DNA of 64,000 nucleotides from Eunapius fragilis (lineage: Eukaryota; Porifera; Demospongiae; Spongillida; Spongillidae), in NCBI GenBank assembly GCA_963681505.1, contig OY811974.1, positions 9,208,047-9,272,046 on the forward strand, written 5' to 3'. How positions within the stretch are numbered: position 1 is the stretch's first letter; every line of letters begins with the position of its first letter. Position numbers and translations under genes: made by a program. The notes below the pieces were generated by a model. It saw only the letters and a list, made by a program, of their open reading frames with translations. It was not told where the DNA came from and did not search any database. Of this stretch, positions 1 to 64,000 are shown in pieces.

Positions 1-106
1 CAGCTGCTTTGCCAAGTGAGGGCAGTCACACTCTGCAGACGTTGTGGCACAGTATAAACACCTGGTAGTTTGGGATGGGGTTCTGTTTAGACAGTGGGAA
101 GATGTT

Positions 107-110
107 CCGG
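107..110. repeat. CCGG target-site duplication, left of Ginger1-A
   Basis: CCGG lies directly before the terminal TGTCG. The same four bases follow CGACA at the far end. Confidence 0.9.
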
Positions 111-290
111 TGTCGGAGGATATAATGTCCCCCTGGAAAAAGTGTCCCCCCGGACAATATACCCTAGGTTATATTGTCCCCCGGACAATATACCCCAGGA
201 TATATTGTCCCCCCCCCTGGTTATACTGTCCCCCCCACCCCCGGACACTATAACCTAGGGTATATTGTCCCCCCCCCCCCCCCCCCCCCT
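111..290 (+). repeat. Left inverted repeat of Ginger1-A, built of palindromic modules
   Basis: After TGTCGGAGG come several ~28-bp near-palindromes that start GGACAATATACC and end TATATTGTCC. They are separated by runs of C. Poly-C at 268-290 marks the inner edge. The reverse complement recurs at 5276-5467. Confidence 0.85.
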
Positions 291-415
291 AGTAGCACAA
301 CAAGGGGGGTGGGGGTGGGGTACCGAAATGGGATCAACAGCCTAGCAGAGTTTTAATCCCTCCCTTGCATGCACGTGACCACCCGACAAATATCACTCTG
401 TCACGTGGTTAGAAT

Positions 416-3400
416 ATGTTCGACCACGATGCTATTCGGGAGTTTTTGGTGCATGGTAGTTATCCAACTGGGTATTCCAAAGACCAAAAGCGATCATTCA
501 GAAGAAAAGCGAAACTTAACTTCCGAGTCAAGTCTGGTGTCCTTTACTATTCTGCCTCTTCGGCTTCGGCGGAAGAACGGCGATGGAGGAGAGTAATAAC
601 AACAAAAGAAGAGCGTCATCGCGTCATGACAAGCTGTCATGCATCTGCTGAAGGTAAGCATCTGTTCGAGCGTGCAGTCACTAGAATAGGGGTGAGGGGT
701 GGGTGGCTATTATAGAAATTGCATGCATGTATTTGTAGCCCAAAGTACGGTTGATAATACTATCAAACTGCTGATAATGTTTTTTGCTTGCTATTTAAAT
801 TCTAGGAGGACATTTTGGGAGGGACAAAACTCTGGAGAAGGTTACCTCAAGATTTTTCTGGGAAGATATGTTTGATGATATCCGTCAGTTTGTGAAATCT
901 TGTGATACCTGCCAGCGAGCTAATGACACCAAATTTTCTAAGATTGATGCTGCTCTCCACCCTATTCCTGTGGAATCTAAAGTGTGGAACCAAGTAAATT
1001 GCATTCTTTTCGTGTGTGTGTCATGCACCCCCCATTTTATTTTTATTATTTGAGAATACTTTAATTTTATTAGTACTTAATCCAGTAGTTCAAATAATCA
1101 TTTAAAGTTTCAGAATTGCAATGATGAATTATATTCATAGGTGGGTATTGACATGATTGGACCACTTCCCAAAACTTCATCAGGCAACCGATATGTCATA
1201 ACTCTTATGGATTACTTTTCAAAATGGCCAGAGGCAGAGCCTTCAAAAGACAAGACATCACGCAGCGTTGCCTCATTCCTGTACAGGATGATATGCAGGT
1301 ATTACATTTATGTATGTGCAAAATGTTAGTCCTGAGTTTTTAGAAAATGTATGAGTTTGATTTTGTAGAATATGGAGGCAACATAACAATGTATTGTATT
1401 GGTGCTATAAGTACATGTAAACAATCCGATGTATTTCAGTCTAAAACATATGCTATAAATTACAAAGTGAATGCAGAATTAATATTAATTTTAAAAACTA
1501 AAACAGTGCAATTAGAAATCAGCAAAATTGTTACTTCATTGTGCAATTTAGAAAACTACAGCATTTTCTAATTTGGAAATTTGCATACGTATGTGGATAT
1601 ATACAAATACGTGCATAATTATGTGTGGCAATATTCTTACTAAACAAGGGTCATGCACTAAACTGTATTTCATGTTGTCATATAGCAAATAAAATTTAAT
1701 GATGAATAGTGTGCTTACCTTCATGCTGTTTGCCAGTATGGGTAGAAATTATATTTGTATTGAGGTTCCTGTACTATTCTTTAAATTTGTTCTATCTATC
1801 TTTACATATAGACATGGAGCTCCGAAATCAATCCTTACTGATCAAGGGAGGGAGTTTGTGAATAGTACAAGTGAGCACCTTTTTTACCTGACAAACATCA
1901 AACACAAGATGACATCAGCTTACCATCCACAATGTAATGGCCTAATTGAGCGATACAATCAGACACTACAGCGATCATTGTTGAAACTTGTTAGCGAGAA
2001 ACAGGATGATTGGGACATGTTTCTTGATGGTGTTTTATTTGCGTATCGCACATCGGTGCACAAATCAACTGGTTTTACACCATTTGAACTAATGTACTGC
2101 AGGTATGAAAATTTGATGGTTGGTCTATGCACTAAATCATTCATATGTTCTGTCATTTAGGAAAGCTGTTCTGCCTATTGAAAATGACATACATTCAGAA
2201 AGTGTGAATACCAATGTTGGTGAAAGTCATGCAGAGGAAGGGGCTGAGGGGACAGAAGAAATGATTACAAGGATGGCACAATTACAGAAGGGATTGTTCC
2301 AATCAGCCAAGCTAAACATTGGCAAGGCACAGGACCGCTACAAACGAGACTATGATATGAAACACAGCAATGGCAAAGTAAGTTGGCACATTAAAAATTG
2401 CTGTCCTCATTCACATTGTTCTTATAAAACAGCCAATTCAAGTTGGGCAAATGGTTCTGTTACGCAACTCCCAACGTGATGGTAGAAAGGGTGGCAAGCT
2501 TCAGAAGAGATGGCTTGGTCCTTACAAGGTAGTAGATTCCATTGGAAAGGGAAGGTACATACTCTTCAATCCCATGACCCGAGCAAAACTTAGAAAAACA
2601 GTTAATATTAATAGGCTCAAATTGTACCACTCATCAATACTTCATATATCAAAAAAGAGAAAGCGTGTGAAATGTTCTTCTGCAGTTCTTCAGGAATCAG
2701 GGAATTATGAAGATGCTAGTCCAGAAAAGGAGCAAGATGGTGCTTCAAAGAAGGGAGCTCATGAGTTATCTTTATCAAAGAAGACTAGGGTGATGGAATG
2801 CACCACTGAGGAATCTGGAGATTGTGCAGATCCAAGTCTGGACAATGGGAAAGATAGTGCTGCAATGAAGGGAGCTCATAAGCCTCCTTTATCAAAGAAG
2901 ACTAGGGTGATGGAACGCACCACTGAGGAATTGGGAGATTGGGCAGATCCAAGTCTGAGCAATGAGCACCATGGTGCTGCAAAGAAGGAAGCTCATGAGT
3001 TATCTTTATCAAAGAAGACTAGGGTGATGGAATGCACCACTGAGGAATTGGGAGATTGGGCAGATCCAAGTCTGAACAATGAGCACCATGGTGCTGCAAA
3101 GAAGGAAGCTCATGAGTTATCTTTATCAAAGAAGACTAGGGTGATGGAATGCACCACTGAGGAATCTGGAGATTGTGCAGATCCAAGTCTGGACAATGGG
3201 AAAGATAGTGCTGCAATGAAGGGAGCTCATAAGCCTCCTTTATCAAAGAAGACTAGGGTGATGGAACGCACCACTGAGGAATTGGGAGATTGGGCAGATC
3301 CAAGTCTGAACAATGAGCACCATGGTGCTGCAAAGAAGGAAGCTCATGAGTTATCTTTATCAAAGAAGACTATAGGGTGATGGAATGCACCACTGAGGAA

Positions 3401-4968
3401 TCTGGAGATTGTGCAGATCCAAGTCTGGACAATGGGAAAGATAGTGCTGCAATGAAGGGAGCTCATAAGCCTTCTTTATCAAAGAAGACTAGGGTGATGG
3501 AATGCACCACTGAGGAATCGGGAGATTGGGCAGATCCAAGTCTGGACAATGGGAAAGATTGTGCTGCAAAGAAGGGAGCTCATAAGCTTTCTCTGTCAAA
3601 AAAGGTCATAAATGTGCAAAGTCAAAGCTCTAATACTGTTGGTAATAAATCAGTGCTTAAGCAAATTAAGAATTTGAAAGGCACTATAGAGGTTTCAGGT
3701 TATAGCCAGGATAATTCCACACACCTGAACACAGCTGATTTGGGGTTTTTCACTGAGGGTAATAAGCAAGATAGCTACTTAATGCATTTTAGTAATGACA
3801 ATGTATTTTCAAATACCTTGTGCCCAGAAGATGGTTTTACAACCAGTACACCAAAACAATGTGGTGGATACTTTGTTCCAATGAATGCAATGGATACTTC
3901 TCCTATTTCCTGTGTCGAAATTTCAGGTCTGACACATCACACAGTTTTGGCTTATAAATCAGTACCTCTAGAGCCAGAAGCATGCAGTACAGAGAAGAAA
4001 ACTACCAGATGCTTGAAAACCCGTGCTGCAATGAGGGATAGTCTCAAGCGAAAAAATGCTCAGCAGTCTTCAGCTGCAGGCAATAATCTCATCACCCATC
4101 CAGGTAATGTTATGTTATTCATGTGTTATGTGATTCTGTTTATTGTCAAGCATGAGTATAATAGCATGAATGTCACAAATTGATTTGGTCCCCTATTTTT
4201 GCAGAAGTAATAGATGATTCAAAGGACCATGTGGATCCAATATCTCACTGGATACCATACCTGAACTTATTAATGTATGATTATGAAGCACTGGTTGGTG
4301 GCAAATGGATTACAGATAGCATAATTAATGCTGGACAGAAGCTTCTCCAAAGTGTTTATCCATTAGTTCGTGGTCTGCAAGTTACCACACTTGGTGAAGT
4401 GTTAGCCTATCGTGTGGAACGACAGGAATTTGTACAAATCCTACATGTATCCACCAATCATTGGTTAACGTGTTCTACCATTGGATGTGAGCCTGGAGTA
4501 GTAAACATTTTTGACAGCATGAGTGGAAAGGACCTACCCACCAGAGCAAAGGAACAAATAACATCACTCGTCTGTACTCCACTAAAGCAAGTCATTTTGA
4601 AGTTTATGCGTGTTCAAAGGCAAAAAGGTTGTAATGACTGTGGTGTGTTTGCATTGGCGTTTGCCACTACATTGTGTAGTGGGGAGTGTCCAACATCTAT
4701 GACATACAATCAAAAAAGTATGAGAAAGCACTTGCTAGACTGCTTTGTGAATGGTAAGATGGAAACCTTCCCTACCACAAAAGGAAAGAAAATTACACGA
4801 CCCATTTCTACTGTAAAAGTTAATGTCATTTGCAATTGCAGGCAACCTGAAGATGACTGGATGGTTCAGTGTGATGGATGTGAAGAATGGTTCCATAAGG
4901 AGTGCGAGAACATACCAAGCACAGTGTGGTCGAAAAAATCCAAGTGGCTTTGTAGTTTGTGTGCATAA
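416..4968 (+). CDS. Ginger1 transposase: integrase + coding repeats + Ulp1 protease + PHD
   Basis: Exons 416-653, 806-993, 1141-1298, 1812-2102, 2161-2377, 2433-4103 and 4205-4968, all with GT-AG junctions and matching phases. Exon 1 has the YPYY-like region (SYPTGYSKDQ...GVLYY). Exon 2 has the zinc-binding domain (GGHFGRDK, C-x2-C). Exons 3-4 hold the DDE core: VGIDMIGPLP, ILTDQGREF and NGLIERYNQ, with 35 residues between the second D and the E. Exon 6 has RWLGPYKVVD, the GPY motif. Then follow 39-residue repeats, a C48/Ulp1 domain with H (NHW), D (IFDS), Q and C (QKGCNDCG), and a C-terminal PHD finger (CNC, CDGC, HKEC, CSLC). The protein should cut and join transposon ends in the nucleus; the protease and PHD roles are unknown. 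One frame break lies in the repeat array, so this copy may not make full-length protein. Total about 1,175 codons. Confidence 0.85.
2740..3600 (+). repeat. 117-bp tandem coding repeat in the Ginger1-A gene
   Basis: About seven units of 117 bp (39 codons), each containing a form of MECTTEE, GDCADPSLDN and LSKKTRV. Two unit types alternate (DCADPSLDNGKD and DWADPSLNNEHH), which suggests the array grew by duplicating a two-unit block. Confidence 0.9.
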
Positions 4969-5275
4969 CATGTTATGCACACAAACTACATAGCAACTAG
5001 TCTTTGTCTTCATCTCATATCTTACCTCATATTTTTCATTTATCCTTGCTGCATTATTTATATATTATCCTTACAGTATTATATCATTTTAATAGTATAT
5101 ATTCTTGCAGTATTATATCCTTGCAGTATTATATATTTCATATATCACTATTTTTTTATGATTAGAATTTACGAAAGAAGTGTGGCTATACACTTCAATG
5201 CAACAGGCATTGCGTATACCATTTCTATATGGGACACGAGGTTGATATGCATGTTTGATGGGTGTTTTTATAATG

Positions 5276-5467
5276 TGGGGGACAATATACCCTAGGTTAT
5301 AGAGTCCGGGTGGGGGGGACAGTTTCACCAGGGGGGGGACAATATATGCTAGGGTATATTGTCCGTGGGGGACAATATATCCTAGGGTATATTGTCCGGG
5401 GGACAATATACCCTAGGCTATATTGTCCGGGGGGACAATATAAGGGGGGACAATATATACTACGACA
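5276..5467 (-). repeat. Right inverted repeat of Ginger1-A
   Basis: Reverse complement of the left end, with the same modules (GGACAATATA...TATATTGTCC) and G runs, ending in CGACA. Copies differ slightly from module to module. Confidence 0.85.
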
Positions 5468-5471
5468 CCGG
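5468..5471. repeat. CCGG target-site duplication, right of Ginger1-A
   Basis: CCGG lies directly after the terminal CGACA and matches 107-110. The interrupted Gypsy sequence continues just beyond it. Confidence 0.9.
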
Positions 5472-5960
5472 GAAAGGGTTGCAATAAACATCTTCAGTTT
5501 GTAGTACCTCGAGTTCTATAGGCACTGTCCTGCAGCAACTTATATCATACCTCTCCCAGTGGTGGTCATCTTGGAATGTTCAAGACTTTGGAGAAAGTCC
5601 GTTCCGTTTTTACTGGCCGGGTCAGCGCCATGACATCGAAGACTGGTGTCGAGCTTGTGAATTGTGTCATTTGTGTGCGGCACGGAAGTCACCTCCACGG
5701 AGCAATCGTGCCCCAATGCAGCAGGTGTTGGCTGGTGGCCCATTCCAGCGTGTGGCCATGGACATCATGGGTCCTCTGCCGCTCACGGATAGAGGCAGGG
5801 CCGGCGCCGCGGTATAAAGAGCGGTCCGGTTGTACAGTAAGTGACCCAAACCAGCCCAGCTAGGGGGTATGGGGGAGCGCTGTAAGCTCCCCCATCGGAG
5901 CTCCACACCAGAAGCTATAGGTTTTTGCGTTGTATAACCCTGCAAGACTTACGCCAACAT

Positions 5961-6880
5961 TAGACGGGCAGGCCCTACCGCGTTTGGTCGGGTGGTAGGG
6001 CGTCAAGCCTATACCAAGATTTGTGCAGAACAGTTATGTAATATATGCTGTGAATATCATTATATTATATATACACATTTTCGTGATTATTATGTGCTTT
6101 ACCACCACCGTACCAAAATGGCAGACGCGGCCACAAGCCATGCATGTAGGGCTACGTATTGCTTTGGCTGCAGTAATGAGGTTAAACCAGACAACGGACG
6201 AAAGCTCGACAATTAAAAAGCCAAAAACGTTGTTCTAGTGTGGAAAGCGTTTTTAGAAGATGAGGGCCACCTGATCGGTGAGGATGTTAGCTTAGACGCC
6301 ATCTTGAACGGTGAAGACCACCAAAGATGTGCAGAAAATGTTTTAATTTCATTATTGCCAGAAGAGGTCACCACTACAACTATATAGAATAACCCTGATC
6401 TTGCTCTAACATCCGGTCGAATGATGCTGGTAAGCAAGCATAGCACAAACTCTTCCCGAATCCAGTAGGCAGAATGGCAAAAACATCACTTCCTTCAACA
6501 AACGCTATTGCTACATCTAGCTGTTCCATCTTCAAGCCGCCTTGGTAACACAATCGCTATCAAAACGACTTCGCTCCATCAAACCGCTTACGTACTTACC
6601 CGGTTAAAAGGTATATTTCTAGGAACCCATTTATGATTATTATCTCACATCAACCGCTAATTGGGTGATAATGAACCCACTTGAACGCTGCAATTCGATT
6701 GGAGCTGCAATGCCCATTGCAGCAGCACAAATCTTGGTATAGGCTAATTGGGTGATAATGAACCCACTTGAACGCTGCAATTCGATTGGAGCTGCAATGC
6801 CCATTGCAGCAGCACAAATCTTGGTATAGGCTTGACGCCCTACCACCCGACCAGACGCGGTGGTAGGGCCCGCCCGACTA
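5961..6880. mobile_element. 920-bp inverted-repeat element nested in the CAGGG element
   Basis: Inverted repeats of about 65 bp at each end share GGTCGGGTGGTAGGGCGTCA and AAGCCTATACCAAGATTTG. The flanks share CGCCAACAT (5952-5960 and 6881-6889), a 9-bp duplication as in MULE/Mutator elements; an 8-9 bp family such as Merlin is also possible. No transposase is seen. A related terminal sequence recurs at 59708-59781. Confidence 0.8.
6656..6829 (+). repeat. 87-bp tandem duplication next to the right inverted repeat
   Basis: Two almost identical 87-bp copies begin GCTAATTGGGTGATAATG and end at CTTGGTATAG. The inner part of the 5961-6880 inverted repeat is therefore duplicated on the right side. 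Confidence 0.9.
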
Positions 6881-7202
6881 CGCCAACATAACTGCATGAA
6901 ACGGAGGCAGAATATAATAGCGCGCGCGAAGTTTTGAGTGTTATTTAATTTATCCAATAAATTAAACAAATTTCCGCGCCGCCCAAGTCGAGTCATGTGT
7001 TCATGTACAACGCATAACGGATTGCGCGCGCGCGCGCGAAGTGACGTAGTGCAAGAATATACAATGATGTAATTAAAAAAAGGCCTCAGTTATAAAAGTG
7101 GTCCGGTTAAAACCGTGCAACCGGACCTGCGGCGCCGGCCCTGAGAGGGAACAAATACATTCTAGTGTTAGCTAGGGGATTATTTTACAAAATGGGTGGA
7201 GT

Positions 7203-8076
7203 CTTATTAGTCTCGTACCCAGACCCATATTTTCACAGCAGCGGATGGAATACATCACCGCTACGTGAAAAGTGGGTCTGGTAATAATAGTCCTATACTC
7301 AATTCTGTCCAGTGATTACATAATACGTCGCAAGGAATGTAAATGAAGCATCATGAAATAATTTAAAGGTAAGCAGTACACAATCATATCCATTAACCTG
7401 CTCACAATAAATGCTTACTAGGTCATTTGGTCTAGACTGTATAAATATGCAAGCTGTTAGACAAAGGAACAATGTACCAGTTAAGGAACTTGGTAAATCA
7501 AAGGAATGTAAGAAAAGACCCAGAAGCCGATTTCAATTCTGGTGAAGATTTTCTACTTACTGTTAGCAGACTCACACATTCGTCTATACCATATATGGAA
7601 TGGAGACACGATGATCATCCAGTCTTTTACATGTTCTGTGCACATGACCTAGATCTTTCAGATAGACGGACTGTCATCACAAAGCAGCTGTTGACATCAT
7701 TAGTACGGCAGAATGGCATAACATAAAGTCTTGCCATATCCCGTTGGAAAACTAACAAATGCATCGCGCCCACTCAATAACTCTACTGCGCTTCGTAGCT
7801 GCATGCTCTTCTTTTAGCTTCGAATATCCCAAACGTCTGCACGCGGCCGCGGATCGATTACTCTCTCTCCATTTGCGTCGGTAATTGCTAAATTTAATCG
7901 CACGTGCGATTATAAAAGAGGTATGCAGTTACTGCATTCCTCGAATCTGATTGGTTCCCCAACATTCTGGGGAAGCTGGACAGAATTGAGTATAGAACTT
8001 TACCAGACCCACTTTTCACGTAGCGGTAATGTAATCCATCCGCTGCTGTGAAAATATGGGTCTGGGTACGAGACTA
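7203..8076. mobile_element. DNA transposon with TAGTCTCGTACCCAGACCC ends
   Basis: Inverted repeats of about 110 bp share CTCGTACCCAGACCCATA, CGCTACGTGAAAAGTGGG and TACTCAATTCTGTCCAG. GAGT flanks both sides (7199-7202 and 8077-8080), and the Gypsy fossil resumes after it. The left side has a few extra bases (CTTAT) outside the repeat. The superfamily is not recognised. A short open frame at 7472-7726 lies inside. Confidence 0.7.
7472..7726 (+). CDS. Short open frame inside the 7203-8076 element
   Basis: An 84-residue frame beginning MYQLRNLVNQRNVRKDPEAD. The phrase NQRNVRKDPEADFNSGEDF is charged and protein-like and resembles parts of metazoan transposon-associated hypothetical proteins, but I cannot name a domain. 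It may be a captured or leftover exon of the autonomous parent. It could equally be chance. Confidence 0.25.
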   Translation: MYQLRNLVNQRNVRKDPEADFNSGEDFLLTVSRLTHSSIPYMEWRHDDHPVFYMFCAHDLDLSDRRTVITKQLLTSLVRQNGIT

Positions 8077-8560
8077 GAGTCATATCCAATACCTAACATG
8101 GAAGCAAAAACTATTGCTAACATGTTTGTTAGTCATGCTCATTTTGTCAGCAGGTTTGGAGCCCCTGATGTTCTGCACACCGATCAGGGGAGAAACTTTG
8201 AGTCAGCCCTGTTTAAGGAAGTGTGTTTGCTGTTGGGAGTTCACAAGACAAGGACTACGCCTTATCACCCACAATCTGATGGGTTGGTCGAACACTTTCA
8301 TCGTACTTTGCTTGACCTCCTTAGCATTACATCGAGGGAAGATGAACGAAATTGGGATCTCTGTATTCCAGCAGTGATGCTAGCCTATCGTACAAGTGAG
8401 TCCACTGAGTGTACGCCATTTTTCCTCCTCGTGATGCCAGACTGCCGGTGGATGTCATGTTTGGGTTGCACCCAGAAGTTCCACCTCAGCCGGTACACTG
8501 ACACCAATATAGCATTCACGTGATGGCAACAGATGGGCAAAGCAACGTTTATAAATTGCA

Positions 8561-10178
8561 TTTCAGTCCCCGTATGCCCTCGCCGTGAGAAGTTAGGCGG
8601 TACAGTTCAATATTTCGATATTCAGATCATAATGACAGCTACAATCAAAATGTCACTACATTTAGGTACATACAGACAACAATATGACTGTTGAACATAC
8701 AAACTTCATATTATTGAACCATGTGAAATTTAGATTTAAAAAGTTTAATTACAAGATACAAATCCGCTATACGCTTACCGGCATATCCTCAAATTGGCGA
8801 AATAGTGCACTGGTCCGTACGGGAACCTATTTCCCCTTAAAGTTGCCGCTGGTCATTCGTACATTAACATGTGTTCACGTATATAGATCACAGAAAAAGG
8901 GTGTCTCCAAATTTTTTGTGCTCCACTGATCGATGGTGCAGGGCAATTGATCGGTGAGCAATTGTTCCGAGGGCACAATCAGTCAGCCCTTCCACAGATC
9001 TAGAATTGATCTCCCTCGAGTTCAATGTGATACATGTATGTAGTTTGAGTTTAGGCGAAAGTTGTTCAAAGAATGGATGAAATCGATTGTGATCGTAAAA
9101 CACAGTAGCTCATTTTAAGACCGTTCAAAGCAAACTATATGTCGGCTCCAAAATCAGCCGTAATGATGTCCAAAACTGATGAGCAGCTTATATCCACACC
9201 CTTACGCTTATCTACTATAGCAGAGCCTGGTATATATAGTCCGTCAGAACGAACGAGGCTGCCTAAAAGCGAGCTAGCTAATTATAAGCACAAAAGCTAT
9301 GGAATCCATTTAAATATGATGGTTTTCTCATCAGATCTTCTCCCCATTTCCATCATCAGTCAAATTCTCTTGCCACCCTGAATATTTTTGGACCTTTCAG
9401 GTGCATGCTCTCATAAGTGACCAATAAGAGGCTACGTATCAGATCATGTATGTGTACAATGTACTTAATAGATTGCTTTAAAAATTAAAAATAAAAACTA
9501 CGAATTGGTCATGCACAGGCAACCTCACTTTGGAGGCATGTGAGGGTTTAAAAGCTTAAGGAGTTCTTCTTGCATCAAATTTCAGACAAATATGTTATTG
9601 TATTGTCAGTGTTTCATATGTGTGTTGTCAAAAGGGTGTAGAATAATAATGTACATTTAAATTTTTAACTCTAGCTATGGACATATTTGATTTTTAAAAA
9701 GTTAAGCTGTATACTCCATACACCCTAGGTATTCAAGTTACCATATATGGATGGTCTTTTTAAAAACCAAGTATCTGATGAAATTGTGAATGCATGTGGT
9801 CTTAATGTATAGTCATAACTTTATCACTTATCATGTTATTAGGTTATACACATAAAATTAACGGAGAAAAAAAATTGTTTGAATGGATAAATAGGATTGT
9901 AGACTCTTGGCCACATCTATACATGTGAAGTGATACATGTAAATACACAGAAAATCCAGAGTTTTTAATGATAAGACAATGAATGTGCTGTATTATGTGG
10001 ACAAGCTCTAGAAACTCCCTGTAAACGTCTGCATGCAAGTGCATAAATACATGTAGCTGACATATAATCATGTTCTTTGGAGGACCTGATTATGTGATAC
10101 AATACAATTTCAATGACTGCATCTTCTTTTACAGCAGGGTATATTCACGTTGGAAGTTGCTGCATAATTTTTACTTAC
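8561..10178. other. No gene recognised
   Basis: AT-rich sequence with only short unsupported frames. The part to the right of about 9,400 could hold 3' exons or the 3' UTR of the minus-strand IRS/PTB gene, but no exon can be supported. Confidence 0.5.
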
Positions 10179-11231
10179 AGAGTTTTCGGACCTCCCATGA
10201 GAGTGAAAAGAGATATCATTTTCCCATCGTTTTTATGGAGATTAGCCTCAAGGGAAGCCAGTGCAGTTGCACCTACATCAATATCTCTCATGGTTCTTGG
10301 CTGTCTTCTATTGGCATCTTTGGCATCTGACATAAATGGATGGCCTACAAGTGGAACATAGGTGGCACTCTTGTCCTCTCCCTTGGCAACTGCAGTAACA
10401 GTTCTCGCTCCATGAACCTTGATAGGTAGGTGGGAGACATGGTGTGCTACATGGTTGGTAGTGGGAGTGGAGGAGTGTCTCAGCTTCTTGAGTCTCTGTT
10501 AGATCTGAACAGGCTGTTAACTTCGGGTACTCATCGGTAATGCCACTGTTGCTGTTGGTTGATGGCCATTGCATGTCCTTGCAATTGTGTGTGTGGTGGC
10601 TCCCGCGTGAATCTGCCACTTTGCTCTCCTTGGTTGGAAGAGTGGCCATTAAAGGCAGAACTGGTAGCCCTCCCTCTACATGTGGCCTTAGAGGGACTAA
10701 TGGTATTAGGTCATCTCTGTGCATGCCCTCAGAGACATTGCAGGGTGTTAGAAATGTAATCTGCTCATGGTCTATGTCTGCACTATCAGTTGAGTCTGAT
10801 TGTATGACAATATAAAAGGTTGAATTGGCAACTTTGTAGCAGTTTGAAGCCAGGTTTTGATCTCTGGACTCACTGCTATCTCCTGGTTGATTAGTGCAAT
10901 TTGTCGTTGTACAATCACGTTGAATCTTCACACCTGTTATTTTTGACAGCACAGAATAGAGTATCATCATGACAGATGGGGAGACATTGAAAGTATACTC
11001 CTGAACCCCATACGGACCCCTGCGACCTGATATGAAGCAAAAGTCAGTTGAACTCCAGTTGAAGCTGCGAATTGTGCAGTATCGCCAGGTGGCTATGAGA
11101 TGTCCATCATGAGAGGAAATGGAGAGTCTTGTATCAGAAAGTGTGATAAAACAATCTCCTCCACCGAAATCTCCAATAGGGGAGACAGAGTAAGCAGGAT
11201 AGGAGACTGCATGTGGAAGAGGCAAGCTCAG
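10179..11231 (-). CDS. IRS-type PTB domain protein, DOK/FRS2-like (partial)
   Basis: A long minus-strand exon (start near 11218-11246, after the acceptor-like CTTCCACATGCAG) encodes an IRS/PTB fold: DCFITLSDTRLSI, then LIATWRYCTIRSFNW, FCFISGRRGPYGVQEYTFNV and a final helix MMILYSVLSKI. DOK and FRS2 adaptors use this domain to bind NPxY-type sites on activated receptors at the membrane; the W, the IR pair and the GRR turn are characteristic. A second exon (10179-10495) continues in another frame after TCTAACAG. It reads KGEDKSATYVPLVGHPF and MRDIDVGATALASLEANL and ends at a strong GTAAGT donor. The donor of the first exon, the 5' exon with the first PTB strand, and any 3' exons are not found. 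No PH domain is visible in the window. Confidence 0.6.
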
Positions 11232-11439
11232 TTTTTGAGTCATCACAATACACTACTATGTGTACTGAAATCTGAGCAGAAACACCTATATGTGTATGTT
11301 TACACTGATCAGTGATATTCATTCATCAAGTAGTCATGTATGATACCTGCACCTATACAAACAGTGTGGCATCATACTCCTCAAATCCATTAGTTTATTG
11401 TATTTATGTTTATCTGTGTTTCACTTATATCCCACGATG

Positions 11440-11760
11440 TAATACGAGGGATTAAGTTCAGTTTCAAAAAATACTATATCCTCTGTTAAATTTATTTCTG
11501 CTACATGCATATGGGGTTGAGGCAGCGAATAGGGACCTAGCACGTATTCCAGGAAGGAGCATCAGAGTATCAGAGTTGACTCATGCTATTGAAATCAATG
11601 CATAAATAAAAATTCAGGCCACTGTAACTCTATGACATCATAAGAGCACCAGCCCGGTCTGGAGTAAAGTGGAGGAGTGGTCTGGGCTTTGAGGATTTAG
11701 CCCCTTTATTCGATCATGCATTGAAGCTGTCCGAACATTGAATCACTTTTGTTTATACAT
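11440..11760 (+). repeat. Dispersed repeat copy 1 (mate at 13545-13850)
   Basis: Shares GGATTTAGCCCCTTTATTCG, CCGAACATTGAATCACTTTT and TGGAGTGAAGTGGAGGAGTG-like segments with 13545-13850 in the same orientation, with many differences. Probably an old non-autonomous element. Confidence 0.75.
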
Positions 11761-12814
11761 ATTTTTAAAGGGTGCACGTTCATTGTTTATTTGTTATATT
11801 ATGGAATGACCACTTGACGACATGGGAGTCTCGTCGAACATGAAATAATTTGAAAACGTGAAAAAAATATGCGCTAGGTTCCTTTTCGCTGCAAATAATC
11901 AGCCCTGTACGAGGACTAGTAAACTAAATACATATATTAATAAGTATATATTCGTGTAAAGCCGTTTTCTTTTTCTAAAATACCTGGCCTGTCAAGTCTA
12001 CGTTGGCAAAGGGAGCGTTTTAAAAAATCACAGATACCATATAGAATAGCGCTATTAATTTTATACGAGAGATTATAAAGTAGTTTATATTATTCCTCCT
12101 TAGTACTCACATTTGACGTTATTCCTGCGTCGAGGGTGTCTAATGCCCGGAGCACTATTATTATAGTACTTTGTGAGTCCTCATGTAAAAGATAGTGTTT
12201 GGTAATACTTGAAACAGCCTCGTAATAGCAGTTTTGTTCTTTACTTCACCAAAGTAGGAGAACTATATACATGTAAAGTATGGTGCTGCAGAAGTCCGAA
12301 AAACTTACTGTATCTCACCCCCCTATTCTCCCTGTTACCCTTAACACATTGATCTTGCTATCACCAGACCGCCATGTATTTTGTATGCTATCGATTGCAA
12401 GTTAAAGCACCGTTCCATGCAGAATATTTATACACACGCATTTCGTACATACACATACCTGGCACCAGTGTGAAAGCCATCGTTTTCTCTCATCATATGC
12501 TAGAATAGTGCACAATGCGAAGAGGTTCTGCGTTATAAGCAGGAAGTAACGAGCATTTTTAGGGTTGCCGTCTAGCAAATTGCGCCTACTTCCTTGTTAC
12601 TTGATCCTCACATGTGTCTGCAAACATGCTCATGTATGTACGATGGTGTCATTTTGTGCGCACATAATATATTAACGTTGCTATGTATTTGAAATGTACA
12701 AGTAAATCATTTCCGGCTGGAATGAAGCAATTATGCACTCCACTCTTTTTAATTTACTTGTAATGGTAATGAGTCAGTGAGTCACAAGCATCCTTACTTG
12801 AGACATGACATCCA

Positions 12815-12885
12815 TAGGGAGGGGAAGAGGGATAGGGAGAGAGGGAGAGAGAGAGGGAGAGAGAGGGAGAGAGAAAGATAGCGCG
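12815..12885 (+). repeat. GA-rich microsatellite
   Basis: Imperfect (GGGAGA)n and (GA)n run. Confidence 0.9.
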
Positions 12886-13544
12886 CGAGCATTTACTGAT
12901 ATGTATAATTTGTTAGGTAAACAGTAACCACAAGCAATTCACTACACATCTTTTTGATGCCATTCTTGTGCCAAATAAATATTAAGTAAATAAAGGCGCC
13001 AAAAGTAGGTATTCCTAAGAATTTCTTACTAGTCGGACACACCTTTCGATTGAAATGTTCCCTTCTTCACCCCGCCCACATCAGTCAAAACATAACATTC
13101 CTTGTAGCCACCACCGCCCATATTACTGAGTGATCAGCCCTGCACGCGCAATTGGTCCTTTAGAACCTAGTATCCGCGTGGGTCGATGTTACAAAACAGT
13201 ATACGCACATGAGCTGTGATGCAACACCATGTAAACATAGACACAATGGCACCCACGTGCTTGGTGAAATATTAACCGCGTACAAAACCCAACGCGATAC
13301 CTCACACTCGCAATCTCAAACCATTTATAAATGAATATTTCTAGGGGATACAAAAACGCCAGAATGAAATAGCAGTACCCAGGACTGATTCGTGATAAAG
13401 GCATAAATACATACAATAGTGGTACTCTATTATCTAACGCCCAAAAAATACAATACGGCAATCGCATGTATATACATTAGTGCATGTAATATCAGTAATC
13501 ATAATTATTCCTTGACAGTGCAGGGTGTTATGTAATAAGACTTG

Positions 13545-13850
13545 ATTCCCCCATGAAGGATTCGGTATAGTTTTCAAAATACTATATTCTTCTATTATTT
13601 TTACTTCTGCTACATACATACGGGATTAGAATTTTCCATCAAGTTAAGGTGCATCAAATTTGTCGCGTGCATTGCCAATTGAAATGTACGCGTAATTAAA
13701 AATTCAGACCACTGTTAGTAACTCTATTACATCATCATAGCAGCCGGCCTGGGTTCTGGAGTGAAGTGGAGGAGTGGCATGGGAATTTAGGATTTAGCCC
13801 CTTTATTCGATCATGAATTGAAGCAATCCGAACATTGAATCACTTTTATT
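13545..13850 (+). repeat. Dispersed repeat copy 2 (mate at 11440-11760)
   Basis: Same family and orientation as 11440-11760. The closest match is the last ~130 bp. Confidence 0.75.
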
Positions 13851-14915
13851 TAGAAAGAACAATAAAACTGCGTTTAACAGTACTTCTTGCGCCACCCTAG
13901 CATATTAAATATTTAGCATATTTAGCGTCAAGAGACTTTTGTAGTACAGCGGTCAATGCGTTATCGCAATAAAACTGACGGTTGTGGAATAACAAGGCAT
14001 AACCTTGCCATTCCGTATGATATTAATTCCAAACATTGCATATACACGTAAGTGGTTCTGATATAGGTAAGACTTTTAAAAGGCTTATCACTAAAGATAT
14101 TTTATTTTCATCACTTGTATTTTTTCAAACTGTTAACAAAAAACTGGCAAGCATGCACACAATCAAGCACAATATCATCAATCATGTGGTATTGAAGAAT
14201 ATCAATTCCATCGGCCAACTCTAAATCACCAGTTAAATAAAATAGCCCACGTGCATTTCAATAACTGTAATTTTATTATCAATTCCTTCTTCTTCCGAGT
14301 CCAATATGTAATTGGTAGGTTTGGTAACTGACTTATCTTTACAATATGATAGTAGATTGGTGAAATTTACATACACCTGTGATTTACATGTGAACCTAGC
14401 AGAGAAGTTAAATTAGTAAACGCTCTGGAAATGAAGGTTTGCTGCTCCTGTGTAATTTCAGGAAACTACGATTCATTTAAAGTGCTTCATATATCCCTGT
14501 ATACAGAACCCATTGATATTCTCCACTATTTCTCTCTGGTTAATCTTGTGATGCTTTTCCATGTGCCTTCCATCCTGCACTCTTTTTTGTGTTTCTTCAC
14601 ACTGGTATCGAATTATTCTTCTACAAGCTCTTTTTGTCAAGAAAGATATAATTCTGTTGATGACAACCATGACATACATTGCTTTTACCTTACCATCTAT
14701 AAAGCCTATCTTGGCATTGGGTGCCCACCTGAGTTGATGATCAGCCAAACTGAACTTGGGCACTGGAGCTGATTTTGATTCATAACATTTGGATGGCGAC
14801 AGTGTAACTCTGAGATAATCAATCATCCATCTGTTTCTTAACCCTTGAATTGCAGACAACCCTTTTGGTGCCCATGCAACAACTTTGATGTTACATAGTC
14901 TCATACAGTTGCGAC

Positions 14916-15018
14916 GCATGCAGGGCTTCAATGGAAGCAATACGAGTACATGTACTGAGAATAAAGTATAGAGAAATAATTTAACTTTGTATAGCTTCCA
15001 TTGAAGGGCCCTGCATGC
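14916..15018. repeat. Hairpin with 23-25 bp stem
   Basis: GCATGCAGGGCTTCAATGGA (from 14916) is matched in inverted orientation by TCCATTGAAGGGCCCTGCAT (to 15018), with a two-base bulge and a loop of about 55 bp. It looks like a small MITE or fold-back remnant. Confidence 0.8.
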
Positions 15019-15484
15019 GGTACACGGCACACAGCTCCAAAGAAAAGCTACAGTCGGATGTGTACTAGCTTTCCAGCTGGCAGGCCGTTTATCAGTAATC
15101 TTTCCAACGTATTATATGTTCATCAGCTCTGAGTGGCTGCTGCAAACAATGAAACCAGGCGGTAGCCTCGCAACTGTGTAGACTATGCAACATCATAGTT
15201 GTTGCGTGGTCACGTAAAGGGTCTTCGGCACTTCAAGGGTTAATTACGTCAATTTATAAAGAGATAAATTAGTATTATTCCTTGAAAACGTGTACCATAA
15301 TAGAACAACTTTAAGAGCAGCATTGATTCAAGATCTAAAGAATAGGACAATCATAATTGAATTAAGGGCACTTGGTCTGATTGGAAAGCTTGTAACTGGA
15401 CCTTGTTTGAAGCATTTTTTAGTCAGCCAGCATATGACTAACGGATATTGTGTCTGCTATTGATGATTGTTGTTTGTGTGATAG

Positions 15485-15577
15485 GTTGAAGCAAGAATGA
15501 ACATGACAGATTTCGATTTTATAATAGCAAGCTATGACGAAGAAGATTTTGACAAAAGCAACACACTTAAAAACAAG
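15485..15577 (+). CDS. Possible short coding exon
   Basis: Between an acceptor-like GTGATAG and a GTAAGG donor lies an open frame with MNMTDFDFIIASYDEEDFDK. The acidic, low-complexity-free composition and good splice sites make it a candidate exon, but no neighbouring exon is identified and no family is recognised. Confidence 0.3.
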
Positions 15578-16505
15578 GTAAGGTTGACCCTGCTCGGTTC
15601 AAAATGTTCATGCACCAGGAAAATATTAAGCATTCTATGATCAGATGGAGAAATGGCTCATACATCGGCGGTCATCTTGCATTTTATTTCAAATTGAAAA
15701 CCCTAAAAATTGGTCTCAATTGGATTTTTATTTTTCAGTGCGTTATAAATATGCAACGTTATACAAAAATCAAGACAAAAATTTAATTACTATCGCAGGC
15801 GAGATCGCAGGTAATTATAATTATTCAACATTCCGTTAGCTTCAATAACTATAATAAGCATTTCGTTAATAAACTCATACCACTTCGCATGCACCTCCAG
15901 CCCCACCCCATCCGACGAGGGATGGATGCGCATCAATTAGCGCGTTGACGACCAACCACATTTTTGTAATGGTGTGTTATGTATACAATTGCGGATTGTC
16001 ACTAAGTGCAGAATGGCACATTGTTACGGTTACAGATGTGGCGGATATGCATCAGTACTATTAGTACACGTCACGTTCACCATTACACTAGTTGTTTAAA
16101 CTTAACGCGCTGACACCAATGGGGGCCGGGAACTGCGATTGCATACTGTTCTCCTTCCAGGCAATCAATTTGCCCCCCCCCCCCCCCGGAACCGCAGTAT
16201 ACCGTCACAATCATGACCTCATCCTTTGATCAACCTGTTCGTACTGTCTAAAAGTACTGCACATATAGCCATATAAAAGTTAGGAGCGCATATTCGGATG
16301 AGCTTAATAGTGGTGGTCCGTGCTATGAAAGGAACGGTGAGTCTCAAATTATTTAATGCTTGAGTTATGTGTCTTGTGGCTTCTTGGGGTGCATAAATTT
16401 GTATATGCATGTATGCCACTGGCATGCTATGCTCTTTACATCTACCATTGTATGGTGCTTGGGTTTTAGCATACTGGCTTCATCTCCTGGGAAACATCAG
16501 CTAGT
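15578..16505. other. No gene recognised
   Basis: Only short unsupported frames, plus a C homopolymer near 16172-16187. Confidence 0.5.
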
Positions 16506-16802
16506 ATGACATATCCAGTAAGGAGTGGTCACCAAAGTTACAAAAGTTTCTAATTTACATTTTCTGATATTCCATTGTGTGAATTCTCTTGAGAAAGTTA
16601 GAGTAAGATAAAATATGACTTTTGTTTGAATATTCATTAATTTATTTTCATTGCATATTCAAGAATATTTATTAAAGAATATGTATGGAAAGAATTATTA
16701 CTTGATTTTTTCTAAGGGACTAAGGGGTATGCTAAAAATGTGACATGCCCTATAATAACTAGTATGGAGCATAATTATTTAGCAATTTATAAATTACCTC
16801 CT
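16506..16802 (+). repeat. Dispersed repeat, copy 1 (mate at 57970-58257)
   Basis: Almost 300 bp shared in the same orientation with 57970-58257: GGTCACCAAAGTTACAAAAG, CTGATATTCCATTG, GAATTCTCTTGAGAAAG, GGACTAAGGGGT and TAATTATTTAGCAATTTATA. No coding potential. Confidence 0.9.
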
Positions 16803-17097
16803 TCATTTTATAGGCATTCCCTGGTACAGAAATTTTCGGGGGCTAATTTTACAGTCCATGTATACATATATCATGACAGTGAAGAGCGATTTACATGCAG
16901 GCCTGCATGTAGATATAATTCTTACTCGATATTAGTATATGGTTAACCGTAATCTATGTGAAACACACCCTCTCTTTTTAGATGAATGCTGCATGAATAA
17001 TTAAACGTAGGTCTGCCAGCCTCTTTTAACCTATTGCTGCATATAGGATGGATGGCATAAATGTGTGTGATGCTCTGTTCATCCTCCTCCCCTCTTC

Positions 17098-17165
17098 ACA
17101 CATACAACACACACAACACACACACACACTCACTCACACACACAAACACAGACACACACACACTC
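17098..17165 (+). repeat. (CA)n microsatellite
   Basis: Imperfect ACACACACA run. Confidence 0.9.
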
Positions 17166-17882
17166 TCGCATGCAGGGCGTTTCTGATATAAATTGTACAC
17201 AGAGGATTGGTGAGGTTAGCCTTGTTTAGTTCATGCATCTATGGAATTGGTAGCAGCAGCAGTATGTACATGTGGTGATGTATCATCCGCTATATGATTG
17301 TACAGAGTTAGTTGGTTATTATTTGTGACTTAGATGTTGGTCTGGGTCTTACCTCTTCCACCGTAACATCCACCAAGCTACGAATTTGAATGGTACATTG
17401 CCTTGGTACACCATCAACGGTTTGATTCACTGGTCTCTTTTAAATAGGATAAAATGAAATGCATTGCATTTCAAGAAGATGGCAATCCTTTCCTCTTTTG
17501 TGTATCAGTTGGTGCATTTGGAAGTGAAATGAAGTTTAAAATGATTGATATCTAAATGTATCCCTATTTCTGATGTGGAGGGGTGCACTGTATACAGTTG
17601 ATAAACGAAGTTGCACCATGGAGGAGTCGATTTCAGGCAAGGACTTTGTATTCGAAGAGCAAATGTTATGTGCATGCACATAGTTGTTTGCGGAGACATA
17701 TAGCATAGCCCACCATCAGTGGTGTATCTAGGATTACAGCGAGGGGGGGGGTTTCCGATATGAAAAGTGTGGGGTGTGGGGGTGGTGCTGTTCGCTTCAG
17801 GTCCGATACAAAAAGTGGGGGCCCTTTGTTACGTTATCGTTAATAATTAACGGTTACAATTTTGGCCGAGGTTGAGCACCGG

Positions 17883-20732
17883 TGTAGGAGGCAGGATGGA
17901 CTCTTCCAGTAAGGTGAACTCTAGAGTACTCGTTACCTGCAGGCATCCTGTACTCTAGAGTACACCATACCTGAGCACAAGGCCAGGTAGAATGGACTCT
18001 ACCAGGTAAGGTGAACTCTACTCTTTCCACATATTACAATTATATAATTAATTAGGAAACAGTTGATGCTGAAGAGATATAATATAATTAATGCAGTGCT
18101 GAATGGGTATAAGATAAATTACGCACTACAAAAAAAAAAAAAAACAGATGAAGTACATACTGATTGCATGAAATGAAAGTTACACACCACTTGTGACAGT
18201 CTTGACACGGTTAAAATGGTTTCCAGTATTGTGCAAATGAATACAAATTGATGGGTCAGCATCAGAGCACATAGGAGAATAGTGATGCTAGAGAGGCACT
18301 TTTGCACCAGGAGGATGGTAATAAATGGCAATTGTAGTCTTCAATAGAGTTGCCAGTGCAATTACTTCAACTTCAGTTCCCCACGTTCCAGATATTTCCA
18401 TTTGAGTTGTGGTTAGGTAGTCAGAAACATTCATGTTGTTTAGATGCCTTGATTCAAACTCAGATTGATACAGATCAGTTTGTAATATATCACATGCAGA
18501 CATACGAAAAAAATCCATGATGATCTTGAGACAATGTAACCTCGTAGCTTATTGCCCTGAACAAGCAGTTTCCATCACCTTCAATTACATCAACTTTCAA
18601 AGGTGCTCCTAATGCTCCTTTCTTGCGACGTTCAGAGTTAGAATTGGGAGTTGGCAGTAGGAACTGTTTGCAATTTTGTTTTCTCCAAGCAGGTGTTGTA
18701 GGACAATACCAATTCCATGCAGGAGCGAGTTCACGCATAAACTGAACATCCTCTTTGTTAGTTTTATCATCACTTTGTCTGCATTAACTTTCCTGTTCAT
18801 CTGAAACCCTCTTGAAACTACTGTCATTCTGTGTTCCATCCAGTTGCTTGCTAGCTTGAGTTTCTGCTTCATTATCATCCCTCTTGTTTGTTTCATTTTC
18901 CTGTCCTAATGTCTTCTGTATATGATTCATCTTTTTTCCATCCACTTTTCTACCCATTTGCATGCCAATCTGAATTCCTGTTTCATCAGTATCTTTTTTC
19001 TTTATTTCATCTTCCTGTCTATCATGAAATTTCTTGAGATTGCAACCATTCTGTTTTTGCTTTAACATCTTGCCATTCATAGTTTTCACTTGATATACAA
19101 CGTTATGCAGAACCTTGTCAATAAAATAAAGACCATCATAGGGAAAACATCCTTTACCACCTTTCCTATCTGCTCACCTTAAGTTGTATAAAAGTACTTT
19201 TTCACCAATACATTCGGTTATAAATTGATGCCTTCTTTCATAATCTTTCTTTTGCCATTTTGGGGCTTTATCAATGCTCAAATGCGGCTCAGTTGTTCTT
19301 GTAACTCTTTTTCATCAACTGGTGATTCGTCTGTGGTTATATATCACCTCAGCATCTGTATCACCCTGCGGGAAAGCTTCATTTTCAATGGAAAGGAGGG
19401 CTTTGCGACCATATAACATTTCAAATGGTGTCTGACCAGTAGATTTGTGCAGTGCTGTGCGAAAAGCAAACAAACACCCTTGAAGAGCATCAGGCGATCT
19501 TAGCTGTTCACCTTCAAGGACTTTTAGCATACTACCCTGTATGGTTCTATTTTGACGTTCTACAAGCCCGTTAGCTTGGGGATGGTAGGCACTAGTAACC
19601 CTTTGTGTAGTGCCTGTAAGTTTTATTAGAGTATGTGAAACTGCATAGCAAAATTCCCGTCCTTGATCATTTATCTGTATACAGGTACACATCCATGGCG
19701 ACAAATAAGCTCATACAAGAAGACTGCCACTTCATGTGCAGTCTTGGCCTTCAGTGGCTTTGCTTCTACCCACTTTGAAAAATAGTCTACAACAACACAA
19801 ACACATACAAATCCTTCATCTGTATGGGGGTAGGCTGCACAAATCCACTCCAATTTGGTACCAAACCATACTAGGGATAGGGATTGGATGCAGTTTAGTT
19901 GCAGCCTTATCAAAACACGCGTTTCCACGTTGGCATTGTGCACATGTTTTGACAAACTGTCTCGCATCAATATTCATTCTTGGCCACCACATATTGGCAT
20001 CCACCAACATTTGAATCCTTTTATCCCGACCAACATCACCCCCCATGGATTTAGATTGGATTGTTTCCCCAGCACCTTCATGAATAGATTTCAGTACCTT
20101 GTTCCTCGCCTCTACATCCTTTACTACTCTCAACTAGGCAGGGGCTCCACTTTTCCCCTTCATCTTAACCTCCGAATACTTAAAATGCAGTATACCTTTA
20201 AGTAGAATGTACTTACTGGACACTTTTCTTAAATTGGATTTCAAGTCTGGTCTACCTTTCATTTTCTCTGGGTAACAGCCGCTAGATAAATACGCTTCAA
20301 TTGCGTTGTAATCGGGTTCGTCAGCGCCATTACTTGTGGTGTCAGCATCTTCTACGTCTTTCACTTCTCCATCCATCGTATTATCTACCGTTTCATTCTC
20401 TTCTCCATTGCCTGTATCTGCCATTTAGAAATATTACTAGGGCACCACGTGGTTGAGATGCTCTTTACAGCTGTTTGCTGGTTGCGATCAGAGTTAACTG
20501 ATTGATAATAATTACAGATTCCAAAATTCCAATCGGAGAGTCCATCCTACCTAGGTAGTGCGGACCGTAGATTATATGTTACCTGACTGAGTACACCTTA
20601 CCCGCGTAATTGTTTAGGTACCATGGACTGTAGAGTGCACCTTACCTCCAGGCGCGGTGTACTCTAGAGTTCGCGCTACCCAGGTACCGTGTAATCTAGA
20701 TTCCATTCCTAAAGTACATTGTACCTATTACA
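17883..20732 (-). mobile_element. Ginger1 DNA transposon B (OTU type), decayed
   Basis: Ends TGTAGGAGG...TATTACA, flanked by CCGG on both sides (17879-17882 and 20733-20736). Both termini carry inverted, module-like repeats around ACTCTAGAGTAC and AGGTAAGGTG. Inside, on the minus strand, are a Gypsy-integrase-like transposase and an OTU protease domain. Same superfamily as 111-5467 but clearly a different family (other termini, other protease). Several frame breaks show it is dead. Confidence 0.88.
18150..20424 (-). pseudogene. Ginger1-B transposase: integrase + OTU protease, broken
   Basis: Starts at 20424 with an acidic N-terminus. Then come a YPYY-like region (SGCYPEKMKGRPDLKSNL...GILHF), a zinc-binding region (GGDVGRDK, CAQCQRG) and the DDE core (YQIGVDLCSLP, NDQGREF, NGLVERQNRT). 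After YHPQANG are LFAFRTALHKSTG and FEMLYGR, then a GPY-like segment (CFPYDGLYFIDKV) and a long charged linker. The OTU domain follows: EGDGNCLFRAIS holds the Asp and Cys, and GNHFNR near 18200 holds the His. A stop codon near 20134 and frame changes near 19680, 19320 and 18290 break it. The usual GGH of the zinc domain reads GGD here. Not likely to be active. Confidence 0.8.
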
Positions 20733-20854
20733 CCGGGAGCACCCTCTCTGGATCAACCGTCTGAATACGCCATGGCACTACACCATTAATTTTGTAAACC
20801 TGTCGCGTCGTTCGACCTAACTACACACCATATTCTTAACCACATTTACTGCAA

Positions 20855-20880
20855 GCAGAGATAATATATATTATCTCTGC
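20855..20880. repeat. 26-bp perfect palindrome
   Basis: GCAGAGATAATAT followed by its exact reverse complement, next to a short direct repeat (TGCAAG). It can form a cruciform or hairpin. Confidence 0.95.
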
Positions 20881-21141
20881 TGCAAGTATAGCCGAAGTTA
20901 AAACACAGTCTGATCTAAACTGAACTATTCTGATTTGTAAGAACTATCGTTGGAAAGCTTGAATCTATGTATTTTGTTTTATTTGTGCATGTGTTTTGTT
21001 TTGTTTTGTGCACAGTGTTTGTTTATTGCATCATTTGATTATTTCTGTGTACCACAATCATGACACAAAATTACATTTATTTTATTTTAAAAGATTAAGG
21101 TATGTGAATTGTACTTAAAATTCCTTGATTTACTTGTGAGT

Positions 21142-24100
21142 TTACGATAGCATGCTTTTTAAATGTTCCACAGTGGCTTTTCTGAGTCGGCCTGTTGAAG
21201 TGAATGTAAAATCATAAAGAATGATTGATGATTTGGGGACTGTATCTGTCCAATCAACATGTTTTCTTGCGTTGTTTGGATCTTTCCTCTTTGAAGGCTG
21301 CCATATTGTTGTGTATGAACCATCATACCAAGACACCTCAATATCCTCCTCCATTATTTTGATACAACGTCCGATGAGAAGGTTGTTGGTATCACCTCTC
21401 AAAGCCACAAGATGACCATTTTCAAGTCCCCTGATGTCACATTCAGAAATTATTCTGCTTGTAGTCCCTGTCACTTTTTGATATGGTCCAGTGTATACCT
21501 ATATGTGTTAGAGACACATGTATTGCTGAACTTGTAATACATTTGTAAGAATTTATCATGTACAGAGTACATTTTGCACTCCCAGGTTAGGAGTACATTT
21601 TTGTACTCCCAGCTCCAAGGTTAGGAGTACATTTTTGTACTCCCAGCTCCAAGGTTAGGAGTACATTTTTGTACTCCCAGCTCCAAGGTTAGGAGTACAT
21701 TTTTGTACTCCCAGCTCCAGGGTTAGGAGTACATTTTTGTACTTCCATGCAGCTCCAAGGTTAGGAGTACATTTTTGTACTCCCAGCTCCAGGGTTAGGA
21801 GTACATTTTTGTACTCCCATGCAGCTCCAAGGTTAGGAGTACATTTTTGTACTCCCATGCAGCTCCAAGGTTAGGAGTACATTTTTGTACTCCCAGCTCC
21901 AAGGTTAGGAGTACATTTTTGTACTCCCAGCTCCAAGGTTAGGAGTACATTTTTGTACTCCCAGCTCCAAGGTTAGGAGTACATTTTTGTACTCCCAGCT
22001 CCAAGAGTACATTTTTGTACTCCCAGCTCCAAGGTTAGGAGTACATTTTTGTACTCCCAGCTCCAAGGTTAGGAGTACATTTTTGTACTCCCAGCTCCAA
22101 GGTTAGGAGTACATTTTTGTACTCCCAGCTCCAAGGTTAGGAGTACATTTTTGTACTCCCAGCTCCAAGGTTAGGAGTACATTTTTGTACTCCCAGCTCC
22201 AAGGTTAGGAGTACATTTTTGTACTCCCAGCTCCAAGGTTAGGAGTACATTTTTGTACTCCCAGCTCCAGGGTTAGGAGTACATTTTTGTACTCCCAGCT
22301 CCAAGGTTAGGAGTAAATTGTTTAATAAATTTAATCACACTCGTCATGAACTCACATGTGGCTGGGACTCTTCTGCTTGAAACATTTCAAAAAGTGGAAG
22401 ATTTACTTCAGTATGTTCAGTTTGGACCATATTCGGATCCAGTGGTCTGCATATCAGTATGTCTTGAATAGACAGGTTTTGTTCATTTTGGTTGAAATGA
22501 GAAAGTCTAGGTAATTCAATGCTAAAAAACTCCTGCCATTCAATATTTGAGTGTGGTTTCAGCCAGTCTTTCCACTTTGGTAGATCCTGCTGAAGCCGTG
22601 GAAGATCCAGCTTCTCAAATGATGGTTCACAGAACTGCAAATCGTTGATTGGTATTGACTATATGTGTATGGTGTTGTGTAATGAACATAAATTAAAATG
22701 TTGAATAACTTACGGTTAGTATTTGAATCCCTGTTTCAGGGATCCACGCTTGCCCACTCCATTGCCTGTAATGCATCACTATGTTCTCACCACAGTGACT
22801 TTGGGTGAATCTAAAACAGTGTGGCTCAGTGTGGCCATGAATTTCCTGAATGTGTGGAATCATCCAGTTTTTAACATCAAGTAAATGCTCAACAAGTATA
22901 GCTTTTGGGTTTGGAGTAAAACTCTTAGTAATCACAGACTGCAGTTCTAAAATAGAAATTCAATTTGAAAAGTCGTGTGTAACTAATAGTATGTATTAAT
23001 TTAATTTGTACCATGGAATGTTTCAGCTCCATTTTTACGCAACCCTTCGGATATCCTAGAAAAGAACTGATCAACATCTTCGTGTGTGTGACCAACAGGT
23101 AAGAAGTTAATGCGCACCTGGAAATATGACATTGTAATTAAGTGAAAACTGGAGCCTGGAAATTAAACCAGCATACCTTAGAAAAAAACTTAAACTTCAC
23201 TAGTAAGGCACAAAATGCCATTACGAATTTGTTCTTGTTTTCTCTAAAGCAGTTGTCCAGTTGGAGATAAAGGACAGGTGGTAGTGGCTTTTCCAATTCA
23301 TTCAGAGTTCTGATCAGGATATTAATTGTTAGGTTACTATCATGAGGATACTGGTAGAGGTCTACAAAGGCGAGTACTTGTTTGCCCCATGATGAATCTG
23401 TATGAACAAGAACTCCAGTGATGTGAGACTGCAGCCGCCATAGATTTTGAGTTGACTTAGTTCGTTGGCACATAAATGGAACATTGGTCTTGCTTTGGTC
23501 CATTCCATCGATAATTATTGTAAGGTATTTGTTGGGATTGTTACGTGCCTTGTGCCTATGATTGTAGTACACTCCTCTTTCTTTCCTGTAATATTCACAG
23601 CATAAACATAAACCGTGAAATATATAAATTAATTTTACTAACTGGACATGTTCAAGATGTTTGTCATATTTTGCTCGCAAATCTTCAATGCTCTTTTTGT
23701 CCCGGCCACCTTTTGCTCGTTCCTCTGTGTATTTTGTACACAGGTCACACTTTGAAAACAAATTGGTCTATAGACAAAAAGAAAATACGAATTGATGAAT
23801 ACAATGTTGCCTGCATATACATGCATGCGCGAAATACATGAATTTAGATTACCTTAGGAATAACGACATTTTTGAATTTCATAGCCCATGTAGCGTAGAA
23901 GTGTTGCAAAGATATCGTCGGGATTTTTTGGTTCTCCATTTGGCGTTTCATGATGTTGTAAACGTCTCTTTTGGATAAAAAATGCGGTAGGTGTAACTGA
24001 CCGTTGTGTGGCATTCTATCCGATATTGATTCAAAATACTTTGCCATCCACGCTTCCGCATCCGCTGTTTTCGCCGTGATTGTTCTAGATGTTGGCATGC

Positions 24101-24659
24101 GGAGAGCCTTAATACTGCCGCGCAAATATTCTTTCAACACCTGCTGGTATCTTCTCCTCGAAATCCCCAAAACAGCGATGAATGCATTTCGGCAAACCTT
24201 TTCTCCGTTCACCAAATGCGTCGAACCTCCTTTAGTGACATGGAACATATCTAACAAAAACTGAGTCTGGTCGCACTGATTCCTTCGTTGAAAACTTGAG
24301 TTTATGTCAGCTGCTTGTTCCAAGTGTTGTTGCAAACACTGCTTTGGGCAGCACGTTTTCGGTGTTGAACAGACAATAGGCGGGGCATCGTTCACGCAGT
24401 GGATGGGACTTGGCGGCGTGGCATCCAGGAAAATGAAGGGACTGGTACATGTTGTTTTTTCACCACCGCCGCAACTGCTGCTGCTAAGAAATACATCAGA
24501 TGATGACGACGGTTCGTGCGACGAAACGCTCCAGATTCCACTCCTATTCTCGGAAGAGTTATCAGCAGAAATGAGGCTATCTTCATTCATTGTTATGATT
24601 TTGTGCGCGAATGAAATGGAGCCGAGCAGTTGCAATTCATTACAATAGAATATTCGCAC
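21142..24659 (-). CDS. DUF7869-type integrase-fold protein, six exons
   Basis: Exons, 5' to 3': 24590 (or 24659)-23853, 23767-23177, 23117-23012, 22946-22714, 22634-22356 and 21498-21142. All junctions are GT-AG, phases agree, and the coding length from 24590 is 768 codons, so the gene looks intact. Ser- and Cys-rich N-terminus; a family-typical block GEKVCRNAFIAVLGISRRR in exon 1; and the integrase-like core with three acidic positions: LTIIIDGMDQSK, LYLQLDNCFRENKN and LPVGHTHEDVDQFFS. The C-terminal exon has a small domain with VALRGD and WYDGSY. These features match the uncharacterised DUF7869 family as I remember it, common in plants and invertebrates and probably derived from a transposase; function is unknown. 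It starts about 55 bp from the left end of the ISL2EU element, facing it. Could be a domesticated gene or part of an unrecognised transposon. Confidence 0.75.
21570..22316. repeat. 34-bp minisatellite in the last intron of the DUF7869 gene
   Basis: About 21 copies of a 34-bp unit containing GGAGTACATTTTTGTACTCC and AGCTCCAAGGTT; some copies have four extra bases (ATGC). Most of each unit is palindromic. It lies between exons ending at 22356 and starting at 21498. Confidence 0.95.
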
Positions 24660-24713
24660 AACGCGGCTGCCGAGTTGCGGTTCAAATTAACTCTTCAATA
24701 TAACCGCGGAATT

Positions 24714-24790
24714 AATAGACAACTTCAGGAATGTTGATTGAATAGATATAATTGCCTTTGACGTCACATCCGGAGTACACGCGTCGAAGC
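24714..24790 (+). repeat. Left inverted repeat of the ISL2EU element
   Basis: AATAGACAACTTCAGGAATG through GACGTCACATCCGGAGTACA; imperfect inverse of 33768-33844. Confidence 0.85.
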
Positions 24791-26034
24791 GTTCGTGTTC
24801 TAAAGGCTAGAGCTAAACAAGCACAACTTACAGTTACTGTATCCCATAAGCACGTAAGCGAGTAGAATGCTTTGAAAGATGTTGTTCAGTTGTTTTGTGT
24901 AATCTCAGACTTAGCCACGTGGACAACTTACATGAATCTATCTTCGTCAGGAGATACCTGCAGCACAGCCGAGCTTTCTGAAAACGACATCCCTGGCGCT
25001 TCATTGACTGAACCATTAGAGGCCCACAATGTGGCAGCACTAAAATGGTGGCTTCTTTGCCGTGGGATAAAAGTTAAGTCATCTAGTAGAAAAAAGGAGA
25101 TAATAGAGAGGATCAGGGAAGCTATGAGAAGTGGAGCAAAGGTCATTGACGTGGACGGCTCATATGTTGCTCGCAAACGGCAACTACAGTGCGAGATTAT
25201 AAACGAACCAACAGGCTTGGTCACCGATATTGGCTTACCTATTACTGGTTGGGAGGTTATTTCAGCTGAGAATTACAAGTCTTACTCATGCAAGATGCCT
25301 ACAGTTACCCTTGGTCAGTAATACATGACGCAGATATACATAATTATTGTAGTTTATCTTCCTTGTTAGGAATTCTCTATGAATACCTTGCAAAAGGTGT
25401 TGGTCGATCACAAGACAAGGGTGCTTTCAGAGCAATCTCAAGGGGCTACAACCACTGGGCATCAGGAAGGATAGAGAGGGTTGAAATAAACACACGACAT
25501 CCAAACTTGTGTCATGTGCAATGCATAATGAAGCCATCAATGAAAGTAGGTAAGTACCATGTATATGTTTTGCTTGACCATGAAGGAACCTTGGCATCTA
25601 TAAAAAAGGCTACCTGTGAATGTCCTGCTGGGTAGGTTGGAGTATACACATGATATGTGCCTGTGCATGTACATCTTTGTTTCCCAAATACAGAAAATCA
25701 GCTTCCTGCACACATATTTCAGCATTGCTACATGCTCTAGTGACAATGACATCTATGAATGTGTCTGGACATCAAGATGAAAAAGACACTGAACTACCAG
25801 TCACATCTTATTTATGTAAATGGAATGTTCCTCGGGTACGAAAAGATTGCACTTTAAGGATATCAGAACAAAAATTTCAGAAACATGATTATAGACAGTT
25901 GAAGAAGGCTAAGTATAGCAGTGTGCAAGATTTTGACCCAAGGCCACTTCAATACAGGGGTACAGCGCAAAAACAGAGCTTGAAGCATTATTAAGTAAAG
26001 TGAAAGGAAAAGGGCTGGGTATTTCATTGCTACT

Positions 26035-26303
26035 TGTGATAGAGTCCGTTATCGCGCCAACGACGCTCGCCGTATTGCGCCAAGGATACTCCAACTTATT
26101 CTCTTCTCAATTGCACAGCGTGTACATATTTATACGCGACTAAGGTTGAGAACCTTACACCTCTCTATGGAGAGTGCGTAACAATTACATAAACTATGCA
26201 CACCAACAATAATGTTCTGAATCACTTGAATAGGGGTTGCTCCCGCCCGACATTCAGCGTGTGAATCGTCTCATTCACCTCCATGGAAGACTGGGCTTCC
26301 ACA
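26035..26303 (-). repeat. 3' LTR of the Gmr1-like element
   Basis: 269 bp, nearly identical to 30913-31181. The end of the coding frame reads about 80 bases into it. Confidence 0.95.
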
Positions 26304-29300
26304 CTCCTCTCCTCCTCTCCTACAACAAACTTGTTTGTTGCGCATCGTGAGAGACAGTCTGCATTCCCATTAGCCTTGCCAGGTCTATGCTCCACTGTGT
26401 ACAGATAAGGCTGTAGTGAGAGACTCCATCTGCATAACCGGGGGTTGCTCTCCTTAAGCTTATCTAACCATTCGAGTGAGCGATGATCCGTTTGGATGGT
26501 AAATCTTCGTCCCAACAAGTACACTCGAAATGCCGCGATCGCGAGTTTAATCGCAAGACATTCCTTCTCAACAGTCGAGTATCGCTCCTCTCTTGGTAGA
26601 AATTTCCTGCTGTAGTACGCAACAGGGTGTTCCTCCCCATCAGCTCCATGTTGGCTCAGGACCGCTCCCGCTCCTCTATCTGAAGCATCGGTTTGGAGAA
26701 CAAACGGTTGTGTGAAATCCGGGCTCTTCAGAACAGGGTCACAACATAGACATCTTTTAAGCGTTTCAAAAGCCTTGGTGCACTCCTCGTTCCACTCTAC
26801 TACGTTTGGCGACGTCCTTCTAGTTAAGTCTGTCAACGGTAACGCTATCGTAGCATAGTCTGGGATAAATCGACGGTAATATCCCGTAAGACCCAAAAAT
26901 CCTCTGACCTCCCGCTTAGTATCAGGACGAGGGAAGGATTCGACAGCACCGATCTTATTCGTCTCCGGTCGGACTGTACCGTTCCCCACAACATGTCCAA
27001 GGTAAACACATTCCTTCATCCCGAATTGACACTTAGCCAACTTCACCGTCAAATTTGCATCCTTGATGCGTTGCAAAACCGTTCGCAAATGTTCGATATG
27101 ACCTCTCCAGGTACTGCTGTAGATCACCACATCATCTAGGTACGCTGCTGCAAAAGCTTCGCAGCCTCTCACCAAAGTATCCGTGAGTCGTTGGAAGGAA
27201 GCCGGTGCACCATTCAATCCAAACGGCATTACCCGAAATTGAAATAGACCCCTTGGTGTGACGAATGCGGTTTTAGGTCGATCTTTCACGGCCACAGGCA
27301 TTTGCCAATAACCCTTCGTAAGGTCGAGAGTTGAGATATACCTCGCTTTTCCAAGTTGGTCAATGATCTCATCTATTCTGGGCATGGGATATGCTTCTAC
27401 CTGTGTAACGGCATTCAGTCGGCGATAGTCAACGCATACCCGCATCGTTCCATCTTTCTTCTTGACCAAGACAATTGGCGATGACCACTCGCTAGTAGAC
27501 TGCTCGATGATTCCGTGCTGTTCCATCTCTTCTAACTCCTGGAGTACTGTCTCGCGATATGCATGGGGTAATTGGTATGGACGCATCCTTACAGGACGAG
27601 CATCTACTGTCCTTATGTGATGCTGCATCAAGTTGGTTCTACCAGGTCGATTGCTGAAGATCTCCTGAAATTCATCCATCACTCCCTTCATCTGAAAGGC
27701 TTGGTCAGTACTTAATTGTTCACCGAAACTCGCCTCGCCCACCGTATCATCCTTCCATGCTGGAATTTCGTCTACTCCTTCCTGTAAAACTTCCTCCAAA
27801 AAACATGTCTCCTCCGACCGCACCTGAAATGCCTTCAGCATGTTCACATGGAAGACTCTCGTTCGTTTCCTTTTGTCGTGCATATCAACCGAATAGGTCA
27901 CCTTGCCCTTCCGTTCTAGCACTTGATAAGGTCCTTGCCACTGTGCTGTGAGCTTGTCTGTCGTCGTAGGTAACAATACTAAAACTGGATCTCCGGATTT
28001 GAATTCCCTCAAACGTGCCCTCTTGTCGTACCACTGTTTCTGTGCTCCCTGCCGTATCACTAGGTTCTCCTCTACTATGTCGGCCATCTCCTTCAACCGT
28101 CGCTGCGTCTCCAATACATGGCTAACAACCGTTTCCTCGCTCTTGGGGCTCGCTTCCCACGTCTCACGTAGGATGTCTAAGGGGCCTCTCACATCTCGAC
28201 CATACAATAGCTCGAATGGGGAAAACCCAGTAGAAGATTGTGGCACCTCGCGGTACGCAAATAGCAAATATGGGATTTGCTTGTCCCAGTATTTCCCTCC
28301 GTCATGTGCCGTCTTCCTCAGCATTCCCTTCAATGTTTGATTGAACCGCTCGACGAGACCATCCGTCTGAGGGTGGTAGGGACTAGTTCGGATCGCCTTA
28401 ACCCCCAGCAGTCGGTACAATTCCGCCAGCAGCTGTGACATGAAATTACTGCCTTGATCCGTGAGGATTTCCTTAGGCACTCCCACTCTAGCGAATAACT
28501 TGATTAGTTCTTCCGCGATATGTTCCGCGTCGATGGTTCTCAGTGGTATGGCTTCAGGGTAGCGCGTAGCATAATCGCACACCACCAGAATATAACGATT
28601 TCCCGCTTGGCTGCGAGGCAGGGGACCCACTATGTCCATGGCCACTCTGCTGAATGGTTCCGATATGACCGGTAGTGGTACCAACGGAGCTGGCTTTACC
28701 CCTCGCTTAGATGACTTCTGACAAACCCGGCAACTCTTGCAATACATTTCCGTATCCTTGAATAAGGACGGCCAATAAAACCTGCGTAGAATACGCTGCC
28801 TTGTCTTATCACGGCCTTGGTGACCAGCCATAGGAATATCGTGGGCCAACTCTAACACTGTTTTCCTGCACTGCTTTGGCAAGACCAGTTGCTCCCACTC
28901 ATACTCCTCGCTGCGTCCTGGAGGTCTCCACCTCCGATAAAGCAGACCATCTCTCTTGAAGAACTCCTCATTAGGGCCGTTAGACTGTTCAGCCTTCTCC
29001 CACACTTCCCGGAGCGATGGATCACACTGTTGTGAACGACCAAGATCCCTTGATGATATGTTGAGGCCCTTTTCTCCTGGTACCTCGTTTCGAGCATCTG
29101 GGGTCAACACGATCTGGTTCAGGTCCGTACTGTCCGGCCGCTTAGCTGGACCAATCGCCGCTTCGACGTTGGTAGCCTCGTGTCGTTGCCCTTCTGCTAT
29201 TTTCCCGGCCAAACGTAACTGTTCCTGGCCATCCTTTGGAATAGCGTTTGGCCGTACTCCTGACCGTTCCTGCCGTGCCCTTCGAACCATTTCTTCTTCT

Positions 29301-30829
29301 AGCTGCTGTCTGGCTCGTGCTCTTGTTAGCACCACCATTACGTCTTCTTGTCGAGGCCACGCCGGCTTAGCCTTGTCTCGCTTTGTAGTCCGATCCCTTA
29401 TTAGGTTGCCCAACTCGGGAACGTCTGTCCCCAGTATCACGTCAACTGGTAAACGTTCGGCCACTGCCGCCTCGACCTTAACTGGGACTCCCCGTATGTG
29501 TAGGGTCAAGTCCGCTAGGTTGTACAGCTTAGTGTCTCCGTGAGCACAACGAATGGACACCATCTTCCCGTCTATGATCTTCTCGGTGGGAACCCACTGT
29601 TGCCTCACCATTGTTCGGGTACAACCGGTGTCCAACAGTATTCGGGACACTTTCCGCCCCTCCACTAAACCTGCTACCCATGGTCCCGACTGTGTAATAT
29701 CGGCGTCTTCGAAACACATCAACACTTTTTCAGGGCATTCTCGAGATACGTGCCCCTGCTTCTTGCAGTTGAAGCACCTTAGTCTTGCCTTTTCTGCACC
29801 TCCTTTGCTCGTGCTTGCCTTCTTGCGACACTCCTTTTCCATGTGCCCAAGCAAGCCACAATAATCGCACCTCGGCGTTAAATTGGTTTGGCTCATGGGT
29901 TTCTGGGTACCCACCTGATGACCATACCGCGCCTTCTGTAAACCAGGCTGCCTCGCCTGCTCGTATTCATCCGCCAGTTCGCCTGCTGCGATACTCGTTT
30001 TTGGTTTCTTCTCCATCACCCAAAGTTTCTGCTCGGGGTTACTCAGCGTTTCCAAGAACTGCTCCTTTCCAATAAACTGCTGCACGTCATCGACTGTCTT
30101 ACACGTCTTCGTCCATTTCTGGAGTAGATCCATCAGCCGAACTGCAACCTCGCGATTAGTTTCGCCGTCACTCCGTGATGAAGAGCGAAACCTCTTCCGA
30201 TAGGCTTCCTCGTTTATATCATACCTCGCCAGTACCGCAGCCTTGATAGCGTCGTAATCGGCAGCGCTTTCTGACGGGAGAGCCGCAAATGCCAACTGGG
30301 CCCTACCTGTTAACTGCGGTGTCAAGAATTGCGACCATCGGCCTTTATCAACCTTCTGAGCCGTCATTATTCTTTCAAATGTGACCAGATATGCCTCAAT
30401 GTCATCCTTCTCGGAAAGGGGTGCCAGCTTCACACTTAACCCCACTGGGTTCTTAGATCCTCCTGGCGTCTCAGTCGGAGTTTTCACTAGTCTGACTAGT
30501 GCCTCCATGCACTCCTGCATCTCCCTACGTTCCACCACGAATTGTTGCTCCCGTATCTTCCGCTCTTCCTCCAGCCGCGCTCGCTCGCCGGCCTCCTCCT
30601 TACGTCGCGCTTGCTCTATTTCTTCACGTCGCTGTCGCTCTTCCTGCACCCGTCGCGCCTGCTCTTCCGCCTCCTCCTTACGTCGCGCTTGCTCTACCGC
30701 CTCCTCCTTACGTCGCGCTCGCTCGTCCTCTTCGTACCGGCGGCGATCTTCCATAAGCGCCTTGAGAATTTCTTCCATACCCTCTGCTTTCGTCGGACTT
30801 TTATATTCTTTACCGGAACGCGTGGTCAT
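26222..30829 (-). CDS. Gag-Pol polyprotein of the Gmr1-like element (PR-INT-RT-RH order)
   Basis: A single 1,535-residue frame. Rough order: charged coiled coil 25-110; Gag core 130-300; two CCHC zinc knuckles about 321-365; aspartic protease 397-470; integrase zinc domain 650-705; integrase core 725-880; a GPY motif near 966; reverse transcriptase 1080-1280; RNase H 1365-1495. The sequences are Gypsy-like, but the integrase lies before the RT, as in copia. Among Gypsy elements this order is known from the Gmr1-like group, first described in deuterostomes. The frame ends inside the 3' LTR. Confidence 0.95.
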   Translation of the reverse strand: MTTRSGKEYKSPTKAEGMEEILKALMEDRRRYEEDERARRKEEAVEQARRKEEAEEQARRVQEERQRREEIEQARRKEEAGERARLEEERKIREQQFVVERREMQECMEALVRLVKTPTETPGGSKNPVGLSVKLAPLSEKDDIEAYLVTFERIMTAQKVDKGRWSQFLTPQLTGRAQLAFAALPSESAADYDAIKAAVLARYDINEEAYRKRFRSSSRSDGETNREVAVRLMDLLQKWTKTCKTVDDVQQFIGKEQFLETLSNPEQKLWVMEKKPKTSIAAGELADEYEQARQPGLQKARYGHQVGTQKPMSQTNLTPRCDYCGLLGHMEKECRKKASTSKGGAEKARLRCFNCKKQGHVSRECPEKVLMCFEDADITQSGPWVAGLVEGRKVSRILLDTGCTRTMVRQQWVPTEKIIDGKMVSIRCAHGDTKLYNLADLTLHIRGVPVKVEAAVAERLPVDVILGTDVPELGNLIRDRTTKRDKAKPAWPRQEDVMVVLTRARARQQLEEEMVRRARQERSGVRPNAIPKDGQEQLRLAGKIAEGQRHEATNVEAAIGPAKRPDSTDLNQIVLTPDARNEVPGEKGLNISSRDLGRSQQCDPSLREVWEKAEQSNGPNEEFFKRDGLLYRRWRPPGRSEEYEWEQLVLPKQCRKTVLELAHDIPMAGHQGRDKTRQRILRRFYWPSLFKDTEMYCKSCRVCQKSSKRGVKPAPLVPLPVISEPFSRVAMDIVGPLPRSQAGNRYILVVCDYATRYPEAIPLRTIDAEHIAEELIKLFARVGVPKEILTDQGSNFMSQLLAELYRLLGVKAIRTSPYHPQTDGLVERFNQTLKGMLRKTAHDGGKYWDKQIPYLLFAYREVPQSSTGFSPFELLYGRDVRGPLDILRETWEASPKSEETVVSHVLETQRRLKEMADIVEENLVIRQGAQKQWYDKRARLREFKSGDPVLVLLPTTTDKLTAQWQGPYQVLERKGKVTYSVDMHDKRKRTRVFHVNMLKAFQVRSEETCFLEEVLQEGVDEIPAWKDDTVGEASFGEQLSTDQAFQMKGVMDEFQEIFSNRPGRTNLMQHHIRTVDARPVRMRPYQLPHAYRETVLQELEEMEQHGIIEQSTSEWSSPIVLVKKKDGTMRVCVDYRRLNAVTQVEAYPMPRIDEIIDQLGKARYISTLDLTKGYWQMPVAVKDRPKTAFVTPRGLFQFRVMPFGLNGAPASFQRLTDTLVRGCEAFAAAYLDDVVIYSSTWRGHIEHLRTVLQRIKDANLTVKLAKCQFGMKECVYLGHVVGNGTVRPETNKIGAVESFPRPDTKREVRGFLGLTGYYRRFIPDYATIALPLTDLTRRTSPNVVEWNEECTKAFETLKRCLCCDPVLKSPDFTQPFVLQTDASDRGAGAVLSQHGADGEEHPVAYYSRKFLPREERYSTVEKECLAIKLAIAAFRVYLLGRRFTIQTDHRSLEWLDKLKESNPRLCRWSLSLQPYLYTVEHRPGKANGNADCLSRCATNKFVVGEEERSVEAQSSMEVNETIHTLNVGREQPLFK

Positions 30830-30912
30830 CCACCGTTCAATGATAATATTGGGATCCGCGTGGTATTGTCAACCAACTGTTCGACTGATCGTATCCCACC
30901 GCTGCCACCAAA

Positions 30913-31181
30913 TGTGATAGAGTCCGTTATCGCGCCAACGACGCTCGCCGTATTGCGCCAAGGATACTTCAACTTATTCTCTTCTCAATTGCACAGCGTG
31001 TACATATTTATACGCGACTAAGGTTGAGAACCTTACACCTCTCTATGGAGAGTGCGTAACAATTACATAAACTATGCACACCAACAATAATGTTCTGAAT
31101 CACTTGAATAGGGGTTGCTCCCGCCCGACATTCAGCGTGTGAATCGTCTCATTCACCTCCATGGAAGACTGGGCTTCCACA
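30913..31181 (-). repeat. 5' LTR of the Gmr1-like element
   Basis: 269 bp, nearly identical to 26035-26303, with TACT on its outer side. Confidence 0.95.
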
Positions 31182-32099
31182 TACTTGACCCAACATATTG
31201 TGACAGAAATACAGTAAAAAGTACTCCAGTTGCACCAGGCTTACCTACACAGCTACAGTTAGAAGAATCCATTCATCAGTTTAAATTGAGCCTCTCTTTA
31301 TCAGAAGAAAAGATAAATGAAGTTGAATTTAATACAAGGGAACAACGCAACTCACCATTGTGGTTTTCTGCTCGAAGATATAGACTGACAGCATCAACGT
31401 TTGGAGAAATTTTCCATTTTCAGCCAGACACAACTCCTGATCGCATTGTTCTTAGACTATTGAAGGGCAAACAGTTTACATGTCCTTCTGTACAATGGGG
31501 AATAGAAAATGAACCAGTGGCAATTCAAGCTTATATAAAGCATCAGCAGACAAATGGTCACCATGGATTGACTGTTGACCCTGTTGGATTTCTTATCAGC
31601 AAAGACTATCCATTCCTTGGTGCATCTGCAGATGGCACTGTCCATGATCCTACAAGTGACCAACAGTTAGGATTTCTTGAAGTTAAGTGCCCCTATACAC
31701 ATCGTTGCCTTTCACCGTATGAAGCCAGTCAAGATAAGTCTTTTTATTGTTGCCCTTCAGACAACAAAACTATAACCCTGAAGTGCAATAGTAACTACTA
31801 CTGCCAAGTGCAAGGACAAATGGCAGTTGGAAAGAGGCCTTGGTGCGACTTTGTTGTGTATACAACAAAGGGCATCAATGTTGAATGAATCAGGTTTAAC
31901 CCAGACTACTGGGCTGAAGTACTAATGAAATTAACAGATTTTTATGACAAGTGCTTTGCTCCAGAACTGGTTAGCCCGCTACATGTTCTAGGACAAAAAG
32001 TACGAGATCTGCGATCAAATGATCTGTAAGCATACAAACACATCATTCTTTACAAAAATTATGAACACCGTATTGAAAATATAAAATGCTATTGTTATC

Positions 32100-33742
32100 T
32101 CAATGACAACTATCATCTGAGTCTGAGCATGCATGATCATCATCTGTATCATCCAATGTTTGAATATATGTATCCACATCTGTGTCACTTAAGTCAGTCA
32201 CATCATCTGTATCATCCAATGTTTGAATATATGTATCCACATCTGTGTCACTTAAGTCAGTCATAGCAGGTACAAGGGCAGGTTGAAAGTTTGTTAACCA
32301 TGCACAAACACTTACAATGTGGTTGGTAAGCCGTATCATTGACAGAGGAATCTCTTCCTTTAAAATAGAATAGCTTTTTATTCTTCGAATAGCTCGTTCT
32401 ACATGAATTCGAAGTGATGCAATGTTTCTCCCTTTTAACACATCATCTGGAGACAACTGGTTACCACCATCAAGAAAAGGTGGTATATTAAGGTCAACTC
32501 CAATTTCTTTTAGCTGGTCTTTAATTGTAAAACCTTTGTCCGCCATGATTGAAATCCCATTTTTTCCTTCTAGTTTCTTTAGAAATCCTGACACTCTAGT
32601 TAGTTCAACATCAGATATTGAACCGACATATAAAGGTGAGATATAACTGATGGCACCATTGGGAGTACAGGCTATCAAAAATTTAGCTGTATTGTGATGC
32701 TTGTACTGACTCCATGTAGAGGCCTGTAAATGCAAGTCAGAGGGAGTTTGAATAAAGACTTCACTTCCATCAACTATAGCAAACGTTGAAGGGTATTTCT
32801 TAAAGAATGAATCAGGCAATGTTGCAGCAACCTGACTAGGTGAAGGCATCCATTCAATCTCATTCAAGTGTTGATAAAGAAAACAAATCCATGTATTTCG
32901 ATACCTCTGACTCTGATATACCAAATCGCACTGCTAGATCCAAATTTCTTAGATTCAGCTTAAGCTTCATTAAGGTCAGAAAAAACTCATCAATTGCATC
33001 CAATGACCTTTTCCTAGCTTTCTGAGGCTTTTTTCTTTTTTCCTCCCCCCAATATGTAAGGTTTGAAACTGAGGGACCCAAAAACTCAAAAAAAGCCAAC
33101 AAAATCTCATATGACTGAAACCCTGTGTACAGTTTAACAAGCTTGTCATTTTCTGCTATATCTGTAATTTTAAAGTAAACTTTCTCTTTGGTAAAAAAAG
33201 TCCAGTTTCTTAGTTAACTCGTTATTCCCTTTCTCTAAAGTTTTGATTCGATCAAGCATTGCCGCAGTGTTTGTCTCACAAGCTGAATCAATATGTTCTT
33301 CAGGAATCTCGTACACTTGATAGTCTGTAATGAGTTGCTCACCCACATTTGCTATCATAGACTTTGGGAGCGTGTCAGTACTAATGGAAACTATCTGTTC
33401 ATCAGGAACACTTAATTCATCATGACCATTCGGTTGCATTTGCGATATAGTAACCGAAGCCCTTCTTAATTCCCGCCCTACAGCTCTCCTGTTTCTCTCG
33501 GTGCCTTTCTTCATTGGAGATGCCAAATGTCTACCAAGGTTAAGCTGTGGATCGTTTCTTGCATCAGCATCTAAGAAGTGTCGACTGCAAACACGATGGT
33601 ACTCTTTTATCACAACACTGGTAAGGTCAAGCGCTTCAATCCATCGTAGCCTCTTCGCACGCTCTTGAGGAAAGCGATGAAAAGAAGCACTTCCATCCTT
33701 GGCCTTCGTATTTTGACATACGATGCAAACGTTTCCTGGCAT
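32100..33742 (-). pseudogene. THAP-DDE transposase of the ISL2EU element
   Basis: Starts at 33742 with a THAP zinc finger (NVCIVCQN, W at RLRWIEAL, CSRHF), the usual site-specific DNA-binding module. A coiled stretch follows (MLDRIKTLEKGNNELTKKL), then a helix-turn-helix region (LRNLDLAVRFGISESEVSKY) and a DDE_Tnp_4 domain: FAIVDGSEVFI, SIMADKGFTIKD and LRIHVERAIRRIK give the three acidic residues. Two copies of TDLSDTDVDTYIQTLDD close the protein. Two one-base frame changes, one in a T run near 33190 and one near 32905, break this copy. It is convergent with the YqaJ gene, which ends 70 bp away. Confidence 0.8.
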
Positions 33743-33767
33743 TACTGTGACTACAAAGCGCTATACT

Positions 33768-33844
33768 CAGTTTCTTCGACTGTACTCCGGACGTGACGTC
33801 ACACATCATTAAAACTAATGAAACATTCCAGAAAGTTGTCTATT
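33768..33844 (-). repeat. Right inverted repeat of the ISL2EU element
   Basis: TGTACTCCGGACGTGACGTC through GAAAGTTGTCTATT; imperfect inverse of 24714-24790. Confidence 0.85.
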
Positions 33845-34069
33845 TTGCAGATATTTTAATTTTACATATCGTGCGCTTGATAACTTTGAACGAAGCGTAT
33901 TGGCAACTTTTTGTAATCAGCTATGCGCTAGTGTATTCCGTTCGGAGATCCGTGTGGGAAAGATGACAAGAGCATAATATCATAGTATTCAACAGCGAGG
34001 ACAGTTGTGACGCGCGAGCAGTGTGGAACAGTTGTCATATATGTAAAAAGCTGAGTGATACTTAGGGTT

Positions 34070-35290
34070 TTACGAGGGATGTGCGGAAAGCCATGGGTGT
34101 CCACTTAGGGTGTTACGTGCGATGTGTGGATAGCCATGGGTGGGTTTTTTCACGAGGGATGTGTGGATAGATACATGTATGGGTGTCCACTTATTAAGGT
34201 GTTACGAGGGATGTGTGGATAGCCATGGGTGTGTTCAGAGGGTGTTACCAGGGATGTGTGGATAGCCATGGGTGTCCACTTATTAAGGTTACACATGAGG
34301 AATGTGTGGATAGCCATGGGGTGTTTTTTTTCACGAGGGATGTGTGGATAGCCATGGGTGTACGTACCATAGCCATGGGTGTACGTACACTTAGGGTGTT
34401 ACGAGGGATGTGTGGATAGCCATGGGTGTGTTCTCAGGGTGTTACGTGGGATGTGTGGATAGCCATGGGTGTACACTTAGGGTGTTACGTGGGATGTGTG
34501 GATAGCGATGGGTGTGTTCTCAGGGTGTTACGTGGGATGTGTGGATCGCCATGGGTGTGTTCTCAGGGTGTTACGTGGGATGTGTGGATAGCCATGGGCG
34601 TCCACTTTGGGTGTTACGTGGGATGTGTGGATAACCATGGGTGTGTTCTCAGGGTGTTACGTGGGATGTGTGGATAGCCATGGGTGTCCACTTTGGGTGT
34701 TACGTGGGAATGTGTGGATAGCCATGGGTGTGTTCTCAGGGTGTTACGTGGGATGTGTGGATAGCCATGGGTGTCCACTTTGGGTGTTACGTGGGATGTG
34801 TGGATAGCCATGGGTGTGTTCTCAGGGTGTTACGTGGGATGTGTGGATAGTCATGGGTGTCCACTTTGGGTGTTACGAGGGATGTGTGGATAGCCATGGG
34901 TGTGTTCTCAGGGTGTTACGTGGGATGTGTGGATAGCCATGGGTGTACACTTAGGGTGTTACGTGGGATGTGTGGATAGCCATGGGTGTGTTAGCAGGGT
35001 GTTACGTGGGATGTGTGGATAGCCATGGGTGTCCACTTATTAAGGTGTTACGTAGGATGTGTGGATCGCCATGGGTGTGTTCTCAGGGTGTTACATGGGA
35101 TGTGTGGATAGCCATGGGTGTGTTCTCAGGGTGTTACATGGGATGTGTGGATAGCCATGGGTGTGTTCTCAGGGTGTTACATGGAATGTGTGGATAGCCA
35201 TGGGTGTGTTCTCAGGGTGTTACGTGGGATGTGTGGATAGCCATGGGTGTCCACTTTGGGTGTTACATGGGATGTGTGGATGGTCATGTA
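34070..35290. repeat. 43-bp minisatellite
   Basis: About 28 imperfect units containing GGTGTTACGTGGGATGTGTG and GATAGCCATGGGTGT, with two unit types (GTTCTCAG and CCACTTTG endings). It fills the space between the ISL2EU element and the next gene. No coding sense. Confidence 0.95.
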
Positions 35291-35352
35291 TATCTACATG
35301 TTTGTGTTCTCATCTGCTGTAGGTCCGCAGAATTCTTCGTCATCATGAGCCA

Positions 35353-35556
35353 CTAATCATTATTACCATCCTCCAAGTCGCTTTCCACACTCTCCTCCAC
35401 TAAAACTTGGTGATCATTGCCATCTTCTATCATGGATTCGTCATCGTCCAAAGCTCTATTACGTATTACCTTATCTAGCTTGTGCCTGCTGCATGTATTA
35501 TTGTTGTGGTTATTGTGGTTTGTAGTATATTCATGCACCATTGCAGATACTCCCAC
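35353..35556 (-). CDS. Possible small acidic protein or terminal exon
   Basis: A 67-codon frame with RNRALDDDESMIEDGNDHQV and VEESVESDLEDGNND at its end. Composition looks coding (acidic tail), but no family is recognised and splice partners are unknown. It lies divergent to the ParB/methyltransferase-like gene, whose start is about 200 bp away. Confidence 0.3.
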   Translation of the reverse strand: MGVSAMVHEYTTNHNNHNNNTCSRHKLDKVIRNRALDDDESMIEDGNDHQVLVEESVESDLEDGNND

Positions 35557-35761
35557 CTTTAACTCTTATCACAGCTACTGTCGACGTCTGCTCGGTGCGC
35601 GCAGCTATAAATGTTTGAACGTAGCCGCTCAATTTGTCCTACTTCCGCCCGGAGGTTAATTTAATGCTCGTCGGCAGTATTGCCGCGAAAGAGTTAACTA
35701 GCGTTAATTGTCACGCAGGCTTTCCAGCTGTCGCATTCCCCTAGCTAGCGAAATCCCAAAG

Positions 35762-38700
35762 ATGCCTTCGAAAAGGTGGTATTTGGAGGAAAGAGATCAA
35801 GGAAGTTTGTATGTCATTGTGGATGGGCTAGAAATGGACAGAAATGGAAAAGCTGTTGGGTGTTTGAGGACAATTATGGAAGCAAGTACAGAACCGAGAG
35901 CTAGCGCCTATAAAGACCAAGCCCTAATTGTATGCATGTAATTATCAATAGACATGTACACGTTTCTACACCACTGATGCATACCATTATTGATACATCT
36001 ACACACACATGCACATATAGGCAAAGTTTCTAGCTGAAAAGGTGATCCTGAACAGGATGAACTTTGAATGGAACAAGTCAAACTTCAGCCGAAATTTCAA
36101 ACACGCAAAGGATGCCACTACGTTTGTGGAGGTATGGCGAGAAGTAACTGAAGCAGACGATAATGGATTCGAGAGAGCTCGTAAGGAGCAGGAGTATTCA
36201 TCTGATCACGAGGACGCCAGCGAATCTGTTGCAACACCCAGTCTGGCAACGCCACCAGCAAAGAAATTAAAAGTGGACTGTGAAAAGAATTCGCTTGATA
36301 CTGCAATTCAACAAAAAAAGATTGGTAAGCAACTGTCTCCTTTGGCAAATGGCAGTTCGTTGCCTGCATGCGCACTCGAAATCTAACCTCTGTACAACAT
36401 TAAAAAACTATAAATACTGGCCACCCAATATATAGATGTATAATTATGTATGTATAATAATAATACGTCATATGGATGAAAGTGTACATAACAAATACCC
36501 TTTCATAAATTTTAAGGTCTCGTGAAAATTGACATTCGTCGATTAAGAGAACCACCACCATCTCGACAGCTGCGTAAGCTTGACCTTACGTTTGTGGATG
36601 CCTTGGCTTCTAAGATGACAGAGGATCCTTTTGGCCCTGGCGTTCCCCCAATGGCGGTGGTTTGCACCAGCGTCAAGAGCGTTGAAGAATTTAAAATGGA
36701 CTTTGCATTGCAGTACGCGTACGAGGTTCACGGAGGGAGCCACAGTTATGCTGCTCGACTGAAACTGTTAGCCATTCACCCTGATGATGAGCAATTCTTG
36801 TATGCATTATCAGATGTGTACGTGGCATTGTCTGATGCTGAGTGTTTAAGGCTGGCTGCTCGGCACAATATCAATGGACATTTTCATTGTGAAATGTCTC
36901 ATCGCGACTATGTGAGTATTGAAACAATCGTTTAATGTGTGTCAGTGTGTATGATCTTTTTTGTTTCATATGCATGTGGGATGCGTGCTTGACATTGAAG
37001 CTCGAATCTTGCCGTTCGAGATTATATGTCATGTACAACAAGGACGTATCTACAGATGCTACACCACCCCCAAATACCGACTGGAAGAAATCATGCAGCC
37101 AATGTCTGTTACCTTCTGTAAGTTTAGATAATAATTTTGTACTGCTTTAGGTGCACGGCAGCTGAAAAGTTTGTGTTAGTGATCATCATTCCCATGCTTG
37201 TTTACATTATAGAAACATGTAAACATAATTGCCATGGTTTTTTGTTCCTGCCGGGATGGGGGTACTGAATTTTTATTTACCATGCACACAGGGCATGTCA
37301 AGAACATCTAAAGAAAACCTGTTCTGTCAAGCGGCTTTCCCTAGAAGTGTTTGGGAGCTGGCTGTTAAAGTGATGAACATGTTTGAAAACGGAGAGATAA
37401 AAAATCAAAAACTCTCGAAGAAGAACCTGTGCTCGACCCCACGAATGAAACAAAATCACTTCGTTCCCCTGCATCATCTAGACAGTAGCTTTCAACAAAG
37501 TGCACTGGAGAAGGTTTTATGTAAAGAGATGTCTCTGAACGAGTTAAAAATACACTGCCAAACGTATAGAGCTCTCGTTGAAGTAAAGAAGAACTTCATG
37601 AAGTGCACAAATAGCGATACCTGGGAGGAAGTGGAGAGACGGTTTGGCACTTACGCGGAAGAGAAGCGCCTGATGCAGTTCGTGACACTCCCGTTCACAA
37701 ACGGTATTCCGCAAGTCTTTAAGGACTATTGTCAAGCAGCTCTAACCATGACGACAACAGAGTCATCAGATTGCTTCATGGTCCATCAGAATGACGCTAG
37801 AGGCTATGTAATCTGTGCGGACCCGATGATGGTTACTGCTGCTGACATCAAACGCGCGGTGAACGTCTTTCAAGGAGCCAATCTTATTATTGCCCAAATT
37901 CCCCAGGTATGTTTTAAAATGAATTTAATAACAAGTATCTATTAACATATTAACTATTATCTAATTAGAAGAGGTAAATACATTGCTTGTATAGTGTAAT
38001 TCATTTGTCATTTTCCGTATACGTAGAACTTGCCGGCTGAAAAGATGGAGCTTCTTAGTTTTACTTCAAGGCAGATTAACTCTTTGAATGCATCGTTGGC
38101 GCTATTTAATTTTGCAGTGGTTTGTGATCCAGAACAAATACCTGCAGTAGAGAGAGCATTGAAGAAGTGTTATGACCACACGTCAAGACTTTATGCATAC
38201 AATAAAGCTGAACCTGTCCATCCAGGTAAACCAAAAGTACTCACTATAGACTGTTTAAAAATATTTAAATTTATTTATTAAGGAATTGGTTTGGTTCCAT
38301 CTGTGATGGCAGTCATTGTGGGCCATTGGGCTCAAGATGGAAAACTTTCACCAGAACATTTCCAGTCACGAGTACACAATGCGGTTGTGTATGAAGGAAC
38401 AGCAGAGGAGCTTCTAAGAACAGTCATAACACTGTTCAGCTATGAAGGGCAGTGGGTCATTGACCTTCTTGGGACAGCTGGTAAGGTTTAGAAGGTGATA
38501 AATTTAATTGCATGGCCTACAAAAATGTATTCCTGACCTAGGGAGTACAAAAATGTATTCCTGAAAAAGGGAGTACAAAAATGTATTCCTGACCTAGGGA
38601 GTACAAAAATGTATTCCTGACCTAGGGAGTACAAAAATGTATTCCTGACCTAGGGAGTACAAAAATGTATTCCTGACCTAGGGAGTACAAAAATGTATTC

Positions 38701-39135
38701 CTGACCTAGGGAGTACAAAAATGTATTCCTGACCTAGGGAGTAGGGAGTACAAAAATGTATTCCTGATCTAGGGAGTACAAAAATGTATTCCTGACCTAG
38801 GGAGTACAAAAATGTATTCCTGACCTAGGGAGTACAAAAATGTATTCCTGACCTAGGGAGTACAAAAATGTATTCCTGACCTAGGGAGTACAAAAATGTA
38901 TTCCTGACCTAGGGAGTACAAAATGTATTCCTGACCATGGGTATGCAAAGTATATGATATTATATTGGTTCCACATTCATATACGTATTTCTTTATCCGT
39001 TTAGGGGCAGGAGTGCTGGTGGCATTGCAACTAAGAAGAACTGCAATATCAGTTCAAATAAGTCAAGAGCAAGCTTTGCAGACCAAACAGAAGCTGGTCG
39101 CTCTTGTAGCTGACACCTCTTCAGTAGCTAACTAG
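35762..39135 (+). CDS. ParB-like + DNA-methyltransferase-like protein, eight exons
   Basis: Exons 35762-35929, 36021-36324, 36517-36911, 37001-37117, 37292-37906, 38027-38225, 38283-38480 and 39005-39135. All are GT-AG, every phase agrees, and the total is 709 codons with the stop, so the gene looks intact. Residues ~158-245 resemble a ParB/sulfiredoxin-type domain: VKIDIRRLREPPPSRQL, FVDALASKM, then YEVHGGSHSYAARLKLL in place of the ParB G-x-x-R-x-x-A box. Next come LSDAECLRLAARHN and EMSHRDYLESCRSRL. The C-terminus (VIDLLGTAGAGVLVALQL, then RRTAISVQISQEQ) resembles the SAM-binding motif I of permuted N4/N6 DNA methyltransferases. A normal DPPY motif is not seen; ICADPMMV is the nearest. Bacterial and phage ParB-methylase fusions have the same layout. 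DNA binding is likely; catalysis is doubtful. The last intron is filled by a minisatellite. Function unknown. Confidence 0.7.
38518..38937. repeat. 28-bp minisatellite in the last intron of the ParB/MTase-like gene
   Basis: About 15 units of ACCTAGGGAGTACAAAAATG + TATTCCTG. The GAGTACAAAAATGTATTCC core is almost the same as in the 21.6-22.3 kb array. It lies between exons ending at 38480 and starting at 39005. Confidence 0.95.
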
Positions 39136-39336
39136 GAATAGATTTTTTACAGGAAAGACACATAAGTGCGTATGTATACACAGTTATAGTCGTATTTCTT
39201 TGATTTGTAGGATGCTTGTTAAGGAATGACATTTATTTGTTAAAAATATTACATTGTACACAGATAAGCATTATTTACCAATGAAAGGAACAAAAAAGAA
39301 TAGTTCAGTTTAGTTTAGACATTGTTTTAGCTTGCA

Positions 39337-39529
39337 TGTGTAGTGGCGTATCCAGAGAAGGTGCTCCGGGTGCTTCACGCCCCTCGGCCAAAATTGTAAC
39401 GGGTAAAAACGTATTTAAATTGAGTAGGCCCTAGCTGTACCAAACAAAGGGCCCCCACTTTTCGTATTGGGTCTGAAGCGGACAGCACCCCACCCCCCAC
39501 TTATCGTACCTGGCCTGACCTGAAGCACC

Positions 39530-39564
<35 letters not shown>

Positions 39565-39600
39565 TCCGCTGAAACCCTGGATATGCCGGCCCTGCCGTAG
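39337..39600. mobile_element. MITE with AGTGGCGTATCCAG ends
   Basis: Left AGTGGCGTATCCAGAGAAGG; right CCCTGGATATGCCGGCCCTG in inverse sense. The centre has GGGTCTGAAGCGGACAGCAC and a long C run. It is the same family as the split copy at 17717-20786 and related to 52238-52472. Target duplication unclear. Confidence 0.65.
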
Positions 39601-41198
39601 TGTGCAGGTATTTGCGTCGTGGTCAATTTGCAATTTGAGATAATAAAGTAATGTCTTACTTTGCGCTTTGCCGACCAGGGCTAGTGTACATTTCAATCAC
39701 ACTGACATCGAAAGTCAGCCGTTTCAGCAAGACGCACCTCCCAGTCTGATTGAGGTTATTTATATTATTGCGAGAGTTTTATAATTGCCCATAAACATTG
39801 TTTAATTCGTTGAATAGTTTATTAATTGATCCCCCAAAAATTACGTCAACTATGTAGGAATTAGAAAAGATATCTTGATTTTAACTTCATAATGCATTGC
39901 AATCTGAAACTGAAATTTTTATAGTGCAAATAATAAAAAAATTCGCTATATGTTAAAAAGTTAAATAATTCAATTTGGAATTTTTTTGTGCTTGACTTCC
40001 AATGTATAGGGCATTTCTGGATATGCAGCAACGCAGACGTTAACCATTCAACAGCCATAGCTCGTGCTGTAATGAGTCCAGTAGTCAGCCAGGTGAGGCC
40101 CTTTATACATCCCGCATACCCTCACTGACGTTACGTAGTAATTCAACTTTTCTGCTTTTTTAAATGGTTAGCAAATGTCCAATAAATTATGAAAATTTAT
40201 ATGGCTACTATAGGGACCTCCGAGTAGTATGACATGATTTTCATCTCTTAGGATTAATCAGGTCATAATGATGCTAAGCAGCACTTCATATCATAAACCT
40301 TATAAAAACAAACTTAACTTATGAAACACGATAGGTAGCAGTTGTACCCACACGCTGAAGCCCCTTACCACAGATATAGGTTCGTTCAACAGAGGGAATA
40401 ATGCAATGTTTTGCATATATATATATATATATATATATGAATGGTTGGAAGCTTTTCTAAGTTGAAATGACAGATACAGTACCTACGTAGAGTATGCTTA
40501 GTGAATTGCATGAACAATAGTCACTAACCTGGAAAGTAAGACAAGTGGGAGGACGAAGAATGCCGAAAATAACGATTTTTGTGTTAAATAGCAGTTAAAG
40601 TTGCGAAAAAAGCGTATGCTACAAAAGGGTTAAGAGCTCATTTTTAATAATAGCTCATTACAGCAGCTTTATGTATGGATGTTTGAACTCTTAAGTCCAA
40701 TTCGTCGGTACATAGTTTGTGAGTTAAACACACGCAGCAAAGTCCATTTTTGCCCTTAAATGTTAAGAATGCGTTTATGCGTACTGTCAAAAGTAGCCCA
40801 AAGTTACGCGTTGTGTGCAAATGTCTTCTAGTTTTGTGGGTTATATTAATTTAACCGTCCGCGGACCGATATATGTTTCGGTACCTCTTGTGCACGGAAA
40901 AGGCAAGCTAGTGCAAAAATGCCTAAATATTCATAGCGAACCGGATCTATAGTCGGTTTGGGCCTGGTCTTGGCTGTACCGCATGTGGTTGGCGTTCATG
41001 GAACTATTCATAACGCACCGTAGGAATAAGCTTAAAAGAGCGGGCATAATGTGCTTATAGAAATGGGTTTTTAACTTTGCTCTTAAGTAACCGTACTCAT
41101 TGTGCAGACGTCCATGGCAGATGATTTAATGCGGCTGACACCTAGTTGGGCGTAGTCCGACATTAGCGTTTTGACTAAAGGTCTGGTATCAAACCAAT
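39601..41198. other. No gene recognised
   Basis: AT-rich, with a (TA)n microsatellite at about 40415-40438. No supported exon. Confidence 0.5.
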
Positions 41199-41322
41199 AC
41201 ACCTGGATTTGTACCCATCTGCATGACAACGAATGCATGTGCATGGGCTTTATCACATAATTATGTGGACTATTATCACACATTTATATGCTATATCAGA
41301 TGGGTACAAATCCAGGTATAGG
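41199..41322. repeat. Inverted repeat around TGGATTTGTACCCATCTG
   Basis: CCTGGATTTGTACCCATCTG near 41207 and its inverse CAGATGGGTACAAATCCAGG at 41297-41316. Outside this, CATTGTGCAGACGT with CCATGGCAGAT recurs in direct orientation (41099 and 41338). Small rearranged element. Confidence 0.75.
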
Positions 41323-41906
41323 CTTGATTCCGTTCTCATTGTGCAGACGTGCAATCCCATGGCAGATTGATTTGATGCGGCTGATAATTCCGCAATCCAA
41401 TAATATGCATGATTTCCCTTCTGTTGCGTGGTGCGTGAATATACCTCACCTCACTGTTAGTGCTTGCAGGCACAATCATTATGTTACGCATTGTACATAG
41501 CAGTAGCACTTTGCACGCTGTCATTTGCATTTGAAAAATCTCTGCTGCTTTCATCACTTGTGTCATCCATTTCTGCTGAAGACCCTTAATGCATGCAGCA
41601 GCACCACTGGGCAGGGCCCATTTGGCTTGGCGCTTTTGCGTGTATGCAGGTGCCTGCTTCTGTCGAAGTAGGTGGCGTAGCATGTACGCCTATAGTTTAC
41701 ACCACTGTCGTTGTTAGCACTTTACGGGTAGAACTTATACTATTTCGCATTCCTTTACGCAAGATGTCTTCAATTTACTCACTACTTAATTAACCGACGT
41801 TGAACGGTTTTTCCATTTTGTAAACTGGTAACGATAGTGACCAGTTCTTGTACAGTCCAAACCTGTTTTCAATCAGTGAAACATCATTGAATATGTACAT
41901 ATCTAC

Positions 41907-41907
<1 letters not shown>

Positions 41908-41956
<49 letters not shown>
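41908..41956 (+). repeat. (AT)n microsatellite at the edge of the large palindrome
   Basis: About 24 AT dinucleotides, immediately outside the left arm beginning near 41968. Confidence 0.95.
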
Positions 41957-41959
<3 letters not shown>

Positions 41960-42404
41960 AATGTACACATTAGTATGGAACGCGGATGCTGCCAATAATC
42001 GGGGAAAATTTATTACGGTTAAATAAAAATTTCGTGTAAAAATATAAATAATAAATAAAAATATATATAAAATATCCGCTTTATGGAGAGAATACGAAGG
42101 AATACGGTATGATCTTTCTATATTGTCAGCCTGCCAGGTCAACAACAACCGTAGGCGCGAAGCGGCTAATTCGGGGGCAACATCACGTCGCGACACAATT
42201 AACGCTGCCCCTATCTTCTGTTACACACGAAACACACGCCCCCACAACTCCTACTAAGCATCTCTTAACAACTCCAACTGGAGGTAAACCCCTCACCGAG
42301 GGGTACACGTACGGATGGGGTGGGTGAAAATTTACCATCTAGGGGGTCTAGGAGAACTCTGTTGGGTACGTGTAGCTAAAACCAGGAGCAGGAGCAGGAA
42401 TTGC

Positions 42405-42660
42405 TATCTGGACCCTCTACATGTACTTAGGATGCATATATGTGTAACGCATCTGGATATATGCAAGACCCTCTAGAATGTGTGCACATGTACTTAAGAT
42501 GTGGGCAAGGCCCTCTACATGTACCTAGGATGATGGACTAAGGATGTGGCAAGACCCTCCACGTGTACTTCGGATGTGTGCAAAGCCCTCTACATACTTA
42601 GGATGTGTGCAAGGCACTTCACATGTACTTAGGATGTGTGCAAGACCCAGTTGATAGTGA
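42405..42660 (-). repeat. 31-bp minisatellite, short left-arm array
   Basis: About eight degenerate units of CTACATGTACTTAGGATGTG + TGCAAGACCCT, inverse to the array at 45580-46990. Confidence 0.85.
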
Positions 42661-43194
42661 AATTTTTGTCTGATGTACTGAAACGGTGCAGCCAGTCTTA
42701 GAGTCATCATATTTGATTGATGTGGATATCCAGTTGGTGTTTGCATGAAGTTGCAGCACACAACCTATACTTTGGCCTTTTGTGAACCACTCAGTATTTT
42801 AAGATTCATAAATGAAATGCTCATTCCAATGCCACAATTGATCCTAGTACAGCAATTGTTTGATGATTGTGATTGATGGCACAACCAGATGTTTTACATA
42901 GGTGCAGATATATTGGACTTTAAAAAAAAAGCCAACAGGTTTGATTTGTTGGCTGTCAAGAAATAAAAGTAATCAACATAACTGACAAGTCTTTTTATTT
43001 CATTTTTGATAGTGTTGTCTTGTTAGTATTCATTCCTCTGTTCATTGGTATCCAGTTTTTTTTTTAAACCTCCGAATTCGATTCTTTCTTCTTTCTTGAG
43101 AGGGGGGGGGGGGGGGGCATAGAGAGGTTAAAGATACTAATTTCATATTGAATCAAACAAAGCTTGTCAGGCTTTTCTTCAATCAATGGGAAGG

Positions 43195-43605
43195 GGACAG
43201 GTGTAATACTGGTGTGTGAGGGGGTAGGTGTAATAGTAACACTGGTGTGTGAGGGGTAGGTGTAATAGTAATACTTGACAGGTGTGTGAGGGGTAGGTGT
43301 AATAGTAACACTGGTGTGTGAGGGGGTAGGTATAATAGTAACACTGGTGTGTGAGGGGGTAGGTGTAATAGTACCACTGGACAGGTGTGGGAGGGGTAGG
43401 TGTAATAATAATACTGATGTGTGAGGGGGGTAGGTGTAATAGTAACACTGGTGTGTGAGGGGGTAAATGTAATAGTAACACTGGTGTGTGAGGGGGTAGG
43501 TGTAATAGTAACACTGGTGTGTAAGGGGGTAGGTGTAATAGTAATACTGGTGTGGTAGGGGTAGGTGTAATAGTGGTACTGGTGTGGAGAGGTATAAGCC
43601 ATATC
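43195..43605 (+). repeat. 33-bp minisatellite, left arm
   Basis: About 12 units of GGTGTGTGAGGGGGTAGGTG + TAATAGTAACACT. A shorter inverse version is at 45365-45580. Confidence 0.9.
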
Positions 43606-44392
43606 CACAATATTCTTATCCAGCGTCAGACTGCTACATCATGTATGCTTAGTGTGGAGAGGTTAGAGAGGCATATTTGAGTCTAGAAAAATTGGTGGCA
43701 GCTATTCATATTTGTAATAACAATGAGTACACAGAACATGTGCAGGGATCAGCTGCAAGCAATAAATAATACATGCACACATACACATCACACATACACA
43801 TGCACACAAACACATGCACTCACACAAATATTACAATTCCTGCTTCTGGTTTTAGCTACTCCCAAACTCTGTCTTCCAATATGGCCTGGTATGAAGACCA
43901 GAGTCGATTTCAGCGTTGCTATGAACTTTTGCCGAAATAAAACTACAATTGACTGCTTTTGTCTACTGACAGTAGTACATCATATCGGAACCTACGAGAC
44001 ATATAGGAATCCTGCAGGATGATGATAGATAATTGTCTAATCTCCTGTGAATGGCTGGACACAAGAAGTACTCTTGTCAGTCCTGGCCCCCCCCACCCCC
44101 CCCCCCCCCCCCCCCCCAAGGAAATTGGTTATTAGAAGCTAGGAAATTATAATCAAGAGCCTCGTAAATCAACATATTCAAACTTCTATGTGTATCAGTT
44201 GTGTACAACTTTACACCAAATGTGTTATTTTTAATAAACTACTGTATAGGTAATCTGAATGAAAAAGATTTTTGTATCATAAGAAACAATATATACTCAT
44301 ACTCCTCCAGCATGTACTGCATGGTTATTGTTACTTAATGAAACTGTAACTATGGCAGAAAAGACAATGATTTAAAAATCTCCTTCACTTTT

Positions 44393-44545
44393 AGTTTGAT
44401 TTTGAAGTGTACGGCATTGATTGGGATGGCCCAACAACTCTTACTGATGAAGCTGAACAAGTGGTTTTGGATGATCCTTCTGCCGGGTATTCTATCAAGT
44501 GGTCAGAAAGGTTCACTACATGGTTTGCCACCAATATCAGAAAAT
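44393..44545 (+). CDS. Coding-like exon remnant at the palindrome centre
   Basis: After an acceptor-like TCACTTTTAG the frame reads FDFEVYGIDWDGPTTLTDEA and then EQVVLDDPSAGYSIKWSE. The YGIDWDGP phrase is protein-like and recalls C-terminal parts of integrase-type transposon proteins, but no family can be named. If real, it could be the leftover of an autonomous element's gene. Confidence 0.35.
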
Positions 44546-45364
44546 GAAATTGAAAATTCCTTCATCAGGCATTTCATGGTTGCTAATTAAAATGCATGTT
44601 CACAGCACAGTGAGCTAACAGTGACCTGTGAAAATGTTAAACCATTTAACGTTTTGTCTCATTCAATTATATCCATGCACGTGAGTTCTTGTTCCGTCAT
44701 GTCTTTTTTTGCCCTAGTTTCAGTGGATTTACAGTTTCATTAGGTAACAATAACCATGCAGTACATGCTGGTAGAGTATGAGTATATATTGTTTCTTATG
44801 ATACAAAAATCTTTTTCATTCAGGTCACCTATACAGTAGTTTATTAAAATTAACACATTTGGTGTAAAGTTGTACACAACTGATACACATAGAAGTTTGA
44901 ATATGTTGATTTATGAGGCTCTTGATTATAATTTCCTAACTTCTAATAAACAATTTCCTTGGGGGGGGGGGGGGGGCCAGGACTTACAAGAGTACGTTTT
45001 GTGTCCAGCCATTCACACGTGAACCTTCTTCAAGGAGATTAGATATTAAAATTATCTACTCATCATCCTGCAGGATTCCTATATGTCTCGTAGGTTCCGA
45101 TATGACGTACTACTATCAGTAGACAAAAGCATTCAATTGCGGTTTTATTTCGGCAAAGGTTCGTAGCAATGCCGAAATCGGCTCTGGTCTTCATACCAGG
45201 CCATATTGGAAGAGAGAGTTTGGGAGTAGTTAAACCAGAAGCAGGAATTGTAATATATGTGGTGTATGTGTGATGTGTATGTGTGCATGTATTATTTATT
45301 GCTTGCAGCTGATCCCTGCACATGTTCTGTGTACTCATTGTTATTACAAATATGAATAGCTTGT

Positions 45365-45580
45365 ATTACTATTACACCTACCCAGTGTTGCAATTACACC
45401 TACCCCTCCCACGCCTGTCATTACCACTATTACACCTACACCTCCCACACCAGTATCACTATTACACCTCCCCCTAACACACCAGTGTTGCTATTACACC
45501 TACCACTTACACACCTGTATTATTATTATACCTACCCCTCCCACACCTGTCCAGTATTACTGTTACACCTACTTGTAAAG
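45365..45580 (-). repeat. 33-bp minisatellite, right arm
   Basis: Imperfect TATTACACCTACCCCTCCCA units, inverse of 43195-43605. Confidence 0.85.
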
Positions 45581-46990
45581 TGCCTTGCACACATCCTAAG
45601 TACATGTAGAGGGCTTTGCACACATCTAAGTACATGTAGAGGGTCTTGCACACATCCTAAGTACATGTGGAGGGTCTTGCACAGATCCTTAGTACATGTG
45701 GAGGGTTTGGCACACCTCCTAAGTACATTTAGAGGGTCTTGCACACATCCTAAGTACATGTAGAGGGCTTTGCACACATCCTAAGTACATGTAGAGGGTC
45801 TTGCACACATCCTGAGTACATGTGGAGGGTCTTGCACACATCCTAAGTACATGTGGAGGGTCTTGCACACATCCTAAGTACATGTAGAGGGTCTGGCACA
45901 CATCCTAAGTACATTTAGAGGGTCTTGCACACATCCTAAGTACATGTACATGTAGAGGGTCTTGCACACATCCTAAGTACATGTGAAGGGTCTTGCACAC
46001 ATCCTAAGTACATGTAGAGGGTCTGGCACACATCCTAAGTACATTTAGAGGGTCTTGCACACATCCTAAGTACATGTACATGTAGAGGGTCTTGCACACA
46101 TCCTAAGTACATGTGAAGGGTCTTGCACACATCCTAAGTAAATGTAGGGGTCTTGCACACATCCTAAGTACATGTAGAGGGTCTTGCACATGCACATCCT
46201 AAGTACATGTAGAGGGTCTTGCACACATCCTAAGTACATGTGAAGGGTCTTGCACACATCCTAAGTACATGTACATGTGAAGGGTCTTGCGCACATCCTA
46301 AGTACATGTAGAGGGTCTTTCACACATCCTATGTACATGTAGAGGGCCTTGCACACATCCGAAGTACATGTAGAGGGTCTTGCACACATCCTAAGTACAT
46401 GTAGAGGGTCTTGCACACATCCTAAGTACATGTACATGTGAAGGGTCTTGCGCACATCCTAAGTACATGTAGAGGGTCTTTCACACATCCTATGTACATG
46501 TAGAGGGCCTTGCACACATCCGAAGTACATGTAGAGGGTCTTTCACACATCCTAAGTACATGTAGAGGGTCTTGCACACATCCTAAGTACATGTAGAGGG
46601 TCTTGCACACATCCTATGTACATGTAGAGGGTCTTGCACACATCCTAAGTACATGTAGAGGGTCTTGCACACATCCTAAGTACATGTAGAGGGTCTTGCA
46701 CACATCCTAAGTACATGTAGAGGGTCTTGCACACATCCTAAGTACATGTAGAGGGTCTTGCACACATCCTATGTACATGTAGAGGGTCTTGCACAAATCC
46801 TAAGTACATCTAGAGGATCTTGCACACATCCTAAGTACATGTGGACGGTCTTGCCACATCCTTAGTACATCATCCTAGGTACATGTAGAGGGCCTTGCCC
46901 ACATCTTAAGTACATGTGCACACATTCTAGAGGGTCTTGCATATATCCGGAATGCGTTGCGCACATATGCATCCTAAGTACATGTAGAGA
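45580..46990 (-). repeat. 31-bp minisatellite, long right-arm array
   Basis: About 45 units of GTAGAGGGTCTTGCACACAT + CCTAAGTACAT. Runs of neighbouring units recur as blocks (for example 46261-46420 and 46430-46590), showing recent block duplication. Confidence 0.95.
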
Positions 46991-47734
46991 GTCCAGATAG
47001 CAATTCCTGCTCCTGCTCCTGGTTTTAGCTGCACGTACCCAACAGAGTTCTCCTAGACCCTTAGATATGATGGTAAATTTTCACCCACCCCCATCCGTAC
47101 GTGTACCCCTCGGTGAGGGGTTTACCTCCAGTTGGAGTTGTTAAGAGATGCTTAGTAGGAGTTGTGGGGGCGTGTGTTTCGTGTAACAGAAGATAGGGGC
47201 AGCGTTAATTGTGTCGCGACGTGATGTTGCCCCCGAATTAGCCGCTTCGCGCCTACGGTTGTTGTTGACCTGGCAGGCTGACAATATAGAAAGATCATAC
47301 CGTATTCCTTCGTATTCTCTCCGTAAAGCGGATATTTTATATATTTTTTTATTTATTATTTATATTTTTACACGAAATTTTTATTTAACCGTAATAAATT
47401 TTCCTCGATTTTTGGCAGCATCCGCGTTCCATACATTAGTGCATATGTATGTACACAAGTAAAGAAAAACATTCTCTAACGGATCCGTTATTGATCCGTA
47501 ATGTTCAGCCACCAATGTCATATTCTAAACCAAGCTTAGTAAGAGTAGGTATATAGCTACATTTATATACCTATAAACCTTTGAATAACTTTAGTATCGA
47601 TAGTACTCTTTCGATGGCCTTGTTTTGTTTTGCAGGGTACGCTAAGCCTTCCCGTACAGCACTCTCTTCGCCAAGCGTGCAGATTCAGGACTACGGTGGC
47701 CGGTAGGTCCCGCACTAAGACAGTTGCGCCACGC

Positions 47735-47960
47735 ACTGCTTGAAGTTTGCACCGCGCACCAGTTGAGGTTTGCACCGTGCATAGAGCACTAGCTGAGGCT
47801 TGCACCGCGCACTAGTCCGGGTTTGCACCGCGCACAAATTGATGTTTTTGCACCGCCACTAGTCGAGGTTTGCGCATTAATTGAGGTTTCACCCCGCACT
47901 ATTTGAGGATTGCAGAGCGCACTAGTTGAGATTTGCACAGCGCACTGATTTATGCAAACT
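47735..47960 (+). repeat. 24-bp minisatellite, left arm
   Basis: About nine degenerate units of GCACTAGTTGAGGTTTGCAC + CGCG. Inverse array at 50670-51000. Confidence 0.85.
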
Positions 47961-48499
47961 ATGGGGTGTTGAACTTTTATTACGTCACTTCTTCACGGCC
48001 CAGTTTTATTAATCATCGTAGTATTAACACGCAGTGCACGTAAGCAGGTCGAAGGTCTAGCTTCTAACTTCTTATGGCTAAATGCTGCACCGAAACGATC
48101 CAGAGGTTGAGAGTAAGCTGAAAATATGGGCGTGTTGTAAACTTGTAAGTACATGTACTATACGAATCGTCTTTAAGGGACTAATCATGCGGTATTGGAG
48201 GCAACGAAAGACCGTTGCTGTTATTTACGGCTTGTTCGCGTTTCTGCGTTTAGTTACCAGTACAAAAGTATGGGTATATATGGATATACCTCTTAGCTGA
48301 TACTATAGTATTCGTTTGTGTGTGTGTAATGAACAGTGTTCAACACCTGAAGTGCTAATGAACTGAACAGACTGGTTTGGATGGACTTAGAACATTCTGT
48401 GTGCACGTGACTACTGGTATATAGATAGCGAGCATTTTTTTGTTTGATCGGTTCTACGTTTCAGTGGTGATTTCTATTAAACTAGTAGACCCACGTTAC

Positions 48500-48625
48500 A
48501 TGTGTATGTGCGCGCGCGCGTGTATGTGCATGTGTGTGTACTCGTATTTACAATACGTAATTATAAGTGTACGTGTGCATTTGTGTTTGTGTGTGTGAGT
48601 GTGTGTGTGTGTGTGCATGTATGCG
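48500..48625 (+). repeat. GT/CG-rich microsatellite
   Basis: GTGTATGTGCGCGCGCGCGT followed by (TG)n runs. Confidence 0.85.
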
Positions 48626-49048
48626 TTTTAGCTCATTATATTGGGGAGTCCTACATGCATCTCATTCTTATGTGGTTATGGAGCATTTTTGTTCTAATTA
48701 TAGACTAACATGGTTTAAGAAAAAGTTGTCCCACTTTGGCTTGAGAATGCACAACTTAGTTGAAACTCAGCTTCCACTGTTGCATCCAACCACTAAGGTT
48801 TGTATTGTACATATTCAGCCGATTTTCTCTGGTATGAAACAGTTTGTTCATTAATGAATTGCAAACCTCGAATACACGTCTTGGGTATCGTTCGATGTGG
48901 AGATTGATGCAAACTGATTACGGTACACTAGCTGTGAACAGGTACAAATATATGCGTATTTTTGTGTGTGTGATTGCATTCGTTCGTGTAGCTGCAGCAG
49001 TGTAACGAGTTTCTCCAGGTCTACCGTCATGATGCTGTTGGCAGTGAT

Positions 49049-49668
49049 GGATCCAATTATGCCGTCATAGTCTACGATTAATTAAGATTGCGCATTATGC
49101 AAGACAATACGGTTTAAATACGGTGCAAGATAACATGACTGCACCGCTGTTAATGAATGCGTTGAAGTGCTAGTTTACCCATGCATACAGAAAAACAAAC
49201 CAGATCTGGGACTTCTGCGTGCTAGAGTATGGACCAAACATTCAGAAATCATGCGTGCACACAATATGTTGCCTACTCGAACCAAGGATTATTAACTATT
49301 ACAATCCTTGCTCAAACCCAGTGGATTTATAATACTTGATATGCCTCATGTCATTCCCTTTGTCAGTGGCACTCGCGGCATGCATTACTTTCAAAGTGGT
49401 TGTCTGTTTCAACGCTTATACGACAATATGCATGAAAAAGCTCGCCAATTTTTATATAGGACTCTATTGCCAGCCTGGTAACCTCGGACAACGCTCAGTT
49501 ACAATTTCCACGCTTTATTTGTTCAATTCACTATTTACGAGCATTATCCGTGCATGTGCATTCGGTAGATGGTGATCCAATTAGTCTGCGATTAATTAAC
49601 GGTGCAAGATAACATGACTGCACCGCTGCTAATGAATGCTTTGAAGTGCAGCTTACCCATATACATGT
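49049..49668 (+). repeat. Direct repeat pair in the palindrome centre
   Basis: GGTGCAAGATAACATGACTG, CACCGCTG.TAATGAATGC and TTGAAGTGC occur at 49118-49170 and 49599-49651, with GATCCAATTA ahead of each. About 480 bp apart. Confidence 0.8.
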
Positions 49669-50669
49669 ACGCGAAGAAAGCTCTCAATCGCATGCATTGA
49701 AAAATGCATGCTGAATAAGAGATTGGAACTAACTTGCTGCCAGTGCAGGTCTACAAATTGCACTGATGCATGGTTGCATGTGTATTCGCTGTTATACATA
49801 ATCAATAGGCCTGCGCAGGTGCACCTTCTGAAATTAATATTTGTAATAAAGGAGCACGCATTCCGTGCATGGTATATGGATATAATGCAGAGTACGCAGG
49901 CATTGTTTCCTTGCAACCATACTGGTTATGACAATAACAAAGGTCAGGTATTGGCATCTGCTTACTACCACTATATTCTTTCGTCCTTCACAATCATATA
50001 TTGAACTGAGGTACGCAAGTTTTCTGATGAGTAAAAAGCACTGAACGATGCCAATGAAGTTGCTAGGACGTATACTTCTCTTGAGTGTCTCCTCACCACA
50101 CCACCCTTGCATGTCTCCTCAAACACCACAATCTGTTTAGGGAATATGGCAATTCTTTGGTCTTCTCATATCCAGACAAGCTCAAGTTTGAATCCACCCT
50201 CTTGTATAATTAATTGTATGGTATCATGGCAACATAATATTTATACATTTAGGTTCAAACCGGGTTTGCAATCAGATGATGATAAGTGTATCAAATAAAC
50301 AACAAATGTAAAACTGTGCATACACAGTACAATAAGTAACTGCGTTGGGACTGAACTCACCCCACAGAAACACGATGAACAAGCCGCAAATAACAGCAAC
50401 TGTCTTTGGTTGCCTCCAATTCAATACCGCGATTAGTCCTGTAAAGATGATTCGTAGTACATGTACTTACAAGTCTTCAACACGCTTATGTTTTCAGCTT
50501 ACCTCTCAACCTCTGGATCGTATCGGTGCAGCATTTAACCATAAGACGTTAGAATTAAGTTAGACCTTCGAACTGCTTGCGTGCACTGCGCTTTAACACG
50601 ACTATTAAAAAATAAACTGGGCCATGAAGAAGTGACGTAATAAAAGTTCAACATCCCATAATTTGCATA

Positions 50670-51000
50670 AATCAGTGCGCTGTGCAAATCTCAACTAGTG
50701 CGCTCTGCAATCCTCAAATAGTGCGGGGTGCAAACCTCAATTAATGCGCGGTGCAAACTTCGACTAGTGCGCGGTGCAAACATCAATTTGTGCGCGGTGC
50801 AAACCCCGACTAGTGAGCGGTGCAAACCTCAGCTAGTGCGCTATGCACGGTGCAAACCTCAACTGGTGCCCGGTGCAAACCTCAGCTAGTGCGCTATGCA
50901 CGGTGCAAACCTCAACGGGTGCCCGGTGCAAACCTCAGCTAGTGCGCTATGCACGGTGCAAACCTCAACTGGTGCCCGGTGCAAACTTCAAGTAGTGTGT
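50670..51000 (-). repeat. 24-bp minisatellite, right arm
   Basis: GGTGCAAACCTCAACTAGTG units. A 66-bp higher-order block (CAGCTAGTGCGCTATGCACG...) is repeated three times near 50830-50980. Confidence 0.85.
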
Positions 51001-51438
51001 GGCGCAACTGTCTTAGTGCGGGACCTACCGGGCCACCGTACAGGACTCTCCCAATAGCGTTGCCTTTTAAGCGGACCGTTTCTATTTTGGGTCTGCTTGA
51101 TACATACATTTTTACTTCAAGATTTCTAAAATATTATCTAATTATGCGTCTTACATATACCGCATAGTCGGTTGAACATCGGCTATTTTATATGAAAGCG
51201 GCTCTTCCAGGCTATTGGTGAAATTTCCATTGTTTAAAAGTGTTCCTATCTCAAGTTATGCGTTGCCAAGAAGAAGAAGGAGAAGGAGACCATTTTCCGG
51301 GACTGGGCATAGGTGGCCCCAGGGGGAGCCCAGGGGGATCCCAGGGGGCCATGCCACCTCCCTCCCCTGGTTATGGCGCCCCCCAACCTCTATAAGTAAT
51401 TTTTACTGTAGCATTGCAGTATGATTACTACATGTAAC

Positions 51439-51994
51439 CAGTGGCGGCGGGAGGGGGGTAGGGGGCAGGGGGGGGGGGGGGGGGGGGGGGGGGGCAATTG
51501 CCCCCGGGCGCCGGGACAAGGGGGGCGCCTGCCAATAAAAAAAGGCTAGGTCTACTAAACAAAGGGAAAACAATGACTCCATACAAGTTTAACTTAAGCT
51601 TGATCATGACAGGTAGACCTACATGTAAGCCTAAGTATGCCTGTAGGCTACTATAAGCGCAAACCTAAGTGACGTCATATTGGAGAACGTGACGCACGTG
51701 GCAAGTATGCATGACGTCACTTCTTCTAACCACGCCACGCCAACCGCTACCCGGCGGATTAAAAACCCATTAGTCTTAAGCTGAGAGAATTAGGCCCTAA
51801 CACAATTGTTTACAAGTTATTGTAAAAAACTCTCCGCAAGATGAGCAGCACAGGAAAACTGTGTGGAGCGCAGCGCCGAAAGCAATTATACACAAGGATA
51901 GCAATTAAGACTGCACGGATGCGGGGGGGGGGGGGGGGGGGGGCGCCATATCATAATCTGCCCCCGGGCGCCAGAGACCCTCGCGCCGCCACTG
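51439..51994. mobile_element. hAT-type MITE with 8-bp target duplication
   Basis: Ends CAGTGGCGGCG...CGCCGCCACTG. The flanks share CATGTAAC (51431-51438 and 51995-52002), an exact 8-bp duplication as made by hAT transposases. Internal GGGGGCAATTGCCCCCGGGC near the left and CCCCCGGGCGCC near the right extend the inverted repeats. Long G runs; no coding. Confidence 0.92.
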
Positions 51995-52237
51995 CATGTA
52001 ACTATGCGTAAAATAGCCACTAACAATCATATGAGCGTACAAAGAGCGATTAACAAATGTCTAAGATTGCAAAATCGATAATGCCCCTCCTCTTTTGGCG
52101 CCCTTCGTGGGGTTGGCCCTCCCCTTCGGTAAGGTCGTCTATGCTGGGTACGAGGACTAGCAGTACCCTTTTGTTCTCTACAACCGGCGGTTCTGTGACA
52201 TAAAACAACGACGAAACTGCTCATTTTTGACTTCTAG

Positions 52238-52381
52238 CAGAGGCGGATCCAGGGGGGGGGGGGGGGGGGGGGAGGGGGTTTGGGGGTTGCAACCCCCCCT
52301 TTCAAATAATGTACCGCCCCCTCTTCTGCTAAACCCCCCCCCCCCCCAGCCCCCATCGGGCCTGAAGCAGACAGCACCCCC

Positions 52382-52414
<33 letters not shown>

Positions 52415-52472
52415 AGCATTTCGTATCGCGGGTCTCAACCCCCCCTTTTGGAAAACCCTGTATCCGCCCCTG
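52238..52472. mobile_element. MITE with CAGAGGCGGATCCAGG ends and 5-bp duplication
   Basis: Left CAGAGGCGGATCCAGGGGG; right GTATCCGCCCCTG, its near inverse. The flanks share TCTAG (52233-52237 and 52473-52477). Long G and C runs inside can pair. The GGGCCTGAAGCAGACAGCAC segment links it to the 39337-39600 family. Confidence 0.8.
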
Positions 52473-52556
52473 TCTAGTTCGATTGCTATAAAAGCTAAAC
52501 GATCCGATCATCGGGAGTTTTGTTAGCATATTTTAATTACATTCATAGTCCAACTC

Positions 52557-52823
52557 GAGCTCTTTCATCGCTTGACTTAATAGCATTCATCTTCTAATTA
52601 GTCCGCCATATTGGTGCTCGGAGAAGTGTGGGATTACTTCAGAGTGTCGTTTAAAAATATATATTATTGTGGTCTAACACATGACTAACATTTGTAAAAA
52701 ATACTTGTGCCCTCGGAGCGCGAGTTATACGTATCAAAAGTACCAAAACTATATTTCCGAGCACCAATATAGCGGACAATAAAGCAATTAAAGCCCACGC
52801 GTCATGTGACCATGAAAGAGCTC
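52557..52823. mobile_element. Hairpin MITE with GAGCTCTTTCAT ends
   Basis: GAGCTCTTTCAT (52557-52568) pairs with ATGAAAGAGCTC (52812-52823). Further in, GTCCGCCATATTGGTGCTCGG pairs with CCGAGCACCAATATAGCGGAC (52758-52778). No coding. Confidence 0.75.
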
Positions 52824-53061
52824 TATATGGAAGTTTCTAGCTAAACACCGAAACCATCAGGAGATCCTATCATATAACCTCGGAACCATCCGCACAGTTT
52901 GATTGCTGGTTCCATAAGTGGGTATGTTCAATGAGTCGCAGCTGGGTGCAGTGCCTTTCTTACCACACCCTGATATATTAGGCGATGTAACGTTTTGCCA
53001 CTAGTCTGGACATAGCTGCGTTGGATCGGACATGTTTAAATAGCTGACCATTTTCCACTCC

Positions 53062-53465
53062 AGGCTGGTGTAGTCCGTTTTGTAGAAATGAAGAAGCAGA
53101 ACTGACGACTGCCGTACTCAAAAGGAAGATAACCAAGTGCTTCAAAAAAAAATCAGAGCACGCCATCATTTTCAAAATAGGATTGGCAACTCACACAGCC
53201 AAAAAAAAAAAATCAGAACTGATGCAACAAGTCCTTAAATGTACACAAAAAATAGCTCCGTTACACCTCCGATGGGCAGAACCACGTTTCCGGTACTCCT
53301 GTGTGTACGTCCGCTATGCTCCCGTATATTATGAATAAACAAAACACCTCCCAGGCGATGCCGTATTTCATCCGTAACACTTCCAATCGGCAGGTGTGGT
53401 CCGTTTTTTTTTTTAGAAACTAAAGGAGTAGAACTGACGACTGTTGTACCATAAAGGAAGATAAG
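53062..53465 (+). repeat. Direct repeat pair
   Basis: About 75 bp around GTAGTCCGTTTTGTAGAAAT, AGAACTGACGACTG and AAAGGAAGATAA recurs from 53062 and from 53391. Confidence 0.8.
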
Positions 53466-54009
53466 GTTCCACTACTGTTTCAATACATTGAAACGTGGGT
53501 CAAAAAGACCTACGCCCAGAAATATTGAAATGGCTGCGTGTGCTTAGCAACGAAATATTGCAATCGAACAACGTTGGAATGTGCGCTACTCTTTTTTAAC
53601 ACAACACTTGATAGCATATTTGACGCTGTTTTATGGTTATACAACTTGTACTCTATCCGACACCACAAGTACCATGATCGTAGCTTAAGCCAATCGAACA
53701 CTGTACGACTTAAAACATATACACTTTTAGCGGTACGTCGTTACTCATTGGCTTGTGTACAGACTGAGGAAGTTTTCTGGCTCTAACGGCGCATAGCGTT
53801 GCATTGTACATGGAATGAACTTGATAAGTTTTTTGTTTTCTAAGTGGCTCTGTTATACGTTTTGAAGTTAACAGTTCGTGCACTAGACCTAGCAACTAGG
53901 TCAAAACGGTTAATCAGTATAGTACTACGTTATAGTTGTGCACGGACTGTTTTATACAACAGACACTGGCATTTAGAAAATGAAAGGTTCTAATGTCCAT
54001 GCATGCTTG

Positions 54010-54990
54010 CATGGTCTCACATACTGGCCCTGACCCATGTACAACCAGCCCTACCCCCACAACCCAACCCTGACCCTATGCACAACCAGCCCTGACACCA
54101 TGCACAACCAGACCTGTCCCCATCCACAATCAGCCCTACCCTCAGAACCAATTCTGGGCCTATGTACAACCATGCAGCCCTGACCCCATGCACGCATGAC
54201 CCACAACCAGCTCTGGCCCACAACCATGCCTCACAACCAGCTCTGGTCCCACACCAACCCTGGGCCCATGTACAACTGTGCTACCCTGACCTTGTGAATG
54301 CACAACCCCACAACCAGCTCTTGCTGCACAACCAGCCCTGGCTCCACAACCAGCCCTGATTCGACGACCAGCCGTGGCCCCACAACCAGCTCTGGCTCCA
54401 TGCCGGACCCACAACCAGCCCTTGCTCCACAACTAGCTCCACTGGCTCCACAACCAGCTCTGGCTCCATACCCTGGACCCACATTCAGCCCTGGCTCCAC
54501 AACCAGCTCTGGTCCCACAACCAGCTCTGGCTCCATACCCTGGACCCACAACCAGCCCTGGCTCCACAACTAGCTCTGGCTCCACAACCAGCTCTGGCAC
54601 CACAACCAGCCTGGCCCCACAACCAGCCCTGCCCACATCCAGCTCTGGTACCACAACCAGCCCTAACCCCACAACCAGCTCTGGCTCCATACCCTGGACC
54701 CACATTCAGCCCTTGCTCCACAACCAGCTCTGGCTCCATACCCTGGACCCACAACCAACTCTAGCCCCACAACCACCAGCTTGGCCCCACAACCAGCACT
54801 GGCTCCACAGCTAGCTCTGGGCCTAGGTCCCACAACCAGCTCTGGCCCCACAACCAGCTCAGGCCCCACAACCAGCTCTGGCTCTGGTCAGCCCTGGCAC
54901 CACAACCAGCTCTGGTCAGCACTGGCCCACAACTAGCTCTGGATCCTCAACCAGATGCACACAACCATGCATTCACAACCAGCTCTCAGC
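54010..54990. repeat. 18-bp minisatellite
   Basis: About 50 imperfect units of CAACCAGCTCTGGCCCCA. Open in several frames only because the unit length is a multiple of three; not a gene. Confidence 0.95.
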
Positions 54991-56452
54991 GGCTCTTAAA
55001 AACTTCTTAAGGATGATTTATATATATAATATTATAAATAATTGTTTTTTTTTCTGTATTCCTGTGCATGCATATAGCTGTGATCTGTGTGTATGTGTGT
55101 GTGCATGTGTGTGTGCATGTGTGTGTGCGTGTGTGTGGTAAGGAATCAATGGACAGACGTATGTATTTTTACTTAATGGGTATGCCATTGTATTAACACG
55201 CATGCATGTTGCATGTAGGGGGCGTGTCACTAAGTCAGGTCGAAGCGACCGGGAGGGTATAAAGTACAGTCAACTGTGAGCTTTGAACAATCGCATAGTA
55301 CTTTGAATGCAATAAAGTGCATCCCCAATATTAAGGAATGCATTTCTCTCAAGACAGCGTTGTGTCGTATTCCAGTCTACCATGCAAAAAAGTCGAATAT
55401 TCATACTTTTTGTGCTCGAAAAACTAGCAAGATTATAACAGAGCCACTTTGAAATGTATCTTGATATATAGAACAATGTCACCACGTAATTTCGGATGGT
55501 GTGGCATGTCTCGAAAAACTTCCAGACGGGAACACTTTGAATCAGACTTATAGTAGTCTCCCGCACCAATTGCACATGCGTACAATAGAAACACCTCCCC
55601 GCTGAGTATAAAAAACATTCTGCATCTGAATTAGGTACGTATGTGTACAGAAAGGTCCTTTCTACATGCCTAGACTCTCTATGTTGCTGCGGTTCATTCT
55701 GGTTGTGCAAAAAGTGGCTCCAAACAATGCACTAAGATAATGAGTTTAATGACGCCATTTTTCCGGCATGTTTAGCATTGTTCCAATTATACCCTTTTTG
55801 ACCCACTCGGAACAGTAGTGGTTCAAAAACATGCGTGAAAACTAGGCTCTATGCCCCAAAATTATTGAATTAGTAACCAATGTCCGTTAGAACCAGCTGT
55901 ACACGAAACGCAATCAACAAGGTCCCTGTTTGCGGCAACCATGCATGGTTGCGGTTTGTGGTTCAATCCAAGGCTAGCTTCATGTACATGTATAGTCCAA
56001 GTAACGTTTGTGTGGTTGGAAGACTTCCCGCGAATTTGTACATGCAGGGTTGCCGCGGTTTACCGCAGTTACATACATCTCTATGCAGTTTAGGAAACAG
56101 AATGACCCCATAAAAAATCAATAATGTTTCAAAGCTAAGGTATTTATGGTCACGTCCCGAAAAGCTATACTTTGATAATTATAGTAAACACCTATTTGAC
56201 GTGACGATCTAAGCCTGTAATATTCGCCCTTAGTCTGCAACGTTACGCCGGTGTACATGTAACTCAGCTACACACTCGGGGCATGTGCCATCTATACTTC
56301 ATGCATTTATAAGGTCTGTCATTTACATCGCACGCCGAAATTTCCATAGTATATAGAGAATGAATACAATTGCAAGGGTACATACAAAAGAACCATAAGA
56401 GTAAATTGCTCGAAAATAGCAGGGGTTCGATTAAAGGATATCTAACAACGTA
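54991..56452. other. No gene recognised
   Basis: A 146-codon minus frame at 55270-55710 has no recognisable motif. Weak inverse similarity to 53440-53960 (CCACTACTGTT, GTGGGTCAAAAAG and AAGTGGCTCTGTTAT) hints at a third, much decayed palindrome around the 18-bp minisatellite. Confidence 0.4.
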
Positions 56453-57439
56453 TCAAGGAGCATAAATGGTAGCCTCTGTCATTTCCACCTCCTGCTGTTT
56501 TGGCTGGTTATTTTCTGCTCTTCCAGGCTGTTTATTCCCTGCTGTTCCTTGTCCTTGCTGTTCCCGGTTGGTTTTTTCCTGCTGTTCCCTTGTAGAATCT
56601 TTTTCAGAATCTTCCAGTGTTATTGCTGTCCAATATTCTATCATTTGAGCATCAGAAGAGCATATATACAACCAGCATGGATATGAATTCTCTCGTAAGG
56701 GGAAGCAGTTTTTCAGGCATCCACGACAACAACATTTGTGCTCCTTTTTGTCTAAGTCTCTCCTAGCACAAATGTCGACGAAACCAAACATGGTTACAAT
56801 AATCACACATACAGTTACGACGAGGTAGAAAATGATGAACACGTCATTGAGAGCGATGGAACTATACAAGCATCGTACAGTACCCAATTCAGGCAACTCG
56901 TCGACGGAACATACGAAGTTTTTATCGATATCAAATAATTGCTGTTTATTGCCAAATTTGTACAACAATGAAAGCACTACAGCTATTAAAGCGAAAAATA
57001 ATTGCAGGCCATTTTTAAAAATGTAAACGAACTGTAAAAGACAGGAATCAAAGTCAGTTTTTATAACTTTGGTGTTTTCTTTCTTGGCCACTTTCTTCGT
57101 CTTTTCAATGTAAGCACCGAAATACAATACCATGGAATACCAAAAGTGATGCAACAGAATTGTTACCAACGATTGGCCAAATATGAGGATGGGCACCATG
57201 TATGCTTTTCCACGTGCATGATCGGCACAGTACTCATTGACGTAGGACTGCTGCCCCGATGTGACACCGTTTCTGCCAATGAAAAAAATCACAGATCCGT
57301 CGCCATTTGGTATTAAGTGGATGAAGGAGTCGAGAATAACGAAGGCCAGAATGAGATAGGTGAGAAACAGAACGACCTTGTCGGCTAAAAACTGCGCAAC
57401 TTTGTAATCCGCCAAAAAGATGCTAAAATCAGGTTTCAT
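56453..57439 (-). CDS. LRRC8/pannexin-like four-helix membrane protein without LRRs
   Basis: Intronless, 328 residues, probably intact. Membrane helices near 21-42, 80-103, 136-158 and 198-222. The first extracellular loop ends SYVNEYC, followed by a helix ending HHFWYS. This aligns with the YVDxxC...NFWF part of LRRC8 proteins. The second loop, FVCSVDELPELGTVRC, has the two cysteines spaced as in LRRC8 (CTVD...YRC), then FYLVVTVCVIIVTMFGF and an RRDL end. LRRC8 subunits form volume-regulated anion channels in the plasma membrane; innexins and pannexins share the fold. Only one cysteine lies in loop 1 where LRRC8 has three. After helix 4 come a cysteine cluster (CCCRGC), which may be lipid-anchored, and a Gln-rich tail instead of leucine-rich repeats. 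An orphan channel or channel-like subunit is likely; function is inferred. Confidence 0.7.
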   Translation of the reverse strand: MKPDFSIFLADYKVAQFLADKVVLFLTYLILAFVILDSFIHLIPNGDGSVIFFIGRNGVTSGQQSYVNEYCADHARGKAYMVPILIFGQSLVTILLHHFWYSMVLYFGAYIEKTKKVAKKENTKVIKTDFDSCLLQFVYIFKNGLQLFFALIAVVLSLLYKFGNKQQLFDIDKNFVCSVDELPELGTVRCLYSSIALNDVFIIFYLVVTVCVIIVTMFGFVDICARRDLDKKEHKCCCRGCLKNCFPLRENSYPCWLYICSSDAQMIEYWTAITLEDSEKDSTREQQEKTNREQQGQGTAGNKQPGRAENNQPKQQEVEMTEATIYAP

Positions 57440-57969
57440 ATTTTTCTAAAGACTACAGACTGCAGTGTTCTGCTTATTCCGCGAGCTTGGTTAAATAAAT
57501 CACAATCGCAATTGAATTCATTAATAGCGGTTGTTGGGGGTTATTGATTACCGGCCGTAGTCACATAAATGCGTCCGTCACGCGTAAGGATGTTTGGTGT
57601 TTACCATTTGCATCGCTTACGTCCTGCGTATGCAGTCGAAGCATAATATCGTAACTTAGTTGCTCAGCTGTTAGAAATGACGACAGCCGCTAGTTGCCTT
57701 ATGAAAATTACTTTTTAAAAACAGCCTTAACAACATCCAGAAATTTCTGAGTCCGTTTTAGTAGTACTCCGACCATGACGAGTGTTGGGTCCTAAACTTT
57801 ATTATGGTTTAGGACTTGTAAAATATCTATTTTGATCTAGTCAACGAGCAAGTCAGGCAATCTGTCTATCAAAGTCTTACTCTAGGTCTACTCAATTGAA
57901 GAATACCTGGATATGAAACGCGGAGATAATTAGACATGATCCGCGTTTCGGCACGTGACACATTTGGTG

Positions 57970-58257
57970 TAAGCATATCCAGAAAGGATTGGTCACCAAA
58001 GTTACAAAAGTTTCAAATTAGCATTTTCTGATATTCCATTGGGTGAATTCTCTTGAGAAAGATAGACTAAGATAAAATATGATTTTTTTTGAATATTCAT
58101 TAATTTTTTGTCATTACATATTCAAGAAAATTTATTAAGAATATATATATGGAAAGTATTAGTGCTTGATATTTTCTAGGGGACTAAGGGGTGTACTAAA
58201 AATGTATCATAACTAGTATGGAGCATAATTATTTAGCAATTTATAAATTACCCCCTT
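57970..58257 (+). repeat. Dispersed repeat, copy 2 (mate at 16506-16802)
   Basis: Same orientation and about 90% alike by eye to 16506-16802, over 41 kb apart. No target duplication or inverted ends noticed. Confidence 0.9.
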
Positions 58258-59036
58258 TGTATTGAAAATTTTAGTTCCTGGAGGCAACATAGTACTTCCC
58301 ATAGAGCTCTATAGAAAATGACAATTTTACAATCTAATTATTTCAGCATCCTGTAGTTCTTAAGCTTTACTAGATATCCAAAATGTGACTATCCTCACAA
58401 CAACCTAGTATTTATCTGAGCTTGTGTAGTAATTTCTGGATCTCTAGTTTTCGTTCCTGTAATTTTTTACTAGATTGGGTCATCTTGTAAATTTTTCGCG
58501 TCAATATGCCGATACCATGGATACGTGCGTCACGTGACTCAGGAGGGACAACAAAATCTGAACCTGCGGCAGCAGGTTCAATATAGGATTGATTGAGGGT
58601 TGATGAATGTCATTAATAAAACTTCACTAGCATCTGGAGGGACAACGGAGAAACGGATCGCTTATCTCTTTATTGCGATAGAATGAGGGTACAACGACCT
58701 ACAGTTCTACGTTGGTACCGTGTCATAAAACGGTGTGGTTATAGAGAAACAAACAATTTCCTGTTTCTCGTGCCCAGTCCTAAAATAATTCTTCATCGTC
58801 GTCGTCGTCGTCTTCTTAGGAAGGTATAACTCGAGCTAGGAACGGTTTAGAAGGACGGGAATAGTACCAATCGCTTCGAAATTTACCGGCACGTTATCCA
58901 TACATGTCATATAGACACATATCAACTTCTATTTAATAATGTATGTAATAGATATTTATTAATAATTTTAGGCAGTATAAATACTCTAACCTGCACAAAA
59001 AATATTTGGTGTTCCTATCGCAGTTTAGTTGTTACT
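58258..59036. other. Upstream region of the OTU gene; nothing else recognised
   Basis: Contains a GTC/GAC trinucleotide run (CATCGTCGTCGTCGTCGTCT near 58795) and AT-rich sequence. GCAGTATAAATACTC at 58972-58986 includes a TATAAAT, a plausible TATA box about 60 bp before the start codon. Confidence 0.45.
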
Positions 59037-61383
59037 TTGGCTAGTGAAGTTGTTTTTCTAAAAATGCCTTCGCGTAATCAAAAGAAGAGATCTAAGCAAC
59101 GAGCGGAATACCTCCAAAAGCAAGACGAGAACAAAGCTAAAGCCCGAGCGCTCTACAAGGCCGATCCCGAAAAGAAGAAGGCCTCTGTACGCGACAGCTA
59201 CAACGCAGATATTGAATCTAAGCGATCTGCTAAAAGGCGGCGATATAAAGAGGACCTTGAGGAGAACCGTGCTGCTAAAAGGCGGCTATATGAAGAGGAC
59301 CTCGAGGGGAACCGCGCTGCTAACAGGCGGCGATATGAAGAGGACCTCGAGGGGAACCGCGCTGCTAACAGGCGGCGATATGAAGAGGACCTCGAGGAGA
59401 ACCGTGCTGCTAAAAGGCGGCGATATGAAGAGGACCTCGAGGAGAACCGTGCTGCTAAAAGGCGGCGATATGAAGAGGACCTCGAGGGGAACCGCGCTGC
59501 TAACAGGCAGAAATACGAGGACAATTCAGCTGCCATTAAAGCATCTCAAAGGAGTCGGTATTGGAATGACCCCGTTGTCCGATTGGCTAAATGTGCTTCC
59601 GAGAGGACGCGGTACCGCAGGGGTCACAGAACTACCACTACCACCCAAAGGTATGTTATGGCATGTTGTATTAACATTAAAAAGCTGTGCATGCAACATT
59701 TGTAGAGCATAGTCTGGCGGTGTTTGGTCGGGCTTGTCACCCTTCTACCTGACCAAACGCGGTAGTAGGGCCCGCCCGACGATGTACAGCACGGATTTGC
59801 ACAAAACCATTCACTTCACATGTAAAGCATGCATGGTGACTCAACTGTGTGTACAGTAATAGTGTCTATTGTTTTACTAATCTGATGTATAAAAAGGCTT
59901 CCTTATTTGAAGGCTTCCTTATCTGTCTAGCCATGTACATGTGTTGCAACTGTATGAATATAATTGCAGTTGCAAGGGCTGAGAACTATAGGTGAAATGA
60001 CAATAACTGCAACCATATCCTTCTCCCATATAGCTACTCCTTGTATGAACCCAAATCTCATGCACTAATGGAGTATAATGGTGGTCTTGAAAAGGCTATT
60101 CTTAGGGATAGTGAGCTTCTAAGTGAAGTAAATGATGCCTTTTGTAAGTCTCATCCATTGCTAGCTCAAAAGGTTGTTACTAGATCTGCCCGTGCAGCAG
60201 TAAGTAAGATTGGGGCAGAGGCATTGGTTTCTAAAGCACTAAGTGTACGAAGAGCAAAAGCAGGGTCATTGCTAAAAACTATCCGTGAAATAAATAGAAT
60301 GAAAATAGGAGAAAATGATATTTTAGTAGGGCATAGGTATCATACTGCTGGCTCTGAACCTTACTTTTTAAATACTTCGTACACTTACACAAAACGACTT
60401 GGGGCCATTCCAGTAGACCTCAATGGTAGGTGTGTAGTGTCAGAGGAGATAGGTGACAGAGATAAGGTTACCATGCGCCCCTTGAAATGGAAATGTACAA
60501 ATGAGTGTCGCAACCTCACTAGTGAAGAAGTAGCAATAGTGTTGAGGACAAAGTCACTGTTCCAAATGTCCATTGAAGATCTTCGAGCTGGGCTTGATGA
60601 TTTTGATTCAGGGTGTGGTCATGTTCATACTGGTATCACTTTGAAATTGAATTCTGGGATTATTGAACAGCTTGGGCATCCTATTAATTGTGAGCTTCCA
60701 GAATGCTCTAGTCCATTGCGGGTTATTAGGGCAGCTTCACCTCACTTTCCTGTATTAAGGGCTTTCACTAGGCTGCTTTATAAAGCTCGCAAATGCCACA
60801 TGAACATTTTGGCTATTGATTCAGCACTTTCTAGTGGAAGTATTGACGAGCTGATACCTTTTCTGGGCGTGAGAAATGTACACAACTGGGCCTTAGATTC
60901 CACAATACAAATAATTTTGAAATTGGTGGCCCCAACGTATTTTTAAATCGTCCTAACACTGAAAGAATATTGGGAGCAATAGGCGATGGCAATTGTCTCT
61001 TCAGATGTTTCTCACAAATAATAACTGGTTCACCAGATCAGCACTATGCTGTGAGAATGTGTATCATTAGGCACATGCGACACATATCTCACCTTATAAT
61101 AACATCTGAACAGTATGAGGGGGGGGATGATATTGAGACATTTATAGCTACCACAAAAATGGATCAGATGGGTAGCTATGGTACACATATTGAAATGTTG
61201 ACACTATCACACCTACTGTTGTGTAATGTAAACTCTTTTGATGCTGTGGCTTCAAATTGGTCATATGTGGCAGACCCTGGTCAGATTGATCCGAACATTC
61301 CTCAAAATGTTGAAAGAAAATCAATGTATATTTACTGGACGAATGGAAATCATTTTGATGTTATAACCTCACAGCTGCCATAA
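59037..61383 (+). CDS. 15-residue-repeat / OTU protease protein
   Basis: Exon 1, 59037-59650; exon 2, 60034-61383; phases agree at the junction. The start may be 59037 or, more typically, MPSRNQKKRSK at 59064. A basic N-terminus leads into about six 15-residue repeats (RRRYEEDLEENRAAK type), strongly helical and charged, then RYWNDPVVRLAK. The middle has a Cys-containing region (LKWKCTNECRNLTSEEVAIV, CELPECSSPLRVIRAASPHF). The C-terminal OTU domain has AIGDGNCLFRCFSQI with Asp and Cys, and NGNHFDVIT with the His, so the protease triad is present. OTU enzymes remove ubiquitin. A one-base frame change near 60905 separates the middle region from the OTU part, so this copy is probably a pseudogene or carries an assembly error. 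Architecture resembles a family I associate with sponge genomes, possibly mobile. Confidence 0.65.
59300..59510 (+). repeat. 45-bp coding tandem repeat
   Basis: Units of AGGCGGCGATATGAAGAGGA + CCTCGAGG.GAACCG.GCTGCTAA. Nearly identical DNA between units shows recent homogenisation. Confidence 0.9.
59708..59781. repeat. MITE remnant related to the 5961-6880 ends
   Basis: TGTTTGGTCGGGCTTGTCAC, then CTGACCAAACGCGGTAGTAG and GGCCCGCCCGAC form a hairpin. The sequence matches the terminal repeat at 6841-6880. It lies in the intron of the OTU gene. Confidence 0.75.
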
Positions 61384-62440
61384 AGAGTCCAGTTTAGTTA
61401 ACCATTGGACTAAATTGCACTGTAGCAGTCCAGTCCCTTGTAGTGGTGGCATACACATTGCTGACAAACTTCTGATCGCTATGCTTGTCTGCACTTAATA
61501 CTATGACTGAGTTCTTTGTCCACCAAATATTGTGATTGGACTGGTCTAGCTGACAGAAGCAGACCAAGGCTGTATTTCAGCCTATTTATATGGTGTATGC
61601 ATGTATTGTGTATTTGTGTATTTGTGTATATTTGGTATAATACAAGGCTCAGATTTTCTTTTGTAGCAGGTGGCTGCAGACAGTTGCCTTGCATTGTGTA
61701 TGTCACCAGTTGTTGAGTTGTGTCCAGCAAGACCACTAAATGGTAACCATAACAGTAGACCAGTTGAAGCCACATATTGAATTAACATGGAAGTAATGAA
61801 AATTCAATTCTGCCAGATAACGTTCTGTTAGGTGGCATGATTAAACCTTGAATTGTACATATGCCAAAAGCAGGCTACAATGAGTGAGCTGGTGCTCATG
61901 ACACCCCCACCTTTGAGTGGATAATACATATATCTCTGCAAACCAACAGAGATATATGGGGGACCTGCTCCCATGGCCAATGTAAATGCTACATTTGTGT
62001 GTTTGCAAACTGCAATTTATAATCTGTGTTTGTGATGCGCACAACAATTCATGATACATGCAAAAGTGTGGTATTCACCTAACTTAAGCCAATCTCATGT
62101 ACATTTCAAGTGCTTTGTCCATTGTACACACCACCAGCACTAACAGCAGACTTTCTTGCCACCACATGCCGCCAATAGTCTTGTACTTTTGCAAATCAAC
62201 TTGTTATAGCCACCATAAGGTACTTCTACTCTCACATTTATGTAAAATCAGACCTTCTGCCCACACTCATAACGCTGCAGACCCGGTCCACACTCACCTG
62301 AAAACATATCCTTATCAATCTACATGGTGCCATGTTATCCCAGTTCTACATGCAGTCATGTAGTTCACTTCCTGAGTTCTCACACTATCCATCTTTACTT
62401 CATGTAGGCTACACCTCCATGTTTAGATTGGAGCATTTTC
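61384..62440. other. No gene recognised
   Basis: Short unsupported frames only. Includes a small hairpin (ATATATCTCTG...CAGAGATATAT near 61927-61957). Confidence 0.5.
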
Positions 62441-62448
62441 AAATTTGA

Positions 62449-62590
62449 CCAATAAAATTTTAGCACATGCCGTTTATATGATGGAATCGGACCAATAGAA
62501 TTATAGCACAGTCTGCACACGTGTTAAGGCTTTGCAGGTATATAAGTCAGTCATGCACCCGCTGAAATATAGTGCACTTTGAAAAAAGAG
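62449..62590 (+). promoter_or_regulatory. CCAAT/TATA promoter and 5' non-coding exon
   Basis: Two similar blocks, GACCAATAAAATTTTAGCAC and GACCAATAGAATTATAGCAC, put CCAAT boxes at 62449 and 62492. TATATAAG follows at 62539-62546. A short exon would end at the GTAAGAA donor at 62591, with the acceptor CATGTAG just before the ATG at 62702. Confidence 0.65.
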
Positions 62591-62701
62591 GTAAGAATTT
62601 AATAATATACTCTATGTGGATTCACGTGTAAACTTGCTTGAAAAAAGAATAAGGTAAAATTTTTTAAAATCATACTCTCTGTCTCTGTCACGTACATGTA
62701 G

Positions 62702-63277
62702 ATGGCAGCAGATGACCTTACGGGGTTTTTTAATCAAGAGGGGTCAGAGGAGGAAGAGGATGACATACATCCTCCGACTCCTCTCCCCTTCACCCCGCCA
62801 CCTCCAGAAGCCCCGCCACTACCAGCAGCGCTACCCCCGCCGGCACCACCAGCGCTGCCCCCGCCGGCACCACCAGCGCTACCCCCGCCGGCACCACCAG
62901 CGCTGCCCCCGCCGGCACCACCAGCGCTACCCCCGCCGGCACCACCAGCGCTGCCCCCGCCGGCACCACCAGCGCTACCCCCGCCGGCACCACCAGCGCT
63001 GCCCCCACCGGCACCACCAGCGCTGCCCCCACCGGCACCACCAGCGCTGCCCCCGCCGGCACCACCAGCGCTACCCCCGCCGGCACCACCAGCGCTTCCC
63101 CCGCCGGCACCACCAGCGCTGCAACCGCCGCCTGTGCTCCCTCCCTGGCCACTGCCACCCTGGCAGTGGCCAGCATGGCGGGGAGGCCGGGGAGGAGGAC
63201 GTCCCCGCAGGAGACGAGGGCGCGGGCGAGGACAACAAATAATTTATAGTACATATAATTATAATTATTATTATTAA
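62702..63277 (+). CDS. Pro/Ala-repeat protein with Arg/Gly-rich tail
   Basis: 191 residues. Acidic start (MAADDLTGFFNQEGSEEEED), then about 13 copies of PALPPPAP encoded by near-identical 24-bp DNA, then a Trp/Pro stretch (LPPWPLPPWQWPAW) and a basic RGG-like tail (RGGRGGGRPRRRRGRGRGQ) ending in a Tyr/Asn run. The tail could bind RNA. A promoter, a 5' intron and an acceptor directly before the ATG support expression. No known family; no enzyme domain. Confidence 0.55.
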   Translation: MAADDLTGFFNQEGSEEEEDDIHPPTPLPFTPPPPEAPPLPAALPPPAPPALPPPAPPALPPPAPPALPPPAPPALPPPAPPALPPPAPPALPPPAPPALPPPAPPALPPPAPPALPPPAPPALPPPAPPALPPPAPPALQPPPVLPPWPLPPWQWPAWRGGRGGGRPRRRRGRGRGQQIIYSTYNYNYYY

Positions 63278-63346
63278 AGTTATTTATTGAAATGATACTA
63301 CATATACAACATTTACAGTTTTAAGCTACACAATTTTACTAAGAGC

Positions 63347-63486
63347 GCTGCCCCCGCTGCCACCGCCGCCTGTGCTCCCTCCCTGGCCTGCATGGCCACT
63401 GCCACCCTGGCAGAACCCAGCATGGCGGGGAGGCCGGGGAGGAGGACGTCCCCGCAGGAGACGAGGGCGCGGGCGAGGACAACCAA
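63347..63486 (+). repeat. Partial duplicate of 63115-63256
   Basis: The DNA for the Trp/Pro and RGG-like tail is repeated about 235 bp downstream with small changes (CTGTGCTCCCTCCCTGGCC, GGGGAGGCCGGGGAGGAGGA). It is then followed by different sequence. Confidence 0.9.
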
Positions 63487-63911
63487 TAATTAATAGTACA
63501 AATTCATATAATTATAAAAGGCCAGATGGAATTTCAATGGTTCCCTGGAAAGAGGGGAAACTCCTTGTGTGGGATGCTACATGCAGAGACACCTTGGCAC
63601 CATCATATCTCTCCACTGCTGAAAGAGGCCCAGGATTGGTAGCAGCAGAGGCTGAATCTCAAAAGAGGAAGAAGTATTCCTCTCTTGGAGCTAAATACTT
63701 CTTTGTTCCCATAGCATGTGAGTCTCTTGGTGTGTTTGGTGCTGAAACATTGTCCTTTCTTAAGGACCTTGGCCATCGTCTGCACAAAACCACTGGAGAC
63801 TCACAATCCTACCAATTCTTACTCCAGCGCCTTTCTGTGGCAATCCAGAGAGGAAATTCTACCTCCGTCTTGGGAACATTAAGTTCCTTTGATGGTTTAG
63901 ATGACTTTTAG
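63372..63911 (+). CDS. RGG-tail fragment joined to a retroelement-like C-terminal domain
   Basis: After the duplicated tail the frame continues RPDGISMVPWKEGKLLVWDA, CRDTLAPSYLS, then KYFFVPIACESLGVFGAETL and FLLQRLSVAIQRGNSTSVLG and stops at 63911. This second part closely resembles the C-terminal domain seen after reverse transcriptase in many invertebrate non-LTR-like retroelements (WD.T..DTLA, Y.F.PI..E..G, QR.S.A.QRGN). It may be a nuclease-like fold. No RT is present, so this is a fragment or a chimeric gene. Start codon not certain; transcription could come from the upstream gene. Confidence 0.5.
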   Translation: MLPPWPAWPLPPWQNPAWRGGRGGGRPRRRRGRGRGQPIINSTNSYNYKRPDGISMVPWKEGKLLVWDATCRDTLAPSYLSTAERGPGLVAAEAESQKRKKYSSLGAKYFFVPIACESLGVFGAETLSFLKDLGHRLHKTTGDSQSYQFLLQRLSVAIQRGNSTSVLGTLSSFDGLDDF

Positions 63912-64000
63912 TTCTGTGTGCGAGTGATCGAGTGTGTTAGTGTGCCAGTACATTGTATATGTTAGGTTGTGTTGTTGTTAGCCATATATGTTAGTTTATA

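What the first reader, a model, noticed from the sequence alone, without database searches (positions are those of the whole stretch)
26035..31181. Young Gmr1-like retrotransposon (integrase before RT) in a probable non-bilaterian host
Near-identical LTRs, a TACT duplication, a purine tract and one long frame indicate a very recent insertion. The Gypsy-type pol has the copia-like order PR-INT-RT-RH. That arrangement was first described for deuterostome Gmr1-like elements, so its presence in a sponge-like genome would widen its range or indicate horizontal spread.
Basis: partly seen in the sequence, partly recalled or inferred. Interest (0 to 1): 0.8.

Follow-up and report, generated by a model that had tools for sequence, protein, structure and literature searches.

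The report
Young Gmr1-like retrotransposon in freshwater sponge
A freshly inserted jumping gene with an unusual gene order and a capsid domain best known from vertebrate proteins sits in a sponge genome, so this lineage reaches far beyond the animals in which it was first described.

Summary
At 26035-31181, minus strand, lies an intact LTR retrotransposon: 269-nt LTRs with 1 mismatch, TACT duplication, polypurine tract, an 18-nt tRNA-Leu primer site, and one 1535-codon frame coding gag, PR, INT, RT, RNase H in that order. Two near-identical copies of its target elsewhere in the genome are empty and carry TACT once. Contig sizes identify the host as the freshwater demosponge Eunapius fragilis. 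At least 17 young LTR-flanked copies exist, inside a larger set of families: INT lies upstream of RT in 28 of 30 RT-anchored loci (two lack an INT match) and in 23 of 23 gag-anchored loci with an RT partner. Ten of ten more distant Gypsy loci tested have the ordinary order. RT-RH and INT trees both separate the two orders. The capsid carries a SCAN domain, found upstream of 86 of 109 close RT rows and 0 of 29 distant ones; SCAN is documented for Gmr1 elements of frogs. So it works as, and most likely is, a Gmr1-like element. No named Gmr1 sequence could be put in the tree. Gmr1-like elements are in print from crustaceans and an annelid; I found no sponge report. Ancient inheritance versus horizontal spread stays open.

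The parts
30913..31181 (-). 5' LTR, 269 nt, TG...CA
26035..26303 (-). 3' LTR, 269 nt, 1 mismatch to the 5' LTR
31182..31185 (.). target-site duplication TACT (plus strand)
26031..26034 (.). target-site duplication TACT (plus strand)
30893..30910 (-). primer-binding site, 18 nt complementary to the 3' end of host tRNA-Leu(AAG) plus CCA, 2 nt after the 5' LTR
   Evidence: tRNA genes
26304..26320 (-). polypurine tract abutting the 3' LTR
26222..30829 (-). single gag-pol frame, 1535 codons, stop inside the 3' LTR
29948..30208 (-). gag capsid C-terminal part, SCAN domain PF02023, E 4.7e-11
29729..29779 (-). CCHC zinc knuckle matched by PF00098; a second CCHC motif lies just upstream
   Evidence: reading
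29420..29671 (-). aspartic protease, DTG motif
   Evidence: reading
28706..28879 (-). integrase H2C2 zinc-binding domain
28370..28660 (-). integrase core (rve); D, D, E with 35 residues between the last two, invariant in the 5 sequences of A3
27827..27967 (-). integrase C-terminal p58_C/SH3 (GPY/F-like) module
26990..27466 (-). reverse transcriptase, YLDD present
26405..26794 (-). RNase H
24714..33844 (.). host DNA transposon (inverted ends; YqaJ, DDE_Tnp_4 and THAP frames) into whose YqaJ frame the element inserted; about 4 kb without the insert

Best explanation
A recently inserted, structurally intact Gmr1-like Ty3/Gypsy retrotransposon of the freshwater sponge Eunapius fragilis. Shown from sequence: intact LTRs, tRNA-Leu primer site, purine tract, one gag-pol frame with integrase before reverse transcriptase, SCAN-type capsid, two paralogous empty sites, many young sister copies. 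Inferred: the RNA is made from the 5' LTR; the single gag-pol product is cut by its own protease; SCAN-type capsid units assemble into particles; RT primes from tRNA-Leu(AAG) and then from the purine tract; the Gypsy-type integrase, released from its place between PR and RT, joins the DNA with a 5-bp (here 4-bp) stagger. The integrase shift most likely happened once, before the families in this sponge diverged.
For: Structure and order. Family: 17 LTR pairs, 12 substitutions in 4561 sites, 11 of 17 pairs with none. Empty sites on C5 and C2. INT upstream of RT in 28 of 30 and 23 of 23 relatives, downstream in 10 of 10 more distant loci. Trees: the order groups split at 100/100 in RT-RH and 99/99 in INT. 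SCAN upstream of 86 of 109 close RT rows, 0 of 29 distant ones. Capsid profile against PDB: 5 hits, best 2.5e-14, all named as proteins that I know as SCAN proteins. RT and INT nearest solved relative is Ty3. SCAN found only in Gmr elements among frog LTR elements (PMC4131045); SCAN said to derive from Gmr1-like gag (PMC3424704). Host.
Against: No named Gmr1 element was available for the tree, so clade membership rests on order, SCAN gag and the single frame. Two of 30 RT loci (L019, L030) show no INT match; L027 also has a second, weaker INT fragment downstream. 65 of 150 SCAN matches have no close RT row downstream (85 do). 23 of 109 close RT rows have no SCAN upstream. The Ty3 branch is very long, so the rooting is unsure, above all for INT. 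The ten ordinary-order loci include one identical and one nearly identical pair, so about eight lineages, and all were found by likeness to this RT; other Gypsy clades were not sampled. Activity was not tested.
Confidence: 0.88

Rival explanations
1. The same kind of element, but it reached freshwater sponges by horizontal transfer from an aquatic bilaterian (fish, frog or crustacean) and then radiated.
For: All 17 LTR pairs compared have at most 4 substitutions; held papers report Gmr1-like elements from aquatic animals such as fish, frogs, crustaceans and a marine annelid.
Against: The sponge holds many families: RT identity to the window element falls stepwise from 75 to about 55 percent and capsid identity to 43 percent, which asks for long residence or many transfers. 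No relative from another animal was available to measure.
Confidence: 0.3
2. Convergence: integrase moved upstream independently in a sponge Gypsy lineage that is not Gmr1.
For: No named Gmr1 sequence was compared; order alone could arise twice.
Against: The order comes together with a SCAN-type capsid and a single gag-pol frame, both recorded for vertebrate Gmr elements.
Confidence: 0.1
3. Contamination or misassembly of foreign DNA in the sponge assembly.
For: Sponge tissue carries other organisms.
Against: The 17 LTR pairs lie on 11 different contigs of chromosome scale, and the window copy sits in a DNA transposon with other copies on C2 and C5.
Confidence: 0.02

Closest known systems
Gmr1 clade of Ty3/Gypsy (Gmr1 of Atlantic cod; Gmr families of fish and frogs)
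   Same: PR-INT-RT-RH order (PMC2582038); SCAN in gag (PMC4131045); one gag-pol frame, 1506-1634 aa in pufferfish against 1535 here, no env (PMC11117352)
   Different: Host is a sponge; shorter element (5.1 kb against 6.1-6.5 kb) and LTRs (269 against 337-518 nt) than the pufferfish families; phylogenetic position not tested
Gmr1-like elements of protostomes (GyRex4, Gychoro2, GyMaja1, GyLiva4 of crustaceans; LGF3 of Lamellibrachia)
   Same: Placed with Gmr1 in print
   Different: Bilaterian hosts; the passages read say nothing of SCAN
Ordinary-order Gypsy elements of the same sponge (L069-L074, L090-L093)
   Same: Same RT, RNase H and integrase families
   Different: RT-RH-INT order in 10 of 10 loci; RT 45-51 percent identical; a SCAN match lies upstream of 0 of the 29 RT rows of this class
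Ty1/Copia
   Same: Only the domain order
   Different: RT and INT are of Gypsy type; nearest solved relative is Ty3

Membership tests
Gmr1-like Ty3/Gypsy | integrase upstream of reverse transcriptase | tested here: met
Gmr1-like Ty3/Gypsy | Gypsy-type RT and integrase despite the order | tested here: met
   Pfam RT_RNaseH, Integrase_H2C2, p58_C/SH3_Tf2-1; Ty3 best in PDB
Gmr1-like Ty3/Gypsy | SCAN-type capsid, in over half of frog Gmr elements and no other frog LTR element (PMC4131045, passages) | tested here: met
Gmr1-like Ty3/Gypsy | single gag-pol frame without env, as in pufferfish Gmr families | tested here: met
   the frame fills 4608 of 5147 bases
Gmr1-like Ty3/Gypsy | RT and INT group with named Gmr1 elements | not testable with these tools
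   no collection of eukaryotic elements found here; viral contigs gave no relative, genome contigs one 61-residue bacterial match
Gmr1-like Ty3/Gypsy | RT and INT separate from ordinary-order Gypsy of the same host | tested here: met
   100/100 and 99/99, 12 of 30 INT-first loci and 10 of 10 RT-first loci in hand used
Ty1/Copia | Copia-type RT and integrase | tested here: not met
LTR retrotransposon, recent insertion | LTR pair, TSD, PBS, PPT, empty site | tested here: met

The most novel reading that the evidence does not exclude
The integrase-first order and the SCAN-type capsid arose together before sponges and other animals parted. The lineage has lived in sponges ever since, so the retroelement stock from which vertebrates later took their SCAN zinc-finger genes is as old as animals.
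Probability: 0.45. Interest if true: 0.7.

Novelty: new member of a known kind. Interest (0 to 1): 0.5.

Why it matters
It puts an integrase-first, SCAN-capsid Gypsy lineage, diverse and recently active, into a non-bilaterian animal. That makes the age of the order change, and of the capsid that gave vertebrates their SCAN domain, a question that can be tested across sponge genomes. The host also holds many relatives in both orders side by side, for comparing how the two pol arrangements work.

Tried and rejected
Copia membership was rejected because RT and INT are Gypsy-type. Contamination was rejected on the spread of copies over contigs and the nested position. Searching IMG/VR with RT and INT alignments gave no relatives; the one genome contigs match, 61 residues in Glutamicibacter at 41 percent, I take for a bacterial integrase-like gene (not followed up). 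Structure prediction of the capsid was switched off. A first tRNA pattern matched nothing; with N at two places and one mismatch allowed it found the tRNA-Leu genes. A COX1 search for host identity did not complete and became needless.

Papers. Passages only were seen of PMC8556966, PMC8220671, PMC2774666, PMC3424704, PMC3587641, PMC4131045, PMC10027918, PMC11117352, PMC2582038, PMC6238403 and PMC12616128 (for the last also its abstract). Not held: PMC3209298 and Goodwin and Poulter 2002; what I say of them beyond citing papers is recalled. That no sponge report was found rests on searches of open-licence PMC papers: (16 of 16 listed; passages read of 9; 9 of 9; 19 of 19; 6 of 6; 0; 4 of 4), and on parts of longer lists (25 of 1,263; 10 of 618; 40 of 2,706). 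Subscription papers and repeat libraries were not searched.

Full report
What is there. The region 26035-31181 is an LTR retrotransposon on the minus strand. Its LTRs (269 nt) differ at one site. After the 5' LTR come 2 nt and an 18-nt primer site, TGGTGGCAGCGGTGGGAT, which pairs with the 3' end of host tRNA-Leu(AAG) plus CCA. The tRNA-end pattern gave 19 places, 8 of them without mismatch, and ARAGORN called tRNA-Leu in 3 of the 3 loci given to it. Some one-mismatch places, such as C9:6083948 and C13:3827209, lie just upstream of SCAN gags of other families and are probably their primer sites (inference). A 17-nt purine tract abuts the 3' LTR. One frame of 1535 codons holds, by Pfam on four pieces, SCAN and CCHC, protease, integrase (H2C2, core, p58_C/SH3), then RT and RNase H. 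The order PR-INT-RT-RH is therefore real.

Insertion and age. The 735 bases left and the 719 bases right of the element also occur, 99-100 percent identical, on C5 and C2, where they abut with TACT once; the left stretch is 2 bases shorter there, and a fourth match of the right stretch, on C12, is partial and weak. So the insertion took place in one of three otherwise alike copies and made a 4-bp duplication. The target is a DNA transposon of about 4 kb with inverted ends, coding YqaJ, DDE_Tnp_4 and THAP domains. In both empty sites one frame runs open across the site into the YqaJ frame, so the insertion splits that frame. In 17 LTR pairs of the same family 11 have no substitution (one of these has a 9-base gap), 12 substitutions occur in 4561 sites, and 16 have a 5-bp duplication; the window copy alone has 4. 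Two of the 17 are internally short and one spans 14.4 kb. No sponge substitution rate was applied, so no absolute age is given.

Host. The own genome has 218,937,333 bases in 24 contigs. The genome note of Eunapius fragilis gives 218.91 Mb in 23 chromosomes plus a 28.5-kb mitochondrial genome (passages of PMC12616128). I saw 16 contig lengths; 15 agree with its table to two decimals, e.g. C1 24.99, C2 17.64, C4 14.35, C9 9.79, C23 4.27 Mb, and C5 is 11.68 against 11.69. This is identification by assembly size, not by a marker gene; the COX1 search did not complete.

Relatives in the genome. RT of the element gave 138 scored match rows out of 3213 first-look candidates, so a lower bound: 109 rows at roughly 55-100 percent identity (two of them from one element) and 29 at 45-51 percent (split made). 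Domain order was tested where DNA was in hand. Of 30 loci with RT at 65 percent or more, 28 have the integrase core upstream; L019 and L030 have no integrase match, and L027 has a further weak integrase fragment downstream. Of 30 SCAN loci, 23 had an RT partner and all 23 have integrase between SCAN and RT. Of 10 loci taken from the 29 rows at 45-51 percent, 10 have integrase downstream and 0 upstream; one pair of these is identical and one nearly so. Twelve of the 30 INT-first loci (the others are near copies or incomplete) and all 10 RT-first loci went into trees with Ty3: the order groups are two sides of one branch with support 100/100 for RT-RH and 99/99 for INT. Thus RT and INT have moved together; there is no sign of a recent integrase swap. 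Ty3 sits on a very long branch, so the rooting is weak, above all for INT.

Capsid. SCAN (PF02023) matches the window gag at 4.7e-11 and 150 scored places of the genome (193 candidates), up to 82 bits; the tool's 14 control genomes gave none, but which genomes these are was not shown, so I lean little on that. A same-strand SCAN match lies within 6.5 kb upstream of 86 of 109 close RT rows and of 0 of 29 distant rows. Of the 150 SCAN matches 85 have a close RT row downstream and 65 have none; the latter may be decayed or lie beside RT copies not scored. A profile of 8 sponge capsids hits 5 PDB sequences at E up to 0.01: zinc finger proteins 24, 42 and 174, PEG3 and ZSCAN10, ZNF24 best at 2.5e-14; that these chains are mammalian SCAN domains is recalled, save for the name of the last. 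No retroviral capsid is among them. The window gag alone gave two weak hits, a viral zinc knuckle and ZNF24. In print, SCAN is said to derive from the gag of a Gmr1-like element (PMC3424704) and was found in over half of frog Gmr elements only (PMC4131045).

What it is. Order, SCAN capsid and single gag-pol frame without env (as in pufferfish Gmr families) fit the Gmr1 clade. The one defining test left undone is a tree with named Gmr1 elements. Gmr1-like elements were first described from deuterostomes and later reported in crustaceans and an annelid, so the range was already wider than deuterostomes; a sponge report was not found in the searches named under Tried and rejected. The stepwise spread of families in this one sponge speaks for long residence, but transfer is not excluded.

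How it works, shown and inferred. Shown: the cis signals, the intact frame with protease DTG, integrase D-D-35-E and RT YLDD, and the insertion product; that these residues are catalytic is recalled knowledge of the families. Inferred from the biology of Ty3/Gypsy elements: transcription from the LTR, capsid assembly through the SCAN-type domain, protease release of integrase and RT, tRNA-Leu priming, and integration with a 4-5 bp stagger. How the gag to pol ratio is set with one frame is unknown.

Noticed in passing
window 24714-33844: DNA transposon with inverted ends, coding YqaJ, DDE_Tnp_4 and THAP proteins, with near-identical copies on C2 and C5 and part on C9; resembles, from memory, the ISL2EU/IS4EU kind.
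   Followed up: partly
G000 C7:4149722-4164160: A family copy whose LTR pair spans 14.4 kb with identical LTRs and a 5-bp duplication, so it probably carries a nested insertion.
   Followed up: no
G000 C1:456502-459776 and C4:10634662-10638297: Short family copies (3.3 and 3.6 kb) with 5-bp duplications, probably internally deleted.
   Followed up: no
window 26031-31185 against 16 sister pairs: This copy has a 4-bp target duplication while the other 16 of 17 pairs show 5 bp; the empty sites bear out the 4.
   Followed up: yes
window 2451-4968: Frames with an SH3_Tf2-1-like stretch below cut-off, tandem peptide repeats, a Ulp1-like protease stretch at its cut-off and a PHD finger, perhaps another mobile element.
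   Followed up: partly
window 62702-63277: Frame with 11 counted PPAPPALP units followed by an RG-rich tail.
   Followed up: no
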